IMG/VR virus record: IMGVR_UViG_3300001838_000086 | Location: 1 to 58,154 of that record | Origin: a virus | Reading direction: 5' to 3' (one strand) | DNA: 58,154 nucleotides | Shown: positions 1-58,154 of the stretch, in pieces | How positions within the stretch are numbered: the first letter of the stretch is position 1 | How the letters are laid out: every line of letters starts with the position of its first letter | Notes under the pieces: model-generated | Seen by the model: only the letters and a program-made list of their open reading frames with translations | Told to the model about the DNA's origin: nothing | Database searches by the model: none | Program-made: the position numbers and the translations under genes

Positions 1-464
1 TGAACTGGTTGTATGTCCAAGGAATGTTAGGTTTGTTGTATTATATGATGATATAGTGAATGAATCATCATTAAATGATTCTGACGATGTGGTTGATTTT
101 AAGAATGAATCAGTTCTATTTTGTTTTGTGACTTTGGATAAAATTGAATTAGTGGTGTGTGTTTTAGAATACCAAGGTTTACCTGTTAGATATGAATCAC
201 TTGTATGAATTACGTTTGTAAAAGCTGTAGTAAATGATTTTACTGTGAAAGAACTAGAATTAAACGAATTATCTACCAATCAATCAACACCCCATGTGTT
301 TTAAAGAATTGATTTGCTACGTTATTTTGAATATTTCTAGAGTTTACTAATTCAGTAATGATTATTGGGTATTCTGAATATGTGATATGATTTGGCTTTT
401 CAGTTATATATGACTTGGACTTGAATGATTTAGAACTGAACGAAGCATTGTATTGCTTTTGCAT
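1..464 (-). CDS. N-terminal part of the giant Ser/Thr-rich repeat protein (fibre/adhesin-like), frameshifted
   Basis: This is the beginning of the gene whose remainder occupies 54474-58154 if the genome is circular. An ATG at 464, ten bases after the stop of the preceding tail gene, opens a frame with the same SF/SY/KS motifs as the giant protein (for example SFSSKSFKSKSY) but it stops at 273. From 279 to 1 a different frame (-1) is open and continues the pattern (NSFNSSSFTVKSF, KTHTTNS, LSKVTK). The codon boundary at base 1 fits the codon boundary at 58154. A real -1 shift, a sequencing error or an indel near 275-287 (micro-repeat TTGATTGATTGG on the minus strand) could explain the break; a TTG start at 279 is the alternative. 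Function unknown; its place after tail genes suggests a receptor-binding fibre. Confidence 0.65.
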
Positions 465-474
465 GACTCATTTT

Positions 475-2934
475 CTAATAGTAATCAAATGTTGTGTCTA
501 CTGCTGTTTTCTTGAAAGAGTAGTGTAAGTGAGTCTTGTACATCTGAACTCCACCAGTAACATATGTCGCTTGGTATGTATCATCAAATGCCTGTGTGGA
601 AGAATCATTAATTGCAATTTGAGCACCGTTAGTAGTACCAATGATTTGTACCCAGTATACGGGGAATCTATCAGCTTCTAGAGGTGAAACAGTCTTATTT
701 TGTGGGAAGTATCTAGGAGTGTTAGCAGATTGAGCTGGTGATTGGTTGTTGATAACACTTGTAAAGTCAGATACGTTAATCGTTCTAACCGTATCAGCAT
801 CACTGAAGAATGGTGCTGGACTTCTTCCAATTCTAATCTTAAACTGAGTTTCAGTTGTTTTTGGCAAATACAAGTTAAGTAGGTGTGCGATTGGATCTCT
901 TGGAACAATTCCACCATATGTAGCGTTACCTGTTACTGGTGGGTTATAGGTTGATGATGTTGCATTAACTATTGATATATTTTCAACTACAAAGTCTACT
1001 GATGAATCATATCCTGTTGCAGTGTTATCATTTTTAATACCAAAGTAGTTCATCTGAGTGGTTTGTGTAGTTGTGGTGATAGAGAATGTGCTTTGATTTA
1101 TCAGTTGTGTATAGTATTGATCAGAGTAAACACCCCATGAAAATGATGCATCTGTATATCTCGTCATTCTACAATAATATGCTTGATTTAAGTTCATAGA
1201 ACCTACAGCAGTAGCTTGGTTACCAGTTTGACCAGATAATACTGCACCAGCACTGTTGCTATGTACATATAGACCAGTACTTGTATTGTTAGTAATAAGT
1301 GTGAACCCAGTAAATCTTTGAGATGTTGTTGCTGGAGTGTTCCAATCAGAATCAAAGACACCGATAAATGCAACTGCATAGTTAGATGATGTACCTTGTC
1401 TGTTTGAACATGTAATCTTAAATCTGGTTTCCCATTGTGTAGCGTTTAGGTTTGTAGCACCAGAAATAGATGGATTAATCCAATCAGATATTTTGGTTAC
1501 ACACGTGTCTGAAGTACCGCTTCTTCTAAGTTTACCAGATATGCTATCTGTTGTAATGTTTACTGCAAATATAGGTGTAACTTGTGATGGTATCCAGAAA
1601 TAATCAGCCTCTTCCTGTGATTGATATTTCTTAAAGTCTTCTACCACAAATGGTTGATAGTTTCCTACAATGATTTGTGGTGGTTCTGCATATTCAGCTC
1701 TTGTCTCAGATAAAAAGTATGAAGTACCGTTAACAGTTCCGTCTACTGCTCTAGATGGTGGTGCTGATGTTGGTGAGTTTGTTTGAGCCCAGATTCTAAA
1801 GTCATCTAATTCATATGATCTTGTACCAGTTGCAGTAGCAGATAATGTATTGCATACTTTTAAATATTGAGCTGATACGTTAGCAGCTCCATCATCTCTG
1901 ACAAACTGCTGTGTTTGATAACCAACTAGTTTTGAGTATTGTTGATCTTTACCATAGTTGTAAATGTATATGTTTGAAGAAGATCTATAAATTTCAAAGT
2001 AATACCATTCGTTCAAAACCATGTTCCAGTTGGTATTATTTACTTGACCACCCTGACCAACCGTTCCTATAGTTGAAGATGATGCTCTTGCAGTGTGCAT
2101 TGTAAATTGTTGTTTACCTGCGACTGTACCAACATCTTGTTTAATTTGCATACCCCAGAAGTTCTGTGTAGTGTTTTGGTTAGTTGCTGTATCTGAAACA
2201 CCAATGAATATTGCACCACCATCACCAGTTGGGCTGTTGGAAGTCATTCTGACTCTGAATCTTACACGCCAAGTTGTAGAGTTGAAAAAGTTTGCAGTTA
2301 AGTTTCTTACAAATCCACGACTTGTTGTACCGTCTGCTATACAAGTTAGTTTCAGAACACCGTTTGCAACACCATCACCAGCCAATGTTGAAGCACCTGT
2401 AACTGCTGTCCACTGATTAGTAGAGAAATCATCAGTTGCATCATAGGCTGTCATATATCCTAAGTGTGGTGAATAACCAGCATTCCATCTAGTATAAGAG
2501 GCTATTGGGTTTGTATCGTTAGCACTGTTTCTGTTTCTATAGAAAATATCATTGGTTGGTACTGTTGTAGTATAGGAATATCTTGGTACATCATAATATT
2601 GAATAGCACTTGATACGAATTTTGTACCGTTTGCTCTAAGATAGAGAGAATCTGTAACAGTTCCATCGTTCATTACGAATTGGTCGTTGTTTGCTACTGT
2701 TGAAGGAATACTTACTGTAACAGCACCAGAAGAAGCATTGTTAATTGTTGCAACGTTAGTGTTACCAGAGTTTGCAACTGTTAATTTACCCTGTCTAAAT
2801 TTAACTACACTGTTAAAATCAACTGTATCTACATTACTATATCCACTGAATAATTGAGAAATCTTATCAACATCGTCTCCACCAAAGTGGTCTGCATCTC
2901 CAGCATCTGCGTTAACTACTTGCTTCCAGACCAT
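475..2934 (-). CDS. tail fibre/baseplate protein with two jelly-roll (ConA-like) domains
   Basis: The 819-residue product lies in the late tail block, four bases after the preceding gene. Two segments resemble each other and look like concanavalin-type beta-sandwich domains: about residues 215-340 (TTWRVRFRVRM, GAIFIGVSD, WYYFEIYR) and about 500-640 (TQWETRFKITC, VAFIGVFD, AYYCRMTR). Such domains bind glycans in virion appendages. The N-terminal 100 residues carry a short repeat-like segment about genes of phage fibres (VKFRQGKLTVANSG). It has no signal peptide or membrane segment. I infer a distal tail structural or receptor-binding role; the exact protein type is not recognised. Confidence 0.65.
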   Translation of the reverse strand: MVWKQVVNADAGDADHFGGDDVDKISQLFSGYSNVDTVDFNSVVKFRQGKLTVANSGNTNVATINNASSGAVTVSIPSTVANNDQFVMNDGTVTDSLYLRANGTKFVSSAIQYYDVPRYSYTTTVPTNDIFYRNRNSANDTNPIASYTRWNAGYSPHLGYMTAYDATDDFSTNQWTAVTGASTLAGDGVANGVLKLTCIADGTTSRGFVRNLTANFFNSTTWRVRFRVRMTSNSPTGDGGAIFIGVSDTATNQNTTQNFWGMQIKQDVGTVAGKQQFTMHTARASSSTIGTVGQGGQVNNTNWNMVLNEWYYFEIYRSSSNIYIYNYGKDQQYSKLVGYQTQQFVRDDGAANVSAQYLKVCNTLSATATGTRSYELDDFRIWAQTNSPTSAPPSRAVDGTVNGTSYFLSETRAEYAEPPQIIVGNYQPFVVEDFKKYQSQEEADYFWIPSQVTPIFAVNITTDSISGKLRRSGTSDTCVTKISDWINPSISGATNLNATQWETRFKITCSNRQGTSSNYAVAFIGVFDSDWNTPATTSQRFTGFTLITNNTSTGLYVHSNSAGAVLSGQTGNQATAVGSMNLNQAYYCRMTRYTDASFSWGVYSDQYYTQLINQSTFSITTTTQTTQMNYFGIKNDNTATGYDSSVDFVVENISIVNATSSTYNPPVTGNATYGGIVPRDPIAHLLNLYLPKTTETQFKIRIGRSPAPFFSDADTVRTINVSDFTSVINNQSPAQSANTPRYFPQNKTVSPLEADRFPVYWVQIIGTTNGAQIAINDSSTQAFDDTYQATYVTGGVQMYKTHLHYSFKKTAVDTTFDYY

Positions 2935-2938
2935 CTAA

Positions 2939-3292
2939 CTACACCTCATACTCCCTGAGCTTCGGGGCATACATCCAAGAATCATTTTCATTCCACTTTC
3001 CACCTTGAACTACTGTACCATCTTGGCTTATATAGTTTATGCTCTGAAATCCATCTCTGTGCCATCCAAGCAGATAAACCACGAAATCTTCGTAACCCAT
3101 AGTTTTCTGAACACGTTTGCGGTATATTAATTTGTCGCCATCTTCTAATTTCATAAGTAGAAATGGTTGATCATCCTTCAAAACTTCCATAAATTCAATA
3201 TTTTTTCTATCTAAATGATCATAAGAGAGTGTTTCACTCAATGTAACCTTGCTTCCGTTCTTATAAATTGCAGAAAAAGTAAAGTTTGGCAT
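2939..3292 (-). CDS. hypothetical late protein in the tail block
   Basis: 117 residues, mixed alpha/beta with many charged residues (LKDDQPFLLMKLEDGDK, EDFVVYLLGWHRDGF). No family recognised. It sits between two virion genes with spacing under 20 bases, so it is probably a minor virion or assembly protein. Start is the ATG at 3292. Confidence 0.6.
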   Translation of the reverse strand: MPNFTFSAIYKNGSKVTLSETLSYDHLDRKNIEFMEVLKDDQPFLLMKLEDGDKLIYRKRVQKTMGYEDFVVYLLGWHRDGFQSINYISQDGTVVQGGKWNENDSWMYAPKLREYEV

Positions 3293-3311
3293 TGTATTGC
3301 ACCAATTTTAT

Positions 3312-3854
3312 TTAAGTTTCGTCATATTTCCATGTAAAAGTCTCTTGACCTGTAGTACCAGCACTTGCTGTATCTGCAACTTCTACTTGGTAAACAACAA
3401 AGTTTCCAAAGTCACCAGTGCTAGGGTTCGATACTGAACCTGTTACTGCTAGTGGTGAAGCAGATGTGTAAGTAAATGCATCTGCTGGTGAACCTGTTAG
3501 ACCACCATGGTTTCCTGTTGTCAGTTGTGTACCGTTACCAACAGTTCCAGTTGCTTGTACATATGAGGTTGCTTGACCGACTTTACATGTGACGCCTGTA
3601 CCAAAGCTATTTGTGCCATCAGTATACCATCTCAAGTTATCAATAGTTCCAGAAGGAGTTGCATCACAACTCAATCGGGTTGATACCCAATAAGAATAGT
3701 GTGTTTCTCCTGTGACTATAGTAACTGGATTTGCTGTATCTGATGTTGAATGTGCATCAGTAGCATTGGCTCTGGTATTTATACCAGTAATGTCGCTTTT
3801 CGTAGGACTTCCAGAAGATCCTGTCCATCTACGAATTGTAACTGTAGCTACCAT
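3312..3854 (-). CDS. probable tail structural protein
   Basis: 180 residues, rich in Gly, Thr and Ser with alternating beta-strand pattern (TVTIRRWTGSSGSPTKSDITGIN, shortened here to its first half in meaning) and the end FTWKYDET. The composition is typical of small baseplate or fibre-network proteins encoded beside tail hubs in marine viruses. No catalytic motif. Neighbour to the large lectin/propeller tail protein suggests the two interact. The function is inferred only from context. Confidence 0.55.
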   Translation of the reverse strand: MVATVTIRRWTGSSGSPTKSDITGINTRANATDAHSTSDTANPVTIVTGETHYSYWVSTRLSCDATPSGTIDNLRWYTDGTNSFGTGVTCKVGQATSYVQATGTVGNGTQLTTGNHGGLTGSPADAFTYTSASPLAVTGSVSNPSTGDFGNFVVYQVEVADTASAGTTGQETFTWKYDET

Positions 3855-3885
3855 ATATAATTTGAAGTTTCCGTATATTTAAAGA

Positions 3886-6800
3886 TTATGTGCTCTGAAT
3901 ACCTCTTACAGTTTCAGTTGTAATCTTTTCCAAGTCAAATGAATCATATACAAAATCACCTAATTCCATAGTAGTGAGACTTTCTGGGTATTGATATTCT
4001 ATACGTTTTATCATTAGTTCTTCTGGTACTGGAAATCCACCACTTTCAGATCCTATATTTTTGGAGTAATAGTAAGCCTTTATTTTATTATTCTCTATAA
4101 GCTCATTAACTAAACCTCTAGTTTTTATAGTAATTCTTCTTGGTATTGTAGAGTAAGCGTTTCTCAAAATGAATTTTTTATTAAATCTAGTGAGATCAGC
4201 ACCTATTTCTAGGTAAGGTATAGATATAGCTCTAGCCTGTAATCCATGTGTAACTATTGATAATGTATCTGTCTCTGTTTGTTTTATGCTATCAGCGGGA
4301 ATTGTTCCACTATAAGAATCAGGAGTCAATCTTATATAATTATATTTCACAGTCCAATAACCTGAGAATGCTCTCTTAAGTCTGAACACGTATTTAGGTG
4401 GGTTTCCATTGGGATTAACTGTTACCACATCGTAATCTGGAACAGGTGGATCAGTTGTTGTAATTATTGTCGGTAAACTAATTGGTGATGTTTTGTCTGG
4501 TTTTTTATCTAATGATACAAATCCAGATTGTTTTTGCTGTAGTGTGAACGTTGTTAAAACCCCACTTGCCGCGGTTGTATATTTATTAATATTACCAGTA
4601 TATCCAGCCATGACAAAAATACTAGTACCATTATCATATGAAACATCTATAGGTCTTTTCTCTGTTTCTACATCAAAATTAGTGCTAACAGTTTCCTGTA
4701 ATGTGATTGTACTTGAATCATTAGCTGCTGTATTAGTATATCTTCTAATATTAGGTGTAAGACCACCAGTACTATTAGTATATAAATTATTATTACCTAT
4801 AACATAAAATGCTGTAGCACCAGAGTTAAGTTTAAAACCACATAACCCAGATGGTAAAGTGGAAAGAGACGATTGAGCACTATCATAATTTAAAGTATAC
4901 TGCATACTCCAAGCTGGAGATGCAGTGAATCTGAATAGTTTAGTATTTGCATCGTTAACAACACTGCATAAAACAAACCATTTACTTCCATCATCAGTAT
5001 CAAAACTCTGTGGTACGAAATCACTATATCCTGTAGGACTTAAGCTAGCTTCCCAATTTCCTATACCCCCTGCATTAAGACCAGTACTAACATCCCACGC
5101 AGTTGCAAGTTGGAATTCAAGTATTGCTTTTCTAGCCTGATCCAAAACGAATAATTTTCCACCCGTATTAGTTATAGTGGTAACTGAACCAGCTACAGGA
5201 GTTGTACCACCTACGACATTTATTGTAAATGTTGTAGATGTTTTTGCTGTAACTTTTGCACTTATAGGTTTACCACCATAAAGAGATCCAGTTCCATTGA
5301 TAGCACTTATAACATCACCTACGGTTAAATTAGTGGTTGATGCAACTGTTACAGTAGTAGCCCAAGGATTAGCTGAAGTTCCAGAACCAGTAACAACTCC
5401 AACAGTTCCAGTAGCACTACTATAAGTCGCTGTAGGTGATCCAAATCCAGCTCCACCCATTTTAATACTTACTGGTCTAGTTACTGATGAGTTAAAAGCT
5501 AGTAAATCCATACTACCTATAAGTGTTACATTCGTTAAATCATATGCAGCCCCTAATTGATAACCAGTTACAGTGTATCTTTCACTATCTAATATGAAAA
5601 TTCTAGACCCCATAGGGTTTCCACCAAAACAGAAAGCTGGTCTAGCATATACATCTGGTAAAGACACTTCTAATTCAGTAGGAACAACATATGTATTCAC
5701 ACCAACAGTGTTTCCACCATAATAATCTAAAACTGCTGATGGTATAGCATTATCATCATAACTATAACTATCGTTAGGATTGACATAATCGGGATCTGTG
5801 GTTGTCGCTGATTTCGTTGCTTTTAATTCTTGGCTAGTGGGATAGGTAGTTCTAGCATACCAGAATGTATCACTCGATGGTATAGTTGCTTTAAATTCAG
5901 TAGGATTACCAATAGATGTTATATAGTTTACAAGCATTGTTTTATCATCACCACCAGTGTTAAGATTAAATCCACTATCAGTTGATATAATCCTTCTCAA
6001 TGTTGGAACTTTAGAATTTTTAACAAATGTTATTATTCCTGTAGGCATGAATGTGAATGTAACATCATCTAATACTGATATAACATTGAATAAATCTAAT
6101 AGTGTACCGTTTGCTATAAATCTACCTTTTAACCTATAAAAGTTCTCAGCGTTTGCAGATAAAGACGGAACAGTCCTATCATCTAAATCATATTGTTGTA
6201 AAATTCCACTACTCGTAGTTCCAGTAAGTATCATAAAACGTTTTATCTGAGTACCAAAATTTAATGTATTAACTTTATCTAATAAATCCGTTAAAATTAT
6301 ATTGGTTCTTTGAGCAGCTTTATAGATATTCTTATTTCTCTTAGTATTAACTTCTGTTAATATTGCATCATTAACTTTTGTATTTAGTATTATCTCTGCT
6401 AAACTATTACAATATACAGTATCAGTTGTATTACCAGAATCAATCTTCCACACCCTACCATAGAATTTCAATGTTGTTATGGGTAAAGCTACCCTATAAT
6501 GTTCAGATAATTCATCACTGTCAAATGCTCTATTATAAACTCTCATTTGATATAGATATTCCTTTATGGTACTGGTATCACCTATAGTTACATTACCACT
6601 ATAAGTCAAATCTGCTGTTATACCAGATTGAGTTATAACAGATACATTATCAAGATATAATGTCAATGTCCCACTCTGTCTAACTAATGCCAAAGTTAGT
6701 AGTCTATCCTGTAATTGTGCTGTAGTATATTCACCAGATAGATACGTTGTTGTCACACCAGATACATATACATTTACTCCTAGCTTCCAATTATTATTTG

Positions 6801-7395
6801 TTAAATGTCTGATGAATAGTTTTATACCATGCTCAGAAAATGGAAAGTTATTATATCTATACCATAAATTTCTATCAAATTGTGTATTAGTAGTTCCCCA
6901 ATTATTCATATCTGTTAATGCAATACTCTGTGTGATTGTAAAGTCAGATGCAAAACTCATTACTGGTTGACCAATATCATTATTTATATTATTGAAAACA
7001 ATTCGAACACTGTTTAGATAACAACATAGTCTATTGCTTATTCTACCTTCTAAATTATTGGTTTTAAAAGTAACGTTTGATGAAAAAGTACTTAGATAAT
7101 CATTTGTAGCGTTATGATCAAATCCAGATTCATCTCTACAACTAGATGTAAAATTCCATAAACCCACAAGTTCAGTAGTATCTAGATCATCTTGTAAGTA
7201 TCCTACATAGTCACCATTTTTTATACTAACACCTGACGATGTAAATTTTATTACTGCGTTATCTGACATTCTAGAACCCTCTCTACGTATTATAGCAGTT
7301 AATGGTTTAGCAAATCTCCTTGCTTCTAGTATAGGTGTGGCATCAGATGAACTAGCTGGATGGTATCTTTTGATAAAACATGTTATATTAGGCAT
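3886..7395 (-). CDS. large tail/baseplate protein with LamG-like lectin domain and beta-propeller-like repeats
   Basis: 1169 residues. Around residues 85-300 there is a LamG/concanavalin pattern (LVGLWNFTSSCRDESGFDHNA start, LTLYLDNVSV, IGDTSTIKEYLYQMRVYNRAF), as in glycan-binding virion proteins. Around 570-950 there are repeated propeller-like motifs (RIFILDSERYTVTGYQL, KLFVLDQARKAILEFQL, ATAWDVST, QSFDTDDGSKWFVL) of the AWDxST type often seen in tail proteins of environmental viruses. The C-terminal part resembles a hub or baseplate extension. It starts one base after the preceding gene ends. Likely the central baseplate/host recognition component of a long non-contractile tail. Confidence 0.7.
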   Translation of the reverse strand: MPNITCFIKRYHPASSSDATPILEARRFAKPLTAIIRREGSRMSDNAVIKFTSSGVSIKNGDYVGYLQDDLDTTELVGLWNFTSSCRDESGFDHNATNDYLSTFSSNVTFKTNNLEGRISNRLCCYLNSVRIVFNNINNDIGQPVMSFASDFTITQSIALTDMNNWGTTNTQFDRNLWYRYNNFPFSEHGIKLFIRHLTNNNWKLGVNVYVSGVTTTYLSGEYTTAQLQDRLLTLALVRQSGTLTLYLDNVSVITQSGITADLTYSGNVTIGDTSTIKEYLYQMRVYNRAFDSDELSEHYRVALPITTLKFYGRVWKIDSGNTTDTVYCNSLAEIILNTKVNDAILTEVNTKRNKNIYKAAQRTNIILTDLLDKVNTLNFGTQIKRFMILTGTTSSGILQQYDLDDRTVPSLSANAENFYRLKGRFIANGTLLDLFNVISVLDDVTFTFMPTGIITFVKNSKVPTLRRIISTDSGFNLNTGGDDKTMLVNYITSIGNPTEFKATIPSSDTFWYARTTYPTSQELKATKSATTTDPDYVNPNDSYSYDDNAIPSAVLDYYGGNTVGVNTYVVPTELEVSLPDVYARPAFCFGGNPMGSRIFILDSERYTVTGYQLGAAYDLTNVTLIGSMDLLAFNSSVTRPVSIKMGGAGFGSPTATYSSATGTVGVVTGSGTSANPWATTVTVASTTNLTVGDVISAINGTGSLYGGKPISAKVTAKTSTTFTINVVGGTTPVAGSVTTITNTGGKLFVLDQARKAILEFQLATAWDVSTGLNAGGIGNWEASLSPTGYSDFVPQSFDTDDGSKWFVLCSVVNDANTKLFRFTASPAWSMQYTLNYDSAQSSLSTLPSGLCGFKLNSGATAFYVIGNNNLYTNSTGGLTPNIRRYTNTAANDSSTITLQETVSTNFDVETEKRPIDVSYDNGTSIFVMAGYTGNINKYTTAASGVLTTFTLQQKQSGFVSLDKKPDKTSPISLPTIITTTDPPVPDYDVVTVNPNGNPPKYVFRLKRAFSGYWTVKYNYIRLTPDSYSGTIPADSIKQTETDTLSIVTHGLQARAISIPYLEIGADLTRFNKKFILRNAYSTIPRRITIKTRGLVNELIENNKIKAYYYSKNIGSESGGFPVPEELMIKRIEYQYPESLTTMELGDFVYDSFDLEKITTETVRGIQST

Positions 7396-7396
7396 A

Positions 7397-8263
7397 TTAA
7401 GTCACTGATACAGCTGTTGAAAATTCTTCAGACCATTTACCTACGGCACTTTTATCATCGTATAATCTTATCCTCATACGAGTGTAAGAACCAGCAGTTA
7501 AACCTGTAAACACGGTATTATATGTATATACTCCTATTGGTCTAGCAAAAGAAACTTTTTTCCGAACCCAGTCATATTCATCTCTTACACCATCAAACTC
7601 CACTGCAGCTATTGTAGGTCTATCATTAGCAGAGTATAGACTAGACTCTGTTGAGTTTATAGTTATTTGACCAACTCCACCAGTCAGTGAGTTTATTTTT
7701 GATGCCTCTGGTGCGTGACCATATATAGTAACTACTTGTTTACCCTCTATGAAATCTAATGTCGTGGATATATTAACTGGATTACTTGCATCAATGGTAA
7801 AACTTACTGATTGCCACGTTCCTTGTGTTGTCAATAATTTTGCCGTACTATCTATTGTATCAATAGTAGCCCAAGTATAACTAGTAGATCCACCTACACT
7901 ATCATCTAGTATATAGATAAAGAAGTTTGTATCACTTATACCCTTTGGCTGTAAGATTTTAATTTGATTCATTTGTTCAAATGGAGTTTTACTTTTTATT
8001 TGAGTAGGTGATGGATCTATCGCCCATTTATTATTAACTCTTTTTATATTAGTACCAACCATATTTTCTTTTTCCTCTATTAGCATCCAACTTAAACCAA
8101 GATTCATACTATTACCTTCTAATTTTACAAGCATATTTTCTGTTGAATCTTCTTCTGGTAATGGCATTGGGCTGACTGGTGAATTATATCTAAAGCTTAC
8201 ATTACTAAAATTACCAACCTTAATAAAGGTTGTATTACTTCTTAATATTATTGTGTATGTCAT
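7397..8263 (-). CDS. distal tail-like protein (Dit position)
   Basis: 288 residues, beginning MTYTIILRSNTTFIKVGNFSN. It follows the tape measure gene with a 4-base ATGA overlap, which is the usual place of the distal tail protein. The C-terminal ~90 residues look like a fibronectin III or Ig-like domain (RPTIAAVEFDGVRDEYDW, GLTAGSYTRMRIRLYDD). No enzyme motif. Assignment rests mainly on gene order. Confidence 0.6.
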   Translation of the reverse strand: MTYTIILRSNTTFIKVGNFSNVSFRYNSPVSPMPLPEEDSTENMLVKLEGNSMNLGLSWMLIEEKENMVGTNIKRVNNKWAIDPSPTQIKSKTPFEQMNQIKILQPKGISDTNFFIYILDDSVGGSTSYTWATIDTIDSTAKLLTTQGTWQSVSFTIDASNPVNISTTLDFIEGKQVVTIYGHAPEASKINSLTGGVGQITINSTESSLYSANDRPTIAAVEFDGVRDEYDWVRKKVSFARPIGVYTYNTVFTGLTAGSYTRMRIRLYDDKSAVGKWSEEFSTAVSVT

Positions 8264-10848
8264 ACTCTACCTCTCTTTGTATTAACTTCTTGCATTACGG
8301 ATAATATAACACTTCTTAGTCTATTAATGTCATTAACATCTCCACTCATATTACTTATATTTATATTCACGGTTATAGGTGCACCACTCATAGAGCCACT
8401 ACCTACAGGTGTGATAGATTCAGCACCTCTCTCACCAAATGAATACTTTTTACCACTTCTTCCTATACCTAGAATAGGCTCAGTAATCATACCACCAGCC
8501 CAATGTGGCTCAACATTATCAGCTGATGTTATTGACCCATCACCTATACCACGTATCATATCCACAGCACCTTGGACTTGTTTTAATGTTGATTCTTTAC
8601 CCCATCCTAAGAAGTCAAGTATTGTTTCTGTAGTACCTATATCTCCACCAGCCTCTTTTACTTTATCTAATAATAGACCTCGCAACTGTTGATATTGTTC
8701 TGGTGCTAATGCCTGAGTAGCACTACCAGCGGCATCTAATCCAGCCAACGCCCATCCTATAATAGGTATTGATTTAACTGCTGTCTTTGCAGCTGTTTTA
8801 CCTACTATCTTAGCTGCGTTCTTTTCAAAGAAGCCTAAAACTTTACTCTCCATACTAGCCCATTTATTCTGGAATTTTGCTATCTGTTTTAATACTGGTA
8901 GTTTCCAAATACCCTCCGTAAACTTGACAGCACCTTCCCAAAACTTACCTAATGACAACGCATTATCTACAGCTTTTTCAACTTTTACTGCATCTTTAAC
9001 ACCAGTTACAGTTTTTTCAGCTTCACTTATTTTACCAGTTAATTTACCTATACCATCAGATATTGCATTAGTGAAAGACTTCCATGCAGATATAAAGCTA
9101 TCTGCAATCTCTCCTAATTTCAAACCTTTAAATGCATCACTCATACTATCGACAATCTTACCAAATTTAGTTGTGATCTCTGCAAACTTTGTATTGATAG
9201 TTTCTAATACCTTAGAGAATTTTTCACTTGCAATATTTGTCACTGTTTTAATATCAAACGCATCAAACCATTTCTTAAAGTCTCCTATTACACCACCAAA
9301 CGTACCTTTGATTTTTACAAAGTTAACTCTGATCTCTTTTAAAACTGTATTAAATTTATTTGTAATGAGAGTACCTACATCTTTTAATTTGAATGCATCA
9401 AGCGTTTCTCCAAATCCGTCTTTTAGGTCTTTAAATACAGTGCCAACTTTTGAAAATCCAGTTGTTACCGATTCTAGGAAACCACTCCATTTGGCACTAA
9501 GAAGCTTTTTTATCTCTTCTAATTTAGTTCCATCAGTAATATCTCCTACTAGTTTCTTAAGATCATCTAATATACCAGTACCTTTTGCACCTTCACCAGC
9601 TTTACCAGCCGCACCTGCTATATCTGCTGGTGCACCTCCCATCTTCATTCCCTTGAGAACATCTTCACTTTTACCAAAGCCTGAAATCATTCCACCTATC
9701 ATCTTTTTACCAATTTTTAATCCTACGAATGCAGCTACTAATGCTAATACACCCATAGCTATTATTGCCAACCATCCATTATCTCCAACTAACCATACTA
9801 ATGCTTCTCCTATCTTAGTACCCCAATCTCTGAAGAATGGATACATTGTTCTATAGAACGGTATGATGAACATTCTCATTAACATAATTACTATAGGTCT
9901 TAATAGGAATCCAAAGAAATCACCAATAGGTCTTAATAACATGTTAATTCCATAATCTAATAACTGTGATATTTGTTGAAATACAGGTGAGGCACTTAGA
10001 GCTTTCTTAACTATCATTATTAAGATACCAGCACTACCAGCACCTATTAGTAATCCACCAGCATGTTTAGTTGCAAACTCACCCATTTTCTCAAGTGCAC
10101 TCTCTCCCTTTGCACCTAAAGCTTTAGCTGTTAATGATCTGTCCGTTTTTTCTGTTAGATCTTTTATCTGGGCTATAAGGCTTTGGATTTGTTGGGTTAA
10201 TGTATCTTTTTCCTGTTGAGTAGTAGCTTGGCTTAACTCAAATTGTTTAGTCTGTACTTCTCCACGCATACTTTTTATAAGTTGTCTATTTTTGAATAAA
10301 CCAGTAAGACCAGAGCCAACAGCACCCATCGCTGTACCTACTGCTAAACCTTTAGTTAGCGATCTTGTAAAAAAGTTTAATTTATCAGTAGAACCCCTTA
10401 ATGCGTTTCTCATCATAATGTGTTGTCTTACATGTGAATCGTGTAATTGTTCTAATACAATCTTACTTCTCATGTTGTCTGCTCTAGCCTTGGCTTTCTC
10501 TATACGTTCCTGAGTATTCCATAGTCTAGCTTGTTTTCTATCGTTTAATAACTGTGCGGTATTGAACCTTCTTGCATTATGTTCATCATCTTGTAATCTC
10601 TTTCTCTGTGTATGTAATATATTATCACGAATGAATTGTTGTGCTTCCTTTCGTTTTTGTTCTAGTATCTGTTTTTCCACCTTCATATAATCGGTGGTTA
10701 TTTTGATTAGTTTCAACCATTGAGATTTTGTTAATTTATCCAAAGTCCCATTCATTGTTTGGAATGCCTTCTCTAACTCTTTAGTAACTCTAACTAATTG
10801 ATCAATATCGGTCTCATTAGCTGGATTCTTACCAAAATTCTGGGACAT
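8260..10848 (-). CDS. tail tape measure protein
   Basis: 862 residues; the longest protein of the tail assembly block, placed after the tail chaperone. It has an N-terminal coiled-coil rich in Lys, Arg and Gln, four hydrophobic stretches (around residues 168-190, 262-285, 310-335 and 355-375, for example WLAIIAMGVLALVAAFVGL), then amphipathic near-repeats around 470-590 (TNKFNTVLKEI, SEKFSKVLETI, NTKFAEITTKF). This architecture is that of tape measure proteins, which set tail length and form part of the DNA passage. At roughly 1.5 angstrom per residue the tail would be about 130 nm long (inference). Confidence 0.9.
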   Translation of the reverse strand: MSQNFGKNPANETDIDQLVRVTKELEKAFQTMNGTLDKLTKSQWLKLIKITTDYMKVEKQILEQKRKEAQQFIRDNILHTQRKRLQDDEHNARRFNTAQLLNDRKQARLWNTQERIEKAKARADNMRSKIVLEQLHDSHVRQHIMMRNALRGSTDKLNFFTRSLTKGLAVGTAMGAVGSGLTGLFKNRQLIKSMRGEVQTKQFELSQATTQQEKDTLTQQIQSLIAQIKDLTEKTDRSLTAKALGAKGESALEKMGEFATKHAGGLLIGAGSAGILIMIVKKALSASPVFQQISQLLDYGINMLLRPIGDFFGFLLRPIVIMLMRMFIIPFYRTMYPFFRDWGTKIGEALVWLVGDNGWLAIIAMGVLALVAAFVGLKIGKKMIGGMISGFGKSEDVLKGMKMGGAPADIAGAAGKAGEGAKGTGILDDLKKLVGDITDGTKLEEIKKLLSAKWSGFLESVTTGFSKVGTVFKDLKDGFGETLDAFKLKDVGTLITNKFNTVLKEIRVNFVKIKGTFGGVIGDFKKWFDAFDIKTVTNIASEKFSKVLETINTKFAEITTKFGKIVDSMSDAFKGLKLGEIADSFISAWKSFTNAISDGIGKLTGKISEAEKTVTGVKDAVKVEKAVDNALSLGKFWEGAVKFTEGIWKLPVLKQIAKFQNKWASMESKVLGFFEKNAAKIVGKTAAKTAVKSIPIIGWALAGLDAAGSATQALAPEQYQQLRGLLLDKVKEAGGDIGTTETILDFLGWGKESTLKQVQGAVDMIRGIGDGSITSADNVEPHWAGGMITEPILGIGRSGKKYSFGERGAESITPVGSGSMSGAPITVNINISNMSGDVNDINRLRSVILSVMQEVNTKRGRV

Positions 10849-10873
10849 AAACTTATATATTTCCTATTTCCTT

Positions 10874-11080
10874 TTAAGTTTTCTGTTTCATCTTCCGATC
10901 CATCTCTTTCTGATGGGCATTATGTTGTTCTATAAGAGAAAAGAGGTATGGTACTTGTTGCTTATCTACTTGTTCTTTGTCCCAGCCAAACTCGGCTGCG
11001 AAGAAGTAATAGAGCTCATCAGATCTCGATCTTCTCCCACTATTGTTGTTACCCATGCTTCCAAGAACTGACTTAAAGGG
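10874..11080 (-). CDS. frameshift extension of the tail assembly chaperone (gpT-like part)
   Basis: This frame is open from 11080 to 10874, just after a TGA in the same frame, and overlaps the end of the upstream chaperone ORF by more than 100 bases in the -1 frame. It would be joined to the upstream ORF by a -1 shift on CCCTTTA (11080-11074). The extension contains ELYYFFAAEFGWDKEQVD and PYLFSLIEQHNAHQKEMD, the typical 'aefGW...vd' pattern of the T domain that binds the tape measure protein. An in-frame ATG at 11056 exists but a separate start is less likely because this arrangement between tail tube and tape measure is the classical frameshift site. Confidence 0.75.
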   Translation of the reverse strand, partial: PFKSVLGSMGNNNSGRRSRSDELYYFFAAEFGWDKEQVDKQQVPYLFSLIEQHNAHQKEMDRKMKQKT

Positions 11081-11355
11081 AAGTCAACCATTAAACCTTT
11101 GAGTACTTGCTCAACTACTGAGTTCTTGAGATTTCTGAGAACGCTTATATCGTTAACCTTAAATGGTGCACTTCTGAGTGTTTTCAAAAATATCATTGTT
11201 CTATATTGTGGGATTTTTACTTTGATGTTATTCATATCTGTCATGTCTACACATGAGGTCATGATGGATTCTATCTCACCAAAAGTTAAATCACTTTCAT
11301 ATTCAACAACTTCTCTTTTACCTTCCCAATCTATTTCAAAAGATTTCAGAACCAT
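10966..11355 (-). CDS. tail assembly chaperone (gpG-like, short product)
   Basis: 129 residues, encoded between the tail tube and tape measure genes. The short form ends with SLAGTKNK at 10966, and a -1 ribosomal shift would make the long form ending at 10874. N-terminal residues (EIDWEGKREVVEYESDLTFG) and the core (GEIESIMTSCVDM) have the acidic, all-alpha look of these chaperones, which wrap the tape measure protein during tail assembly. Identification comes from gene order plus the overlapping -1 frame. Confidence 0.75.
   Translation of the reverse strand: MVLKSFEIDWEGKREVVEYESDLTFGEIESIMTSCVDMTDMNNIKVKIPQYRTMIFLKTLRSAPFKVNDISVLRNLKNSVVEQVLKGLMVDFPLSQFLEAWVTTIVGEDRDLMSSITSSQPSLAGTKNK
11074..11080 (-). 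promoter_or_regulatory. programmed -1 frameshift slippery site CCCTTTA
   Basis: Read on the minus strand in the upstream frame as C CCT TTA, it has the X XXY YYZ form. It lies immediately after the last stop (TGA) in the -1 frame and inside the overlap of the two chaperone frames, which is where a functional shift must be. No stem-loop stimulator was verified. Confidence 0.7.
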
Positions 11356-11387
11356 GTAATAATACTATTACAGGGATTTAATAAACC

Positions 11388-12443
11388 TTACGTAGTATCT
11401 ACAGTAACTTTGGCTGTCTTTGCTTTATAGTTAAGTTCTTGATATACTGGTTCTACTGGTTCGATTCCTGTGATAGCAAAATCAGTGAAACTAACACCAG
11501 CTAATTCTATTTTTATTGATTTACTTCCATTAGTAAATGTTAATTCTAGTTCAGCAGTTCCTTCTGCTTTAGTAGATATGTTAGGCTCTCTAACTGAATT
11601 AGCACCCTTTCCTATTTGGGCTAACATTCTTTCATAGAGTTTCCAATCACTCCAAGCCACTTTAAATCTACCAGTAATATCGAGCATTCTTCTATATGAT
11701 GATGTTGCTTGGTTTGATGCTAATCCATATAATAATTCATTGTTAACTGTAAATGTTAAATCAGTGTCTTGAACTAATGTTATCTCAGTTGGATATGTAA
11801 AACCTACTGGAGTACCATCGGTTTGATCACCAGTTGTCAGTTTTAATTTTGCATGTGCAAATGTGTATGGATTTCCACATGTTATCGTTGGTGCTGAGAA
11901 TGATTTACTTGGTGCATTTTCAATACCAAATGCAAAGTCTGTTGATACATTAACTACATCATTAACTGCTGTAGATAATGATAAACTATTTAGCACACAT
12001 CCTTGTAGAGTTCTAACTTTATAATCAGTATGACCTGATACATATGAATCTTCACCAGTCTCAAATCCTACATCTATAGTCATACTCTCTGATATTTTTG
12101 GTGTGCTACCCTGTGTTAATCCACCATAAACACTTGGAGAACCAGCTGGTGCACCAAATATAGCCCTAAAAATATCACCTGAAGTTTCTGATCCACTTGT
12201 AACACTATCTGCTAAAACATAATTTACTGATATAGATCCACTCTGCTGTCCATATGCATATGCAGCTGTCTCAACTTGACCTAGTTTACCAAGATCTATT
12301 CTATTATTAGTTAATGATAAAGTACCAATAGATGTTTTTAATCCAAAAGCTCGGTTAATAGTTCCAGCGATTTCCCCAAAATTAGAGGTTTCCCAACCAT
12401 ACAGAATATAACCATGTGCACCAGTTCTGATGACTCTTGCCAT
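11388..12443 (-). CDS. major tail (tube) protein
   Basis: 351 residues. Beta-rich with Gly/Ser/Thr; begins MARVIRTGAHGYILYGWET and has paired strand segments (SGSISVNYVLADSV, KISESMTIDVGFETGED, VVNVSTDFAFGIENA) like long-tail tube proteins. It sits upstream of the chaperone and tape measure. It has its own strong TATA box (12464-12473) 25 bases before the ATG, consistent with high late expression. No sheath gene is seen anywhere, so the tail is probably non-contractile. Confidence 0.8.
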   Translation of the reverse strand: MARVIRTGAHGYILYGWETSNFGEIAGTINRAFGLKTSIGTLSLTNNRIDLGKLGQVETAAYAYGQQSGSISVNYVLADSVTSGSETSGDIFRAIFGAPAGSPSVYGGLTQGSTPKISESMTIDVGFETGEDSYVSGHTDYKVRTLQGCVLNSLSLSTAVNDVVNVSTDFAFGIENAPSKSFSAPTITCGNPYTFAHAKLKLTTGDQTDGTPVGFTYPTEITLVQDTDLTFTVNNELLYGLASNQATSSYRRMLDITGRFKVAWSDWKLYERMLAQIGKGANSVREPNISTKAEGTAELELTFTNGSKSIKIELAGVSFTDFAITGIEPVEPVYQELNYKAKTAKVTVDTT

Positions 12444-12463
12444 GTCTCTATTCGACTATCTTA

Positions 12464-12473
12464 GTATATAAAT
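12464..12473 (-). promoter_or_regulatory. TATA box of the tail tube gene
   Basis: Minus-strand ATTTATATAC centred about 25 bases upstream of the ATG at 12443, predicting a leaderless or nearly leaderless transcript. Confidence 0.7.
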
Positions 12474-12474
12474 T

Positions 12475-12888
12475 TTAAGGATTAATAACCCTAAAGTCTA
12501 TAGTAATAATATGATTGAACATATTCCTCATTCTCTCGTTTCTAGATACAGAGTTTAACACCCTCAAATCTACGTATTCATCATAACCTCTTATATTCTC
12601 TTTTATTATTCTCATCAATTCTTTAATTATATCTGAATGTCTTTGAATATCCTGATACGTTCTTATGTCTAAATCTATAGTTATTTCATGTAAATGATCA
12701 CTACCATATAATCCATAATATGTTATACTTTCCTCTCTAGGAGTGATTATTATCTGATCTCGTCTATCATCTATAAGACCCGTTGTTCTTTTTCTCCAAA
12801 CAGCACTAACTTCTGGGGCTGGTGGTGCTGTCCAATTATCGTCTATAAGACTCTTAATCTTATCCAACATATCATAAGTTATTGTCAT
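12475..12888 (-). CDS. tail completion/terminator-like protein
   Basis: 137 residues: helix (DMLDKIKSLIDDNW), then strands (QIIITPREESITYYGLYG, EITIDLDIRTY), a helix (SDIIKELMRIIKENI) and a last strand (HIITIDFRVINP). This fold order is that of tail terminator proteins, which cap the tube at the head end. It lies just upstream of the tail tube gene, and its ATG overlaps the previous stop by one base. The type is inferred from size, predicted fold and gene order. Confidence 0.6.
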   Translation of the reverse strand: MTITYDMLDKIKSLIDDNWTAPPAPEVSAVWRKRTTGLIDDRRDQIIITPREESITYYGLYGSDHLHEITIDLDIRTYQDIQRHSDIIKELMRIIKENIRGYDEYVDLRVLNSVSRNERMRNMFNHIITIDFRVINP

Positions 12889-13565
12889 TATGTTACACCT
12901 GATGAATACTGGTAATCTCCGCCATATTTAAAATTAACCCATGTATCGCCTTTACCATAACTACCTTCTGGGGGTCTCATATTCTTTGTTACCTCATTCC
13001 ATTCACCATCAGTCATATTTGATGGTCTTCTTCCTACATACCATATTTTACGAGATATTTTATATGCTATTTGATCAACTACCTTTTCTTCTAATTTGGT
13101 AACATCTGGGAAGCTTGTGCGACTCTCATAGTCATCACCGTAAACTTCTCGCATATATTCTTCTTGGGACATATTAGAAATTTTAACATCTCTAACCCAT
13201 ACTTTTATGGCTTCTATATTAGGTCTACATGAGGCTGGATATATTGCGTTTGAATAATATTCTGGTAATTCCTCATACTCGGTTTTAACTGACATTGGTT
13301 CTATATTATCTTTTAATAGATGATCTGGTGGTTCATCATAGATCTGTTCTTGTAGTCTCTGTCTTAATGCGTTTACTATTTGTTTACTATCATCCATGTC
13401 TTGTGGTAAAATAAATGGTCTATCAGATTTCATAGCAACCTTTAATTTGTACTGACCATTCTCTTCTACTATGTTAGTATTGATCGCCTGTCTATTAGTT
13501 TCTTTTTGTATTTCTAAACTATTCATAAAAGTCCAGAATTGCTCAATACTGAGTTTCTTAGGCAT
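12888..13565 (-). CDS. neck/head-closure region protein
   Basis: 225 residues with no recognised domain. It lies between the connector and the tail terminator candidate, spacing two bases, so it is likely a neck component (head closure or minor virion protein). Visible segments are a helix-rich centre (SQEEYMREVYGDDYE, TKLEEKVVDQIAYKI) and a Gly/Tyr-rich end (YGKGDTWVNFKYGGDYQY). Confidence 0.55.
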   Translation of the reverse strand: MPKKLSIEQFWTFMNSLEIQKETNRQAINTNIVEENGQYKLKVAMKSDRPFILPQDMDDSKQIVNALRQRLQEQIYDEPPDHLLKDNIEPMSVKTEYEELPEYYSNAIYPASCRPNIEAIKVWVRDVKISNMSQEEYMREVYGDDYESRTSFPDVTKLEEKVVDQIAYKISRKIWYVGRRPSNMTDGEWNEVTKNMRPPEGSYGKGDTWVNFKYGGDYQYSSGVT

Positions 13566-13567
13566 GA

Positions 13568-14206
13568 CTACGGTATGACAAATACTTCTCGTCTGTTTTC
13601 AATACAAGTTTCTATGTCTTCCTTCCAATCTCTTTTTACAGCATTCAGATCTACCATACCACCTGTAGGTACTTCATCCATTCTAAACATTGTATTCATT
13701 AGTTCTAAACATACCATTTTAATTATAGCATCTTTTACATCTGGTGGTATAATACCATCACCAGCTTCACTATCACCACCATATCTATATGTAATTCTTA
13801 ATCTAAATTCTCTAAGTGTTGAGAATAAGTAACCTCTGAAAAACAATTTACCCATCTCAGATTGTATACTATATGTAGAACTACCCTGTGCAGTAATATC
13901 TTCATAGTTACCACCCATACCAGACCACATCTCTACTTTATCACCTTCGGCTGAGTTTATAGGTAAAACCATTCTGTGTTTTAAATTAATAGGAGTACCC
14001 CAACCATAAACATAATTCAATGGTAAATCATAAACTTCATTTTTAGATTGTTTAATACCCCATGTATGACCTACTCTTCTTTCAAATTCTGCTTCTTTTC
14101 TTATGATTATTTTTTCTATCTGAGTTTTATTTGGGCTTGTTGTAGCAGTAATAGGAACTCTTAGATAATCACTAATATCCTCTATTGTGCAGTAAGTCGT
14201 TGTCAT
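13568..14206 (-). CDS. head-tail connector (adaptor) protein
   Basis: 212 residues. It starts TTYCTIEDISDYLRVPIT and continues with KTQIEKIIIRKEAEFERRVG, which is the usual opening of gp6/gp15-like head-tail adaptors. The C-terminal third has IPPDVKDAIIKMVCLELMN, the long helix of that family. It follows two small virion genes downstream of the capsid gene. It would bind under the portal ring. ATG at 14206 is used. Confidence 0.7.
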   Translation of the reverse strand: MTTTYCTIEDISDYLRVPITATTSPNKTQIEKIIIRKEAEFERRVGHTWGIKQSKNEVYDLPLNYVYGWGTPINLKHRMVLPINSAEGDKVEMWSGMGGNYEDITAQGSSTYSIQSEMGKLFFRGYLFSTLREFRLRITYRYGGDSEAGDGIIPPDVKDAIIKMVCLELMNTMFRMDEVPTGGMVDLNAVKRDWKEDIETCIENRREVFVIP

Positions 14207-14240
14207 TAGTCTTATAAAGATTACGAAGTATTTAAATTTG

Positions 14241-14513
14241 CTATTTGTAAACTACGAGTGCTCTAACTGTTGCACTAGCACATGATACATAAATACCATT
14301 CTCAAACCTTCTATTCAGTTGAATATAACTTATAGGATGCTCTGAATGTATTGTAAATTCTATTGGTGCAGTTCCAGTAGTACCGTTTCTAAATACTAGT
14401 GTTGAATTATTATCATGAATCATTACATGAACTGCAACTACTACACCGTGATTGCCTTTTACTAAAGTATTAGCACCGTCTATATTCTTAATATTATGGT
14501 TATCTTCGACCAT
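14241..14513 (-). CDS. small virion protein (decoration or head-fibre type)
   Basis: 90 residues, all-beta look (VVVAVHVMIHDNNSTLVF, GTAPIEFTIHSEHPIS). It resembles in style the small surface proteins encoded beside capsid genes, but no family is certain. A TATA box (minus-strand GTTTATATATTTC near 14539-14550) precedes the ATG at 14513 by about 30 bases. Confidence 0.55.
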   Translation of the reverse strand: MVEDNHNIKNIDGANTLVKGNHGVVVAVHVMIHDNNSTLVFRNGTTGTAPIEFTIHSEHPISYIQLNRRFENGIYVSCASATVRALVVYK

Positions 14514-14575
14514 GAGTAATGTGTTAAATTGAAATATATAAACTTTAAGATAAAAAAGAAGGCTTTTTACGGACT

Positions 14576-14932
14576 CTAGTAGCCGAAAACTAGAAATTCA
14601 AATGTGGCATTCGCAATAGATGTCGTGTTTGCCATTTCCTCGAATCCACCAGCGGTTGTATTCAATGCTTCATACAACTTGATTTTCTCACTACTTTTGT
14701 CATATTTGACAATATAGTTAAGGCTTGAGGTTTCGGGAATCACTGCTACTAGGGTTGAAATTCTACCTTGCTTCAAATCGGCACTAACACCATTTGTTGC
14801 ATAAGTATCGCTTCCCCCAGCAGTGCATTTGATCTTGTAACATCTTAGTTTAGATGTTAAAGCAGACTGTAGTGACAATGTTTTGCCAACATTAGCTGCT
14901 GTCCAATCACTTACTGATGTGGTGATAGCCAT
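14576..14932 (-). CDS. small capsid-associated (decoration-like) protein
   Basis: 118 residues with beta-strand pattern and the segment STLVAVIPETSSLNYIVKYD followed by KLYEAL, a pattern common in proteins encoded next to HK97-type capsid genes. It starts at 14932 about 25 bases from a TATA box that also serves the opposite strand. It is probably a capsid-surface protein; experimental type unknown. Confidence 0.6.
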   Translation of the reverse strand: MAITTSVSDWTAANVGKTLSLQSALTSKLRCYKIKCTAGGSDTYATNGVSADLKQGRISTLVAVIPETSSLNYIVKYDKSSEKIKLYEALNTTAGGFEEMANTTSIANATFEFLVFGY

Positions 14933-14951
14933 AGTAAACTTAATTAATGAG

Positions 14952-14962
14952 GGATATATAAA
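14952..14962. promoter_or_regulatory. bidirectional TATA box
   Basis: The sequence GGATATATAAA reads as a TATA element on both strands. It is about 25 bases upstream of the minus-strand ATG at 14932 and about 35 bases upstream of the plus-strand ATG at 14994, so it probably drives both. Confidence 0.6.
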
Positions 14963-14993
14963 GTTGTGGATGGACTTTAAACTTAAAGTAGAT

Positions 14994-15113
14994 ATGAAAT
15001 TATGTCCAAAGTGTTATTTACCAGCATATGCAGCGGTTACAACCGAAAGCCCACGAGTTCATTATTACTGTCAAAATATGTTCTGTAGTATGTTAGGTAA
15101 AAGTATAGAATAA
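14994..15113 (+). CDS. small zinc-ribbon protein
   Basis: 39 residues beginning MKLCPKCYLPAYAAV and ending with CQNMFCSMLGKSIE; two CxxC/CxxxxC pairs suggest one bound zinc. The ATG at 14994 was chosen because it fits the TATA box at 14952-14962; longer in-frame starts run into the divergent gene. It is a plus-strand gene alone in a minus-strand late block, beside amoC. Function unknown. Confidence 0.55.
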   Translation: MKLCPKCYLPAYAAVTTESPRVHYYCQNMFCSMLGKSIE

Positions 15114-15121
15114 AAAAGAGT

Positions 15122-15685
15122 TTATGGGATTGCTCTAGAATAGAGTTTACCTTCTAATGCCATCTTATACATTTCTGCAACGTATGGGTTTTCACTTGGA
15201 GTTTCTGCACCAAGTTCAACCAGTCTAGCATACACTCTGACTACATAAGCCAAAGCACCCATGAAGGCAACTACAACTCCCATATTGAACATCCAATGGT
15301 TAGGCACTGCAAATATCTCTTCTACAAACCAAAAGTGCCACATTTCGTTAACACCAATGGTAAACATGGTTGCAAGATAACCTAGTATAGTCATCTTTAA
15401 TCCAGTGTTCATAGAGTTTCCTACACCTCTCAATATTGGTACTTTACGATCATAAATCGCAACACTACCCCAACCTAGAGGTAATGCTATGAAATGACTG
15501 TATAACCACCAATGAGCTGGTGTAAACGCAGAGTCCCTAATAGATGTTTGATGAAGTGAACCATCAACAAAGTTATCAACCTCTACAGAAGCAGCGGTTG
15601 ATCCCATCGCAATTACAATCAACCAAATTTTCTTCAGTCGTTGTATTTCCACTTCTTTTGGAATTAAGGCTGGAATCTGTGCCAT
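15122..15685 (-). CDS. amoC: ammonia monooxygenase subunit C (viral auxiliary metabolic gene)
   Basis: 187 residues, full length for the archaeal subunit, starting MAQIPALIPKEVEIQRLKK. It is an integral membrane protein of the ammonia monooxygenase complex, which oxidises ammonia to hydroxylamine. The copper-site pattern of the PmoC/AmoC family, D-x3-H-x12-H, is intact (D41, H45, H58 in DGSLHQTSIRDSAFTPAHWW), and several membrane helices are visible. The longer frame with 30 extra N-terminal residues was rejected, because archaeal AmoC begins at MAQ and a TATA box lies 25 bases before that ATG. Neither amoA nor amoB is present, so the protein must work with host subunits. No damage is seen, so it is probably functional. 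Confidence 0.97.
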   Translation of the reverse strand: MAQIPALIPKEVEIQRLKKIWLIVIAMGSTAASVEVDNFVDGSLHQTSIRDSAFTPAHWWLYSHFIALPLGWGSVAIYDRKVPILRGVGNSMNTGLKMTILGYLATMFTIGVNEMWHFWFVEEIFAVPNHWMFNMGVVVAFMGALAYVVRVYARLVELGAETPSENPYVAEMYKMALEGKLYSRAIP

Positions 15686-15704
15686 ATATACCATTAGTAT
15701 ATTA

Positions 15705-15715
15705 ATTATATAAGT
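15705..15715 (-). promoter_or_regulatory. TATA box of amoC
   Basis: Minus-strand ACTTATATAAT centred 25 bases upstream of the amoC ATG at 15685. The gene therefore has its own promoter and does not depend only on capsid transcription. Confidence 0.75.
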
Positions 15716-15737
15716 TTTAATTGTGACTAATGAGTAT

Positions 15738-16070
15738 TTAAGGATGTGGTGATGTTGAACATATTGGTTGAACATTCAGTCTTCGTTTTTTCTGATAGTA
15801 TTCTCTTTGATATTGTTTTATCTTATCCTTGTTTTCCTGATAGCGTTTTCTTTGAGATTCGTTTATTCTGTCCTTGTTTTCACGATTGTATTTTCTTTGA
15901 TACCTTCTTTGATATTCTTGTAACTTTTCTCTCATTTTATGATTGTTATAATATCTAAATAGGTGTCCACAGTTAGAACTACAAAACTTTTTTTTCTTAT
16001 AGTCGTTACATACATCACTTATTTCACTTTTACAATATAAACATCTTTTGATTGTTCTTTTCGATGACAT
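15738..16070 (-). CDS. zinc-binding basic repeat protein
   Basis: 110 residues from the ATG at 16070 (a TATA box ACTTATATATGG lies at about 16091-16102). The N-terminus has CLYCKSE...CSSNCGHLF, a C4 zinc knuckle. The rest is a basic helical repeat of about 13-16 residues (YQRRYQRKYNRENKDRI, NESQRKRYQENKDKI, KQYQREYYQKKRR). It is likely a nucleic-acid-binding protein. Such NKDKIK-type repeats are often fused to HNH nucleases in viruses but no nuclease motif is left here. Confidence 0.6.
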   Translation of the reverse strand: MSSKRTIKRCLYCKSEISDVCNDYKKKKFCSSNCGHLFRYYNNHKMREKLQEYQRRYQRKYNRENKDRINESQRKRYQENKDKIKQYQREYYQKKRRLNVQPICSTSPHP

Positions 16071-16131
16071 GACTATATTTGGCAACAGCCATATATAAGT
16101 GTTTAAAAAAAGGAAAATAAGGGAATGTAAT

Positions 16132-17352
16132 TTAGAGTTTAATGTCTCTAATCTTACCTTGTGATCTGAAGTGACGACAGACTGTTTCTCCCATAGTTCT
16201 AAACAATCCTTTCTCAACAAATGCATTGTTGACGAATGGATATGCTGGAGTACGTCTTGTTGCTTCGTAATACTCGGTTGGGATTGCGACTTGAATTCCT
16301 ATTCTTGGGTATCCATAACCTTCTGCATCGCTTGTGTCGAGTGCAAATAGTCTACCAATTTCTGATGAATCAGAAGCATTGGATGGTGCATCCTTTGTTG
16401 GGATGAACGGAATACCATAGATAGAGTCAACATGAATTCCAACTCCAGTACCCTTAAAGGTCTGGATACCGTTTACATCTACTTGTACAAGTGCTTCACC
16501 GTAAGGATTTGCAATTCTTACAGAAGGCATATACAAGCCCTGAATTTCAGAGTATACTTCGTGTGAACCAAGGAATACGTTTGGATCTTTACCAGATGCT
16601 TTTCTGATCTTTCGTAGGAAAGTTCTCAGTGTATCATCAGTTAGAACTCCGTTTGTACCGATTGTTCCTGAAGCAGATTCTACGGTTGAGTCGAAGTCTG
16701 TACCTACATCCCTGTCAATTTTGTTCCAAGGATCATACCAGTTATTATATGAGCCGCCTAAGACGTCTTCTTCTGCATCTGCTGAAATAATTCTGTCCAA
16801 TGACTCAAAGTCAAGTGATCCAGAATAATCTGCTGCTGCGGAAGCTGCTTGTGATTCAACGTCAGCTAATAGCATTTTGTTCAGATTCTCTTTGTGCTGT
16901 ACAGCCATGAATAGTCTAAGTGAACCTAGACCACCCCAAATATCGTCTTTGCTGTGAGTTGCCATCCACTCCATAACTTCTGATGCAGAGAAAGCCAGTT
17001 GTGCTGTCTTTGGTCTAACATCTAGTTCTTGTAGTGTTGGTTTTACAGTTGCCGCGATAAGTCCACCTTCAGTTGTACCGCCCAATCCAGTATTATTGGA
17101 TGAGCCAGCATCAGCTAAGGCTGGGGCTCTTGCTGTAATTACACGCCAACCTGATTTATCCCAAGGATACTTTGGCAGAATGCCGAAAGCGTTTGCCTCA
17201 AGATTCAACTGAGCCCATGCATAAGCACCGAAAATGGCGTTAAAAGTGCCACTGGTTGCTGTAGTGATTGGTGCATCAGCTTTTCTAATCAGGTTTCGAT
17301 TGAATCCATAATAAAGTGCTTCTAGCTCGTCAATGGTTCTAATTTGCACCAT
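16132..17352 (-). CDS. major capsid protein (HK97-fold type)
   Basis: 406 residues, preceded by protease and scaffold genes and followed by small virion genes, which is the classical HK97 order. Features are a helical N-terminal part (RTIDELEALYYGFNRNLI), a central alpha/beta P-domain with a long spine helix (QHKENLNKMLLADVESQAA), and a C-terminal segment ending in TMGETVCRHFRSQG. The ATG at 17352 begins two bases after the scaffold stop; a TTG at 17361 in the same frame overlaps that gene and was rejected. Confidence 0.85.
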   Translation of the reverse strand: MVQIRTIDELEALYYGFNRNLIRKADAPITTATSGTFNAIFGAYAWAQLNLEANAFGILPKYPWDKSGWRVITARAPALADAGSSNNTGLGGTTEGGLIAATVKPTLQELDVRPKTAQLAFSASEVMEWMATHSKDDIWGGLGSLRLFMAVQHKENLNKMLLADVESQAASAAADYSGSLDFESLDRIISADAEEDVLGGSYNNWYDPWNKIDRDVGTDFDSTVESASGTIGTNGVLTDDTLRTFLRKIRKASGKDPNVFLGSHEVYSEIQGLYMPSVRIANPYGEALVQVDVNGIQTFKGTGVGIHVDSIYGIPFIPTKDAPSNASDSSEIGRLFALDTSDAEGYGYPRIGIQVAIPTEYYEATRRTPAYPFVNNAFVEKGLFRTMGETVCRHFRSQGKIRDIKL

Positions 17353-17354
17353 TT

Positions 17355-17924
17355 TTACCAAGCCTCACTCTCTGGTGTGTAGTACTTGTTCGTATAGAGA
17401 ATATTTCTTGCAACTAGGCTCAAGTCACCAGTCTCTCTTGCATCTTTCAAAACTAGATTGTAGTCTTGTGAAAATGACTTGTTGATTGTCTCAACAGGAG
17501 CTGTTGGTCTTGGAGTCTGTGTTGAAGTTTCAGCCTTTACTTGCATTGAAAGACCATTCTTATCTTTGCCATGTTCTGCACCATCAGCATCGAGTGCCGC
17601 TTGGACAGAGTTAGCATTGTATTCGTCTGGTGTTTTCACATCTGCACCTACATCTTCTCCACTTGTTCCTGATGGCTTCAGTGGGAAATCTGTTGGTTTC
17701 TCTAGAGCCTTCAATCGTTCCTCAACACTTTTAAGTGTCTCGGTAACTCCTTTTTGAGATTCTGCTAGTGATTGAATTACTTCAGTCACAGCCTCAAAGT
17801 TGGATTTGATTGCTTCTCTAAAAGATTTTTTGGCTTCTTTCTCTTCCGATTTGTCTTCGTCTTCTTCGTCTTTCTCTTCCTCTTCGGAAGGAGAGACTTT
17901 TTTCTCGGATTCTTTATCTACCAT
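17355..17924 (-). CDS. capsid scaffold-like protein
   Basis: 189 residues. The first 30 are almost only Glu, Asp, Lys and Ser (EEEEKDEEDEDKSEEKEAKK); then comes a predicted coiled coil (FEAVTEVIQSLAESQKGV, ETLKSVEERLKALE). Its place between the prohead protease and the capsid gene and the acidic coiled-coil composition are those of scaffolds. The C-terminus (SLVARNILYTNKYYTPE) may contact the shell. It overlaps the protease gene by 7 bases. Confidence 0.65.
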   Translation of the reverse strand: MVDKESEKKVSPSEEEEKDEEDEDKSEEKEAKKSFREAIKSNFEAVTEVIQSLAESQKGVTETLKSVEERLKALEKPTDFPLKPSGTSGEDVGADVKTPDEYNANSVQAALDADGAEHGKDKNGLSMQVKAETSTQTPRPTAPVETINKSFSQDYNLVLKDARETGDLSLVARNILYTNKYYTPESEAW

Positions 17925-19012
17925 GTCGTTGTTAAATCTTTAATAAGTTGGTTTATATAGATTGCGGTAGATTTATATAATTGTGCAGATTTCTTTCTTC
18001 TCTTATCTTGTTTTGCTTGAGATTCTACCTCTTTCTTGGTGACCTGTTGGGAGTCAGCTTGTTGAACTACTGGATCAGCACCTAGACCCCTATCTCCACT
18101 TTGTATAGATTGAGGATCTAATGATTTTTCTCTTTTAACAAATGCACCAACTATATTCTCCGCACTCTGTTGAGATTTACCTTCTCTTTTTAATGCCTCA
18201 ACCTTACCTCGGAAAGTACGAAGCTTTCCTAGATTTACTTTAATAACCATTTCATCACCATCTACCTCTACCATAGCTTTTTTGGTGTCTTCCTCATCTT
18301 CTTTTTCTTGTTCTTCAACTACTTTTTCATGTATTTTTTCCTCTTCTTCACTTGGTTTTTCACCTTTTAATTCGTGTTCACGTTCTATGACTTCTTTTGC
18401 TTCTTCACCATCACTTTTCATTACCAGACAGCCAAAGTTATTACATCTGATTAACATTTTACCTTCTGAATGAATCTCTGTTTTATCAGCCATAGCCTTT
18501 GCTATAGGATTAAAATCAGTTATCAATGCCAAAGGCACTGCTGGATCTTTACAAACTGCAACCTCATAATGTTCGAGATCTCTCAGTTGATATGCAATAC
18601 TACCGTCTTTCATTCTGAATGGTGTTCTATTGCTTTTTGTAGCTCCACCGAATGACAGACCTTTGTATTCTCCAGATTTTATTCTACTCCAGATTTCATT
18701 GTCTAACTCATAATTACTATGAATCTTTCCAATGATTTTTATGGCTGGATATTCTTGTCCATCAACTGCTTTGTAGATGGTTTTTTGGTAATTGATACCT
18801 TTACCAATAACTCGGTTACTATGAGTATCCGTGATTGGTGCACCCCTGTCCATCCAAATTGGCAGTACCTTGATGAGCTCGTCAACTATTGTAACCTCAC
18901 CCTGTTTATCTTTTACCTCAACGGTTAGATAACCCTCGAAGAATCTTTCATTACCTGATATAGGTTGTAAAGACTTCGTTACCAGAGTGTTGAAAAACAG
19001 CTCGTTAGCCAT
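17918..19012 (-). CDS. prohead protease, with a long acidic/basic C-terminal tail
   Basis: 364 residues. The N-terminal ~180 residues have the HK97-type prohead protease pattern: the His in APITDTHSNRVIG, the Ser in YKGLSFGGATK and the acidic/His region LEHYEVAVCKDPAVPL. It processes scaffold and capsid during maturation. From about residue 205 to 364 it is Glu/Lys-rich, probably coiled or disordered, and may itself have scaffold function. A TATA box at 19034-19043 lies 26 bases ahead of the ATG, so the capsid operon probably starts here. Confidence 0.85.
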   Translation of the reverse strand: MANELFFNTLVTKSLQPISGNERFFEGYLTVEVKDKQGEVTIVDELIKVLPIWMDRGAPITDTHSNRVIGKGINYQKTIYKAVDGQEYPAIKIIGKIHSNYELDNEIWSRIKSGEYKGLSFGGATKSNRTPFRMKDGSIAYQLRDLEHYEVAVCKDPAVPLALITDFNPIAKAMADKTEIHSEGKMLIRCNNFGCLVMKSDGEEAKEVIEREHELKGEKPSEEEEKIHEKVVEEQEKEDEEDTKKAMVEVDGDEMVIKVNLGKLRTFRGKVEALKREGKSQQSAENIVGAFVKREKSLDPQSIQSGDRGLGADPVVQQADSQQVTKKEVESQAKQDKRRKKSAQLYKSTAIYINQLIKDLTTTW

Positions 19013-19033
19013 GTATATAAATCTATCTAACGT

Positions 19034-19043
19034 GTATTTAAAG
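19034..19043 (-). promoter_or_regulatory. TATA box of the capsid operon
   Basis: Minus-strand CTTTAAATAC centred about 26 bases ahead of the protease ATG at 19012; the following scaffold and capsid genes are within a few bases of each other and are probably co-transcribed. Confidence 0.65.
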
Positions 19044-19077
19044 ATTAGTAGTAATAAAAAAGGAAGTGTAGTTTGGA

Positions 19078-19353
19078 TTATTTATCCAAAACTGCGTGTG
19101 CCTTATCAATTCCATAACCCAATAGGGCGTTGGAAACGAATAGACCCACTAAACCAACATTATCTGTTACGCTTTGCAGACCTACAATGTTAACCATGCC
19201 GAAGGCAAAGAACACTGAAGATATGAGTGCAGATGCTAGTTTTCTTGGAGAATAACTTTCACCATTCGAGGATTTATAACCTTGAATGGTACTGGCTATT
19301 GCACCAATACTTGCTGCCGCGAGGGCAACAATCGCTAATGTTTCGCTTGACAT
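19078..19353 (-). CDS. small membrane protein (holin-like candidate)
   Basis: 91 residues with two or three hydrophobic segments (ETLAIVALAAASIGAIAST, LISSVFFAFGMVNIVGL, VGLVGLFVSNALLGYGI) and a charged C-terminus. This size and layout are compatible with a holin-like membrane protein, but no lysis enzyme is seen beside it, and a virion membrane or portal-associated role is possible. A TATA box (minus-strand GATTAAATAAGG near 19377-19386) precedes the ATG by about 27 bases. Confidence 0.55.
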   Translation of the reverse strand: MSSETLAIVALAAASIGAIASTIQGYKSSNGESYSPRKLASALISSVFFAFGMVNIVGLQSVTDNVGLVGLFVSNALLGYGIDKAHAVLDK

Positions 19354-19382
19354 TGTAATTTAACCGTATAACCCTTCCTTAT

Positions 19383-19637
19383 TTAATCTTTACTGAGCAG
19401 TTCACGCACGAGTTCATCTAATTCGGTTGCACTGTTAGGATGATCACGTTTTACTTGATTATCTATGGTTTTTGCTAAAACAATAATGGTTTTTTGTAGC
19501 ATTTCTACTTTTTTACATAGATCGTCATGAACTTTTTGCATTTTTCGTATATATGCTACACAACCAGCACCTATTGCAACCACTACAGGTGGTAGTATTC
19601 TTGCTACAAGTTCTTCGATAAAAACAGCATCTACCAT
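19383..19637 (-). CDS. small membrane-anchored coiled-coil protein
   Basis: 84 residues: one N-terminal membrane helix (LPPVVVAIGAGCVAYI) followed by a Lys/Leu-rich coiled coil (VHDDLCKKVEMLQKTI). It lies next to another small membrane protein and both may act in the cell envelope late in infection, for example like a holin/spanin-type pair (inference). TATA-like TTTTTAAGTA lies upstream. Confidence 0.55.
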   Translation of the reverse strand: MVDAVFIEELVARILPPVVVAIGAGCVAYIRKMQKVHDDLCKKVEMLQKTIIVLAKTIDNQVKRDHPNSATELDELVRELLSKD

Positions 19638-19674
19638 AACGTTAATATAATATCCTTACTTAAAAATTATCGCC

Positions 19675-20121
19675 TTGGCGACTTCTTTCTATATATATCA
19701 AACATTTAAAGAATATAGTAAGATTAATAAGGATTATATTTATGATCCACTTCATCATACAAAACTAATAGATATTTACATAGTTCCAAAACTTAAAGTC
19801 ATTTTAGTAACACAGACAAATGAAGATAAAGAACGAATCAATATGAATAAAACAATAGTTCATGCTAGAAACGGTACTTTACCAGAAGAATTAAAAGAAT
19901 TAACTAAATTAATACAACATAATGATACAGTATTCGATGTTAAAAAAGGTAAATTATTATTTAGACCTAGATTTCTTAGAAGTCCACTTTATGAAACTAA
20001 AGTAGACAGATTCTACGGTGATCTGAAGAAAGGAAAGTATAAAATAAACTATAATCATAGATTTTATGATTTTATTAGAGATAGAGTTAATCTCGTGCTC
20101 TCTGAGCCCAACCCTGCTTGA
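19675..20121 (+). CDS. hypothetical protein, TTG start
   Basis: 148 residues, not recognised. It has basic and aromatic clusters (RPRFLRSPLYETKVDRFYG, NYNHRFYDFIRDRV). The TTG at 19675 is preferred because TTAATATAATA at about 19642-19652 is a fitting TATA box; the first ATG (19843) would remove a third of the protein. It is the only plus-strand gene between portal and protease and it overlaps the end of the convergent zinc gene by 35 bases. Confidence 0.5.
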   Translation: MATSFYIYQTFKEYSKINKDYIYDPLHHTKLIDIYIVPKLKVILVTQTNEDKERINMNKTIVHARNGTLPEELKELTKLIQHNDTVFDVKKGKLLFRPRFLRSPLYETKVDRFYGDLKKGKYKINYNHRFYDFIRDRVNLVLSEPNPA

Positions 20122-20536
20122 ATTTTTCCTGAAAGTCTTTACCATATTTCTTTCTTAAATGCTTCCAGAATGGATCATTACCCATCATACCACCACTAGT
20201 GTTGTATTTTTTAGTTACATCTGCGATTTTTCTATGACATGACATACAAAATCTAGCATTTATTTCTTCAAGTGCGAATTTATGTAGACCACAAAACAGA
20301 CAAAGACCATAATGTTTGTAAGAAACCGTGGTTAACAATGCCTCTCTACCTCTTTTACCAGCACAGTCACCACATATAGTAGCGATTGTAGCCGCGGCAA
20401 CATCTTTTTTCAAACAATTCAGACAAACTGCTTCTTTATAGTGATTAACTCTTGTAAATTCGTTCTTTTGATGACGATCCCATAGTTTTTTTCCTATATC
20501 GTCACCACCAGTATTAACATTTAACTTGGTTGCCAT
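20087..20536 (-). CDS. multi-zinc-knuckle protein following the portal gene
   Basis: 149 residues with four Cys pairs (CLNCLKK, CGDCAGK, CLFCGLH, CMSCHRK), probably two zinc sites, and a basic C-terminus (FWKHLRKKYGKDFQEKFKQG). Its ATG overlaps the portal stop by one base, so the two are translated together. The role is unknown; the link to the portal suggests morphogenesis or DNA binding at the head. Confidence 0.65.
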   Translation of the reverse strand: MATKLNVNTGGDDIGKKLWDRHQKNEFTRVNHYKEAVCLNCLKKDVAAATIATICGDCAGKRGREALLTTVSYKHYGLCLFCGLHKFALEEINARFCMSCHRKIADVTKKYNTSGGMMGNDPFWKHLRKKYGKDFQEKFKQGWAQRARD

Positions 20537-22497
20537 TACTCTTCTTCGTCATCTTCCCATTTTTTCACTACATCAAACTCATTTCTAACAAGTTCTCTAG
20601 CATCTCTAACTGTCATACCAGCGAATTTTCTCAACTCCTCTATGGTTTTACCCTTAGTCCAATTAAAATCTATCGCGGTTTGTAGTGTTTTTTTGACAAC
20701 CTCAAAGTTTGTTGGTGTAATTCCATCAGGAAAACTCTTTTTTGACATACTTGTGCCACTACCACTAGCAGGGAATCCACCAGCCACGCCACCAATATCA
20801 GATGGTCTACCTAATTTAGGTTCACCTTGCATGTTTTGTCTACCTTCTTTAGGTGAAGCAGTTCCTCTGCCCCTACCTAAACGAGCTTCTGCATCGGCTC
20901 TCATCATTTCTTCTGTAGACATGGCTGTATTTTTACTCACTTTAAATTCACCAGTGTGTGTTCTTGTAATTTCAAAGCCCATTTGTTGTAGTATTGCCAT
21001 ATTTTGTATTTCAACACCCTGAGTTTGTAAATCTCTCAATTTATCGTTCTCTTCTCCAGCTTTTAATTGTAAAACCCAATCATCAATGTTCAAAGTCTCT
21101 GCAACTTTGTCGAAAAATGCCTTTGTAAGTATATCCTGACCCCACTTTACTGCCCTATTGGTAATAGTAACTTGTAATCCCTCTTGTGACCAACCACCTA
21201 CCATCTCACCATAATACAGTGGTAAAACACCATAAATAGCACCAATCATCTGTCTTAATTCTTTTCTAACTTCAATAAATTCTAATTCTCTCAACGAACC
21301 AGTAAAGTCTAACCATTGAGCCATGTTTTTACCACCTTTATCAGATTCTACCATAAGTGGGTGAATCATGTAGGGGTCTTCAGCGGCTCGTTGTTCTAAT
21401 TCGTTCCAAGACTTTCTAAATGTCTCATAGTTTCTACTTGCAATAACTAGCATACCTCTTGGTGGTCTCATTTTATCGAAATACTTTCTAACGTATTCAT
21501 CCATATGAGATAAAGTCATAGCTTTACTCCATATAGCATAAATTGGAGAAAATCCATAAACTAGAGATGGTTTGTATTTACCAGCCTTCCAAATTACTTC
21601 ACCTTCACCATAAATAACGCTTTTTGGCTGTGGTGTACCGATAGAATAGACAGAATTAACTTCAATAATAGCCTTTAGAGCCTCTACTGGTTGAGAATGA
21701 ATTCCATCAGTGGTAACTTCACATAATGGTTTGTTTAATCTCTTTCTACGATGTTCAAAATGAGGACATACGAATATTGGCTCATGTTTATCATTATATC
21801 CTAGTCTACCATCACTATCACATATTACTGCTACTTGTGGTGGGTCTAGTCTAAGCAATTCTTTGATTTCCGTACCATTTGGATTGATCTTACCAGTTGC
21901 ATCACTAATACTATAACTCTTTAATAACAATAGATATGCGTTATCAGCTATTTCCAAGTCTCTTTCTAATTGTCTAGATAAATCCTCTAATGTCTGACCG
22001 TTACCGTTTACAGATTTTTTCATTAGGTTCTCTAATTTCAATCTGTGTTCTGGAACTGGTCTTCTTAATTTATCACTACCACAAGTATCACACTGCATAG
22101 CAGATTGATCAATATTAGCCTTTGATTTTGGTATTGCATTACCAGCATTATCCTGATTTTGCTCAAATGGTTGATCATCTGGTCTTTCACTTACAAGTGG
22201 GGCATATTGGAATTCTTTACCACAATTCTCACACTTGTACTTCCAACGTTCTACTACTTCAAAACCGTTTTTGAACATTTCACGATTTAAAGTCTCAATA
22301 GGTATTCTCAATGCATCAATGTTATCGGCTAACTCATAAAGCATCATAAGAGGGAATGGGAAAATAGGTAATTTAGCACCACTATCTGTAGACATATAGG
22401 GCGTGGTTATACTAGGTCGTATAGTACCTTCAGTCTGAGATTTATTAATGTTTATAAGAGATTTGGCTACATTACTAAAATAATCTCTAACACCCAT
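20536..22497 (-). CDS. portal protein with inserted zinc ribbon
   Basis: 653 residues. Portal-like features are the N-terminal region (DNIDALRIPIETLNREMFKNG), the central part (LEDLSRQLERDLEIADNAYL, LRLDPPQVAVICDSDGR) and the typical QLDFTGSLRELEF-like stretch followed by IGAIYGVLPLYYGEM and a Gly/Pro-rich end. The portal forms the ring through which DNA enters the head. Unusual is a Zn ribbon at residues 89-139 (CENC...CDTCG) separated by a disordered loop. A TATA box lies at 22517-22527. Confidence 0.85.
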   Translation of the reverse strand: MGVRDYFSNVAKSLININKSQTEGTIRPSITTPYMSTDSGAKLPIFPFPLMMLYELADNIDALRIPIETLNREMFKNGFEVVERWKYKCENCGKEFQYAPLVSERPDDQPFEQNQDNAGNAIPKSKANIDQSAMQCDTCGSDKLRRPVPEHRLKLENLMKKSVNGNGQTLEDLSRQLERDLEIADNAYLLLLKSYSISDATGKINPNGTEIKELLRLDPPQVAVICDSDGRLGYNDKHEPIFVCPHFEHRRKRLNKPLCEVTTDGIHSQPVEALKAIIEVNSVYSIGTPQPKSVIYGEGEVIWKAGKYKPSLVYGFSPIYAIWSKAMTLSHMDEYVRKYFDKMRPPRGMLVIASRNYETFRKSWNELEQRAAEDPYMIHPLMVESDKGGKNMAQWLDFTGSLRELEFIEVRKELRQMIGAIYGVLPLYYGEMVGGWSQEGLQVTITNRAVKWGQDILTKAFFDKVAETLNIDDWVLQLKAGEENDKLRDLQTQGVEIQNMAILQQMGFEITRTHTGEFKVSKNTAMSTEEMMRADAEARLGRGRGTASPKEGRQNMQGEPKLGRPSDIGGVAGGFPASGSGTSMSKKSFPDGITPTNFEVVKKTLQTAIDFNWTKGKTIEELRKFAGMTVRDARELVRNEFDVVKKWEDDEEE

Positions 22498-22516
22498 ATA
22501 TAATTCAACGTATGGT

Positions 22517-22527
22517 GATTAATAAAC
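22517..22527 (-). promoter_or_regulatory. TATA box of the portal gene
   Basis: Minus-strand GTTTATTAATC centred about 25 bases before the ATG at 22497. Confidence 0.55.
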
Positions 22528-22553
22528 TTTGTTAAAAAAGTGTTAAAATCTTG

Positions 22554-22709
22554 TTACCTATGTATAGGGCAAGATGGGTGTCTAGAGCCATCACAGTAGC
22601 ACTCTTCTTTTTTAGCTTTATGAATCTCACAAGAGCCTGAAGAACAAGTACATTTTGGTTTGCTCTTTACCTGAAATTCCTTCTTAGGGAATTCGTCTTC
22701 AAATGACAT
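22554..22709 (-). CDS. small Cys/His-rich protein
   Basis: 51 residues beginning MSFEDEFPKKEFQVKSKP; ten Cys/His residues in two blocks (CTCSSGSCEIH, CYCDGSRHPSCPIH) suggest a two-zinc fold. The start at 22709 was chosen over a longer frame because the longer version runs through an inverted-repeat element, and a TATA box (TTTAAATATA near 22721-22730) fits this ATG. Confidence 0.5.
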   Translation of the reverse strand: MSFEDEFPKKEFQVKSKPKCTCSSGSCEIHKAKKEECYCDGSRHPSCPIHR

Positions 22710-22750
22710 ATAATCAAGAATATATTTAAAGCATATAAAGATTTGGTAAT

Positions 22751-22816
22751 TGCCTAGTAGTGTGAGTTTGCATACCCTGAGAATTGGGTGGAGTGGAGTA
22801 ACTAACCACCTAGGCA
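22751..22816 (+). ncRNA. candidate tRNA-like structured RNA
   Basis: The ends pair perfectly over 7 bases (TGCCTAG at 22751-22757 with CTAGGCA at 22810-22816). Inside, GTGTG (22760-22764) pairs with CATAC (22771-22775, one G-U), and GTGGAGT pairs with ACTAACCAC with a bulge. The overall form is a small cloverleaf. The plus-strand TATA-like TATTTAAAG near 22723-22731 would start RNA close to 22751. It lacks the GTTCGA T-loop and a clear anticodon arm, so it is not a normal tRNA. It could instead be a terminator or a regulatory element. Confidence 0.35.
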
Positions 22817-22846
22817 CGATTTATATAGAAGTAGCACTATTGTATA

Positions 22847-23032
22847 ATGATGAATTGTTGCAAAGACGTTTGTTTACGAACAAAAATCAAGTCAAAAGGC
22901 TACGCAAAAGACATTAAAAGATGTACTATTTGTGAGGTCTTCTTCAGAACAGAAGGTAACAGATGCCCATGTTGTAATGCAAAACTCAGAATAAACAGTC
23001 GCTGGTATAGAAAAGTGGCTCATTATTACTGA
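22847..23032 (+). CDS. small zinc-ribbon protein (thaumarchaeal style)
   Basis: 61 residues with CCKDVCLR, CTICEVFF and CPCCNAKLR motifs; three Cys pairs followed by a basic tail. Tiny proteins of this layout are very common in Nitrosopumilus-like archaea, which supports the host assignment. A TATA box (GATTTATATAG, 22818-22828) predicts a leaderless start at 22847 or 22850. Function unknown, probably nucleic-acid binding. Confidence 0.6.
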   Translation: MMNCCKDVCLRTKIKSKGYAKDIKRCTICEVFFRTEGNRCPCCNAKLRINSRWYRKVAHYY

Positions 23033-23064
23033 ATGTATTTAAATGGGTTTAAATACTATTTTTT

Positions 23065-23232
23065 ATGGTCGAATTAGAAGCAGAGGACTATCTAAACATA
23101 CTTAGATGGTTTGAATCTAGGTTTTCCAATACACTCCCAGAAAACATACCTATTAAACACAAAAGAACGTTTTGGAAACTTACGTTTCTAGCCGAAGACA
23201 AGACAAAACAGGATAAATTAGAGCAAAACTAA
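23065..23232 (+). CDS. small hypothetical protein
   Basis: 55 residues, MVELEAEDYLNILRWF at the start, helical and acidic first half, basic second half (PIKHKRTFWKLTFLAEDK). A TATA-like TTTAAATACT lies shortly upstream. Not recognised. Confidence 0.45.
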   Translation: MVELEAEDYLNILRWFESRFSNTLPENIPIKHKRTFWKLTFLAEDKTKQDKLEQN

Positions 23233-23261
23233 ATATAACCCCACCACTATACTATATTGAC

Positions 23262-23358
23262 TGTCAGGGATTACCTCTTGTGTCATAAAGGTAGCCCTCT
23301 TAAGTCCGTTCTCACAGGTCGTGAGTGGGTTGAAGACGTAACATTCAGCCCTTTTTTC
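23262..23358 (+). ncRNA. candidate small structured RNA with terminator-like end
   Basis: Three consecutive hairpins can be drawn: TACCT/AGGTA (23272-23276 with 23289-23293), CTCAC/GTGAG with a 5-base loop (23311-23325), and GGGTTGA/TCAGCCC (23327-23333 with 23345-23351, one G-U). The last is followed directly by six Ts, as in an intrinsic-type terminator. GC content is higher than in neighbouring DNA. A TATA-like ACTATATTG lies just upstream. A TTG-started frame crosses the region but has no other support. Confidence 0.4.
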
Positions 23359-23365
23359 AAAATAA

Positions 23366-23384
23366 TTTGCGAAGCAAAATTTTT
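23366..23384 (+). terminator. hairpin plus T-run
   Basis: TTTGC-gaa-GCAAA (23366-23378) followed by a T-rich run to 23384; could end transcription ahead of the methyltransferase promoter. Confidence 0.35.
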
Positions 23385-23407
23385 CTTGGTAACATTTATA
23401 TGTGTCT

Positions 23408-23424
23408 ATCAGGTTCTACCTGAT
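23408..23424. promoter_or_regulatory. palindrome between TATA box and methyltransferase start (probable operator)
   Basis: Perfect inverted repeat ATCAGGT-tct-ACCTGAT placed between a TATA box (TTTATATG, 23395-23402) and the ATG at 23423. This is where a repressor would block initiation. The same arms recur at 23980-23999 and 24572-24589 and, as TGTCAGG/CCTGACA, at 23575-23593. Confidence 0.5.
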
Positions 23425-24004
23425 GATGGTCGATTCGTGGGGTGCGAGGCATTTTGGCGGCTACGCTGGCGTTAAACATACTGCAAAACACATCGTAGCA
23501 CAAGTTCCGAATATGAGCAAGTATAATACGTGGGTTGAGCCTTTTAGTGGACTTGGAAGAACTGCCGAACATATTGTCAGGCAAAACCTGACACTTATAT
23601 TGAATGACAAATCCGAATATGCGAATAATTACTGTAAAGAGCATTTTCCAAATGCCATAGTTGAAAATATGGACTTTATGGAAACTATAAACAAGTATGA
23701 TAGTCCTACGACATTCTTTTTGATTGATCCACCTTGGCGTTATCATGCTTATTCTTTGAATAATTTGGCTTTTTGTGATAGAAAGGTTGTTGTTTATTAT
23801 AGGGAATTATTGGAAAGAATCAAGACCCTACAGGGTGACTGGTTTCTACTTTCTGATGCCGCTGAGAGAGAGAATTATCACACTTTGACTAAAAGTGGAT
23901 GGGGTACTAGGGTTGTAATGAGTGAAAAGAAGGTATTGTTTGGGTTATATGCCAAGACTTTGATTTGTTCTAATCTGTTTATCAGGTCTCAACCTGATAT
24001 CTAA
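23423..24004 (+). CDS. DNA adenine methyltransferase (D12/Dam-like)
   Basis: 193 residues. SAM-binding motif I is EPFSGLGRTAEHI near residue 40, followed by ILNDKSEYANN (motif II), and the catalytic motif IV is IDPPWRYH near residue 104. This order is that of D12-class adenine-N6 methyltransferases; DPPW rather than DPPY is a variant also seen in MT-A70 enzymes. It is shorter than bacterial Dam. The ATG at 23423 (or 23426) fits the TATA box; a GTG at 23402 would lie inside it. Probable role is protection of viral DNA. A palindrome at its 3' end overlaps its last codons. Confidence 0.75.
   Translation: MMVDSWGARHFGGYAGVKHTAKHIVAQVPNMSKYNTWVEPFSGLGRTAEHIVRQNLTLILNDKSEYANNYCKEHFPNAIVENMDFMETINKYDSPTTFFLIDPPWRYHAYSLNNLAFCDRKVVVYYRELLERIKTLQGDWFLLSDAAERENYHTLTKSGWGTRVVMSEKKVLFGLYAKTLICSNLFIRSQPDI
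23575..23593. repeat. inverted repeat TGTCAGG-N5-CCTGACA inside the methyltransferase gene
   Basis: Perfect 7-base arms with loop caaaa. It shares the CAGG/CCTG core with the three ATCAGGT palindromes of this locus. Confidence 0.45.
23980..23999. repeat. inverted repeat TATCAGGT-ctca-ACCTGATA at the methyltransferase 3' end
   Basis: Perfect 8-base arms overlapping the last codons of the methyltransferase. It may be a terminator or a binding site. Confidence 0.5.
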
Positions 24005-24037
24005 ACAAATATATAGGTGTATAGATATAATAATACC

Positions 24038-24211
24038 ATGGTTAAGACATGGCAAGTTGGAGTAATTACATTCCTGATTTGCAGTTTAATTTTTTCGCCA
24101 ATCGGCATAATTATAGCGATAGTTATGTATAAGCGTTCTCAACGCCCGCAAAAACCCGATGCAGAAAAACTGCGAAAGGAATATAAAGTACTATGGGATG
24201 ATATGGTGTGA
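24038..24211 (+). CDS. small membrane protein
   Basis: 57 residues: MVKTWQVG, one or two membrane helices (VITFLICSLIFSPIGIIIAIV) and a basic C-terminal tail (YKRSQRPQKPDAEKLRKEY). The TATA box AAATATATAGG (24006-24016) fits the ATG at 24038. Not recognised. Confidence 0.55.
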   Translation: MVKTWQVGVITFLICSLIFSPIGIIIAIVMYKRSQRPQKPDAEKLRKEYKVLWDDMV

Positions 24212-24405
24212 TGAGTATCTTTTCAAAAAGAAATCTTGAAAACACTATTTGCATGGCTTGTGGTTTGCCTTTTATAAAACACACCAAAGATCGTGCTACG
24301 AAATTTTCCGCCAAGGCATTGATGAAATGTATGATGAGAGTACAGGCTTCATATGCTCTGGATATGGATAAATTAAAAATGGAGAAAAAAAATGAGAGTG
24401 GGTGA
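24211..24405 (+). CDS. small zinc-knuckle protein
   Basis: 64 residues with CMACGLPFIKHTKD near the N-terminus (CxxC plus His) and a basic helical remainder. The ATG overlaps the preceding stop by one base, so it is translationally coupled. Unknown function. Confidence 0.5.
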   Translation: MSIFSKRNLENTICMACGLPFIKHTKDRATKFSAKALMKCMMRVQASYALDMDKLKMEKKNESG

Positions 24406-24583
24406 TCCAGATTATGAGATTATGGCTCTCATGTTTGTTTATTGTCCCTGCCGCAAGTGTACTGAGAAATATGATCGGATTCTTTTACCTATTGAGGAAC
24501 TATGGGAATCTAACAAGTATTTGAAAACTGTGAGGGATAATCCTGATCATTTTCTAGCCGATTTGAAATTTATCAGGTCTTGA
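24392..24583 (+). CDS. small Cys-rich protein
   Basis: 63 residues with CPCRKCTEKYDRI; it overlaps the previous gene by 14 bases and ends in the third ATCAGGT palindrome, just like the methyltransferase (both end ...FIRS). Unknown function. Confidence 0.5.
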   Translation: MRVGDPDYEIMALMFVYCPCRKCTEKYDRILLPIEELWESNKYLKTVRDNPDHFLADLKFIRS

Positions 24584-24589
24584 CCTGAT
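24572..24589. repeat. inverted repeat ATCAGGT-cttg-ACCTGAT
   Basis: Perfect 7-base arms overlapping the stop codon of the upstream gene. Third copy in 1.2 kb. Confidence 0.5.
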
Positions 24590-24595
24590 TTGTAT

Positions 24596-24609
24596 CGGAT
24601 TTGTATCCG
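24596..24609 (+). terminator. hairpin CGGAT-ttgt-ATCCG followed by T-runs
   Basis: Five-base stem after the palindrome, then CCCCCATTTTTTG and another T-run around 24624-24642, a plausible end of the 23.4-24.6 kb transcription unit. Confidence 0.4.
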
Positions 24610-24720
24610 TAAAACCCCCATTTTTTGACTTTTTTCTATGTCTACTTGGAACGCCAATCTTACGTTCTAAACGCTGTGGAAATGTTCTATTTATATGTTA
24701 TTAGTATAAAAAGGGGGGAT

Positions 24721-24753
24721 AGGATTTAGGTATTATATACCGTTTTAAATCCT
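24721..24753 (-). terminator. inverted repeat at the 3' end of the 65-residue minus-strand gene
   Basis: AGGATTTA (24721-24728) and TAAATCCT (24746-24753) are perfect arms of 8 and overlap the stop codon at 24745. The loop carries a TATATA stretch. Terminator or operator. Confidence 0.4.
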
Positions 24754-24942
24754 AATGTAGAGTGAGGTCACGGCTTGTTTCGAGCCTAAGTGTTTATTCA
24801 AGACAGAAGCCTTGATACACTTTTGGTCGTGACCGCTCTTAGATACTTCAGTTTCTATGAAGTGAAGCACTTCAATGAGAGCATTCGCAAAGTTCTCGAA
24901 TGCTTCATCTCGTGCACTTTCATAGTCGAGTGCAGAAGTCAT
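24745..24942 (-). CDS. small hypothetical protein of the AATCAAACCGA regulon
   Basis: 65 residues: acidic helical protein (SARDEAFENFANALIEVLHF). It is divergent from the 25116 gene and has the same promoter layout: AATCAAACCGA (24987-24977), then GTTATATACT, then the ATG at 24942 about 25 bases from TATA. Not recognised. Confidence 0.5.
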   Translation of the reverse strand: MTSALDYESARDEAFENFANALIEVLHFIETEVSKSGHDQKCIKASVLNKHLGSKQAVTSLYIRI

Positions 24943-24962
24943 AATATATCAAATACAGTAAT

Positions 24963-24987
24963 AGTATATAACATCATCGGTTTGATT
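24963..24987 (-). promoter_or_regulatory. regulon promoter P1
   Basis: Minus-strand AATCAAACCGA followed after 4 bases by the TATA box GTTATATACT. First of five such promoters in this region. Confidence 0.6.
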
Positions 24988-25070
24988 AGGATATGATAGA
25001 TTATTGCAAAGTCCTCACACCAGACCCGCCTTGAATAAGGGTTATTAAAGGTTATACTCATGCCTGTGAT

Positions 25071-25096
25071 AATCAAACCTATGAGGTTATATAGTA
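25071..25096 (+). promoter_or_regulatory. regulon promoter P2
   Basis: AATCAAACCTA (25071-25081), a 4-base gap, then GTTATATAGTA. The ATG at 25116 is about 25 bases from the TATA centre. Confidence 0.6.
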
Positions 25097-25115
25097 TGAT
25101 AACACTAGGTATAAC

Positions 25116-25460
25116 ATGACTTCCACAAGAAGCGATATAGTATTTGATAACACAACATCAAAGGCTATCTCGGCACTAACTGAGATTCAAAACTATCTCG
25201 AATACGAGTTAGATTTGATTCAGGCATCACTAGAAGGATTGAATTCCTTTAACATTGATACTGAATCCGTCTTGGATAAAGTATCAACATTAGTGCATGA
25301 CTTAAGCGATTTGAATGGTCGTCAAAACACTGAGTTTACTCATGCTTTGGCAGTCGCTTTCAAGAATGTCTTGCACTTGGAAAACTTCTGGGAAGATGAA
25401 TCGAATTGGGAAGGTCTGTCTGCTAAGCAATATCTTGGCAGTCAAGACCTTTATTCCTAA
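25116..25460 (+). CDS. hypothetical helical protein of the AATCAAACCGA regulon
   Basis: 114 residues, acidic, predicted helical with heptad-like Leu/Ile spacing (SALTEIQNYLEYELDLIQAS, ESVLDKVSTLVHDL). Its strong promoter and codon use with more C/G than neighbouring small genes suggest high expression. Not recognised. Confidence 0.6.
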   Translation: MTSTRSDIVFDNTTSKAISALTEIQNYLEYELDLIQASLEGLNSFNIDTESVLDKVSTLVHDLSDLNGRQNTEFTHALAVAFKNVLHLENFWEDESNWEGLSAKQYLGSQDLYS

Positions 25461-25488
25461 ACTCTTTTTTTTATTATACTAACCATAA

Positions 25489-25526
25489 CCTTTATCTACC
25501 CTTGTTTTGTACGCCGCCTTATATAC
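25489..25526 (+). repeat. two degenerate copies of the CCTTTATATACC element
   Basis: CCTTTATCTACC (25489-25500) and CCTTATATAC (25517-25526), 28 bases apart, upstream of promoter P3. The same pair arrangement occurs upstream of P4, so the whole module has been duplicated. Confidence 0.5.
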
Positions 25527-25540
25527 TATGCCTATATGAT

Positions 25541-25564
25541 AATCAAACCGACAGTATTATATGC
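25541..25564 (+). promoter_or_regulatory. regulon promoter P3
   Basis: AATCAAACCGA (25541-25551) followed by TATTATATGC; the ATG at 25585 is about 25 bases from the TATA centre. Confidence 0.6.
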
Positions 25565-25584
25565 TATGATGGATATTGAGAAGT

Positions 25585-25776
25585 ATGAATGAGCCAACTA
25601 CAAGATACAAGGAAACTTGTGGGCATATCTTTGTTTGCCCCAAGTGTGACACTCCTCTAATTGAGGATAAGAGGGCAAGAATGGAAACTAACACAAAGTA
25701 TGTCAAGTTCTATAATTGCCCCCATGATCATTCGTTTATCGAAACTTGGTCAAGGACAAACTTTGAGGAGTTTTAA
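25585..25776 (+). CDS. small zinc-ribbon protein of the AATCAAACCGA regulon
   Basis: 63 residues with CGHIFVCPKCDTPLIED and, later, CPHDHSF: a C4/H-type zinc ribbon. The ATG at 25585 is preferred to the upstream TTG (25576) because it fits the leaderless spacing from P3. Unknown function. Confidence 0.6.
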   Translation: MNEPTTRYKETCGHIFVCPKCDTPLIEDKRARMETNTKYVKFYNCPHDHSFIETWSRTNFEEF

Positions 25777-25803
25777 CCCTCTCTTTTTATTGTGCTATCA
25801 TAA

Positions 25804-25842
25804 CCTTTAACTACCCTCATTATAGAGCAACCTTTATATACC
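25804..25842 (+). repeat. two copies of the CCTTTATATACC element upstream of P4
   Basis: CCTTTAACTACC (25804-25815) and the exact CCTTTATATACC (25831-25842), 27 bases apart, followed by TTGTACGCG. Matches the module ahead of P3. Confidence 0.55.
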
Positions 25843-25875
25843 CTTAGTTGTACGCGGGCGATTAGGCATATGGAT

Positions 25876-25901
25876 AATCAAACCGATAGTGTTAAATAGT
25901 A
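25876..25901 (+). promoter_or_regulatory. regulon promoter P4 (drives the candidate RNA)
   Basis: AATCAAACCGA (25876-25886), 4 bases, then GTTAAATAGTA. No ORF of credible length follows. The predicted transcription start is near 25921, exactly where the first hairpin of the structured region begins. Confidence 0.6.
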
Positions 25902-25920
25902 TTATGGGTATTAGTAATTA

Positions 25921-26255
25921 GTCAAGTAGTTCTGCTACTTGATTAGGGTAAAGTGGGTTTCTGATATTTCCCACTGTTTTCAGGCTTTAGAGAGTTGAAG
26001 CACCCGATAACTCTCAACTTAAAGTAATGGAGCTCTAGGTGGGTGGAATGACACCAAGGGCGGGCACACGAAAGAGGCAAGGAATGATTTCTGACAGAAA
26101 AGGGCTTCTTATCAGTGTGATAAGAACTGTTGTATGGTATGCAACAGAGCCCGCTACAAAGATAAGAGCTACAGCCAAAAGGCACAAGAACGAGGCGTTT
26201 ACAGCGTAGGCTATGGCTTACGGAAGTATAGGCACGCCTACCATTACTTTTTTAC
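25921..26255 (+). ncRNA. candidate large structured non-coding RNA
   Basis: A GC-richer stretch in an AT-rich genome, with many perfect stems in order: TCAAGTAG/CTACTTGA (25922-25929, 25935-25942), AGTGGG/CCCACT (25952-25957, 25970-25975), GAGAGTT/AACTCTC (25990-25996, 26009-26015), GGTG/CACC (26042-26045, 26052-26055), the long-range GCGGGC/GCCCGC (26060-26065, 26149-26154) enclosing TTCTTATC/GATAAGAA (26106-26113, 26119-26126) and CTGTTG/CAACAG (26127-26132, 26142-26147), and finally GTAGGC/GCCTAC (26206-26211, 26236-26241) followed by a T-run. It starts at the expected start of promoter P4. Small overlapping frames (about 40-80 codons) exist but agree on no frame. No known RNA family recognised. 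Confidence 0.6.
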
Positions 26256-26267
26256 TATTCGCCCTAA

Positions 26268-26489
26268 CCTTTATATACCGTTATTATTGACATACTCCAA
26301 CAACAACCTTTATATACCCTTATTCCAGACCAGAACCTTTATATACCCTCAGTTCGAACATAACCTTTATATACCGTCACTTTAGAGTTGTACACGCGAT
26401 TCGTGGTGGGGTGGCGATACCTTTATATACCGTTAAAAAAAAATAAAAACCTTTATATACCCTTGTATGAGCCATAACCTTTATATACC
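26268..26489 (+). repeat. array of seven exact CCTTTATATACC core-promoter elements
   Basis: Copies begin at 26268, 26307, 26336, 26364, 26420, 26450 and 26478. Most intervals are 28-30 bases and one is 56, i.e. twice 28. Each is preceded by AA or TA and followed by CTT or GTT, forming AACCTTTATATACCSTT. The sequences between copies differ. The same string serves as TATA region of ordinary genes (for example TAACCTTTATATTTT before 44141), so this is an array of TATA/BRE elements and not a CRISPR. Degenerate copies follow at 26555 and 26711. Confidence 0.75.
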
Positions 26490-26735
26490 CTTGCTATGCC
26501 CATGTAGGCTATATATAGGTTTCGGTCTATTGTATAAAAAAAATACGATAGAAACCTTAATATACCGTTGGCGGTGCTGTATAGTATAGTATTCTAGGAA
26601 TCAATCAGATCTATTATATGACAATATTATTGTGAGTATAGTTATTGGTGTGTATTATAGTGGTTATAGTGATTATGTATGATACTGACTACGGGTTAGC
26701 GGGTGCGAAACCTTTATAAGCCCTTGTTTTTGCCG
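26490..26735. other. AT-rich non-coding stretch ahead of the amidoligase operon
   Basis: Contains GGCTATATATAGG (about 26508-26520), CCTTAATATACC (26555-26566), CCTTTATAAG (26711-26720) and an AT-rich, repeat-poor block around 26570-26700. I see no ORF. Together with the array it is a candidate replication origin or enhancer-like control region. Confidence 0.4.
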
Positions 26736-26736
26736 A

Positions 26737-26760
26737 AATCAAACCGAAGGCTTTAATAAC
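26737..26760 (+). promoter_or_regulatory. regulon promoter P5 of the amidoligase operon
   Basis: AATCAAACCGA (26737-26747) then CTTTAATAAC (26751-26760), about 25 bases before the ATG at 26781. Same spacing as P1-P4. Confidence 0.6.
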
Positions 26761-26780
26761 TTTGACCGCGCAAAATCGCC

Positions 26781-28073
26781 ATGCCCCAAAGCATAACCGA
26801 CCAAACGGCAAACACAGAGAGCACCATTGTTTTGAATGAGGGTGAACGTATCCTTAATGGTGTCAATGGTTTGCAAGATGTATATTATAGGTCTCCAGAC
26901 CTATATCTAACAATGGAACGAACCGAAGAAGGTTTACTTCTATTCCTTAGAAGTGAATTCCTTGCTAGATATATATTGGAACATGGAACAAATCCAACAT
27001 TCTATGGTAGTAGATACCAACTCACTAGAAATAGTGTAGGTATGAGTGAAGATAATGGGTTTGTTAGATATATCCCAGCTCGTATATATAACAATAGAGT
27101 TCGTGGATATATAACTATACCATTCCACAATGTCTTATATGATATGAGTGATGGTATGGTAATAAACCAACAAGAAAGAGAAAGAAATGCTAGAAATTTC
27201 TCTAGGGGTGTACAAGTATTGTATACTCAACCAATACCTGAGACCTCTTTCAGAACAATTCGTATTGATATTCTGAGAGGATATGAGGAATTTATTAGAG
27301 ACATACAACGTGAATACATGTCTACTCATAGTGGATATAACTATCCATTAGTTAATCTCTCTATGAAATCAATACCACGAAAAAAGAATGGCACATTTAT
27401 AAAAGATGGTGTCATCTACAAAAAGATAACAGCTGTTAATACAGTAGCAGTTGAGTTCGAGGGATTCTGGTTTGATGGACATGTCCCAGATGGTGTGTAT
27501 AGTGATTGTAGTGTATCAAATGGACTACGACCTAGATGCCAATGTGAAGATAGAGATGCATGTCCCTCATGTAATGGTGTAATAGGTGAAGCAACTAGTG
27601 GCATATGCACACCTGATACCATAGATGAATGGATGGGATTGAATCACCCAGATAAAGTTGATGCATCATGTGGTATGCATGTACATGTAGGATTCAACAA
27701 TGACCTGTTAGCATACAGTAAACTCATGACACCTACATTCCATAGATACTTCCTCAAACGATTCAATGATTGGGGTAAGCGTATGAATATCAATGAGGGA
27801 TCTAGGTTCTGGGTAAGAATGCAGGGGCAGAATAGATTTGCTATGGATAAATTCCGTGCAACAAAACAATACCTCATGACACACAAAAGCGTAGAGAGAT
27901 ATACATTCCTCAACTTCTGTTGGGGTCTGCATGGAACATTAGAGAATCGTATGCTACCTATGTTCAATGAGTCACGAATAGCTGTGAGTGCAGTACATGA
28001 GTTCATTGATATAGTGAATTCATATCTAGCAGAGAACATAGATGAAGCATACTCTTACGAGGTGGTAGCGTAA
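26781..28073 (+). CDS. amidoligase-family protein (COOH-NH2 ligase)
   Basis: 430 residues. The glutamine-synthetase-like amidoligase signature is visible in the second half: VAVEFEGFW (residues ~222-230), DCSV, GEATSGI, the metal/ATP-site CGMHVHVGF (~296-304), RYTFLNFCWGLHGTLENRML (~375-392, the E-x-R signature). Before it is a 200-residue N-terminal domain of unknown type, and a Cys-rich loop (RCQCEDRDACPSC) looks like a zinc finger. Such enzymes form amide or isopeptide bonds on peptides or small molecules. It is followed two bases later by a glutamine amidotransferase, its known partner type. The substrate cannot be deduced. Confidence 0.8.
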   Translation: MPQSITDQTANTESTIVLNEGERILNGVNGLQDVYYRSPDLYLTMERTEEGLLLFLRSEFLARYILEHGTNPTFYGSRYQLTRNSVGMSEDNGFVRYIPARIYNNRVRGYITIPFHNVLYDMSDGMVINQQERERNARNFSRGVQVLYTQPIPETSFRTIRIDILRGYEEFIRDIQREYMSTHSGYNYPLVNLSMKSIPRKKNGTFIKDGVIYKKITAVNTVAVEFEGFWFDGHVPDGVYSDCSVSNGLRPRCQCEDRDACPSCNGVIGEATSGICTPDTIDEWMGLNHPDKVDASCGMHVHVGFNNDLLAYSKLMTPTFHRYFLKRFNDWGKRMNINEGSRFWVRMQGQNRFAMDKFRATKQYLMTHKSVERYTFLNFCWGLHGTLENRMLPMFNESRIAVSAVHEFIDIVNSYLAENIDEAYSYEVVA

Positions 28074-28075
28074 AC

Positions 28076-28903
28076 ATGTGCGTTATCATTCTCTGTGAGA
28101 GAGAGTTTCCTAGTGTAGATACCTTGAAGAGTGCCGAAGCTATGAATGGTCATGGTGGTGGTATTGCTTGGGTAGATAAAACAGGCAAGGTTATGTATCA
28201 TAAAGCTCTAGGGGCTGATGAGATACAACATATAATAGAAACAGAAGCACAACTACCAGCCATAGTTCACTTCCGTATCGCTAGTATTGGTCATGTGAGT
28301 GATGAGTTATGTCACCCATTCCCAATCACAGATGATAGTGAGGTGTCTCTTAGTGGTGAGTGTGATAGTGTTCTATTCCACAACGGAACGTGGGGTGAAT
28401 GGGACACTCATCTATTGAGTGCAATCACTAGTGGTAAATTACCCATGCCAAAAGATACCAAGCATATGTCAGATAGTAGATGTATGGCATTACTAGCTAA
28501 CACATATGGTAAGAACATTCTTAACCTGATAGCTGGTAAGTCAAATAAAATTGCAGTGCTATCTATCAATGGCATAGAGAAGTTTGGTGAAGGCTGGGTC
28601 ACACACAAATCTAATACATGTAGCAACGACTACTTCGTAAAGAGAGAGACTGTGTTTACCTATGACCCAATGAGTAAGGCATACTCATATACAATAGCCA
28701 ACAACGACAACACACAACACCATAACAAGAAGAAGAAAAAGAAAGGTAAGAACAAAACCTTTCAAGATTATTCTTGGAAAGATTGGGAGTATTCCCTTAA
28801 CAATGGTAAAGACAATGACGTTGATAAAGACATGGCTATTAGTAATGCATATGATGAGTATTGTTCCATGTATGATAAGATGTATGAAGGTGGTCAACAA
28901 TGA
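28076..28903 (+). CDS. class II glutamine amidotransferase (Ntn hydrolase)
   Basis: 275 residues. The protein starts MCVIILCE; Cys2 is the expected nucleophile exposed when Met1 is removed. Further family features are GHGGGIAWVDKTG (residues ~25-37), HFRIASIGHVSDELCHPF (~80-97), LFHNGTWG (~117-124) and SDSRCMALL. It would liberate ammonia from glutamine. The pairing with the upstream amidoligase (2 bases apart) suggests a two-component amide-forming system. The C-terminal 70 residues are basic and then acidic (NKKKKKKGKNK), probably not catalytic. Confidence 0.8.
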   Translation: MCVIILCEREFPSVDTLKSAEAMNGHGGGIAWVDKTGKVMYHKALGADEIQHIIETEAQLPAIVHFRIASIGHVSDELCHPFPITDDSEVSLSGECDSVLFHNGTWGEWDTHLLSAITSGKLPMPKDTKHMSDSRCMALLANTYGKNILNLIAGKSNKIAVLSINGIEKFGEGWVTHKSNTCSNDYFVKRETVFTYDPMSKAYSYTIANNDNTQHHNKKKKKKGKNKTFQDYSWKDWEYSLNNGKDNDVDKDMAISNAYDEYCSMYDKMYEGGQQ

Positions 28904-29178
28904 ATAGCACACAAATGATAGTTAACGCATTGATAGAGGCTGATAGTAAACTCTATTCATATCAATGTCCATACCTAGCACTAGCAGATGTGCTAGGTTA
29001 TATAACGCCTCAATGTATCCATGCTTTACCATCAAGATTTGGTCGCATATCTACCAAGCGTATGCTATTAAATTATGGGGTAGGTATAGCTAAGGCTAGT
29101 ATGATATGGAAGATGTTAGAGCATGGATACACATTAAAAGAAATAGCAGAAAAAATTAGGAGTGATGAATATGATTAA
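28900..29178 (+). CDS. hypothetical protein of the amidoligase operon
   Basis: 92 residues, helical (YLALADVLGYITPQCIHAL, ASMIWKMLEHGYTLKEIAEK). The C-terminal part resembles a helix-turn-helix (TLKEIAEKIRSDE), so a DNA-binding role is possible. It overlaps the amidotransferase gene by 4 bases. Confidence 0.55.
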   Translation: MNSTQMIVNALIEADSKLYSYQCPYLALADVLGYITPQCIHALPSRFGRISTKRMLLNYGVGIAKASMIWKMLEHGYTLKEIAEKIRSDEYD

Positions 29179-29365
29179 GAGAATAGAACCAACACTATAT
29201 CAGGCAGACAGTAAGTCTGACCCTGATCATAGTCATATCATATATCTAGATACCACTACTAATGAATGGATATGTGATTGTATCGGATATAAATACAGAC
29301 AGAGTTGTAGACATATCAAAGAGATACTATTAGATATAGGAGAAAAGAAAAATGAAACAAGTTAA
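29171..29365 (+). CDS. SWIM-type zinc finger protein
   Basis: 64 residues. CDCIGYKYRQSCRHIKEIL is a SWIM zinc finger pattern (CxC...CxH). Such domains bind DNA or protein. ATG 29171 was chosen because an AGGAG sits 8 bases upstream; earlier GTG/ATG codons are too close to it. It overlaps the preceding gene by 8 bases. Confidence 0.65.
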   Translation: MIKRIEPTLYQADSKSDPDHSHIIYLDTTTNEWICDCIGYKYRQSCRHIKEILLDIGEKKNETS

Positions 29366-29501
29366 ATGTTCTCTATGCACTCAATCATTTATCATTGATA
29401 GTGATTTGGTAGATAGAATGAAAAGACATGAGCAATTCCATAGAGAGTATGGTGTAAAGAATCTAGTGCATGGTAATGTACAATGGAGTGTGATTGAATG
29501 A
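29352..29501 (+). CDS. C2H2-type zinc finger protein
   Basis: 49 residues with CSLCTQSFIIDSDLVDRMKRHEQFH: C-x2-C-x17-H-x3-H, close to a classical C2H2 finger. Overlaps both neighbours by a few bases. Probably DNA binding. Confidence 0.55.
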   Translation: MKQVKCSLCTQSFIIDSDLVDRMKRHEQFHREYGVKNLVHGNVQWSVIE

Positions 29502-29683
29502 ATCTAACAGTCAATAGATTACGAACCTTTGATGAAGAGTTTGAATTGATAGATAAGAATCAAACCAAATGGAAAGTATATGAGATATGGGAAAAGATGA
29601 ATGAGTTCATGAATGATACTGATAGAAACAAATGGTTAAAAAAGACATTCAGCAACACACTAATTATATTGGGGGGTAGATAA
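29498..29683 (+). CDS. small hypothetical protein
   Basis: 61 residues, charged and helical (NRLRTFDEEFELIDKNQTKW). Its ATGA overlaps the preceding TGA. Not recognised. Confidence 0.5.
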   Translation: MNLTVNRLRTFDEEFELIDKNQTKWKVYEIWEKMNEFMNDTDRNKWLKKTFSNTLIILGGR

Positions 29684-29687
29684 GAAC

Positions 29688-30197
29688 ATGAATATATTTG
29701 TGCTAGATAATAATCCCATATATTGTGCTAGGTATCATTGTGATAAGCATGTAGTTAAGATGATATTAGAATCTGCTCAGATGATATGCACAACACATAC
29801 AACAAATAAAAATAAAAATCTAAACTATACCATACCATACAAAGCAACACATATGAATCACCCATGCACTAAATGGGTAAGAGATTCATTAGGTAATTAC
29901 TTGTGGCTAATGGAATTAACTAAAGCATTGAATGATGAGTATAGATATAGATATAATAAAGATGTAGATCATAAGTCATGGTCTGCTATCAAAGATCTAC
30001 CGCTACCTAATATAAATAATATAGGTAGAACGTCTTGGGCTAGAGCTATGCCTATTGAATGTAAGATAGATAACACAGGTCAACGTGATACAGATGTGAT
30101 TGAATCATATAGAAACTATTACTCTACACATAAGAAAGATATACTATTCTATACTAAGAGAGATCAACCATCATGGTTATCACTAGGGGCGTATTAA
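29688..30197 (+). CDS. conserved viral protein of unknown function (HCDKHVVKM family)
   Basis: 169 residues. The N-terminus MNIFVLDNNP...YHCDKHVVKMILESAQMICT is a pattern I know from many tailed-phage proteins of unknown biochemistry; conserved Cys/His/Asp/Glu residues suggest an enzyme. SD-like GGGGGG precedes the ATG. Spread among bacterial phages suggests transfer between viral groups. Confidence 0.7.
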   Translation: MNIFVLDNNPIYCARYHCDKHVVKMILESAQMICTTHTTNKNKNLNYTIPYKATHMNHPCTKWVRDSLGNYLWLMELTKALNDEYRYRYNKDVDHKSWSAIKDLPLPNINNIGRTSWARAMPIECKIDNTGQRDTDVIESYRNYYSTHKKDILFYTKRDQPSWLSLGAY

Positions 30198-30260
30198 ACT
30201 TGTACACGGAATCGCAGAAAAAAAACAGTCTTTCATTAGAAAGGAATAGGGGGTGATAGA

Positions 30261-30605
30261 ATGGGAAAATATGTAAACAGACCAGAGAACATGAATGTCA
30301 TAGTAGCTGAAATGGCAGATATAGGAATACTAACCTATAATGAAACCAGAGATGGCTATTATATATCTAAAAAAACATCTAGTATAATGACTGATATGGC
30401 ACATGACCACTATCCATTAAAAATCGCAGACCTAGTTGATATACTAGTAGAATTTAATGTGAGAGATGAATCAGCCGTAATAGATTACGCACATGTGCTA
30501 TATCAAAGCATAAAAAAGTTTGAGAGAAAAAATGATATGCCGAATGGAATAATGGAGTCAATCAAAACTACAAAGAAGAGTCATACTGACGAGGCTTTAA
30601 AATAG
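30261..30605 (+). CDS. hypothetical protein
   Basis: 114 residues, helical, unrecognised (MNVIVAEMADIGILTYN, VIDYAHVLYQSIKKFERK). A strong Shine-Dalgarno (GGGGGTGAT, 30249-30257) stands ahead of the ATG. Its last codons run into the promoter/hairpin module that precedes the next gene. Confidence 0.55.
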   Translation: MGKYVNRPENMNVIVAEMADIGILTYNETRDGYYISKKTSSIMTDMAHDHYPLKIADLVDILVEFNVRDESAVIDYAHVLYQSIKKFERKNDMPNGIMESIKTTKKSHTDEALK

Positions 30606-30626
30606 CCGAAACCAATTTTTATTGGT
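30593..30626 (+). promoter_or_regulatory. twin-hairpin promoter module A
   Basis: GGCT-TTAAAAT-AGCC (30593-30607) encloses a TATA-like core, then gaa, then ACCAAT-TTTT-ATTGGT (30611-30626), then ct and the ATG. It is preceded by AGTCATACTGACGA. A second module with the same architecture but compensating base changes is at 32775-32809. Confidence 0.6.
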
Positions 30627-30628
30627 CT

Positions 30629-30778
30629 ATGACACAATACAAAAGAATTGATAGGTTCAACCTCAAAGTCATGATTAATGATGATGAGGTTGCACATATG
30701 TTATCAGATGATGCTTTTGCAAAAATCTCTGATATTATATGGGAAGATTTGAATCTTTATGATGGAGTGAGACAATAG
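30629..30778 (+). CDS. small hypothetical protein
   Basis: 49 residues (MTQYKRIDRFNLKVMIND...), first gene behind module A. Its start MTQ and its end ...GVRQ followed by TAGATATG resemble those of the gene behind module B (MTQKQ...EVGQ), so the cassettes may be related. Unknown function. Confidence 0.5.
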   Translation: MTQYKRIDRFNLKVMINDDEVAHMLSDDAFAKISDIIWEDLNLYDGVRQ

Positions 30779-30780
30779 AT

Positions 30781-31053
30781 ATGACATATGAAGATGACTC
30801 CTATGGTATAGAAGAACAGGACAGAGAATTAATGATGAGATGCTCTGCTTATATGCCACAATGGGTAAAAAACATAGGTGAATATCTAGGTGAAAAGGCA
30901 AAGTGTTATGGAAGACCAATAAGAGAAGACGATTTATCAACAGAACACTTATACATGGATTGGGAAAACGGAAATCATGAATCAAGTAGATGTATAAGAT
31001 GTGGGTTGAGTGAAGACATAGATATGTCTAAACACTATGGAGATGATTGGTAG
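30781..31053 (+). CDS. small acidic protein with CxxC
   Basis: 90 residues, with CIRCGLSEDID near the C-terminus. It is joined to the neighbour on each side by the fixed junction TAGATATG. Unknown function. Confidence 0.5.
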   Translation: MTYEDDSYGIEEQDRELMMRCSAYMPQWVKNIGEYLGEKAKCYGRPIREDDLSTEHLYMDWENGNHESSRCIRCGLSEDIDMSKHYGDDW

Positions 31054-31055
31054 AT

Positions 31056-31328
31056 ATGAAGAAAGAAATAAGTATGACGACATTAGGCAAGTGGGCAAAA
31101 GACGGTGAAGAAGTTCACTTCATAGACACTCCAAATGGTAAACTAGTGGTATTCAATCCACATAGATTCGTATGGAATGCATATGGTAGAGAGTCAGTTG
31201 ATAGGGATAATATACTATCAGATGAACAATGGTGTGACTTCATATCAGAGAGTAGTATATATTTAGAACTACCTGATGATGCATTTCAAGATCAGCTTGA
31301 AGAATACTTGAAGGAACAGGAAGAATAG
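31056..31328 (+). CDS. small hypothetical protein
   Basis: 90 residues (MKKEISMTTLGKWAKDGEEV), acidic C-terminus. The TTG 9 bases upstream was rejected because the ATG sits in the conserved junction TAGATATG. Not recognised. Confidence 0.5.
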   Translation: MKKEISMTTLGKWAKDGEEVHFIDTPNGKLVVFNPHRFVWNAYGRESVDRDNILSDEQWCDFISESSIYLELPDDAFQDQLEEYLKEQEE

Positions 31329-31330
31329 AT

Positions 31331-31618
31331 ATGACAAAGAAAGTATTTTGGAAAGGAAAACTAAAGTGTCCTAATTGTAGGCAATACTCTGTAATAAGGG
31401 GTAAGTTTGGGGCTCATTGCACAAATAGATGTGGTATCAATGAGTGTGACAAATGTCTTTTGATAGACCATTCAGAAGAACTGATATGGATCACATCAGA
31501 TGACTTTGAACCACGAAGAAATGAACATGTCCCAGAAAAAGCATATGAGACATATGATGCACTATGTGAGGACTGCTATCTATCAATCCTAGTAGAACCA
31601 GAGGTGATATATCCATGA
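31331..31618 (+). CDS. Cys-rich zinc protein
   Basis: 95 residues with CPNCRQYSV, CTNRCGINECDKC and CEDCYLSI: three Cys pairs, probably two zinc ions. TAGATATG junction upstream, ATGA overlap downstream. Confidence 0.6.
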   Translation: MTKKVFWKGKLKCPNCRQYSVIRGKFGAHCTNRCGINECDKCLLIDHSEELIWITSDDFEPRRNEHVPEKAYETYDALCEDCYLSILVEPEVIYP

Positions 31619-31803
31619 TAGAATTACTAAAAGGTGAAGGTGAAGTCCCATTACTATGTCCTATATGTGAAGCAGATATAAATCAGACTGATGAAACATG
31701 GGAAGGTGGATATATGATAAGAGAGTTCACTTGTCATGGTGATGGTCATCATAGATTCACAGAACTATGGAAGCCTGTTAATTGGCAACAGGAGGAACAA
31801 TAG
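31615..31803 (+). CDS. zinc-ribbon protein, paralogue of the 32281 gene
   Basis: 62 residues with LLCPICEADINQTDE and TCHGDGHHRFTELW. The pattern CPICEADI...CHG...H.F.E recurs in the gene at 32281, so the two arose by duplication. Probable zinc site of C-C-C-H type. Confidence 0.6.
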   Translation: MIELLKGEGEVPLLCPICEADINQTDETWEGGYMIREFTCHGDGHHRFTELWKPVNWQQEEQ

Positions 31804-31805
31804 AT

Positions 31806-32111
31806 ATGGGATATATTGTAATAGGATTGGGATCAATAACCTACAGCGGAAAAAAGACTAACGAAAACCTAGCATATAGATACATAAAGAAAGTCTTTGA
31901 AGGATCTAAAAACGAATACTTCAATATCAAACATGATAAGTGTTCTCATACATTTGAAATGTCTGGAAATAAAGGAATAGATTATGAAGACATGGATAAG
32001 ATACAAGATTTCCTACATTCACTAAGAGTGAAGTATGAAATAGTTGTCAATGAGTTTGTTGAATCTGGTGACTATGGATTCTATGTTAACTCGGAGGATG
32101 GATATATATGA
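31806..32111 (+). CDS. hypothetical protein
   Basis: 101 residues from the ATG in TAGATATG (31806): MGYIVIGLGSITYSGKKT. Alpha/beta, unrecognised. An upstream TTG at 31782 was rejected because it lies inside the previous gene. Confidence 0.5.
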   Translation: MGYIVIGLGSITYSGKKTNENLAYRYIKKVFEGSKNEYFNIKHDKCSHTFEMSGNKGIDYEDMDKIQDFLHSLRVKYEIVVNEFVESGDYGFYVNSEDGYI

Positions 32112-32278
32112 CAAAGAAACTAAAGTTCATAGTCACATTTGCACCAATAGAAATTGAAGCCAGCTGTGGTGCTTTTGCCATAGAAGAAGCAATAGATACA
32201 TATAAGGAAATGATAGAAACTAAAAACTCTTTTTATTGGAGTGATATAAAATTCGAAAGAATTGAGGAGGAAGAATAG
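32108..32278 (+). CDS. small hypothetical protein
   Basis: 56 residues (MTKKLKFIVTFAPIEIEASC; acidic end RIEEEE). It has an ATGA-type overlap with the previous gene. The strand-helix pattern FIVTFAPIEIEA...AIEEAIDTYKE resembles the protein encoded at 32812 (YEVEFTREN...EEEAIKIARNE), perhaps a shared small alpha/beta fold. Confidence 0.5.
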   Translation: MTKKLKFIVTFAPIEIEASCGAFAIEEAIDTYKEMIETKNSFYWSDIKFERIEEEE

Positions 32279-32280
32279 AT

Positions 32281-32445
32281 ATGACATCAGTGTTAAAATG
32301 TCCTATATGTGAGGCAGACATAGACTGTGAAGATGTTGCAGATGGAATAAACATAGTGAGGATATTCTTTTGTCATGGAAAACCACAACATCAATTTGAT
32401 GAAATAGATATGTATATGTGTTGGGATGAGGAACAAGAGATATGA
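32281..32445 (+). CDS. zinc-ribbon protein, paralogue of the 31615 gene
   Basis: 54 residues: CPICEADIDCEDVADG, FFCHGKPQHQFDEID. Same pattern as the protein encoded at 31615. TAGATATG junction at its start. Confidence 0.6.
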   Translation: MTSVLKCPICEADIDCEDVADGINIVRIFFCHGKPQHQFDEIDMYMCWDEEQEI

Positions 32446-32771
32446 AGATAGATATATGCACTAAGTGTGGTATAGAGTTTTGGCTAGGTGACAGCCAAGA
32501 TGGTAAATGCCCCAGCTGTTTCCAACAAGAAGTTAGAAAGAGTGAGGAAACGGAACGAGCCACAAAATACAGATATGATTGTGGTATATGTGGTGGCATT
32601 TATTGGATACCAGAAAGAGAAGATGAATGCCCAAAATGTAAAGACAGTGAATATGAAGAACAAGAAATCACAGAGTATAAATATGAATGTGGCGACTGTG
32701 GTTGTTATTATTGGGTTCTAGACAGAGACGAATTTGAATGTCCAAACTGCAAAGATAAAGAGTCATACTGA
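32442..32771 (+). CDS. triple rubredoxin-like zinc-ribbon protein
   Basis: 109 residues made of three tandem ribbons: CTKCGIEFWLGDSQDGKCPSC, then CGICGGIYWIPEREDECPKC, then CGDCGCYYWVLDRDEFECPNC (each quoted within limits). Each has CxxC-x(12-15)-CxxC and the rubredoxin-like aromatic after the first pair. Internal triplication is evident. The role may be nucleic acid binding or electron transfer, not decidable here. Confidence 0.7.
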   Translation: MKIDICTKCGIEFWLGDSQDGKCPSCFQQEVRKSEETERATKYRYDCGICGGIYWIPEREDECPKCKDSEYEEQEITEYKYECGDCGCYYWVLDRDEFECPNCKDKESY

Positions 32772-32774
32772 CGA

Positions 32775-32809
32775 GCCTTTATATTAGGCGAAACCAAATT
32801 TATTTTGGT
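32775..32809 (+). promoter_or_regulatory. twin-hairpin promoter module B
   Basis: GCCT-TTATATT-AGGC (32775-32789), gaa, ACCAAA-TTTAT-TTTGGT (32793-32809), ct, ATG. Compared with module A, one pair in each stem has changed on both arms (G:C to C:G, T:A to A:T). The flank AGTCATACTGACGA is identical. Confidence 0.6.
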
Positions 32810-32811
32810 CT

Positions 32812-33045
32812 ATGACACAAAAACAATATGAAGTCGAATTTACCAGAGAGAATGTATCAACATTAACTTTGGTAGTCGAAGCAAAAACAGAAGAGGAAGC
32901 AATTAAAATTGCTAGAAACGAATCATTATCTGATTTATTTAAAGATAATAATTCCTCTCCTCAAAACAAAAGTATAGTAGAATATGATGTTAGCACAGGT
33001 GGGTATCAAATATACTTCAACGGTGCTAATGAGGTGGGACAATAG
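32812..33045 (+). CDS. small hypothetical protein
   Basis: 77 residues (MTQKQYEVEFTRENV, LVVEAKTEEEAIKIARNE); strand-strand-helix pattern of a small alpha/beta protein. Behind module B. Unknown. Confidence 0.55.
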   Translation: MTQKQYEVEFTRENVSTLTLVVEAKTEEEAIKIARNESLSDLFKDNNSSPQNKSIVEYDVSTGGYQIYFNGANEVGQ

Positions 33046-33047
33046 AT

Positions 33048-33158
33048 ATGATAAGTAGATGTTTCAAATGCAAAGATAAGTTTGAGCATAGGTTTGTCAA
33101 CACTCATGTATGCCCAGAATGTGAATGGCAGAAAGCCATGAGAGGTAGAAGACTATGA
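33048..33158 (+). CDS. tiny zinc-ribbon protein
   Basis: 36 residues with CFKCKDKFEHRF and CPECEWQKA. It starts in a TAGATATG junction and overlaps the next gene by 4 bases. Confidence 0.55.
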   Translation: MISRCFKCKDKFEHRFVNTHVCPECEWQKAMRGRRL

Positions 33159-33526
33159 TGTTGAGTTGTGACTATGTGCCAAAAGAAGATGCCATTGAGT
33201 ATTGTATAGAGAATCACGAGGAAGCTATGATAGATGCTGTAAGAGAACACTATCGTAAAGAAATAATAAGCGACCTAGTGACATACAATAGAGATGAAGT
33301 TGTCAAGGCACTAAATCAAACCAAAACGCTTAAGTATAGGATATGGTATAAGAAAACATTGAAGCAGACAGGAATGCCTATCTGCGTACAAGATGTAGCC
33401 ACAGGTCTTATAACCTTTACTAACGAATTTAAGTTAGAGGGTTGTGAAATAAGAATCGCCTTTGAGAATTCTCATGGTGCTTCTAAAGCTTGTGGGGCAA
33501 CGACTATATTAGAGGTGTATGTATAA
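33155..33526 (+). CDS. hypothetical protein upstream of the AAA+ gene
   Basis: 123 residues (EYCIENHEEAMIDAVREHYRK). Alpha/beta, no known motif. It overlaps the AAA+ gene by one base (TAATG), so it may belong to the AAA+/VWA system. Confidence 0.55.
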   Translation: MMLSCDYVPKEDAIEYCIENHEEAMIDAVREHYRKEIISDLVTYNRDEVVKALNQTKTLKYRIWYKKTLKQTGMPICVQDVATGLITFTNEFKLEGCEIRIAFENSHGASKACGATTILEVYV

Positions 33527-34437
33527 TGAAATCGAAAATGAAAGAGACACGAATAGAAATCCCAACACAGACTATAAACTTCGAGCAGTACGACCCAAGA
33601 AACCTTGTTAATTGGGGTGAGTATATAGAAGTTGGTGATGAGATGAAACTTCTAGAGATGAACATCAAAGAAGCTTCAATCCCATATATTATAGAAGGTG
33701 ATAAAGGGACAGGCAAAACCCTAATGGTGCATACAATATGTAGGAAAAACGGATATGCTCTATTAGAATACAGTTGTTCTAATGGAACAAACAAAGGTGA
33801 CTTGATAGGTAGAGTTCAGATAAATGAGAATGGCTCATTCTTTGAACTAGGTATACTACCACTAGCCTATGAGATAGCAAATCACTTTGGCTTCTGTGTT
33901 CTATATCTTGATGAACTAAATGCAACAGAGCATGAGGTCATGAAGTTAATGAACAGACCAACAGATAAGAGGCGTTCTGTATTTGCCAATGGAAAACTAT
34001 ACAAGCTCAATGAGGGTTGTAAGTTAGCCATAGTGGGAACTATGAATCCACTAACATATGCAGGGGTTAATTCTCTAACAGAGGATTTGAGAAGTAGATT
34101 CATAGGTGATATAATCACATACCCAACATCAAAGCAACTACAAACAATCATATCTTGGGAAGGCATACCAGAGGAATCTGTGAAGAATCCTTTGCTACAA
34201 TTAGCACAAGAGACAAATGCATTGAGAGTCAAGGGTGATATAGATTATGTCTTATCGCCTAGAGATATTGACCAATTCTGTGAGCACTATCGAATACTCT
34301 CTAAGAGTAAAAAGTTTGAAGAGCCACAGGTATTGAAGTATGCATTGAAACAAGTTGTCCTTGTTAAGTATGCAGAGCTAGAAGAAAGAGAACTAGTCAA
34401 ATCTAGAATAGTAGATATATTCGGAGTTGAAATCTAG
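33526..34437 (+). CDS. MoxR/CobS-type AAA+ ATPase
   Basis: 303 residues. Walker A is GDKGTGKTLM (~residues 56-65), Walker B is VLYLDELNA (~125), sensor-1 region VGTMNP (~168), then LRSRFIGD arginine-finger area. It is like MoxR or the CobS subunit of cobaltochelatase. Members work with a VWA-domain partner as chaperone or metal-insertion machines; the partner follows directly (TAG then ATG). ATG 33526 was chosen over a TTG inside the previous gene. Confidence 0.8.
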   Translation: MKSKMKETRIEIPTQTINFEQYDPRNLVNWGEYIEVGDEMKLLEMNIKEASIPYIIEGDKGTGKTLMVHTICRKNGYALLEYSCSNGTNKGDLIGRVQINENGSFFELGILPLAYEIANHFGFCVLYLDELNATEHEVMKLMNRPTDKRRSVFANGKLYKLNEGCKLAIVGTMNPLTYAGVNSLTEDLRSRFIGDIITYPTSKQLQTIISWEGIPEESVKNPLLQLAQETNALRVKGDIDYVLSPRDIDQFCEHYRILSKSKKFEEPQVLKYALKQVVLVKYAELEERELVKSRIVDIFGVEI

Positions 34438-36159
34438 ATGGCACGAGATAGAGAAATACTCTCAGATAAAGAAATGATGAGAAGTGTTCTAGATATTGTA
34501 GAGTATCTAAAGGATTGTAAGGTCGGTATAACATTCTTTAGTGGTGAAAACTATGTAAAGAATACTATCGAAACCCCCAACATTTTTACTATTAATATAG
34601 CTACGCCAGCAATACCAAACATTGACAAGTATACAGCGTTAGCTCATGAGTGTGGACACATATTAGGTGAGACACCTATGAGTGCATGTAAGAAGTTATT
34701 AAATAGATGGGTAAAAGAATTCAAATATAATGATGGGACAACGCCATTAGTTAAGAGACTATACTCTTATTATTTCTCATGTTTTAATGTGATAGAAGAC
34801 CAGAGAATAGAATACTATGTAGCTAATTATCTATGGCGAAATTACATAAAGAAGTTTAACACGACAAGACGAAAGCTTGGTGAAGATATGCAACATGCAG
34901 ATAGTCCTATTGAATGGTTATTAGCAGAGAGATTCATAAGACCTGAACTAGTTCCTAATGAACATAAGGAAATAATTTCAAGTGTTATAAAGAATGTGCA
35001 AGGCACTAGTAAGTGGGGGGCATTAAAGATGATGGTCATTCTAAAGCCCATACTAGATGAATGGTTTAAGAGAAACTATGAACTCATAAATGAAACGCCT
35101 ATAATCCCAGAGACATTCGGTAATGAGAGAACAGCTGAACACATTAGACAAGACATACAAAATGCTGGTAGACAACATGATGATAGTGAGATGGAACTAA
35201 CTGATGACTTTGGTGAAGACATAAAAGAGATGATGGCTAGTGGTAGTAGTATTGAAGAGATACTTTCAGATGATAAGCAACAACAGGCATATGAGATAGA
35301 AGAACTACAAGAAAGAATGTCACAGATAATCAAACCACAGTTAAGAAGAGAGTTCAAATATGTGGATAGAAAAGCAGTAAAGACTGAGATAAGATACAAT
35401 CATGATTTAGCTCTTGGTCTTAACAAACTATTCAGAAAAGTTAGTGAGAAGTGGAAAGATGACATTGATTATACAGGAGAGGAAGTTAGTGTTGAAACAT
35501 ACATTGAGAACTTGGTGCAGGGTAAAGATAGAACTAAGTCAATGGTCTCAAAGAAATTAGATAAGGGTCTATCAATACTATTATCAATAGATGCTAGTGG
35601 GTCAATGGACTTCTTAGATAAGATAGATAATGTGAGGGCACTAGTGAAGACTCTATACAAATCAATAGAAAATATAGATAACATAAATCTTAGTGCAGTT
35701 GTCTGGTCATCAGATAGCAACGGTATAGTTGGCATACAACACATAGATAGTATAAAAGATATAGAAAAGATAGCGACTATCGGTGGGTCAAAACTAACAC
35801 CAACTCATCTTGCATTAGAATATTCTTCAGAAAAACTAATGAAGATGAAAGGTAGAAAGAAGTTATTGATAATGATAACTGATGGTATACCAGAATATAG
35901 AAGTAATCAGTTTCTTATACCAATAGGAAACATGATTAAGATGTGTAAGAAGTCTTATGCTTATGCAAGACGAAAGACACCCAACATGGTATGCTTGTTA
36001 ATATCAGATAGGTCATCATCAAGAACTAGAAACACTTCACCATATACAATCATGAAACAAATCTTTGGCAAAAAGGTTATAAATTGTAGTAATGTCAATG
36101 ATGCAAGTGAAAGAGTTATTAAAGAGTTCAAGTTTAATGTATTGAGGGCACTACAATGA
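34438..36159 (+). CDS. VWA-domain protein with HExxH-like N-terminal motif (partner of the AAA+ ATPase)
   Basis: 573 residues. Near residue 69 the motif ALAHECGHILGE resembles a zinc metallopeptidase helix (HECGH). Near 384 the MIDAS motif SIDASGSMD begins a VWA domain with later conserved ITDGIPE (~480). The middle (~250-300) is acidic and probably disordered. Layout resembles CobT-like proteins plus a protease-like front. Adjacent, zero-spaced AAA+ partner supports a joint machine. Whether it cleaves, chelates or remodels is unknown. Confidence 0.75.
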   Translation: MARDREILSDKEMMRSVLDIVEYLKDCKVGITFFSGENYVKNTIETPNIFTINIATPAIPNIDKYTALAHECGHILGETPMSACKKLLNRWVKEFKYNDGTTPLVKRLYSYYFSCFNVIEDQRIEYYVANYLWRNYIKKFNTTRRKLGEDMQHADSPIEWLLAERFIRPELVPNEHKEIISSVIKNVQGTSKWGALKMMVILKPILDEWFKRNYELINETPIIPETFGNERTAEHIRQDIQNAGRQHDDSEMELTDDFGEDIKEMMASGSSIEEILSDDKQQQAYEIEELQERMSQIIKPQLRREFKYVDRKAVKTEIRYNHDLALGLNKLFRKVSEKWKDDIDYTGEEVSVETYIENLVQGKDRTKSMVSKKLDKGLSILLSIDASGSMDFLDKIDNVRALVKTLYKSIENIDNINLSAVVWSSDSNGIVGIQHIDSIKDIEKIATIGGSKLTPTHLALEYSSEKLMKMKGRKKLLIMITDGIPEYRSNQFLIPIGNMIKMCKKSYAYARRKTPNMVCLLISDRSSSRTRNTSPYTIMKQIFGKKVINCSNVNDASERVIKEFKFNVLRALQ

Positions 36160-36422
36160 ATGAGAAAAACAAACTAATAAAGAAGATTATGGGTATTGAG
36201 AAACAGATATTCATAAGAGCCTCACTATCAACAGAGGAAGAACTACAAAAAAGAGATACTGATAACTTGAAAAAGTATTATCGTTCTTGTGAAATAGTAA
36301 AGGAAACAAGTAAAAACATAATACCAGATCATGCTGAATGTTCTAAGTGTGGAAGGTTTCTAGCAAAGATAGAAGCACCACAGGGAATCTGTTATGATTG
36401 TGAGGGTAAGAAATGGTTCTAA
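36156..36422 (+). CDS. zinc-ribbon protein following the VWA gene
   Basis: 88 residues with CSKCGRFLAKIEAPQGICYDC near the C-terminus and a helical basic N-terminus. The ATG overlaps the VWA stop by 4 bases. Possible adaptor of the AAA+/VWA system. Confidence 0.55.
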   Translation: MNEKNKLIKKIMGIEKQIFIRASLSTEEELQKRDTDNLKKYYRSCEIVKETSKNIIPDHAECSKCGRFLAKIEAPQGICYDCEGKKWF

Positions 36423-36637
36423 GTGATAGGGAAAAATACCTAATACATAAATCCATACTTACTTTAATGGCTAGTCTTGGTCAACTACCAGATGGATCAT
36501 TAAAATTAATTCTACCTAAGATTATGAATATGAGATGTAGAAAATTAACACAGGCTGAAGTGACAGAATTAAATGATGATTTGTTAGAAGAGTTCATGCT
36601 CTCCACAGGATTATACAAAGACTTTAATAATATATAA
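36413..36637 (+). CDS. small hypothetical helical protein
   Basis: 74 residues (MVLSDREKYLIHKSILTLMA), overlaps the zinc gene by 10 bases. Helical, no motif recognised. Confidence 0.5.
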   Translation: MVLSDREKYLIHKSILTLMASLGQLPDGSLKLILPKIMNMRCRKLTQAEVTELNDDLLEEFMLSTGLYKDFNNI

Positions 36638-36669
36638 ACACCTAAATATCACGCCCAGAATATAAAGCT

Positions 36670-36852
36670 ATGTGTAGAGGCGTTTGTAGTACTTTTGAAA
36701 AAAAACCAGAAAAAAAATTTCATTACTGTCAGGGTTGCAGTAAAAGAATTTCTGAAGAAAATTTATTCCGAGAAAAAAAACAAGGTCGTTATAGATGTAA
36801 ATGTTGTAATGGATTGGTTAGAGTAAAGTATATCATTTATAAATTAAATTGA
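36670..36852 (+). CDS. small zinc-ribbon protein (thaumarchaeal MCRG type)
   Basis: 60 residues: MCRGVCSTFEKK, HYCQGCSKRISE, CKCCNGLVRV. Three Cys pairs in the same order as the 22847 gene and as many small proteins of ammonia-oxidising archaea. Its 3' end overlaps the convergent gene by 9 bases. Confidence 0.6.
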   Translation: MCRGVCSTFEKKPEKKFHYCQGCSKRISEENLFREKKQGRYRCKCCNGLVRVKYIIYKLN

Positions 36853-37071
36853 TTCCTCAGCCCATGCCATAGCGAATATAGCTTTCTCTTCTTGGTCATC
36901 ATCTAGTTCTTCGTCTAAGTTATCTATTGCTAGATGTATCACTTCATGTTGTATAGTCTTATAAATATCTTCTATACATTCATGACCATCTAAGTAAACA
37001 ATTATTCTTTTAGTTGAAGGAAAGAACACGCCTCTGTCTTCTCCACCTACACGGAATAATATGTACGCCAT
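36844..37071 (-). CDS. mini HExxH protein (metallopeptidase-like)
   Basis: 75 residues with TIQHEVIHLAIDN containing the HExxH zinc motif (HEVIH) and downstream Asp/Glu that may supply a third ligand. Sequence around it (RIIVYLDGHECIEDIYK) resembles small ImmA/phage metallopeptidase-like folds but is shorter than most. Convergent with the zinc-ribbon gene. Confidence 0.55.
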   Translation of the reverse strand: MAYILFRVGGEDRGVFFPSTKRIIVYLDGHECIEDIYKTIQHEVIHLAIDNLDEELDDDQEEKAIFAMAWAEESI

Positions 37072-37197
37072 AATGCACGTAGAAAGGTTTTAATAATAAA
37101 GATTTCCCTTCTATTCAGGCACAAATCTGTACACCAAAAAACGCAGAAATGAAGTTTTCAACAAAAAGTCTATATATCTTTGATGTTTACGTAAATT

Positions 37198-37443
37198 ATG
37201 TCTGATAGTACTGAAAGTTGGAGTGAATATACCCCAGATTGGACTAGAATTAAAAAATTAGCAGAAAATCTGGATAAAGCCTTAGATGATGGTATAAAAG
37301 ACGGTATGAATTTTATTGAAATTGATATTGCTTTCTATATGGTCAAAGAAAAACTACAACAAGAAAAACATAGAGTTTTAACAGAAACTTTTGAAGCAGA
37401 AAGTATAAAAGAGACACAAAAGAACAATCAGTTTTACGGATAA
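37198..37443 (+). CDS. small acidic hypothetical protein
   Basis: 81 residues (MSDSTESWSEYTPDWTRI). A TATA box TCTATATATC about 30 bases upstream predicts a leaderless start. Convergently overlaps the next gene by 10 bases. No family recognised. Confidence 0.5.
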   Translation: MSDSTESWSEYTPDWTRIKKLAENLDKALDDGIKDGMNFIEIDIAFYMVKEKLQQEKHRVLTETFEAESIKETQKNNQFYG

Positions 37444-37829
37444 AGACCTAGGGATTTTAACACAGTTATTACTTCGTCTTTACTCGTTTCGTTTACTTCA
37501 TCCTTCCATAATTCAGGACAATCATGATACCATAAATCAACAACAGCACAGTCATTCCATTCTAAGGTTTTTCTTTGAACCAAGTCTCTTTTTGCAGTAA
37601 TATCACCATTATGATGCTCATCTTGGACTCTAACTACTATGGTTTTTACAGGTAATTTTACAACTATATCTAAAGTCTCTTTCTCCTGTCTTTCTGTAAC
37701 AGTATCAAGCCATTCACCTTTTAATAGGTCTTTGAATTTTACCTGAGTAAGATATTCAGCAGACTCTCCATAAATAGACTTAAGAATTTGAATGGTTGCT
37801 CTCTCGCCATGACCAATAATCTCTGCCAT
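37434..37829 (-). CDS. possible PD-(D/E)xK nuclease-like protein
   Basis: 131 residues. The central segment ETLDIVVKL...KTIVVRVQDEHHNGD...RDLVQRKTLEWNDCAVVDLWYHD has a D...(Q)DE/x-K-like strand pattern that could be a degenerate restriction-like nuclease or a Holliday junction resolvase. This assignment is only a guess from the strand order. Confidence 0.35.
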   Translation of the reverse strand: MAEIIGHGERATIQILKSIYGESAEYLTQVKFKDLLKGEWLDTVTERQEKETLDIVVKLPVKTIVVRVQDEHHNGDITAKRDLVQRKTLEWNDCAVVDLWYHDCPELWKDEVNETSKDEVITVLKSLGLYP

Positions 37830-37906
37830 AGTTGTATCTACAAAACGTAGGAATATAAGTTTTTTTAATAAAAAGTTTATTAATTTCTAAACCGTAACTT
37901 TTAAAT

Positions 37907-38224
37907 ATGAAGAAGGAAATAATCGACAAACTTAAAAGGGAAATCGCATTCATGCCACAGTTTGATGGTAAATGTTATGTATGTGGTAAAAAATTTGGCA
38001 AGTATTTTCTATTCCATCATAAAAAGTATTTAAATAGTGACAAAATCTGGTCTGACTTTAAAGATTCTTGGTCATATAATCTTTATGTTTTACCTGTAAT
38101 CAAAAGCGATCCTAATAGATTTGCTCTATTATGTAAAAAACATCATCAGTCTGTTGAGATGTTGAAGAGATTCAAACCAGAAAACCTCGAAAGGTTAATT
38201 AAGCTGGTCAAAGATTCTCAGTAA
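37907..38224 (+). CDS. HNH endonuclease-like protein
   Basis: 105 residues with CYVCGKKFGKYFLFHHKKY and FALLCKKHHQSVEML: the CxxC...HH...CxxHH order of HNH nucleases. It ends where the promoter of the next gene begins (its stop codon lies in AACCTTTATAAT). Probably DNA cleavage or a domesticated zinc protein of host type. Confidence 0.65.
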   Translation: MKKEIIDKLKREIAFMPQFDGKCYVCGKKFGKYFLFHHKKYLNSDKIWSDFKDSWSYNLYVLPVIKSDPNRFALLCKKHHQSVEMLKRFKPENLERLIKLVKDSQ

Positions 38225-38255
38225 CCTTTATAATCATGGGGTGTGTATACTACCC

Positions 38256-38585
38256 ATGCCAAAATTTCCAAGTAGAATGAACATCTACATTAGTGCAGAT
38301 GTGAAAAAAATCTTTCAGGATTTTGATAAACTCAGACCTAACAACATATCGTTTAGTTTATTCTTGGCAAATGCCATGAATGAATATCTCCGAAAAAATA
38401 ATGGTGATAGAAGACGATTAGTTACTGATGAGAATACCGAGGCTAATTATCTTAATTTATTAGCACCTATGGGTGACTGGGAGAGAGAGATTCATGGATT
38501 AGATGTTGAGAATTTCAAACGAGTTCACACCAGAATAGTACAACTAGGTAACCTTATCAACATAGAGGTAAACAAGAGGTTATAA
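38256..38585 (+). CDS. possible ribbon-helix-helix protein upstream of mcm
   Basis: 109 residues. N-terminus MPKFPSRMNIYISADVKKIF followed by ISFSLFLANAMNEYLRK has the strand-helix-helix pattern of CopG/Arc-type repressors. TATA box CCTTTATAAT (38225-38234) supports the ATG at 38256 against a GTG 15 bases earlier. Lies two bases before mcm, so it could be an autoregulator of the replication operon. Confidence 0.5.
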   Translation: MPKFPSRMNIYISADVKKIFQDFDKLRPNNISFSLFLANAMNEYLRKNNGDRRRLVTDENTEANYLNLLAPMGDWEREIHGLDVENFKRVHTRIVQLGNLINIEVNKRL

Positions 38586-38586
38586 A

Positions 38587-40536
38587 ATGGAATACACAGA
38601 CTCGGCATATGTTGATGCAATATATGAAAAATTATGTCAGCGTAAACATGCACAGATAGTATCTGGATTAAAACCAAATAGTGTATATACATTAGATGTT
38701 GAGAGTCCTGATTTTGTTGACTTGTTTGTAATGAATACTGATGGATTTAAGGATGCAGTAAAGTCAGCAATATTCCGTATGCTAGAAGAACAATATACCA
38801 CATTCAATATACCCCAAGTATTTGGTCAGTTGGATATTAAACTGATTGGTAAAACACCAGTAGAGATGCATGATATAAATTCAAAGTTTGAGAATACAGT
38901 AATAACATTTGACTGTATAATATCTGCAACTGATTCACCGAAAACATATATTAAAAAGGCTTTGGCTACATGTCCTTTATGCTTTGGTCAGGAAGAAGTT
39001 AAGTGTAACTTTGAAAAGAAAATACCAATAGCATTATGTTCTAACCCACCATGTAAGAAAGCGAAAATGTCTGTCAGTGCTAATCAAATACAGACTGATG
39101 ACGTTCAGACTTTATTCTTTCAAGAGTCATTAGAGAAAGCAAGACATAGTTCTCCAGTTGTTCTTACAGGTAAGGTATATGGTAGTGATGTAAGTACATC
39201 TTATGTTGGTCAAAAGAAAAGAGTGACTGGTATCTTTAGGTCTATTATAAATTCTGAGACTAATGAGAATGATGTGTACATAGATGTACTATCAATAAAC
39301 AACTTGGAAGAAGAGGAAGATGTAATGCCAACAGAACAAGAAGAGAGTCAGTTTAGGACTATGGCAAAAGAGAAAACATATCTTGACAATCTGGTTAATA
39401 GTTTTGCCCCTAACATATATGGAATGAGTGACATAAAACTATCCATATTGTTACAGCTTGTTGGTGGTGTTAAGAGTACCAAACGTTCAGATATAAATAT
39501 CTTTCTAGTTGGTGACCCATCAATGGCAAAGTCTGAATTATTAAAGTATGCAAAGAAGATTACCAAGAAGTCTATCTATACATCTGGTAGAGGTACATCT
39601 GCAGCGGGTCTTACGATAGCCGTTGTAAAAATTAACGATAGATTTGTTGCACAGGCAGGGGTATTACCTTTATGTAACAATGGCTTTGCCATGATAGATG
39701 AATTTGATAAGATGAATAAGGATGATAGGAGTGCCATGCATGAGGCTATGGAACAACAGACAGCTTCAGTAGCCAAGGCTGGTATAGTATTAACTTTACC
39801 TACAAAGACTACGATATTAGCCGCGGCTAACCCGAAGTATGGGGCATATGATCCAGATAGCACACTTAGAGATAATGTAGATATACCTGTACCATTATTG
39901 TCAAGGTTCGATTTGATATGGTTGATAAGAGATACAGTTAATGTCACTGAAGACATGATGAAGGCTACTCATATCATAGATTCATTTGAGTCTACAAGTA
40001 CAGGTAAAAAAGAATGTAGTTTATCTGAAGAGTTGTTGAAGAAACTATTGAACTTGGCAAGACAGCAATCACCTAGAATAAATGATGATGTGAAAAACGA
40101 AATCATAAAAATCTATAACCAGATGAGAGCGGTATCAAGTAATGATGAACTACCAGTAGGTGTAAGACAGCTAGAGGCTTTGATTAGATTATCATATGCA
40201 TTAGCCAAGTTACGATTGAAGGACTTTGTAGAATTGGATGATGTGTTGACTGTAAAATCACTGATTGAATCTATGTATAACTCGTTCAATCTCACGATGA
40301 ATTCTGGTAATAGACAGACTATACTTACTGGTACTACCAGACAAACTAAGCAACAACTTGCAGATAAAATCTGGAGTGAATGTGAAGATGAAAATGGTAG
40401 CGTGAATATAATAGAGTTCATGAAGAAGTTAATTGAGAATGGATTTGAACCTATGGAAGCCAAGAAGATGTTTGGTAACTGGGAAAGATTCAACCAGATA
40501 CGTTTAAATAGTGATGGCACGTATAGAAAAGCGTGA
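38587..40536 (+). CDS. mcm: MCM replicative helicase
   Basis: 649 residues, typical length. N-terminal OB and zinc region (CPLCFGQEEVKC and CSNPPC around residues 128-157). AAA+ motifs: Walker A GDPSMAKSELL (~308), Walker B MIDEFDKM (~369), sensor 1 AAANPKYGAY (~412), arginine finger LLSRFDLIW (~437). C-terminal winged-helix-like end (EFMKKLIENGFEPMEAKKMF). It unwinds DNA at the fork and is shared by archaea and their viruses. Overlaps radA by 4 bases. Confidence 0.95.
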   Translation: MEYTDSAYVDAIYEKLCQRKHAQIVSGLKPNSVYTLDVESPDFVDLFVMNTDGFKDAVKSAIFRMLEEQYTTFNIPQVFGQLDIKLIGKTPVEMHDINSKFENTVITFDCIISATDSPKTYIKKALATCPLCFGQEEVKCNFEKKIPIALCSNPPCKKAKMSVSANQIQTDDVQTLFFQESLEKARHSSPVVLTGKVYGSDVSTSYVGQKKRVTGIFRSIINSETNENDVYIDVLSINNLEEEEDVMPTEQEESQFRTMAKEKTYLDNLVNSFAPNIYGMSDIKLSILLQLVGGVKSTKRSDINIFLVGDPSMAKSELLKYAKKITKKSIYTSGRGTSAAGLTIAVVKINDRFVAQAGVLPLCNNGFAMIDEFDKMNKDDRSAMHEAMEQQTASVAKAGIVLTLPTKTTILAAANPKYGAYDPDSTLRDNVDIPVPLLSRFDLIWLIRDTVNVTEDMMKATHIIDSFESTSTGKKECSLSEELLKKLLNLARQQSPRINDDVKNEIIKIYNQMRAVSSNDELPVGVRQLEALIRLSYALAKLRLKDFVELDDVLTVKSLIESMYNSFNLTMNSGNRQTILTGTTRQTKQQLADKIWSECEDENGSVNIIEFMKKLIENGFEPMEAKKMFGNWERFNQIRLNSDGTYRKA

Positions 40537-41507
40537 GTCAAGAAGAAATTAATTTAAATGTTTCACAGTTAGATGGTGTAGGCTCTGTTACAGAAAAGAA
40601 ACTCGTAGCGTTTGGAGTAAAGACCATACTTGATATTTGTGTAAGAGGTTCTGCTGAGATTGCAGAGATTACAGGTGTAGGTAGAGACAAGGCAGACCAA
40701 TGGTCATTCAATGCACAGAGAATTTTAGAGGATAATAATATAATAAGAAAGTCCGACATGGATACAGTAGAACTTATGGAATATCAAGAGAACTATCCAA
40801 CACTTGCAACTTGTTGTAAAGAAGTAGACGGACTTATGGGTGGTGGTGTAAAACCAGAGGCTACCTATGAGGTATATGGTGAGTTCGGTAGTGGTAAAAC
40901 TCAGTTCTGTAACTCACTTACAGTAGAAGCCATACGACAGGATATGAATGTGATATGGATTGATTGTGAAGATACATTTAGACCAAGTAGAATCTTTGAG
41001 ATACTTAAAGCAAGAGGATATGTAGAAGATAAAGAACAAGCAAAGTCAATGCTCTCTAGAATCAAGTATTATTACACACCTAATACAGAGTTACTCATGG
41101 GCACTGTTAATAACCTATCAGAAACTATGCTAAGTTTTAAACCTAGATTGGTTATAGTAGACGGTGCTATTGGGCAATTTAGGGAGGAGTATTTGGGTAG
41201 AGGCACGCTTGCAGACAGACAAAACCAGATAAAAAGGCTCATGACTCACCTAAAGAACATAACATATTACTTCAAATGCACGGTTATCTTTACTAACCAA
41301 GTACAATCTGATCCATCTACCATGTTTGGAGATCCAATAAAACCTATTGGGGGTAACGTTGTAGGTCATGCAAGTACTCATAGAATGTACTTTAAGAAAT
41401 CGGGTAAGAAAAGGATAGCAAGAATGATAGATAGTCCAGAATATCCACAAGCAGACGGTGAATATATCCTAGATGCCAAAGGTATCTCTGACTTGGAAGA
41501 AGAATAA
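40533..41507 (+). CDS. radA: RadA recombinase
   Basis: 324 residues, full-length archaeal type. It keeps the N-terminal helix-hairpin-helix domain (VSQLDGVGSVTEKKLVAFGV) that RadB lacks. Walker A is GEFGSGKTQFC near residue 115 and Walker B LVIVDG near 207; L2-like and Gln/His region QVQSDPSTMFGDPIKPIGG follows. Role: strand exchange in recombination-dependent replication and repair. GTG start in GCGTGA, coupled to mcm. Confidence 0.93.
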   Translation: MSQEEINLNVSQLDGVGSVTEKKLVAFGVKTILDICVRGSAEIAEITGVGRDKADQWSFNAQRILEDNNIIRKSDMDTVELMEYQENYPTLATCCKEVDGLMGGGVKPEATYEVYGEFGSGKTQFCNSLTVEAIRQDMNVIWIDCEDTFRPSRIFEILKARGYVEDKEQAKSMLSRIKYYYTPNTELLMGTVNNLSETMLSFKPRLVIVDGAIGQFREEYLGRGTLADRQNQIKRLMTHLKNITYYFKCTVIFTNQVQSDPSTMFGDPIKPIGGNVVGHASTHRMYFKKSGKKRIARMIDSPEYPQADGEYILDAKGISDLEEE

Positions 41508-41541
41508 ATTTATAAATAAGTATTTTAAAGCACACATATAA

Positions 41542-41637
41542 ATGAATTGTAGATCTTGTGGAAAGATTTTAGAATCTCATGAACACCTATTTTGCCATAG
41601 TCAAATCTGCCTTGCACAAAGAATGAATAAAAAATAA
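41542..41637 (+). CDS. tiny zinc-ribbon protein
   Basis: 31 residues, CRSCGKILESHEHLFCHSQIC; C-x2-C...H...C...H...C. TATA-like TATTTTAAAG lies about 20 bases upstream. Too short to identify. Confidence 0.45.
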   Translation: MNCRSCGKILESHEHLFCHSQICLAQRMNKK

Positions 41638-41659
41638 AAGTGTATTAGGGAGTTTTTGA

Positions 41660-41698
41660 TGTGTGTATAGTGTGTATAGTGTGTAGTATACACATACC
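41660..41698. repeat. GTGTGTATAGT tandem repeat with partial palindrome
   Basis: Three near-identical GTGTGTATAGT-like units end in TGTGTAGTATACACATA. It lies between radA/zinc gene and a minus-strand gene, with no ORF. A related GTGTGTATACTACC precedes the 38256 gene, so a common regulator site is possible. Confidence 0.4.
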
Positions 41699-41721
41699 AA
41701 AATTCAAAAATAAAAAGAGGA

Positions 41722-41871
41722 TTATTGTTGTAACAGAGTAGGAGTTTCTAATTCAAACCAAGTTTTAATACCTTGACTCTCTAATTTCTGTACAAGTTTA
41801 CTCGCCTTATCAATAGGCATGAGTGATTTCATAACGCTGTTATCTTTTTTCCAGCAGATATTTATGAACAT
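41722..41871 (-). CDS. small hypothetical protein
   Basis: 49 residues (MFINICWKKDNSVMKSLMPI...LETPTLLQQ). TATA box TTTAAATATAG (about 41895-41904) precedes the ATG by about 28 bases, which supports it as a real gene. Confidence 0.5.
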   Translation of the reverse strand: MFINICWKKDNSVMKSLMPIDKASKLVQKLESQGIKTWFELETPTLLQQ

Positions 41872-41919
41872 AGAACTTTACTAGAACAAGTCCTATATTT
41901 AAAATTAATGTAAAAAAAA

Positions 41920-42192
41920 TTAAGGTGTATAAATGTATGAGCAACCACATTGACATTTATATCTAGATATATAATCAGCATTTGATAAGTCATATAAGAT
42001 TCTTTCAAAGACTCTACGTGTTGAGTTTGGACTAATTGCCCTATGTATTTCGTTCAAAGTCGTAGGTCTTTTATGGTCTTTGACATATCTGTATGCCTTA
42101 TATCTTAGAGTATCCTTTGGCTCTAACTTATGAATCTCCTTCAAGTCCTCGATACTATCTGCTTTGAGAAGTTTTCCACTGTATCTAGTCAT
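41920..42192 (-). CDS. winged-helix-like protein with C-terminal Cys cluster
   Basis: 90 residues from the ATG at 42192, which overlaps the stop of the phosphoesterase by 8 bases. RYKAYRYVKDHKRPTTLNEIHRAISPNSTRRVFERILYDL looks like a winged helix (shown in three parts: RYKAYRYVKDH, PTTLNEIHRAIS, RRVFERILYDL). The end CQCGC may bind zinc. Probable regulator or nucleic acid binder. Confidence 0.5.
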   Translation of the reverse strand: MTRYSGKLLKADSIEDLKEIHKLEPKDTLRYKAYRYVKDHKRPTTLNEIHRAISPNSTRRVFERILYDLSNADYISRYKCQCGCSYIYTP

Positions 42193-42985
42193 GACCGAAC
42201 AAGTCTCCTTTGTATGGATCAAATGTTATTGTGATTGTGCCAACCCTCTTTGCTTCTTTAGGATTGATTTCCACATAACTATCTACGCCCTTTTCATATC
42301 CTCTTAGGAATGTTCCTGTATTACCCATGAGAACTTTCTTCTCTACAGGTACGTTATGTTTTCTGTCATAACCTGTTCTTACTATTGGTCTTACCCATGT
42401 ATCATGGTTGTGACCCATCAGTACCAAGTCACAGTCAAAGTCACCAGTGATTGCTTTCATTCTGTTGACAGCACCACCTGCTTGAATACCAGAGTATCCC
42501 CCATGCATTGATAGTATGAGGTAGTTTCTGATTTCCTTGCCTTTGTGTTCAAATGTTAAACTTGTGTATGCAAGTCTACCCATATAAGGTAGGTCTAATG
42601 GTTTACAAAAGTCTGTGATGAATCTTTTCTGGTTAATGGTTTTCCATTCATGATTTCCAGCGTGAAGTCCTAGAGTCTTATGGGCTATAGGCTTCCATGA
42701 TTCTATGAAAGTCTCTGTTTGTTCTTCGGTTGTTAACATACGTCTGTCAATCGTTTCTGGATTCCAACGTTTGTCAACACCACCATTAGCATATGCCATT
42801 ACATTGTCAATGTAATCTCCCATTCCAATGACAATATAATCATCGTGTTTTTTTAGGAACTCGATGTTCTTCATATACTTGTCTACATCGCATCCCAAGT
42901 TACCCAAATGAATATCACCTAAAGGTCTTAGGTGTATGACTGAATCTTTCTTCGGAAGTTCTATTGTTTTGCGTATGCAGAACAT
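42185..42985 (-). CDS. calcineurin-like metallophosphoesterase
   Basis: 266 residues with all family motifs: GDIHLGNLG (residue ~23), GMGDYIDN (~55), GNHEW (~107), SMHGG (~154) and GHNHD (~188). Two-metal enzyme acting on phosphodiesters, perhaps DNA as in phage recombination/repair nucleases. TATA box at about 43005-43015 supports the ATG at 42985. Forms an operon with the winged-helix gene. Confidence 0.85.
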   Translation of the reverse strand: MFCIRKTIELPKKDSVIHLRPLGDIHLGNLGCDVDKYMKNIEFLKKHDDYIVIGMGDYIDNVMAYANGGVDKRWNPETIDRRMLTTEEQTETFIESWKPIAHKTLGLHAGNHEWKTINQKRFITDFCKPLDLPYMGRLAYTSLTFEHKGKEIRNYLILSMHGGYSGIQAGGAVNRMKAITGDFDCDLVLMGHNHDTWVRPIVRTGYDRKHNVPVEKKVLMGNTGTFLRGYEKGVDSYVEINPKEAKRVGTITITFDPYKGDLFGHD

Positions 42986-43024
42986 GTTTAGTCGTAGGTG
43001 CGACCATTATATTAACCTATTGTT

Positions 43025-43267
43025 TTAAACTTGACAGTTGAAACGATCTGCCTGTACATGCGTATCCAGATAATAAAAGCTAGTCATGCATGGTAGTCTA
43101 CTACCACCCCAATCTTTCACGCCCTCATAATTTTTTGTCATGGACATATTTTTTATAGGGAAATGTTCTGGTATTGTTTTATATACCAAGTCAGCTGTAT
43201 GTATCATGTTCAAAGTCCATCCAAATACGAACCCTGTAATGACCACATATATGAATAACCAATTCAT
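43025..43267 (-). CDS. small membrane-anchored protein
   Basis: 80 residues; N-terminal membrane helix (WLFIYVVITGFVFGWTL) and a soluble C-terminal part with two Cys. ATG 43267 rather than GTG 43276 was chosen from TATA spacing (AAATATATACTGG). Divergent from the 43307 gene. Function unknown. Confidence 0.5.
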   Translation of the reverse strand: MNWLFIYVVITGFVFGWTLNMIHTADLVYKTIPEHFPIKNMSMTKNYEGVKDWGGSRLPCMTSFYYLDTHVQADRFNCQV

Positions 43268-43306
43268 CAGAAACACTTAAATACACCAGTATATATTTAT
43301 TTAACA

Positions 43307-43588
43307 ATGAAATACTCAGCAAATTTCATAACTACAAAACAAGGAAACGCAGTTAAAGAAGGAACAATTCTAAAAATTAGAGTTGACGGTGCACATTTTA
43401 TTACTGGTGGCATCTACCAATGTGGTTTCCCTGTAATTACTTTCCAAACAGAAGCAGGGGATAATGACGTTGAAGTTCTACTGAAACGTAAAGATAGATC
43501 CTTTAGAGGAAAGGCAACACTGAAGGTCAGAGCTTTCGATTCCACTTGGCGAGGAGCTGGTTGGAACGATGAGTTCGAGATCATCTAA
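43307..43588 (+). CDS. hypothetical small beta-rich protein
   Basis: 93 residues (MKYSANFITTKQGNAVKEG, LKIRVDGAHF, GWNDEFEII). Beta-barrel-like alternation suggests an OB-like or SH3-like binding fold but this is not proven. Codon use is less AT-biased than in neighbours, suggesting good expression. The shared TATA region with the divergent gene is at 43280-43302. Confidence 0.5.
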   Translation: MKYSANFITTKQGNAVKEGTILKIRVDGAHFITGGIYQCGFPVITFQTEAGDNDVEVLLKRKDRSFRGKATLKVRAFDSTWRGAGWNDEFEII

Positions 43589-43697
43589 ACTCTTTTTTTA
43601 TTATGCAAACTATACCTCATTTCTTTAGAAGATTGTTTACTAGATTAACTGAAAGGCAAGGCAATCATGGATGGAAAAGAAGTAAAAGTTGCAGACG

Positions 43698-43973
43698 TTA
43701 ATCTAAAGTATCATCAGATTTGTATTCTACAGGCTTACTATAATACTCTTTTTTCTTTTTAAAATTGGCATATGTATCTGGTAAATGATGTATGCATGGG
43801 GCTAGTAAGTTATAATAATCCTTACAAAACTCACACCATATTACTGTCTCTTGCATTTGTTTCTTCATCTTGGCTATGTATCTTGGATCATCCCAATCAA
43901 ACTTACCATCAGATGACTTTGTAAAAACCTTCTTAGGTTTCCATTTACCATTTGGTAATCTTTCCCATTCCAC
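43698..43973 (-). CDS. small zinc-knuckle protein
   Basis: 91 residues with CEFCKDYYNLLAPCIHHL (CxxC...CxxH) in the middle and charged ends. No family recognised. The gene stands alone on the minus strand. Confidence 0.5.
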   Translation of the reverse strand: MEWERLPNGKWKPKKVFTKSSDGKFDWDDPRYIAKMKKQMQETVIWCEFCKDYYNLLAPCIHHLPDTYANFKKKKEYYSKPVEYKSDDTLD

Positions 43974-44009
43974 AAATAGTATATTAAATCCTACTATTTA
44001 AAAGTAACT

Positions 44010-44108
44010 ATGCGTGGTCTCTGTCATAAATGTTTTAAATCCAATGTTGAATTAAAACCAACACGAGGTAAGATCTACTGTGTTGATTGTTTAGTTTACC
44101 AACAATAA
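44010..44108 (+). CDS. tiny zinc-ribbon protein
   Basis: 32 residues (MRGLCHKCFKSNVELK, IYCVDCLVYQQ), C-x2-C...C-x2-C. Its stop codon lies next to the promoter (ATAACCTTTATATTTT) of the 44141 gene. Confidence 0.5.
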   Translation: MRGLCHKCFKSNVELKPTRGKIYCVDCLVYQQ

Positions 44109-44140
44109 CCTTTATATTTTAGATTAACTATCAATAACTA

Positions 44141-44482
44141 ATGAACGTTTCCGAAGTACTCGATACTGGAAAAACGTATGAGAAATCTGTACCACTTAAG
44201 GCTGGAGACAAACTAACTGTCCAGAACTTTAAGGTAAGATACGTTGAGGGATTGGGTTCGGATATTGCAGAGATTAAGACTACTCAGGGGATGAGACATT
44301 CCTTTGGTAAGACTATAATCGGTCAAGCAAAATCTGAATACTGGAATGACGTAGTGGAAAAATGTGTCCAGAAGGATGCATCAGATGGATTAGACGTTTG
44401 GGTAGTTGAGAGAGAAGCCGAAAAGACTGGCAGAAAAATGCTAGCTCTCAGTATGTTTGCACCCAAGCAAACTACTTCCTAA
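44141..44482 (+). CDS. hypothetical beta-rich protein (possible single-strand DNA binding)
   Basis: 113 residues (VPLKAGDKLTVQNFKVRYVE, DIAEIKTTQG, GLDVWVVEREAEKTGRKM). The strand pattern would suit an OB-like fold; a DNA-binding function in the replication region is only a guess. Strong TATA box AACCTTTATATTTT (44107-44120) with leaderless spacing to the ATG. Confidence 0.5.
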   Translation: MNVSEVLDTGKTYEKSVPLKAGDKLTVQNFKVRYVEGLGSDIAEIKTTQGMRHSFGKTIIGQAKSEYWNDVVEKCVQKDASDGLDVWVVEREAEKTGRKMLALSMFAPKQTTS

Positions 44483-44489
44483 TTTTTTT

Positions 44490-44600
44490 ATGAAGTGCGA
44501 TAGGTGTGACTTTGAGATGAAGAATCTTAATGCGTGTCATTTGATATGTCCTAATTGTGGTGCTCATATGGATTGTTCTGATAAGGGTAGTACGTGGTAA
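44490..44600 (+). CDS. tiny zinc-ribbon protein
   Basis: 36 residues (MKCDRCDFEMKNLNACHLICPNCGAHM in two parts: MKCDRCDFEMKNLN, CHLICPNCGAHM). It is 8 bases after the preceding gene and just ahead of the Nmad1-like gene. Confidence 0.5.
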   Translation: MKCDRCDFEMKNLNACHLICPNCGAHMDCSDKGSTW

Positions 44601-44602
44601 AC

Positions 44603-44950
44603 ATGATTGAAGATTGTCCTGATTTTAAAACTGCTTTACAAAAAGTTGGTGCATATGACTTACAACCAAAGAGCTTTCAAGATGCTGTTAAGATAGTAAC
44701 TGATGCCATGGCTCTGTTAATTATTTCAAAGAATCATAAGTATGGTAAGAAGAACATAAATGACTTGGGACAGCTAGGTATATTCTGTAGAGTTTATGAT
44801 AAAACCAGTAGACTCCGTGAGCACTTTGTAAATAAAGTAGATCTGGGATCTGAAGGAACTTTTGATACTTTCGCTGACTTGGCTGGATATGGACTTGTTG
44901 ATATACTGCATGAGATGGGTTGGTATAATCTAGACTTGGATAAATCATAA
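44603..44950 (+). CDS. MazG/Nmad1-like protein (nucleotide modification associated domain 1, DUF1599 type)
   Basis: 115 residues. The pattern NHKYGKKN...GIFCRVYDKTSRLREHF...GTFDTFADLAGYGLVDIL matches the all-alpha MazG-related domain found in viruses with modified nucleotides (R.xDK.xRL then DT..DLAGY). Such proteins act on nucleoside phosphates. GTG at 44594 was rejected in favour of ATG at 44603 because of the upstream stop. Confidence 0.6.
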   Translation: MIEDCPDFKTALQKVGAYDLQPKSFQDAVKIVTDAMALLIISKNHKYGKKNINDLGQLGIFCRVYDKTSRLREHFVNKVDLGSEGTFDTFADLAGYGLVDILHEMGWYNLDLDKS

Positions 44951-44981
44951 GATTTATATACTAGTTAATTTTGATTTTATT

Positions 44982-45128
44982 GTGGAAAATATACATTGTT
45001 TAATGTGTGGAGAAGAAGTTCGTACTACTGAACATACATCATATGTTTACTGTGAGTCGTGTAAAATAAAAAAGAGGGATTACTCTCTGTCTCTTGTGAC
45101 TATAACACCAGCAAGATTAACTAACTGA
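44982..45128 (+). CDS. small zinc-ribbon protein, GTG start
   Basis: 48 residues, MENIHCLMCGEEVRTT...CESCKIKKRD. TATA box GATTTATATA (44951-44960) points to the GTG at 44982 as a leaderless start. It overlaps the convergent gene by 49 bases. Confidence 0.5.
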   Translation: MENIHCLMCGEEVRTTEHTSYVYCESCKIKKRDYSLSLVTITPARLTN

Positions 45129-45484
45129 TTAAGTATTGTTTGCCTAATCATACCGAATCTATCTGCGTTAACATCTTCTTGTGGATAAACTTCCTTAGTC
45201 AGTTCATGTGCCTGTCTAAAGTATTGTCGCCACAAGTCTGCTATCATGGATGTATCATTTGAGATTTTAACTTCTGGTACATTGGTAATGATTATGCTTC
45301 TTGGATCAGTGGGATTAAATGCCTTTCTTCTAGGAGTATCCTTAACCCCACCTTGTTCTATGAAGCATGTCTCATTAGCACATATTGCTTTAGGGAATTT
45401 TTGATAGAAAATATCATCTCCTACTTTCCATGATTCTCCACAATTACAAGTACCATTAAATTTGGCTTTGAGTTGTATACCCAT
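45080..45484 (-). CDS. hypothetical protein with N-terminal zinc site
   Basis: 134 residues. Start KAKFNGTCNCGESWKVGDDI and CANETCFIEQGG form a treble-clef-like zinc knuckle of a type I recall from thaumarchaeal proteins; the rest is helical (SMIADLWRQYFRQAHELTK). TATA box CGTTTATATAAC (45509-45519) precedes it. Function unknown. Confidence 0.55.
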   Translation of the reverse strand: MGIQLKAKFNGTCNCGESWKVGDDIFYQKFPKAICANETCFIEQGGVKDTPRRKAFNPTDPRSIIITNVPEVKISNDTSMIADLWRQYFRQAHELTKEVYPQEDVNADRFGMIRQTILNQLVNLAGVIVTRDRE

Positions 45485-45566
45485 ATTTTACATACATATA
45501 TTTGTTATATAAACGTATCTATTATAATGGAAGAACATTTATATATAAGTAATTTGAAATGTATTT

Positions 45567-45809
45567 ATGGCAAGGCGTAAAATTGGTAACTCACATACAA
45601 CTATCAGTATTAGTTGGGCTGATAAGGAAGAGTTTAGAAAATTAGCCAAACTAGTTAAGAAGACTAGAAACGGTGATATGTATGAAAGTGATTCCGTAAT
45701 CTTCAAAAGAGTATTAGATCACTATAAAGCAACTAGTAATGATACTGGTTCTACTGCACACCCAACTTACCCTGTTAAGGTTTCTCCAGCACATGACCAG
45801 CAAGGTTAA
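45567..45809 (+). CDS. possible DNA-binding protein (ribbon-helix-helix-like)
   Basis: 80 residues: HTTISISWADKEEFRKLAKLV is the strand-helix opening of RHH proteins, with a second helix (VIFKRVLDHYKATS). Strong TATA box TTTATATATAAG (45540-45551) with leaderless spacing. Its last 35 bases overlap the convergent RNase H gene. Confidence 0.55.
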   Translation: MARRKIGNSHTTISISWADKEEFRKLAKLVKKTRNGDMYESDSVIFKRVLDHYKATSNDTGSTAHPTYPVKVSPAHDQQG

Positions 45810-46125
45810 ACTCTCTGGGTATCCATCTTATTTTTATTTTATTAGTCATCATTGATTGACATTTTTCCCATAGTGGTAGAAGTGATTCAGTAGTAACTCT
45901 CCATTTACCATTCATCTGTTTTACTACAAGCATAGAATCTGAACATATTTCTACATCAGCACACTTGTACTTGTCACGAATATAACCAAGTGCATACATT
46001 AGGGCTAGGTATTCAAGTTCATTATTGGTTGGCTTACCACCCCTATATTTTACAGCGACATGAGTGCCATCAACCATGCATATATTGGAGTGTCTTGTAC
46101 CACCATCTATATAAATCTTAACCAC
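45775..46125 (-). CDS. RNase H family protein
   Basis: 116 residues, shorter than typical RNase HI (about 150). Catalytic acidic residues are visible: D7 in YIDGGTRH, E36/E38 in NNELEYLAL and D63 in CSDSMLVVK. The last acidic position is in the segment FNLAGHVLEKP, where Gly-His replaces the usual Ala-Asp. It would remove RNA from RNA:DNA hybrids. GTG start at 46125. Confidence 0.8.
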   Translation of the reverse strand: MVKIYIDGGTRHSNICMVDGTHVAVKYRGGKPTNNELEYLALMYALGYIRDKYKCADVEICSDSMLVVKQMNGKWRVTTESLLPLWEKCQSMMTNKIKIRWIPREFNLAGHVLEKP

Positions 46126-46145
46126 AACTTTCGGATAACGTAGAA

Positions 46146-46271
46146 CTATTTATGCTTTTTTGCATAATCCTTTCTACAAGTCTGTGAACAATAGATCTTT
46201 TGCCTTCCTTTATAACGCCAAGGTAACTGAGCACCACATTCTATACAATAGAAAGTATCATCCTTTCGCAT
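46146..46271 (-). CDS. tiny zinc finger protein
   Basis: 41 residues (FYCIECGAQLPWRY, IYCSQTCRKDYAKKHK), C-x2-C...C-x3-C with a basic tail, like the end-piece of host-type HNH/zinc proteins. TATA box CCTTATATAATC about 25 bases upstream. Confidence 0.55.
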   Translation of the reverse strand: MRKDDTFYCIECGAQLPWRYKGRQKIYCSQTCRKDYAKKHK

Positions 46272-46311
46272 ACAGATAAGTTAATATAGTGATTATATAA
46301 GGGTTATGTGT

Positions 46312-47481
46312 TTATGCGTGGTATCTGTTATCGAATTTACCATCTGCTGTGGTATATTTTTTAGGATTTGGAAACTTTTCTTTGTCTTTCTTTGGTTTAT
46401 TTGTTGTTTCTGATGGGTCATATGTTCTAGATATTACTTCATCATGATCACTTTGATCTATCTCAGCGGGGTTATCTTCTTGTTTCCTACCAAATCTTGC
46501 ATAAAATTGTCTCATAAAGTCATCACCAGCTTCTTCACCCATCATATCTGCAGTCCCTTTCCTTTCATGTTTTGTTTCATTTATACTAGGGGCATTTCTA
46601 CTTGCACGATTGTCAGTAGTAGTAGTTACTACATGACCCTGATGAGCAGGTGTGACATTGGTTTTTGGCTTTTTTCTGTTACGAGTTAAATCTGATCTAT
46701 CACCTAACGCTTTGAGTGATTCTGCTATAGATTTTAATTCGTATGTTGTAGATTTTAATCCTTCAATTAAAGCTTTTTTTTTATCAGATTTTAACTCATG
46801 TGTGATTGCTTTTAACTTTGCAGTTATTGAGTCATCTCCACTGATGATTAGATTATTGTAATACATTTCATCATATGATTTGGTACTAACCTTTCTACCA
46901 GCACCTGCTCTTTTACCACCTCTGGTGCTCGTTCTTCTATCCATGAATTTACCAAGTGATTCTTTATCTTCCTTTCGTCTTTTGTTTTGTGCTATTCTAT
47001 CTTCCTTTTGTTTCTTTTCATGTTCTTCTTTTGGTATAGCACTAACAACACTTTTACCATCTTCACCCTCAGTTATTTTTGGTATGTGACCTTGATGATG
47101 GACTTTATTATAAACTTCTTCTGATACTTCTCTTGGTTTTGCACCAGAACCTAATACTTCAGATCCCATAAAGTATTTAGTATCTGGAGTTTTTGATGCT
47201 CTAACTTTACCTTCTTGTTCTTTTCTTAATTTGTCAGCACTTTCTTTCTTACCAGCCTCTTGAGCAGCGGTTACTTTTTTGTCATCATATTTTGGTTTAG
47301 GGTATTTTGTAGCCGCGGCATCTGCACCTAATACATCTGGGCGATCTCTGAATAAATCTTCTGGTGTACTTTCACTTGGTCTTCCAGTTTTAGATTTTAA
47401 TGTTTCAAGTAGTTTATCTGATTCTGCTTTGCTTAGGTATCTTATTCCGAACTTTGATCTCGTATCAAATTGATCGTTCAT
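46312..47481 (-). CDS. disordered late protein with GGKRAGAGRK motif
   Basis: 389 residues, very rich in Lys, Asp, Glu, Ser and Gly and mostly disordered by eye. Around residue 188 is RGGKRAGAGRKVS, the Gly/Arg motif often found at the start of terminase small subunits and DNA-binding phage proteins. The Leu/Lys segment LKAITHELKSDKKKALIEGL is helical. Its gene is linked by a 4-base overlap to two other late genes leading from the terminase. Possible DNA packaging or internal virion protein. Confidence 0.5.
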   Translation of the reverse strand: MNDQFDTRSKFGIRYLSKAESDKLLETLKSKTGRPSESTPEDLFRDRPDVLGADAAATKYPKPKYDDKKVTAAQEAGKKESADKLRKEQEGKVRASKTPDTKYFMGSEVLGSGAKPREVSEEVYNKVHHQGHIPKITEGEDGKSVVSAIPKEEHEKKQKEDRIAQNKRRKEDKESLGKFMDRRTSTRGGKRAGAGRKVSTKSYDEMYYNNLIISGDDSITAKLKAITHELKSDKKKALIEGLKSTTYELKSIAESLKALGDRSDLTRNRKKPKTNVTPAHQGHVVTTTTDNRASRNAPSINETKHERKGTADMMGEEAGDDFMRQFYARFGRKQEDNPAEIDQSDHDEVISRTYDPSETTNKPKKDKEKFPNPKKYTTADGKFDNRYHA

Positions 47482-48494
47482 TCCTCTTCCTCCTTCTTTT
47501 CACCACTTGAGTTTGTAGCATTGTATACGCCAGTTGTACCAGTTGATACTGAAGAATCCTTTTTCTTGTTATGACCTTCCATAGTAGTCTCTGGTTTTTG
47601 TTTCTCATGTTTAAATTGTTCTTTAAAATCATTGTGAGTTGCACCTTCATAATCTTCACTAGCATCAATATCCATCTGTGTAGAGACACCTGCGAATGGT
47701 CTACCACCTGCATTACCATAAGCACCTTGTTCAACACCAGATTTCTCTAAACCTTTGAATCTAGAATCAAATTTATCTCTCTCATCTTTAGTGTTGAATT
47801 GTTTTCTTGGGTTGTGAGCACTGACATATTTTGTATTTGTTGTATCTGTTGTATCTTTCTTTTCTGGTTTTTGATTTACATTATAACCATCAAAGTTTCT
47901 TACACTTCCGTAGTTTTGACCAATTTGTTTTATCTTATTTATTTCTAATAACCCTAATGCTTTATTCATCTTCTCTATAGACTTTTCTACTTCATCACAA
48001 GAGTGTGCTTTCTTTGTTGGTTTTGAGATTTCTGGTTCTTCCATAATCATCTTTGGTTTCTCTCTAGGTAGATCTTTTCTATATCCACCACCTTTCTCTA
48101 CCTGTCCTTCTACCACTGGTTCTTCCATCTTTGGTTTCTTAATCGGTAGTTCTTTTCTAAATCCAGAACCTTTAAGTGCATCTTTTAATTCTTGTGGTAA
48201 TTGTTCCCAAGTCTTTGATAGGAATCGTGGTGAATATGCTCTGACATTTACTAGAGCTTCACCTTTTTCTTCCATAGTCATTTCATTCCATGACTTGTTT
48301 TTCATAATAATATCTTTAACAAAGAATGTATCATCAATTCTTATAGTTCTAACCATGTTATCTTTAGCAACATTTATAAAAGAACCACTCATGGCTGTAA
48401 CCACGCCACTCATAGGTGTGCCATTGACATAGTAATTTATAGTATCTCCTACTTTAGTATTCTGTAGTTTGTTTAATTCGCTACCATTAATCAT
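47478..48494 (-). CDS. late protein with N-terminal beta domain and disordered tail
   Basis: 338 residues. The first 70 have a beta-barrel-like look (KVGDTINYYVNGTPMSGVVTAMSGSF); two copies of a Gly/Lys/Pro motif follow (FRKELPIKKPKMEEP and YRKDLPREKPKMIME). The remainder is low complexity, Glu/Lys/Asn-rich. Part of the terminase-linked late operon; likely virion or capsid-associated protein of unknown type. Confidence 0.5.
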   Translation of the reverse strand: MINGSELNKLQNTKVGDTINYYVNGTPMSGVVTAMSGSFINVAKDNMVRTIRIDDTFFVKDIIMKNKSWNEMTMEEKGEALVNVRAYSPRFLSKTWEQLPQELKDALKGSGFRKELPIKKPKMEEPVVEGQVEKGGGYRKDLPREKPKMIMEEPEISKPTKKAHSCDEVEKSIEKMNKALGLLEINKIKQIGQNYGSVRNFDGYNVNQKPEKKDTTDTTNTKYVSAHNPRKQFNTKDERDKFDSRFKGLEKSGVEQGAYGNAGGRPFAGVSTQMDIDASEDYEGATHNDFKEQFKHEKQKPETTMEGHNKKKDSSVSTGTTGVYNATNSSGEKKEEEE

Positions 48495-49164
48495 GTTTGT
48501 CTACCTTACCTTGTTTTGATGGTTTTCCTATATAAATTTGTTCATCATCTATTATATCGTCATTAGTATTTTGGGCAGTATTTTCATGTTGATTGGCTTT
48601 TGATGGATCACCCATACTGACTTTCTCCACATTAGCACTGTTTTTAATCTGTCTCATTTTAGCACCTTCTAATAGTTTTCTCATACTAGATGGCATTTTT
48701 GCATCAGCGATCTCAGATACAGTTTTATCCTTACTACCATAAGTAATCTTCTTATCAGAACTAGTTTTTTTACCACCCTTAACATTTCTTAAAGTATCAG
48801 AAACAGCATCTACTGCCCGTGCTAATTCATCATCTTTAACTTGTGATGATCCTATGGCATCTACATTCTTTTTACCAGATTCTACATTAAAAGCACGAGC
48901 TAGATTCTCTGGTGTCAAAGTTCCATCATGCCATACCTTTCCTTTTAATAATTTATGCCATAGTGGTAATTGTCTATTATCTAACCAAGTTTCCCATAAC
49001 GCCTTTTCTACTGGTTTCTTTGTTACTTCTTCTAATTTATCATCAGTTAAAGTCTCTAAACTCTGTTCTTTCGATTCTGCTTTCTCACTGTCTGGGTCAT
49101 TTAAATACCTATTCCATAACACTAATTTCTTAAGATTATCTTTTATCTCATCCTGTGTAGGCAT
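48487..49164 (-). CDS. late protein of the terminase operon
   Basis: 225 residues, helical N-terminus (QDEIKDNLKKLVLWNRYL), a Trp/Leu-rich middle (ALWETWLDNRQLPLWHKLLKGK), then disordered. TATA-like ATTTAAATAC (49185-49194) precedes the ATG at 49164. Function unknown; neighbours suggest packaging or virion assembly. Confidence 0.5.
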   Translation of the reverse strand: MPTQDEIKDNLKKLVLWNRYLNDPDSEKAESKEQSLETLTDDKLEEVTKKPVEKALWETWLDNRQLPLWHKLLKGKVWHDGTLTPENLARAFNVESGKKNVDAIGSSQVKDDELARAVDAVSDTLRNVKGGKKTSSDKKITYGSKDKTVSEIADAKMPSSMRKLLEGAKMRQIKNSANVEKVSMGDPSKANQHENTAQNTNDDIIDDEQIYIGKPSKQGKVDKHD

Positions 49165-49194
49165 ATATAAGGTATATAACCAATGTATTTAAAT

Positions 49195-50577
49195 TTAACC
49201 AAACAATGCCTTTTGGAGTTTCTTAGACATATCCATTACATGCCAACTATCTCCACCAGCCACAGCCTTACAGGCTAATACAAGACTATCTGGGTAATCA
49301 TCATGTTCATCAGACCTAATCTTCATGATACCCGTTTCAGTATATTCTCTTCTTAGATATGATAATTGATATATTAACTTGTTAATCTGTTTAATCTTTA
49401 TTCTATGATTCTCAAACAACATTCTCAAATCACCATACATCTTGGCTTTTTCTTGTAGTGTAAACATAACACCCCTTACTGGAGATCCTTGTGATCTTGC
49501 CAAGTCAACTAGACCACCGCCCAATCCAGTCTCATCAACAAATACTGTCTCTATCTTATACTTGTCAATAAACTCTTTTACTCTACCAGCCACTTGTACT
49601 ACATTAGATTGTGATTCATTTTCAATTTCTTCAACGGATACTACATCATTGTCATCAACTGATACTATGGTATATACTGTTTCATCTCTACCAGTTCTAG
49701 CAACATCAACACCCATGAAGTATCTAACCCTACCTTTAGGAGTATAATCCCCTATCGCTTCCATCAATATAGAGTTAGGGAATAACGCATCACCAATATC
49801 TAGGAATTCACCATCTACTTCTTGTATGTATTCTTCTCTGGTTAATCTTTTAATCTCTTCTAAGAATGATGGATCTTTTTGAATGAGTGGGTTATCAGTA
49901 GACTTGACATGAAACTGTGTCCATAAGCCATCTGGGTTGGCTGGTTTGGAATTCATACATGCTTCATAGAAATAACCAGCCTTTGAGAAAGGTGTAGATG
50001 TTAACCATACTCTAGCTTGTGTAGCCATACCAGAAGGTAGGAATGCTTTTAATATGTCAGTCTTGATGAAAGAACACTCGTCTGCAATAATAACATGTGG
50101 TGAATAACCTCTAAGTCCTATACCAGTTTCACCAGTAGCCCTAGTGATAATCTTAGATACTCCATTACCATCTAGAAATGAAATCCATAATGCAGTTTGT
50201 GTGTTACGTATAACATATCCTTTTAGAAAGTCATTATCCATTATCAGTGATCTTATCTTGTCAAACATAATCGTAGCCTGATTTTGTGTAGGTGCAGCTA
50301 TAACTATAGTGCATTCATTCTTAACAGTTTCTAATAATACAGGGGCAAAGAAGGCAAAATGTATAGCTTTGATAGCAGTTGATACTGTTTTACCTACCTG
50401 TCTTCCTGATCTATATACTATGAATCTATCTTTACAATCTAGATATTTTCTATTGTAATCAAATACCTTGTGATCTAGAAATACCTCTGCAAACTTAGTA
50501 GGTGATTGAGCACAATCAGTTACAGTCTTGACGAAATCAAGGCGTTCCTGTATTTGCTCATTCGAGGTTCGAGGCAT
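49195..50577 (-). CDS. terL: terminase large subunit
   Basis: 460 residues. ATPase: Walker A GRQVGKTVS (residues ~57-65), Walker B HVIIADECSFI (~160), coupling motif WLTSTPF (~190). Nuclease domain with acidic sites GVDVARTGRDETV (~285), VFVDETGLGG (~345) and DDYPDSLVLA (~425). It packages DNA through the portal and cuts it. Overlaps the upstream small gene by 20 bases. Confidence 0.95.
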   Translation of the reverse strand: MPRTSNEQIQERLDFVKTVTDCAQSPTKFAEVFLDHKVFDYNRKYLDCKDRFIVYRSGRQVGKTVSTAIKAIHFAFFAPVLLETVKNECTIVIAAPTQNQATIMFDKIRSLIMDNDFLKGYVIRNTQTALWISFLDGNGVSKIITRATGETGIGLRGYSPHVIIADECSFIKTDILKAFLPSGMATQARVWLTSTPFSKAGYFYEACMNSKPANPDGLWTQFHVKSTDNPLIQKDPSFLEEIKRLTREEYIQEVDGEFLDIGDALFPNSILMEAIGDYTPKGRVRYFMGVDVARTGRDETVYTIVSVDDNDVVSVEEIENESQSNVVQVAGRVKEFIDKYKIETVFVDETGLGGGLVDLARSQGSPVRGVMFTLQEKAKMYGDLRMLFENHRIKIKQINKLIYQLSYLRREYTETGIMKIRSDEHDDYPDSLVLACKAVAGGDSWHVMDMSKKLQKALFG

Positions 50578-51097
50578 CTGACACCGTTTTCTGTGCTTTT
50601 ATCTGTCTAAATATACTAGATATATCACCAGTCTTACCAAACTCTGTCTTCTCGGTAACTACTATTTTACTATTTAAATCATTGATTGCTTTTATCACAT
50701 TCAGTAGAGTATTAATTTCAGATTTAGTATTTCTATCTGGTACATTACCATCAAACTTAGCCTGAGTCAATGCCATCAATACGTTCTCCATGGATAGTTT
50801 GGCTATTAGATCTAGCATGTCTTTAACATCTTCTGGGTTTCTAGTATCAAGACTATTCAATAAACTTACAAAGTCAGTTCTGATTCCACATACTGCACCC
50901 TTTTCGTACTTTGGACATTTACCATTACCACCCTCTTCTATACTACGATAGATACATTGATCACATAATGCTGGTATGTTGGCATCTTTAAAATGCTTGG
51001 CACTATTAAAAGGTGATATTGTTTTTCTCTTGTTTTCTTCAGCAACAAAGTTACCACCTACTGATTTTATCTTGAAAATTTCTCCTTTATCATCCAT
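50558..51097 (-). CDS. probable terminase small subunit, zinc-containing
   Basis: 179 residues directly upstream of terL, overlapping it. It contains a Cys block (CDQCIYRSIEEGGNGKC, then C at +10) that could bind zinc, followed by a helical region (VKDMLDLIAKLSMENVLMAL, NTLLNVIKAINDLNSKI). Position and helical make-up fit a small subunit that recognises viral DNA, but the family is not proven. TATA-like ACTTTAAGTAC lies upstream. Confidence 0.5.
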   Translation of the reverse strand: MDDKGEIFKIKSVGGNFVAEENKRKTISPFNSAKHFKDANIPALCDQCIYRSIEEGGNGKCPKYEKGAVCGIRTDFVSLLNSLDTRNPEDVKDMLDLIAKLSMENVLMALTQAKFDGNVPDRNTKSEINTLLNVIKAINDLNSKIVVTEKTEFGKTGDISSIFRQIKAQKTVSDASNLE

Positions 51098-51117
51098 TAT
51101 ATAACAATTATTTTGTT

Positions 51118-51888
51118 CTAGTACTTAAAGTTTTCTTCGTAGATGTTGTAAGATTTACACATTGGCATAAATAATACAGCAAATGGTAGTTTTAATAGTG
51201 TGTAATACTCACTGTTAATCACATCATCGGTTTTTATCTTGATCTTTTCCATGTATTCTTTATACTTTTCGCAGTTATGTCTTACTATAGGAATCATACC
51301 TTTTCCTTTATCACCAAAGAATATAGATGATGTAGAGTTATTATTCCATACTTCCGTCTTTTTTGACATAGCCGCTGAGATCCATGCACTTGTATCTATA
51401 CTTTCAAACTTGTTTCCCCTACCAATATATTTACCTTTTGCTAATCCATGAAACTTAAGATTGGCAGGTAGTTTTCTCATTTGATCTTCGGTCTCTAGTT
51501 TACCTTTAATTTCACCGAGACATACATATGACCCAGATTGAGGTCTTAACATGGATAGATGATTAAGATAGTTACCCTGTAATACAGGTAAAGTCCAATC
51601 TATACCAGTATCTCTTTCCTTTTTATACCATTTTATAGTGTTCTCCATATCATAGAAAACATCAAACTGTGTAGCAAAATCATAGTTCTCTCTATGTTTC
51701 TTTAGTAGATCATGGTATCGTTCTGCTTCTGTACCTACTCCAGCGACCACAAATATACTATCAAACTTGTCTCTGAACTTGGTAATATTGGCATATGAAT
51801 ATCTAAATGATAGCATAACATTTCTAACCCCACATTCTGATAACGCTTCCAAATGGGCTTTGTTGTTAGCGTTAAAATAGATCTTCAT
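51118..51888 (-). CDS. TIM-barrel-like protein, possibly TGT/DpdA-type
   Basis: 256 residues. Segments fit a beta/alpha barrel: GVRNVMLSFRYSY, FVVAGVGTEAERY, WTLPVLQGNYLNHL, YVCLGEIKGK, KFHGLAKGKYIGRG, FESIDTSAWISAA. The LPVLQG...CLGEI...FHGLAKG...SIDTSAW order is reminiscent of tRNA-guanine transglycosylase-like phage proteins (DpdA) that put 7-deazaguanines in DNA; the Asp in SIDTSAW could be the nucleophile. No precursor synthesis genes are seen here, so the assignment remains a guess. Confidence 0.4.
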   Translation of the reverse strand: MKIYFNANNKAHLEALSECGVRNVMLSFRYSYANITKFRDKFDSIFVVAGVGTEAERYHDLLKKHRENYDFATQFDVFYDMENTIKWYKKERDTGIDWTLPVLQGNYLNHLSMLRPQSGSYVCLGEIKGKLETEDQMRKLPANLKFHGLAKGKYIGRGNKFESIDTSAWISAAMSKKTEVWNNNSTSSIFFGDKGKGMIPIVRHNCEKYKEYMEKIKIKTDDVINSEYYTLLKLPFAVLFMPMCKSYNIYEENFKY

Positions 51889-52004
51889 CCAGCACCAATT
51901 ATCTTATGGCATAGACAAGTACATTTAAATCCGTTTCTAGTTATGGGGCATTTAGTATGTTCGTGACTATAACATTCTGGTGATGCGTAATCTACTCGTT
52001 CCAT
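51885..52004 (-). CDS. tiny Cys/His-rich protein
   Basis: 39 residues (MERVDYASPECYSHEHTKCP, CTCLCHKII). Start and stop overlap the nuclease gene and the TIM-barrel gene (4-base ATGA) respectively, which strongly suggests it is real and translated in the operon. Probable zinc binding. Confidence 0.55.
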   Translation of the reverse strand: MERVDYASPECYSHEHTKCPITRNGFKCTCLCHKIIGAG

Positions 52005-52756
52005 TTTTCTCTATTATCACCAAAACACATTGTTGCGTATGGACAAAAACCATCACATAGATAGTTCTTCACTCTTGGTGGTAAAGTCATATTTGTTAAA
52101 GAGTCTTTAATCTCTCTAGCCTTTATTATCATATCTTCTAAAGTCTCTTCTATAGGACTTAGTTTGAATGGGAGTGCTACAGGTTTATCTCTGGACTCTT
52201 TGTCTATTGAATTTGAAATATAAATTACACATCCATAGTCTGCATCTATACCATAACATTTCTTAAGTAATACCCTATACCTATTGATTTGGTCTACATG
52301 TGACTCACTTGCTTTTGCTGTAGCCTTTTGAAAATAGCCTATACTACCTGTTGTTTTCTTATCACATATCACCCATTTACCACCCATTTCTAATAAATCA
52401 TCTATACTTCCATAGATAATATCTAGGTGTCTTGGGTCATTTGGTGGTATCTTTAAGGCTTCTTCTTTTGTTAAAGCCTTATCTCTTACATAATCATATG
52501 CTAGAAACATCTCATGGTGTTCTGGTTTTGCAATCATTGAAGCAGAGTGAACTGCTTGACCAAAATACAGTGACCTCATATCTTCGGTATTCATACCAGT
52601 TTCAGGTAATGTTTTTTTATAGATTACATTTCTCATACATGGTTTGATAATATCACTAACATGAATAACACCTAACCTCTCTGTTTTCATGGCTTCAATT
52701 TGAGCTCGTCTAAACTCAAAATAAACTGCATTACTAATATCTTCTAACTTTAACAC
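51992..52756 (-). CDS. Cas4-like (RecB-family) nuclease with Fe-S cluster motif
   Basis: 254 residues. PD-(D/E)xK core: D119/D120 in YGSIDDLLE, D132-x-K134 in VICDKKTTG, Q156/Y160 in DQINRYRVLL. Four Cys positions of Cas4/AddB type: C40 (IIKPCMRNV) with C234, C238 and C244 (LCDGFCPYATMC), which would hold a 4Fe-4S cluster. Such enzymes trim DNA ends during replication or recombination, fitting the viral RadA. There is no CRISPR array nearby. GTG start at 52756, 25 bases from a TATA box. Confidence 0.85.
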   Translation of the reverse strand: MLKLEDISNAVYFEFRRAQIEAMKTERLGVIHVSDIIKPCMRNVIYKKTLPETGMNTEDMRSLYFGQAVHSASMIAKPEHHEMFLAYDYVRDKALTKEEALKIPPNDPRHLDIIYGSIDDLLEMGGKWVICDKKTTGSIGYFQKATAKASESHVDQINRYRVLLKKCYGIDADYGCVIYISNSIDKESRDKPVALPFKLSPIEETLEDMIIKAREIKDSLTNMTLPPRVKNYLCDGFCPYATMCFGDNREKWNE

Positions 52757-52765
52757 AAAAAGTAG

Positions 52766-52780
52766 TGGGGGATACCCACA
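52766..52780. repeat. small inverted repeat GTGGG-N5-CCCAC between TATA box and nuclease start
   Basis: Perfect 5-base arms placed between the TATA box (about 52778-52790) and GTG start of the Cas4-like gene; a possible operator. Confidence 0.3.
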
Positions 52781-52791
52781 TATAAGGCTTT

Positions 52792-52986
52792 CTAATTATT
52801 TGCGAACTTTGTGCATCCACAAGTTTCATTTGGATTTGCATCAGATGGTGCTGTGCAACAGTCTCTTACATCATGTGTAACCCAAGGATGACTACATGCG
52901 TTGCATTCACCTTCACCGAATTCACCTACAAGTTCCTCTGATTTAGAATCCTTTTTTAAGAAATCGAATACTCCCAACAAATTCAC
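52792..52986 (-). CDS. small Cys-rich protein
   Basis: 64 residues with CNACSHPWVTHD, CCTAPSDAN and CGCTKF: six or seven Cys suggest two zinc ions. GTG start preceded by AGGGG as ribosome binding site. Joins the adjacent late genes. Confidence 0.5.
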   Translation of the reverse strand: MNLLGVFDFLKKDSKSEELVGEFGEGECNACSHPWVTHDVRDCCTAPSDANPNETCGCTKFANN

Positions 52987-52989
52987 CCC

Positions 52990-53343
52990 CTAATAACTTT
53001 CCTCTATGATGAAGTTGAAAGTATCACTTTGCTCTGATATTTCACCATCATCATCATAAAGCTCTACCTCGCCTTCCCATATACCAGCATTGTCTATATC
53101 GGTATCTTCAGATGTTAAAGTATATCCTATCTCACCATAAGTTCTATCTTCGTAAAAAGCATTACCGTCTATTATCAAGTCACCATTTGGTTTCCATACC
53201 TTCCATATAGCACTTGCAAACTGTGTTGTATCATTCAAGTTCTTTGTAGTGCCATCATAGTTCTTTATGTTTATATATAGTGTGGCTCTTGAACCAGATT
53301 TTATTCTGAATTCTATTGCTCTACCAGTCTGATTAACACTCAT
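52990..53343 (-). CDS. baseplate-like Ig-fold virion protein
   Basis: 117 residues: EFRIKSGSRATLYINIKNYDG, WKVWKPNGDLI, GEIGYTLTSEDT, GIWEGEVELYDDDGE, FNFIIEESY. This is the layout of the N-terminal domain of upper baseplate (BppU-like) proteins. A TATA box (CTTTAAAAATA) lies about 25 bases upstream. Probably attaches fibres to the tail. Confidence 0.6.
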   Translation of the reverse strand: MSVNQTGRAIEFRIKSGSRATLYINIKNYDGTTKNLNDTTQFASAIWKVWKPNGDLIIDGNAFYEDRTYGEIGYTLTSEDTDIDNAGIWEGEVELYDDDGEISEQSDTFNFIIEESY

Positions 53344-53379
53344 GTCTTATAAAAGTTAGTATTATTTTTAAAGATAGCG

Positions 53380-53541
53380 TTACTTAGCTTCATCAGTAGT
53401 ACCAGCCCCATATTGTAATTGTAATTCCATTCGTTTTAGTCGATTCATTTCTGCTAATTCATTGGCAATACTAGTGAGTAATTCCATTTGGATTATAGGA
53501 ATATCTGATTTTGTATAGTCTTCTAGTTTATACTTGATCAT
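53380..53541 (-). CDS. small coiled-coil protein
   Basis: 53 residues (MIKYKLEDYTKSDIPIIQME, LLTSIANELAEMNRLKRMEL), a helical protein. It overlaps the end of the glycosyltransferase gene by 14 bases and may be its partner or a virion connector. Unknown. Confidence 0.5.
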   Translation of the reverse strand: MIKYKLEDYTKSDIPIIQMELLTSIANELAEMNRLKRMELQLQYGAGTTDEAK

Positions 53542-54439
53542 TCTTATTCTTTATATACTTACATGGAGATGTTGTCTCTAGTTGAGATTCTAAGAATTCT
53601 ACATGTTCCAACTTTTTATGCTTTCTTTCATCATCTCTCAGATGTAAATGATTTATAAGAACCATTGGTTGCATCATAAATACTTTATCAGTCTTAACTT
53701 TGTGTATGGTTGGATTATAATCACATACCATGTCACAATTTTCATCATGAACGCACATACTTTTCTCAGTATAATAATGAAAATTTTTACCTAGAGGGAA
53801 TAATCTAGGTGAATGAAACTCCACATGAGAGTAATATGGATGCACTTTCATCATACCTAAACTATTCTCAGTTTCATAAAGTTCCATTAAAGATTTCTTT
53901 AACCATATCATTTTAACACCAGTAGTAAAATGGAAGAATTCATCGGCATCTTTGACTATAGCATATGATGGCACATCACCACATATTTCTTTTAATCTCT
54001 CAAGTTGGTAATTACGTTTTTCAGGTTCACTAGCCCATTTTTTATTCTCTGGATGTGTTTCATAGATTATTGTTATTCCTAAATTCTTAGTTTTTTCAAT
54101 GAATTTATCTATTATCTCTTTTGTTCTATCTGTACTACTTGCCTCACCATCAAAGTGTTCCCAAGCACCATCTAAGATATGTATAATATCCAAGTCATTT
54201 ATAAGTAAATCATTTTCCAAGCATTTTTCCAACATCTTTTCCTCATTATATATACAGTGAGCCACACATAGTTTCATCTTATCTTGTGGTATATACCATT
54301 CATCTGCAAATTTTTGCATTTCTTCTTCTAATTGTCTTTTTGAGAACTTTCTATCAGGATTACCATATATGACTTCTAAGTATACCCTTTCATTTAAATC
54401 AAAATATGGTACTTGTTTGAAACTTCCCTCTTCAGACAT
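53528..54439 (-). CDS. glycosyltransferase (GT-A, family 2-like)
   Basis: 303 residues. CVAHCIYNEEKMLEKCLEN is the typical start of a GT2 nucleotide-sugar fold; IIHILDGAWEHF and SSTDRTKEI follow, and YAIVKDADEFFH holds a DxD-like metal site. The enzyme transfers sugar to an acceptor. Its position next to the giant Ser/Thr-rich repeat protein makes that protein a likely acceptor (inference). TATA box ACTTATATTATG precedes the ATG at 54439. Confidence 0.75.
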   Translation of the reverse strand: MSEEGSFKQVPYFDLNERVYLEVIYGNPDRKFSKRQLEEEMQKFADEWYIPQDKMKLCVAHCIYNEEKMLEKCLENDLLINDLDIIHILDGAWEHFDGEASSTDRTKEIIDKFIEKTKNLGITIIYETHPENKKWASEPEKRNYQLERLKEICGDVPSYAIVKDADEFFHFTTGVKMIWLKKSLMELYETENSLGMMKVHPYYSHVEFHSPRLFPLGKNFHYYTEKSMCVHDENCDMVCDYNPTIHKVKTDKVFMMQPMVLINHLHLRDDERKHKKLEHVEFLESQLETTSPCKYIKNKNDQV

Positions 54440-54473
54440 GACTTTTATTCATGTAATCATAATATAAGTCTTT

Positions 54474-57400
54474 CTACCAGTCTGTTTTTACTCGTTTTTG
54501 TTTGTTAGAGGTTTTCACATCAGATCCTTTCTTTGGAGTTTTCACTACTCTCTGTGTAGGTCTGGTCTTTACTTCTATACTCTTTCTTCCACTCTTAACA
54601 TTCTTATCCTTATCTGATACCTTTACTTCCAAGTGTTTGGTCTTTATGTATACCTTTAATACAGAGTTAGTAGTATGCTCATGAGGTACATTTGGATCAA
54701 AGTCTTTTATCTTTAGATCGGTTGTGTGTGCTCTAGGCTCATCTAATCTCTTTAAGAATGAGTTTACTAAGTTGTTATGAGGTACATTTGGATCAGTATC
54801 TTTGAAGTGAGCATCTGCTTTGTGTGTCTGTACTACCTTAGCAATATCCAAGTTGACTGTTTGAGTGTATACTACCTTCGCTAGGTCAGTATCCACTGTC
54901 TGAGTGTATACTACTTTTGCTACATCTAGATTGACATTCTGAGTTTTTGTTACTTTTGCAAGATCTGATAGTGTATCATGAGTGTATATTACCTTTGCAA
55001 TATCCAAGTTGGTTGTCTGGTTATAAACTACCTTCGCTAGGTCAGTATCTACTGTTTGCTCATGAGATACGTTGGGCTCTAGATCTTTGAATAGTGTGTC
55101 TGTACTATGAGTGTATACTACTTTTGCAAGGTCTAGGTTAGTACTGTGGTCATGAGGTACATTTGGTTCAGTATCTTTGAATAATGTGTCTGTGCTGTGT
55201 ATCTTAGTTACCTTGGCTAATACCGAGTCTACTGTCTGTTCATGAGATACGTTAGGCTCTAGATCTTTAAAGAGTGTATCTGTACTATGAGTGTATACTA
55301 CCTTAGCAATATCTAGATTGGTACTGTGGTCATGTGGTGTATTTGGCTCAGTATCTTTGAATAACGTGTCTGTACTGTGTACTTTAGTTACTTTTGCAAG
55401 TACTGAACTAGTACTGTGTTCGTATGGTGTATTGGGTTCTAGATCCTTGAATAGTGTATCGGTTGTATGAGTGTATACTACCTTAGCAATATCTAGATTG
55501 GTACTGTGGTCGTGTGCTACATTGGGTTCTAGGTCTTTGAATAATGTATCAGTTGTATGTACCTTAGTTACTTTTGCTAATACTGAATCTGTTTCATGAT
55601 GCCAAATTACCTTTGCTAGATGTAAATCTACTGATTGTGTATATACTACCTTTGCTAGGTCAGAGTTTACAGTATGAGTCTTTGTAACCTTTGCTAGGTC
55701 AGAGTTTACAGTATGAGTCTTTGTAACCTTTGCTAGTGTTGAATCTACAGATTGAGTGTATACTACCTTTGCTAATACTGAATCTACTGTCTGAGTATAT
55801 ACTACCTTAGCAACGTCAGAATCAGTTGACTGTGTCTTTGTTACCTTAGCAAGTACTGAATTGGTAGTTTGAGTCTTGACAATTTCATATGCTATATGTA
55901 TGTCAGATCTATGTGTTTTTCCAGAGAATTTCTGTTTTACTGTATCTGTACTAGATTGTCTGAAATCATCTAATCTCTTGAGTTTAGTATTGGTTGTTAC
56001 ATCTCTAAACTCTCCTAGTTTCTTAACTGCTACATCAGTACTATGAACGTATGGTGCATTTGGATCAGTATCTTTTAGTAATGTATCAGTCTCATGATGC
56101 CAAATCACTATTGCGAGATGTGAATCTACTGATTGAGTGTATACAACCTTTGCAACATTGGAGTTTATTGTTTGAGTGTATACAACCTTTGCAACGTCAG
56201 AATCAGTTGATTGTACTTTAGTTACTTTTGCAAGTACTGAATTGGTGGTATGTGTTCTAGGTTCATCTAATCTCTTTAAGAATGACTCTACTGATTGTAT
56301 CTTAGTTACCTTAGCAAGTGTCGAATCTACTGTCTGCTCATGAGATACATTTGGTTCTAGGTCTTTGAATAGTGTATCAGTAGAGTGTATCTTTGTAACC
56401 TTTGCTAGTGTGGAATCCACTGTCTGAATCTTTACATTATCTAATTTCTTTAATAATGAGTTGATTAGATGTATATGAGGTGCGTTTGGATCAGTATCTT
56501 TGAATAATACATCAGTTGCATGAGTTCTAAATTCTCCTAATTTCTTAACTCCAGTGTCTACTTTGTGAGTCTTTGTAACCTTTGCAAGTACAGAACTTAC
56601 TGTTTGAGTCTTAGGTATATCTAGAGTCTTCTTTAGTGAGTTTGTAGTATGCTGTCTAACTATGTTTACTTTTCTCTTTAATGTATCAGTCTTGTGTGGT
56701 TTTGGTCTGTGTAATCTAGACTCAGTAATATGTTGTCTTGTTAATCCTAATCTTCTGAGTAGTGAATCTGTAATGTGTTGATATGCTTGAACAGTGTATG
56801 ATTTATTGGTGTAAGATGTTGATGTGTATGAGAAGTCGGACTGTGCAAATGGTTTATATAACCTAGTGTTTGTTGTATGTTTCTTAATTCTTACAATATA
56901 GGTGTTAGTCTTGTTTGTAAGAGTTGTAAATCCTTTAACTCTAGTATTTGTGAAGTGTTTTGTAACTGGTTGGTCTACTGTGTAACTGATTGGAGTGTAT
57001 GATGATGGTGTGTATGAATCAGCTCTTACGGATTTTTGTCTCTGTAACCATGAGTTTACTAGATGTAATTTAACACTAGGTATCTTTGTAACTGTCTGTG
57101 TTGTATGTGTCTTACTAATAATTCTCTTGAAGAATGACTGTGTTCCATGTCCTACAATCTTCAATAATTCTGTGGTGTAAGAAGTCTTAGTGTATGAATC
57201 TCGTCTATATGAGTTAACACCAACTCTTCCTAGTGATTGTAATACTGAACTTGTAGTATGTGATCTTAGTCTAGCTCTGTGAGTAGAGGTTGCATGTGTA
57301 ATAGTTGTTCTTAGGCTCTTTAAGTATGAGTTTACTAGGTGTTTTGTAACTGGTTGGTCTACTGTGTAACTTGTCGGTGTGTATGATAGGCTCTCATATG

Positions 57401-58154
57401 AATTAGATAATACAGTTTTTACCTTAATTCTGAATGTATTTGTAGAGTGTATTGCTTGTTTAGGTACTCGTAATGCACTGTTTACAGTATGAACTCTTGT
57501 GGGTATTGCCTTTAAGAATGAATCTATATAGTGTGTCTTCCTTACAACTTCTACTGCTACGAATGATTTTGTAGTGTATGATTGTGCTGTGAATGAATCC
57601 TCTGGTTCTGTTATTACTGTTTGTGTCTGATGTAATTTTGCTACTGAAGATTTACGATATGTAGATGTTGTGTGAGTTGTTATTGGTTTGCTTAGAACTG
57701 AGTTAGTAGTGTGAGTTGGAATGTCTTCTACAGTGTAAGATTGTATAGTGTATGAGTATTCTGTAAATGAGTTTGAACGTATTCCTAATACACGTTGTAA
57801 TCTAGACTCGGTTGTATGTGTCTTTAATCTTGCTTTGTTGACACTTGTAGTATGTGATCTGACTACGCCCATCTTTGCCAAGTATGTATTTGTATAGTGT
57901 CTTGTAGTTGGTTGGTCTATGGTGTAAGAATCTACAATATATGATGTAGGTGTGAATGAATTAGATAGTGTGGTGGCAGTCTTTAGTTTCCATGTGCTTG
58001 TAGTATGTTGTTTAGTTAGTCTATTTACTAGGAATGATGTTGTTAGTTGTGATTTTACTATCACTCTCTTTAATACAGACTCGGCTACATGTGTTGCTAC
58101 TTTGATTATATCAGTTGTGAATGAGTCTTTATCATAGGAATCTCTGGTGTATGA
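54474..58154 (-). CDS. giant Ser/Thr-rich repeat protein (fibre/adhesin-like), main part; open at the window edge
   Basis: At least 1226 codons in the window, and the frame is open to 58154, continuing into the left window end. Two repeat types are seen. The N-terminal region (about 56.7-58.15 kb) has units of roughly 55-60 residues with SYTPTSYTVDQPVTKH, KSYLKSL and HTTNT. The C-terminal region (54.8-56.7 kb) has 11-13-residue units such as VLAKVTKTHSTDS, DVAKVVYTQTVDS and TLFKDLEPN. The protein ends with a Lys-rich tail (KSGRKSIEVKT, KQKRVKTDW). An annotation starting at a GTG (58064) is not a real start because the frame continues upstream. Role is unknown; gene order and repeats suggest a long variable fibre. 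Confidence 0.7.
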   Translation of the reverse strand, partial: SYTRDSYDKDSFTTDIIKVATHVAESVLKRVIVKSQLTTSFLVNRLTKQHTTSTWKLKTATTLSNSFTPTSYIVDSYTIDQPTTRHYTNTYLAKMGVVRSHTTSVNKARLKTHTTESRLQRVLGIRSNSFTEYSYTIQSYTVEDIPTHTTNSVLSKPITTHTTSTYRKSSVAKLHQTQTVITEPEDSFTAQSYTTKSFVAVEVVRKTHYIDSFLKAIPTRVHTVNSALRVPKQAIHSTNTFRIKVKTVLSNSYESLSYTPTSYTVDQPVTKHLVNSYLKSLRTTITHATSTHRARLRSHTTSSVLQSLGRVGVNSYRRDSYTKTSYTTELLKIVGHGTQSFFKRIISKTHTTQTVTKIPSVKLHLVNSWLQRQKSVRADSYTPSSYTPISYTVDQPVTKHFTNTRVKGFTTLTNKTNTYIVRIKKHTTNTRLYKPFAQSDFSYTSTSYTNKSYTVQAYQHITDSLLRRLGLTRQHITESRLHRPKPHKTDTLKRKVNIVRQHTTNSLKKTLDIPKTQTVSSVLAKVTKTHKVDTGVKKLGEFRTHATDVLFKDTDPNAPHIHLINSLLKKLDNVKIQTVDSTLAKVTKIHSTDTLFKDLEPNVSHEQTVDSTLAKVTKIQSVESFLKRLDEPRTHTTNSVLAKVTKVQSTDSDVAKVVYTQTINSNVAKVVYTQSVDSHLAIVIWHHETDTLLKDTDPNAPYVHSTDVAVKKLGEFRDVTTNTKLKRLDDFRQSSTDTVKQKFSGKTHRSDIHIAYEIVKTQTTNSVLAKVTKTQSTDSDVAKVVYTQTVDSVLAKVVYTQSVDSTLAKVTKTHTVNSDLAKVTKTHTVNSDLAKVVYTQSVDLHLAKVIWHHETDSVLAKVTKVHTTDTLFKDLEPNVAHDHSTNLDIAKVVYTHTTDTLFKDLEPNTPYEHSTSSVLAKVTKVHSTDTLFKDTEPNTPHDHSTNLDIAKVVYTHSTDTLFKDLEPNVSHEQTVDSVLAKVTKIHSTDTLFKDTEPNVPHDHSTNLDLAKVVYTHSTDTLFKDLEPNVSHEQTVDTDLAKVVYNQTTNLDIAKVIYTHDTLSDLAKVTKTQNVNLDVAKVVYTQTVDTDLAKVVYTQTVNLDIAKVVQTHKADAHFKDTDPNVPHNNLVNSFLKRLDEPRAHTTDLKIKDFDPNVPHEHTTNSVLKVYIKTKHLEVKVSDKDKNVKSGRKSIEVKTRPTQRVVKTPKKGSDVKTSNKQKRVKTDW

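What the first reader, a model, noticed from the sequence alone, without database searches (positions are those of the whole stretch)
14940..16110. amoC island inside the capsid gene block
A full-length archaeal amoC with intact copper ligands (D41, H45, H58) sits between the small capsid-associated genes and the major capsid protein. It is flanked by two unrelated small zinc-protein genes, each unit having its own TATA box, so the island looks like a later insertion (moron). amoC in marine thaumarchaeal viruses has been reported, so the gene itself is not new; its placement and private promoters suggest expression independent of the late operon.
Basis: partly seen in the sequence, partly recalled or inferred. 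Interest (0 to 1): 0.72.

Follow-up and report, generated by a model that had tools for sequence, protein, structure and literature searches.

The report
Viral amoC keeps the host's switch
A virus of ammonia-oxidising archaea carries a working-looking copy of an ammonia-oxidation gene just behind its capsid gene, and that copy (like its viral relatives) still has a short DNA signal found at the same place before this gene in almost all of the host archaea examined, which suggests that the virus borrowed the host's own control switch along with the gene.

Summary
The gene is real. An intact 187-aa archaeal amoC (15122-15685, minus strand) lies between the major capsid protein (MCP) gene and a 118-aa structural-block gene. 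Such viruses are already published (Ahlgren 2019, recalled and cited in papers seen here). The MCP/p118 junction is a variable slot: 16 of 87 distinct contigs carry amoC there, 71 do not. In other tailed viruses amoC sits elsewhere (three further contexts). "Own TATA boxes" are ordinary here, because neighbouring structural genes have them too.

The tools added three things. (1) 23 viral amoC rows form one clade against 80 hosts (100/99), at only 80-86% nt identity but 96-99.5% aa identity, so this is an old viral lineage rather than a fresh host capture. One alternative host grouping is not rejected (p-AU 0.098). (2) All viral copies share a ~75-nt upstream module at a fixed distance from the start codon. 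(3) Its 24-bp tandem quasi-palindrome also lies ~165 nt upstream of host amoC: it is the top-scoring 24-mer in 78 of 78 host loci, and 46 of 65 places in 120 genomes are at amoC.

Best reading: a mobile amoC cassette that keeps the host's amo operator. The operator's function and the gene's role in infection are inferred.

The parts
15122..15685 (-). amoC, 187 aa, intact Cu-ligand residues D41/H45/H58
   Evidence: PF04896 E=1.4e-13; ligands in 103 of 103; aligned to 9cl6_C
15752..15775 (-). amoC box: two 11-bp quasi-palindromic half-sites (ATGTTCAACCA-AT-ATGTTCAACAT), homologous to the host amoB-amoC intergenic element
   Evidence: top PWM hit of the window, 19.7 bits; module nhmmer hit 15708-15780, E=8.8e-10, with the window's twin L001 among the training rows
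15733..15741 (-). degenerate upstream TATA-like element (TTAAATACT; TTTATATACT in most viral relatives)
   Evidence: aligned module
15707..15714 (-). TATA box CTTATATA at -29 of the amoC ATG (implies a leaderless or near-leaderless transcript)
   Evidence: same place (-29/-30) in 11 of 11 distinct viral sequences and in the 25 host sequences printed
15112..15117 (-). T-run (CTTTTTT) right after the amoC stop, possible archaeal terminator; a T-run near the stop is seen in all 11 viral copies printed (further off in L021)
15738..16070 (-). 110-aa Cys-pair / KYR-repeat protein, found only in near-identical relatives; its 3' end runs through the amoC box
14970..15113 (+). 39-47 aa Cys-pair protein (start 14970 or, more likely, 14994), convergent to amoC; also present in slots without amoC
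14955..14962 (.). TATATA stretch shared by p118 (-) and the 47-aa gene (+)
16132..17361 (-). major capsid protein, upstream border of the variable slot
   Evidence: phrog_24667 E=1.4e-27
14576..14932 (-). p118, structural-block gene, downstream border of the slot
   Evidence: synteny in 87 distinct contigs; phrog_26402 E=3e-4

Best explanation
The island contains a mobile amoC cassette: operator ('amoC box'), TATA promoter, leaderless amoC and T-run. It sits in a variable cargo slot between the MCP gene and p118 of a tailed virus of ammonia-oxidising archaea. Shown by sequence: amoC is intact and under strong purifying selection; all viral copies found group as one lineage and share one compact upstream module at a fixed spacing in four genomic contexts; the 24-bp box of that module is homologous in sequence to an element ~165 nt upstream of host amoC, between the divergent amoB and amoC genes. 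Inferred: the box is the binding site of a host regulator of amoB/amoC; the virus therefore runs its amoC under the host's amo control rather than as part of its structural operon; the extra AmoC (the membrane subunit with the copper ligands) replenishes ammonia monooxygenase and keeps energy flowing during infection.
For: Intact ligands and omega about 0.03: virus-virus median 0.034 in 31 of 55 pairs usable; host-host 0.023 in 1446 of 3160; virus-host 0.036 in 85 of 880. Published pN/pS of 0 and 0.13 for two archaeal-like viral amoC (PMC8115048, passages). Slot: 16 of 87 distinct contigs with amoC, gaps 57-2089 nt. 23 viral rows on one side of a 100/99 branch, 200 of 200 bootstrap trees. Module: cross-context identity 0.69 at -90..-76 against 0.21 at -105..-91; at E<0.01 nhmmer hits in viral loci are all upstream of amoC (26 rows, L191 and the window repeating L083 and L001). 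Exact degenerate box in 42 of ~2.9 million viral contigs, 14 of them 88-89 nt before amoC. Host: top-scoring 24-mer of the locus at -210..-120 in 78 of 78 loci, 0.83 expected, 0-8 with 50 column-permuted matrices. In 120 Nitrososphaeria genomes 46 of 65 places lie at -158..-176 of amoC; of 39 genomes without AmoC one has a match. Also at -190..-145 in 17 of 20 stretches taken from distant AOA and second copies.
Against: No expression, binding or infection data of our own. The binding protein is unknown. The box lies at -83 in viruses but -165 in hosts, so a regulatory effect need not be the same. The window's own copy is one of the weaker ones (38.5 bits; first half-site damaged and overlapped by the 110-aa gene). 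Protein and codon-position 1+2 trees do not recover viral monophyly (4 and 3 changes), and with RY coding support is 69. 19 of 65 genomic places are not at amoC.
Confidence: 0.66

Rival explanations
1. Recent host moron: amoC was captured lately from the present host and dropped into the capsid block.
For: Protein 97.3% identical to host L103; slot is variable; near relative L004 lacks amoC.
Against: Nucleotide identity to the nearest of 80 hosts is only 80-86% for all 23 viral rows; viral rows form one clade 100/99; P88 and G164, invariant in 80 of 80 hosts, are kept in 2 and 5 of 23 viral rows.
Confidence: 0.08
2. Several captures: the window/L083 group took amoC with its box from Nitrosotenuis/UBA218-like hosts, separately from the other viruses.
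For: Both carry the GTTCAAC/GTTGAAC box variant, seen in 6 of 78 hosts, 5 of which form one starred host clade that includes the window's nearest host. Holding them together is not rejected: dlnL 27.2, p-AU 0.098.
Against: 200 of 200 bootstrap trees keep viruses together; same compact box-TATA-ATG spacing as the other viral copies and unlike hosts.
Confidence: 0.15
3. The shared box is not an operator but a recombination or structural element (for example a crossover point with the host amo locus that helps the gene move).
For: It lies at the edge of the module where cross-context similarity stops.
Against: In hosts it is at a fixed place between two divergent genes (median 165.5 from amoC and 91 from amoB, 64 hosts), also in distant AOA, which fits regulation; on the amoC side it keeps a fixed spacing in viruses.
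Confidence: 0.15
4. amoC is transcribed with the late structural genes and the module is a relic.
For: It lies in the same orientation within the minus-strand structural block; the 110-aa gene now overlaps the window's box.
Against: Box and TATA keep sequence and spacing although synonymous sites are near saturation (pS 0.64 among viruses); amoC keeps the module at contexts outside the capsid block.
Confidence: 0.12

Closest known systems
amoC-encoding marine Thaumarchaeota viruses (Ahlgren et al. 2019; not held, recalled, and as summarised in PMC8115048 and PMC9083009)
   Same: Putative tailed viruses with capsid genes and thaumarchaeal amoC; the window and the 24 IMG/VR loci are of this kind
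   Different: No account of a conserved upstream module or of the host-type box was found in the papers searched; slot variability and alternative sites are described here from 87 contigs
MCP-adjacent AMG hotspot of T4-like phages (bacterial-like amoC next to gp23, PMC8115048, passages read)
   Same: amoC next to the MCP gene with its own promoter and terminator
   Different: Bacterial amoC, T4-like phage; here archaeal amoC in an unrelated MCP lineage, with a host-type box
Host amoB-amoC divergent locus of AOA
   Same: Same 24-bp box and TATA at -29/-30 of amoC
   Different: Box at -165 with amoB divergent in hosts; at -83, without amoB, in viruses
NitEve-E6 integrated element with AmoC (PMC6563490, passages read)
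   Same: Mobile element of AOA with amoC
   Different: Integrated soil element; not examined here

Membership tests
AmoC/PmoC (PF04896) | Profile match above the curated cut-off | tested here: met
   51.3 bits vs 26.7
AmoC/PmoC (PF04896) | Asp-x3-His-x12-His copper ligands (site name recalled) | tested here: met
   D41, H45, H58 in 103 of 103 rows; aligned to 9cl6_C
AmoC/PmoC (PF04896) | Assembles into active monooxygenase | not testable with these tools
   needs expression in an AOA
amoC-carrying thaumarchaeal tailed viruses | Capsid/tail genes and archaeal amoC on one contig | tested here: met
   MCP phrog_24667, tube PF18906, amoC on one 58-kb record
amoC-carrying thaumarchaeal tailed viruses | Infects AOA | tested here: inconclusive
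   only AmoC similarity and box variant point to a Nitrosotenuis/UBA218-like host
Recent host moron | Closest relative is a host gene rather than a viral one | tested here: not met
Host amoC operator (proposed here) | 24-bp tandem quasi-palindrome upstream of amoC, rare elsewhere | tested here: met
   window score 19.7 bits, first half-site imperfect
Host amoC operator (proposed here) | Bound by a regulator and alters transcription | not testable with these tools
   needs binding and reporter assays

The most novel reading that the evidence does not exclude
The 24-bp box (ATGWTWAWCAT-NN-ATGWTWAWCAT) is the operator of a dedicated, so far unknown regulator of amoB/amoC throughout ammonia-oxidising archaea. 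Viruses took it with amoC and keep it tuned to their host's version (the window and L083 carry the GTTCAAC/GTTGAAC variant of the Nitrosotenuis/UBA218 clade). A viral AMG would thus respond to the host's own ammonia-oxidation signal, and box type would mark the host of an uncultivated virus.
Probability: 0.45. Interest if true: 0.8.

Novelty: new variant of a known kind. Interest (0 to 1): 0.62.

Why it matters
Viral amoC in the sea is known, but how it is expressed is not described in the papers found here. A conserved box shared by hosts and viruses gives a direct handle on two open questions: what controls ammonia monooxygenase genes in archaea, and whether viruses plug into that control. 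The box is short enough to be used as bait for the unknown protein. The cassette's movement between unrelated tailed viruses and sites shows that viral amoC is more likely a shared viral gene pool than repeated host theft.

Tried and rejected
Composition: GC of the island does not stand out. Recent-capture reading: rejected on trees. A first tree labelled seven viral rows as hosts and gave 8 changes; corrected. Zinc-protein families: no trusted match for either flanking protein. AmoC in the 'phages' collection: no match. Module as a general viral promoter: no other hit at E<0.01 in the viral loci held. Regulon in hosts: a fixed 22-mer with up to 3 mismatches matched 9 of 12 genomes and the degenerate one mainly amoC, so a wide regulon is not supported. 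Box without amoC in viral contigs: 28 of 42 contigs plus 4 of 5 for the variant lack AmoC on the DNA held and show no window-type gene; taken as background, not examined further. Paper searches for the box or a viral amoC promoter; nothing describing it in those listings. Structure prediction and RNA-family tools were not used.

Full report
What is there. The window is a 58,154-base virus record (G000). On the minus strand 15122-15685 encodes a 187-aa AmoC (PF04896, 51.3 bits, cut-off 26.7). D41, H45 and H58 are present in all 23 viral and 80 host sequences compared and align with the corresponding D, H and H of solved bacterial AmoC (9cl6_C). Upstream in the direction of transcription lies the MCP gene (phrog_24667, E=1.4e-27), downstream p118, p90, p212 and the tail tube gene (PF18906). 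Between MCP and amoC is a 110-aa Cys-pair/Lys-rich ORF; between amoC and p118 is a convergent 39-47-aa Cys-pair ORF.

The place is a variable slot. An MCP scan of IMG/VR gave 273 relatives, of which the best 80 were kept; an AmoC scan gave 24 loci, several of them the same contigs. 91 loci hold both MCP and p118; four repeat contigs (L081, L086, L087, L094), leaving 87 distinct contigs. 16 have amoC in the gap and 71 do not. Gaps run from 57 to 2089 nt. Because only the nearest 80 MCP loci were kept, these figures are not a prevalence, and several amoC contigs are near-identical. Other cargo seen in the slot: small Cys-rich proteins, a 241-252-aa secreted coiled-coil protein, a 105-aa protein with HEIHH, a 2OG-Fe(II) oxygenase (PF13640) and a pyrimidine dimer glycosylase-like protein (PF03013). 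L004, with a 94% identical MCP, has no amoC but keeps a relative of the 47-aa gene.

Other places. In G001 (L083) the MCP-p118 gap holds no amoC; its amoC lies some 26 kb away, after a homologue of window 44141-44482 and before a homologue of the gene 42185-42985 (called metallophosphoesterase here from its motifs, recalled). In L096-L100, which have no window-type MCP on the DNA held, amoC lies between a 115-aa gene and a 137-aa gene near a terminase 38% identical to the window's in L097 and L099. L093 has a terminase of another family (phrog_675, E=4e-19). So amoC is found in at least three kinds of tailed virus.

Phylogeny. On 561 nt, 23 viral rows (several identical) are one side of a 100/99 branch against 80 hosts, in 200 of 200 bootstrap trees (one search had seven viral rows mislabelled as hosts). 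Nucleotide identity to the nearest host is 80-86%, aa identity 95.7-99.5%. P88 and G164 are invariant in 80 hosts but kept in 2 and 5 of 23 viral rows. Against this: codon positions 1+2 and protein trees need 3 and 4 changes with little support; RY coding keeps viruses together at 69 only; and holding the window group and L083 with the host clade L103/L104/L108/L138/L139 is not rejected (dlnL 27.2, p-AU 0.098). One origin is favoured, not proven. The MCP tree needs at least 5 changes of the amoC label (2 forced by starred branches). It puts the window with L005/L007 and L083's MCP on the other side of a starred branch, whereas amoC joins the window with L083 (100/99): the gene has moved between viruses.

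Selection. NG86 omega medians are 0.034 (virus-virus, 31 of 55 pairs in the usable dS range), 0.023 (host-host, 1446 of 3160) and 0.036 (virus-host, 85 of 880). PMC8115048 (passages read) reports pN/pS of 0 and 0.13 for two archaeal-like viral amoC.

Promoters. TATA-like octamers at -29 precede amoC and the 110-aa ORF, but the same is seen before neighbouring structural genes, and 31 of 84 ORFs reach the 95% background score (hand-set weights, uncurated ORFs). Private TATA boxes are therefore no sign of an insertion.

The upstream module. The 11 distinct viral amoC share a module from about -97 to -22: box, TATA-like element, short GC-richer stretch, TATA at -29/-30. Cross-context identity is 0.69, 0.66 and 0.74 in the three 15-column bins from -90 to -46, and 0.21 at -105..-91. 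A profile of it finds, at E<0.01 in the viral loci held, only amoC upstream regions. The 11 training loci and their near-identical copies match by construction; the window itself scores 38.5 bits (its identical twin L001 is a training row).

The host element. The box half of that profile finds hosts at about -165 of amoC. With a 24-bp matrix built from the 11 viral boxes only, the top-scoring 24-mer of each host locus lies at -210..-120 in 78 of 78 loci with enough upstream DNA (2 of 80 were too short); 0.83 are expected, 50 column-permuted matrices gave 0-8, and 75 of 78 exceed every background position. nhmmer gave 74 of 78. In hosts with a divergent amoB (64 measured; amoB recognised from a recalled motif) the box is 165.5 nt from the amoC ATG and 91 nt from the amoB ATG (medians); in viruses its centre is about 83 nt from the amoC ATG. 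In 120 genomes of the class (81 with AmoC) a degenerate 22-mer with at most one mismatch has 65 distinct places in 51 genomes; 46 places (43 genomes) are at -158..-176 of amoC, 19 elsewhere; of 39 genomes without AmoC one has a match. In 20 stretches taken from more distant AOA or second amoC copies, all hits (17 stretches) lie at -190..-145. In 2.9 million viral contigs the exact degenerate box is in 42, of which 14 have it 88-89 nt before amoC.

Box variants. Six of 78 hosts carry a GTTCAAC/GTTGAAC variant (a seventh, L182, was flagged by a chance match in its flank and set aside by eye); five of the six form one starred host clade, which includes the window's nearest host L103. In viruses the variant is in the window group and L083. 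This is a lead: it may show tuning to the host's regulator or a second capture.

Interpretation. The likeliest reading is a mobile cassette of amoC with host-derived control, stored in a cargo slot. Binding, regulation and benefit in infection are inferred. The supply of AmoC to keep ammonia oxidation going is the usual AMG argument (PMC8115048, passages) and was not tested here.

Literature. amoC viruses of marine Thaumarchaeota (Ahlgren 2019) are known; that paper is not held and is recalled and seen as cited in PMC8115048, PMC9083009 and PMC6563490 (passages). PMC8115048 also describes a bacterial-like amoC beside gp23 in a T4-like phage, with promoter and terminator. Searches (listings and abstract starts only) showed no description of the box; most subscription papers are outside this library.

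Noticed in passing
window 26270-26487 (+): Seven exact TTTATATA at 28-56 base steps in and after a short ORF: iteron-like or stacked promoters.
   Followed up: no
L007:4934-5656, L084:10707-11462, L093:5272-6360, L076:1097-1954(-): Secreted-looking protein with two conserved Cys in its N-part and a conserved WKxLAxSWYxVAMxQL end; next to amoC in two virus groups, elsewhere in others.
   Followed up: partly
L084:9597-9914, L089, L092 slot: 105-aa protein with a signal-like N-end and HEIHH motif between MCP and amoC.
   Followed up: no
window 29688-30197 and L016:3606-4103: Pyrimidine dimer glycosylase-like protein: in the early region of the window, but in the MCP slot of L016 (the window copy compared by eye only).
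   Followed up: no
L083:11394-11738: Fe-S cluster assembly protein (PF01521) close to amoC at the second site.
   Followed up: no
window 15738-15780: The 3' end of the 110-aa ORF reads through the amoC box, which may explain the damaged first half-site.
   Followed up: partly
window 15344: Second-best box-matrix hit (15.8 bits) inside the amoC reading frame; probably chance coding similarity.
   Followed up: no
L118, L122, L141, L146, L148: Deep marine group I amoC rows forming one clade; in L118 amoC stands without amoB/amoA beside it, and a box-like element is at -168 to -178 in all five.
   Followed up: partly
G063, G086, G101: An identical box-like site GATTAACATTGATGTTAATCCT away from amoC in three genomes: possible second target of the same regulator.
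   Followed up: no

Follow-up and report, generated by a model that had tools for sequence, protein, structure and literature searches.

Does a stretch of about 335 nt between the genes of a probable archaeal virus from the ocean encode an RNA that functions without being translated, and if so, is that RNA peculiar to this virus or one of a wider family? The DNA we analysed (hereafter the window) is the whole of the 58,154-nt IMG/VR virus record IMGVR_UViG_3300001838_000086. It encodes AmoC (Pfam E 6.5e-13), MCM and Rad51/RadA, a gene content from which we infer that it is most likely a virus of ammonia-oxidising Thaumarchaeota. A first-pass annotation, made from the letters alone, had proposed that positions 25921-26255 are a candidate large structured RNA, GC-richer than its surroundings, with at least seven perfect stems, a promoter of its own, a T-run at its end and no credible reading frame.

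A folded RNA behind its own promoter

The features described in that annotation are present in the sequence, and the observation is confirmed. An upstream motif AATCAAACCGA (25876-25886, plus strand) is followed after four nucleotides by a TATA-like box GTTAAATAG (25891-25899), and a start about 26 nt downstream of the TATA centre, which is inferred, would fall at ~25920. The same bipartite signal, (A/T)ATCAAACC plus a spacer and a TTATATA-like box, was found with the same spacing at 24987 (minus strand), 25071, 25541 and 26737, making five copies in this part of the window that are probably one regulon. The predicted transcript in this lineage runs from 25920 to the end of a T6 run at 26248-26253, a probable terminator. 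G+C is 0.45-0.47 over 25950-26249 against 0.33-0.40 nearby, but the first ~75 bases are not GC-richer (0.35).

That the stretch might fold no better than shuffled sequence had been named in advance as grounds for rejecting a structured RNA, and the folding energies went the other way. The plus strand of 25903-26258 folds to -114.2 kcal/mol against -90.5 +/- 5.2 for dinucleotide shuffles (z = -4.59; 0 of 100 shuffles as good), the minus strand less strongly (z = -2.88), and the core 26021-26250 reaches z = -5.58 (0 of 200). A search of Rfam, also suggested at the outset, returned nothing for the window at gathering scores, nothing for the region even at E <= 10, and no family for the homologues described below; 5S, SRP, RNase P and tmRNA were considered and set aside because Rfam gave no hit.

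Homologues in archaeal viruses and bacteriophages

Two contigs, L002 and L003, are near-identical to the window across the RNA, which is conserved in them with one change. A DNA search of contigs from viruses with related terminase/MCM genes, with no motif imposed, found the 3' end of the RNA in three diverged viruses (G003, G004 and G006), in which the flanking arms differ in sequence but still pair. A scan of IMG/VR for ACGAGGCGT..ACGCCTACC then added L207 (the G029/L207 virus, another with RadA/MCM), L210, L205 and L199 (identical to L228), together with mostly GC-rich, coding-like chance hits. The contig of L205 is a T7-like phage with a single-subunit RNA polymerase, that of L199 encodes a PolA-like protein and a tail-sheath-like protein (the sheath scores are weak), and that of L210 encodes a terminase and a DNA methylase. 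In total we count eight virus lineages, five of thaumarchaeal type (the window, G003, G004, G006 and L207) and three of tailed bacteriophages (L199, L205 and L210).

Because about two 20-letter hits would be expected by chance on letters alone, by our estimate, we tested the phage members on features that had not been used to retrieve them, namely a P1 arm pairing with the bases right after ACC and a P2 pair directly inside it. Among all pattern hits the eight lineages scored 11.3-16.0, with 0-1 of 60 shuffles as good, whereas chance hits scored at most 11.3, with the exception of two GC-rich coding ones, L219 and L225. A covariance model, R1, was built on six sequences; L199 and L205 were left out, since P4 was misaligned when they were included. 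L210 matches R1 at 66 bits but was one of the six, while L199 and L205 match at E ~1e-5, which is partly circular as they share the retrieval letters. R1 finds the RNA in only some of the related viral contigs, many of which are fragments, so that absence is not firm for those.

Searches beyond these lineages gave little. Nucleotide BLAST of the window, L199, L207 and L210 RNAs against the INPHARED phages returned nothing or only short, weak matches, two of them in tRNA genes. A scan of GTDB with an archaeal-type P3-P4 pattern, which could not have found phage-type members, gave 117 hits in diverse genomes, near our chance estimate of ~90, with none thaumarchaeal among the 80 titles listed; Thaumarchaeota genomes were not searched with R1. 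The 20-letter module had no hit in ~1550 GTDB genomes. Relaxed scans of viral sequences, allowing any P3 closing pair, R/Y inner P3 pairs or a longer P3 arm, gave only chance hits; one of these, L323, looked promising but reads by eye as an HNH-endonuclease-like frame.

Architecture and covariation

The members share one architecture, a three-way junction whose conserved part in the window is the 230-nt core 26021-26250. Closing stem P1 is a long-range, 10-bp helix between AAAGUAAUGG (26021-26030) and CCAUUACUUU (26241-26250), the latter running into the T-run. Arm P2 follows at once, pairing AGCUCU (26031-26036) with AGAGCU (26165-26170), which is itself followed by ACA. Within P2 lies a hairpin, P2a (26042-26055), with the stem GGUG/CACC around the hexaloop GAAUGA; in archaeal-virus members the stem changes (CUCG/CGAG, AGAG/CUCU, UGUG/CACA) while the hexaloop keeps A..GA. 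The rest of the interior, P2b (26059-26164), consists in the window of a GCGGGC/GCCCGC arm and inner hairpins and is different in every lineage. After a short joining stretch, which holds a small hairpin in some members, comes the module AACGAGGCGU...CACGCCUACC, identical in all eight lineages: AACG and the P3 5' arm AGGCGU (26189-26198, the arm at 26193-26198), and on the far side CACGCCUACC (26233-26242) with the P3 3' arm ACGCCU (26234-26239) and ACC. P3 is separated by an internal loop from hairpin P4 (26205-26222), in which CGUAGGC (26205-26211) pairs with GCUUACG (26216-26222) around a UAUG loop.

The first-pass annotation had also made its proposal conditional on covariation among homologues, and this was found. 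Over eight distinct rows, 12 of 20 core pairs are changed on both sides, including 6 of 8 counted pairs in P1 and all 6 pairs of P2; 96.9% of cells are paired against 73.9% in shuffles, with 34 cells against 9.4 shuffled, 25 further pair types and a covariation score of 0.637 against 0.151. None of 500 shuffles did as well on any of the five measures, and slid registers scored at most 0.09. The rows were cut to equal element lengths, the P2 arms were picked by complementarity, and the shuffles ignore phylogeny; P1 is the cleanest test because its 3' arm is fixed by position. In a separate count on six lineages, P4 was 100% paired with three pairs changed on both sides and a conserved G-U pair. 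P3 never varies, but its invariance is partly a matter of ascertainment, as the phage members were retrieved by the invariant letters and the relaxed scans, which found no variants, did not test every substitution.

All eight cores fold better than shuffles (z = -2.2 to -5.6), and unconstrained minimum-energy folds give the same P1/P2/P3 topology in the window, G006, G003, L207, L199 and L205, although the fold of L210 does not show P2 and that of G004 shifts P3. The window's lineage carries in addition three 5' hairpins over 25919-26015, with stems of 12 bp (25919-25930/25934-25945), 6 bp (25952-25957/25970-25975) and 8 bp (25990-25997/26008-26015); alone they give z = -2.2, and they are absent upstream of P1 in G003, G006 and G004. 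In those three viruses a TATA-like box stands 25-30 nt before P1, so that P1 is near the 5' end of the RNA, whereas in the window's lineage the promoter lies ~100 nt further up.

A conserved protein frame through the region was the remaining condition set beforehand for rejection, and we found none. G003 and L207 each carry one extra base in the P4 loop, which shifts any frame while P4 pairing is kept.

Genomic setting and tRNA genes

Gene order is collinear among the archaeal viruses, but the RNA occupies three different intergenic places within it: before the 430-aa gene in the window, between homologues of window 30197 and 33155/33490 in G003 and G006, and close to the homologue of 36844-37071 (minus strand) in G004 and G029/L207. 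At window 26781-28903 the 430-aa gene, which has no Pfam or PHROG match and by eye resembles amidoligases (CGMHVHVGF), lies next to a protein with a sub-threshold GATase_6 match. Directly downstream of the RNA, at 26268-26489, are seven tandem (A/T)ACCTTTATATACC(C/G) units, 28-56 bp apart and without credible ORFs between them, with a further copy at 25831 and degenerate ones elsewhere. This is an array of archaeal TATA-box-like repeats of unknown role, which could be recombination sites, a TBP-binding array or an origin. In the comparison of window 25488-25831 with L002 and L003, the 66-aa gene at 25576-25776 is absent from these two near-identical viruses, with the joint at an ACCTTTATATACCC-like repeat, as if these repeats serve cassette gain and loss. 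Elsewhere in the window, 54474-58064 (minus strand) encodes a 1196-aa protein made of many short repeats of the type TTDSVLAKVTKVHS/T.

In the phage members tRNA genes are near the RNA. In L205 a tRNA-Leu ends ~40 nt before P1, with tRNA-Ile and tRNA-Lys following within 1.2 kb; in L210 a tRNA starts ~10-15 nt after the P1 3' arm; and in L199 there is a tRNA-Tyr 1.3 kb away. Nested inside the P2 arm of L199 (2277-2410) is a tRNA-like element with an acceptor stem and T arm in the predicted fold but long insertions, which ARAGORN does not accept as a tRNA and of which a 32-nt part weakly matches a phage tRNA (E 0.3). No tRNA gene was found in the window or in the stretches of G003, G004, G006 and L207 that were read.

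Comparison with known RNAs

The closest parallels are GOLLD (RF01998) and ROOL (RF03087). GOLLD is encoded by phages and prophages near tRNA islands, with a constant 3' region, a less conserved 5' region and tRNAs sometimes inside the linker (PMC12286853); here P3-P4 is constant, the P2 interior varies and L199 holds the tRNA-like element. GOLLD, however, is often >800 nt and reported from bacteria and phages, while this RNA is ~145-340 nt, its cores are 145-260 nt and form a simple three-way junction without an elaborate 3' domain of several hundred nt, and the Rfam model does not match, although no positive-control locus was run for GOLLD or ROOL. As to a location at tRNA islands, the tRNA genes and tRNA-like element of the three phage members speak for a likeness and the archaeal-virus stretches do not, so the evidence falls on neither side; assembly into an RNA nanocage was not assayed. 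ROOL is likewise an ornate phage ncRNA near tRNA islands, of unknown function and thought to act as an RNA-only assembly (PMC12286853), but it is larger, with multiple pseudoknots, its Rfam model does not match here, and we have no evidence for oligomers. The likeness to these RNAs is in design, not in sequence.

T4 rnaC and rnaD (species 1 and 2 RNAs) are stable phage RNAs of 120-140 nt inside a tRNA gene cluster, and their function is unknown. They lack the P3 module, R1 found no match in T4 69000-74000 at E <= 10, and a relation was rejected. The phi29 packaging RNA (pRNA) is a small viral RNA with a three-way junction, but its Rfam model does not match, and the position and distribution of the RNA studied here do not follow the packaging genes.

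What the RNA may be

The interpretation in the first-pass annotation, a structured RNA with its own promoter, is supported, with corrections: the conserved RNA is the 230-nt core, the 5' ~100 nt being confined to the window's own near-identical lineage; the RNA is not unique to this virus but belongs to a family reaching into bacteriophages; and at ~150-340 nt it is medium-sized, well below GOLLD and ROOL. We read it, with fair confidence, as a stand-alone, trans-acting structured non-coding RNA of a viral family that is previously undescribed as far as Rfam and the searched papers go. The analysis itself demonstrates the three-way-junction core, compensatory change in P1, P2 and P4, the invariance of the P3 module, the changing genome position, a regular promoter of the virus in front of the RNA and tRNA genes near it in the phage members. 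That it is made during infection from that promoter, and works as an RNA and not as a leader, is inference; neither expression nor function is shown, there are no expression data, and only eight lineages are at hand. It is also inferred that P3 is the docking site for a partner shared by archaeal and bacterial hosts, or serves self-assembly as in GOLLD/ROOL, and that P2 is a replaceable cargo or effector arm. We consider a real, selected RNA family highly probable and action in trans probable, but the translation/tRNA machinery as partner, although the most economical choice given the tRNA-gene neighbourhood, is no more than a tentative guess, and nothing here identifies a partner.

Of the alternatives, a decoy or inhibitor RNA against a host defence or regulatory factor survives best, but is unlikely. 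The patchy distribution, mobile position and compact constant module with variable arms would suit it, but there is no direct evidence (PADLOC was not run), and strict conservation of P3 across viruses of two domains is unusual for an arms-race element. Somewhat less likely is a self-cleaving or RNA-processing element that matures itself or neighbouring tRNA transcripts, as suggested by the three-way junction with invariant nucleotides at the junction and P3 and by the tRNA genes near it in phages, ~15 nt downstream in L210. Against this, no Rfam ribozyme family matches, tRNA genes were not found in the archaeal-virus stretches that were read, and the tightly conserved letters form a regular helix, unlike the cores of small ribozymes.

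A cis-regulatory leader, either riboswitch or attenuator, is also improbable. In the window, L207, L199 and L205 a gene on the same strand follows, and P1 runs into a T-run as in an attenuator, but downstream genes differ between members, the RNA occupies three different places in collinear archaeal-virus genomes, so that it is not a leader of one gene and an independent unit acting in trans is the simplest reading, in G004 the next gene is convergent and abuts the end of the RNA, in L210 a tRNA follows, and in the window ~520 bp with the seven TATA-like repeats and another promoter lie between RNA and gene. A packaging or virion-assembly RNA working like pRNA, docking to the portal/terminase motor, is less likely still: the RNA is viral, medium-sized, forms a three-way junction and is present in head-tail viruses of both domains, but in the window it lies 23 kb from the terminase (26 kb against 49-50 kb), and R1 did not find it in many contigs with 70-90% identical terminase, though several of these are fragments. 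A short protein-coding gene is rejected, since, although an 83-aa frame (26134-26385) is open across P3-P4, the P4-loop indels shift every frame, G004 has a stop just before the module in that frame, and P1, P2 and P4 change in compensating pairs.

Phage ncRNAs of unknown function near tRNA genes are already known; what is new is that this family crosses from archaeal viruses to bacteriophages. We found no report of a structured ncRNA in this virus group, no paper containing the motif letters and no Rfam family that covers the RNA. With covariation support, an invariant module and members in both groups of viruses, the family makes the question of which partner P3 binds open to direct experiment, provides a covariance model that can be used at once to search metatranscriptomes of ammonia-oxidising archaea, and offers a small and tractable analogue of the puzzling GOLLD and ROOL RNAs. 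It is possible, though we hold this only tentatively, that the invariant P3 helix binds a universally conserved cellular machine (the ribosome or tRNA-handling apparatus), or its own copies, while a replaceable P2 arm carries the effector or cargo, in one phage a tRNA-like element. The RNA would then be a cross-domain viral device, either spread between archaeal viruses and phages by gene transfer or very old.
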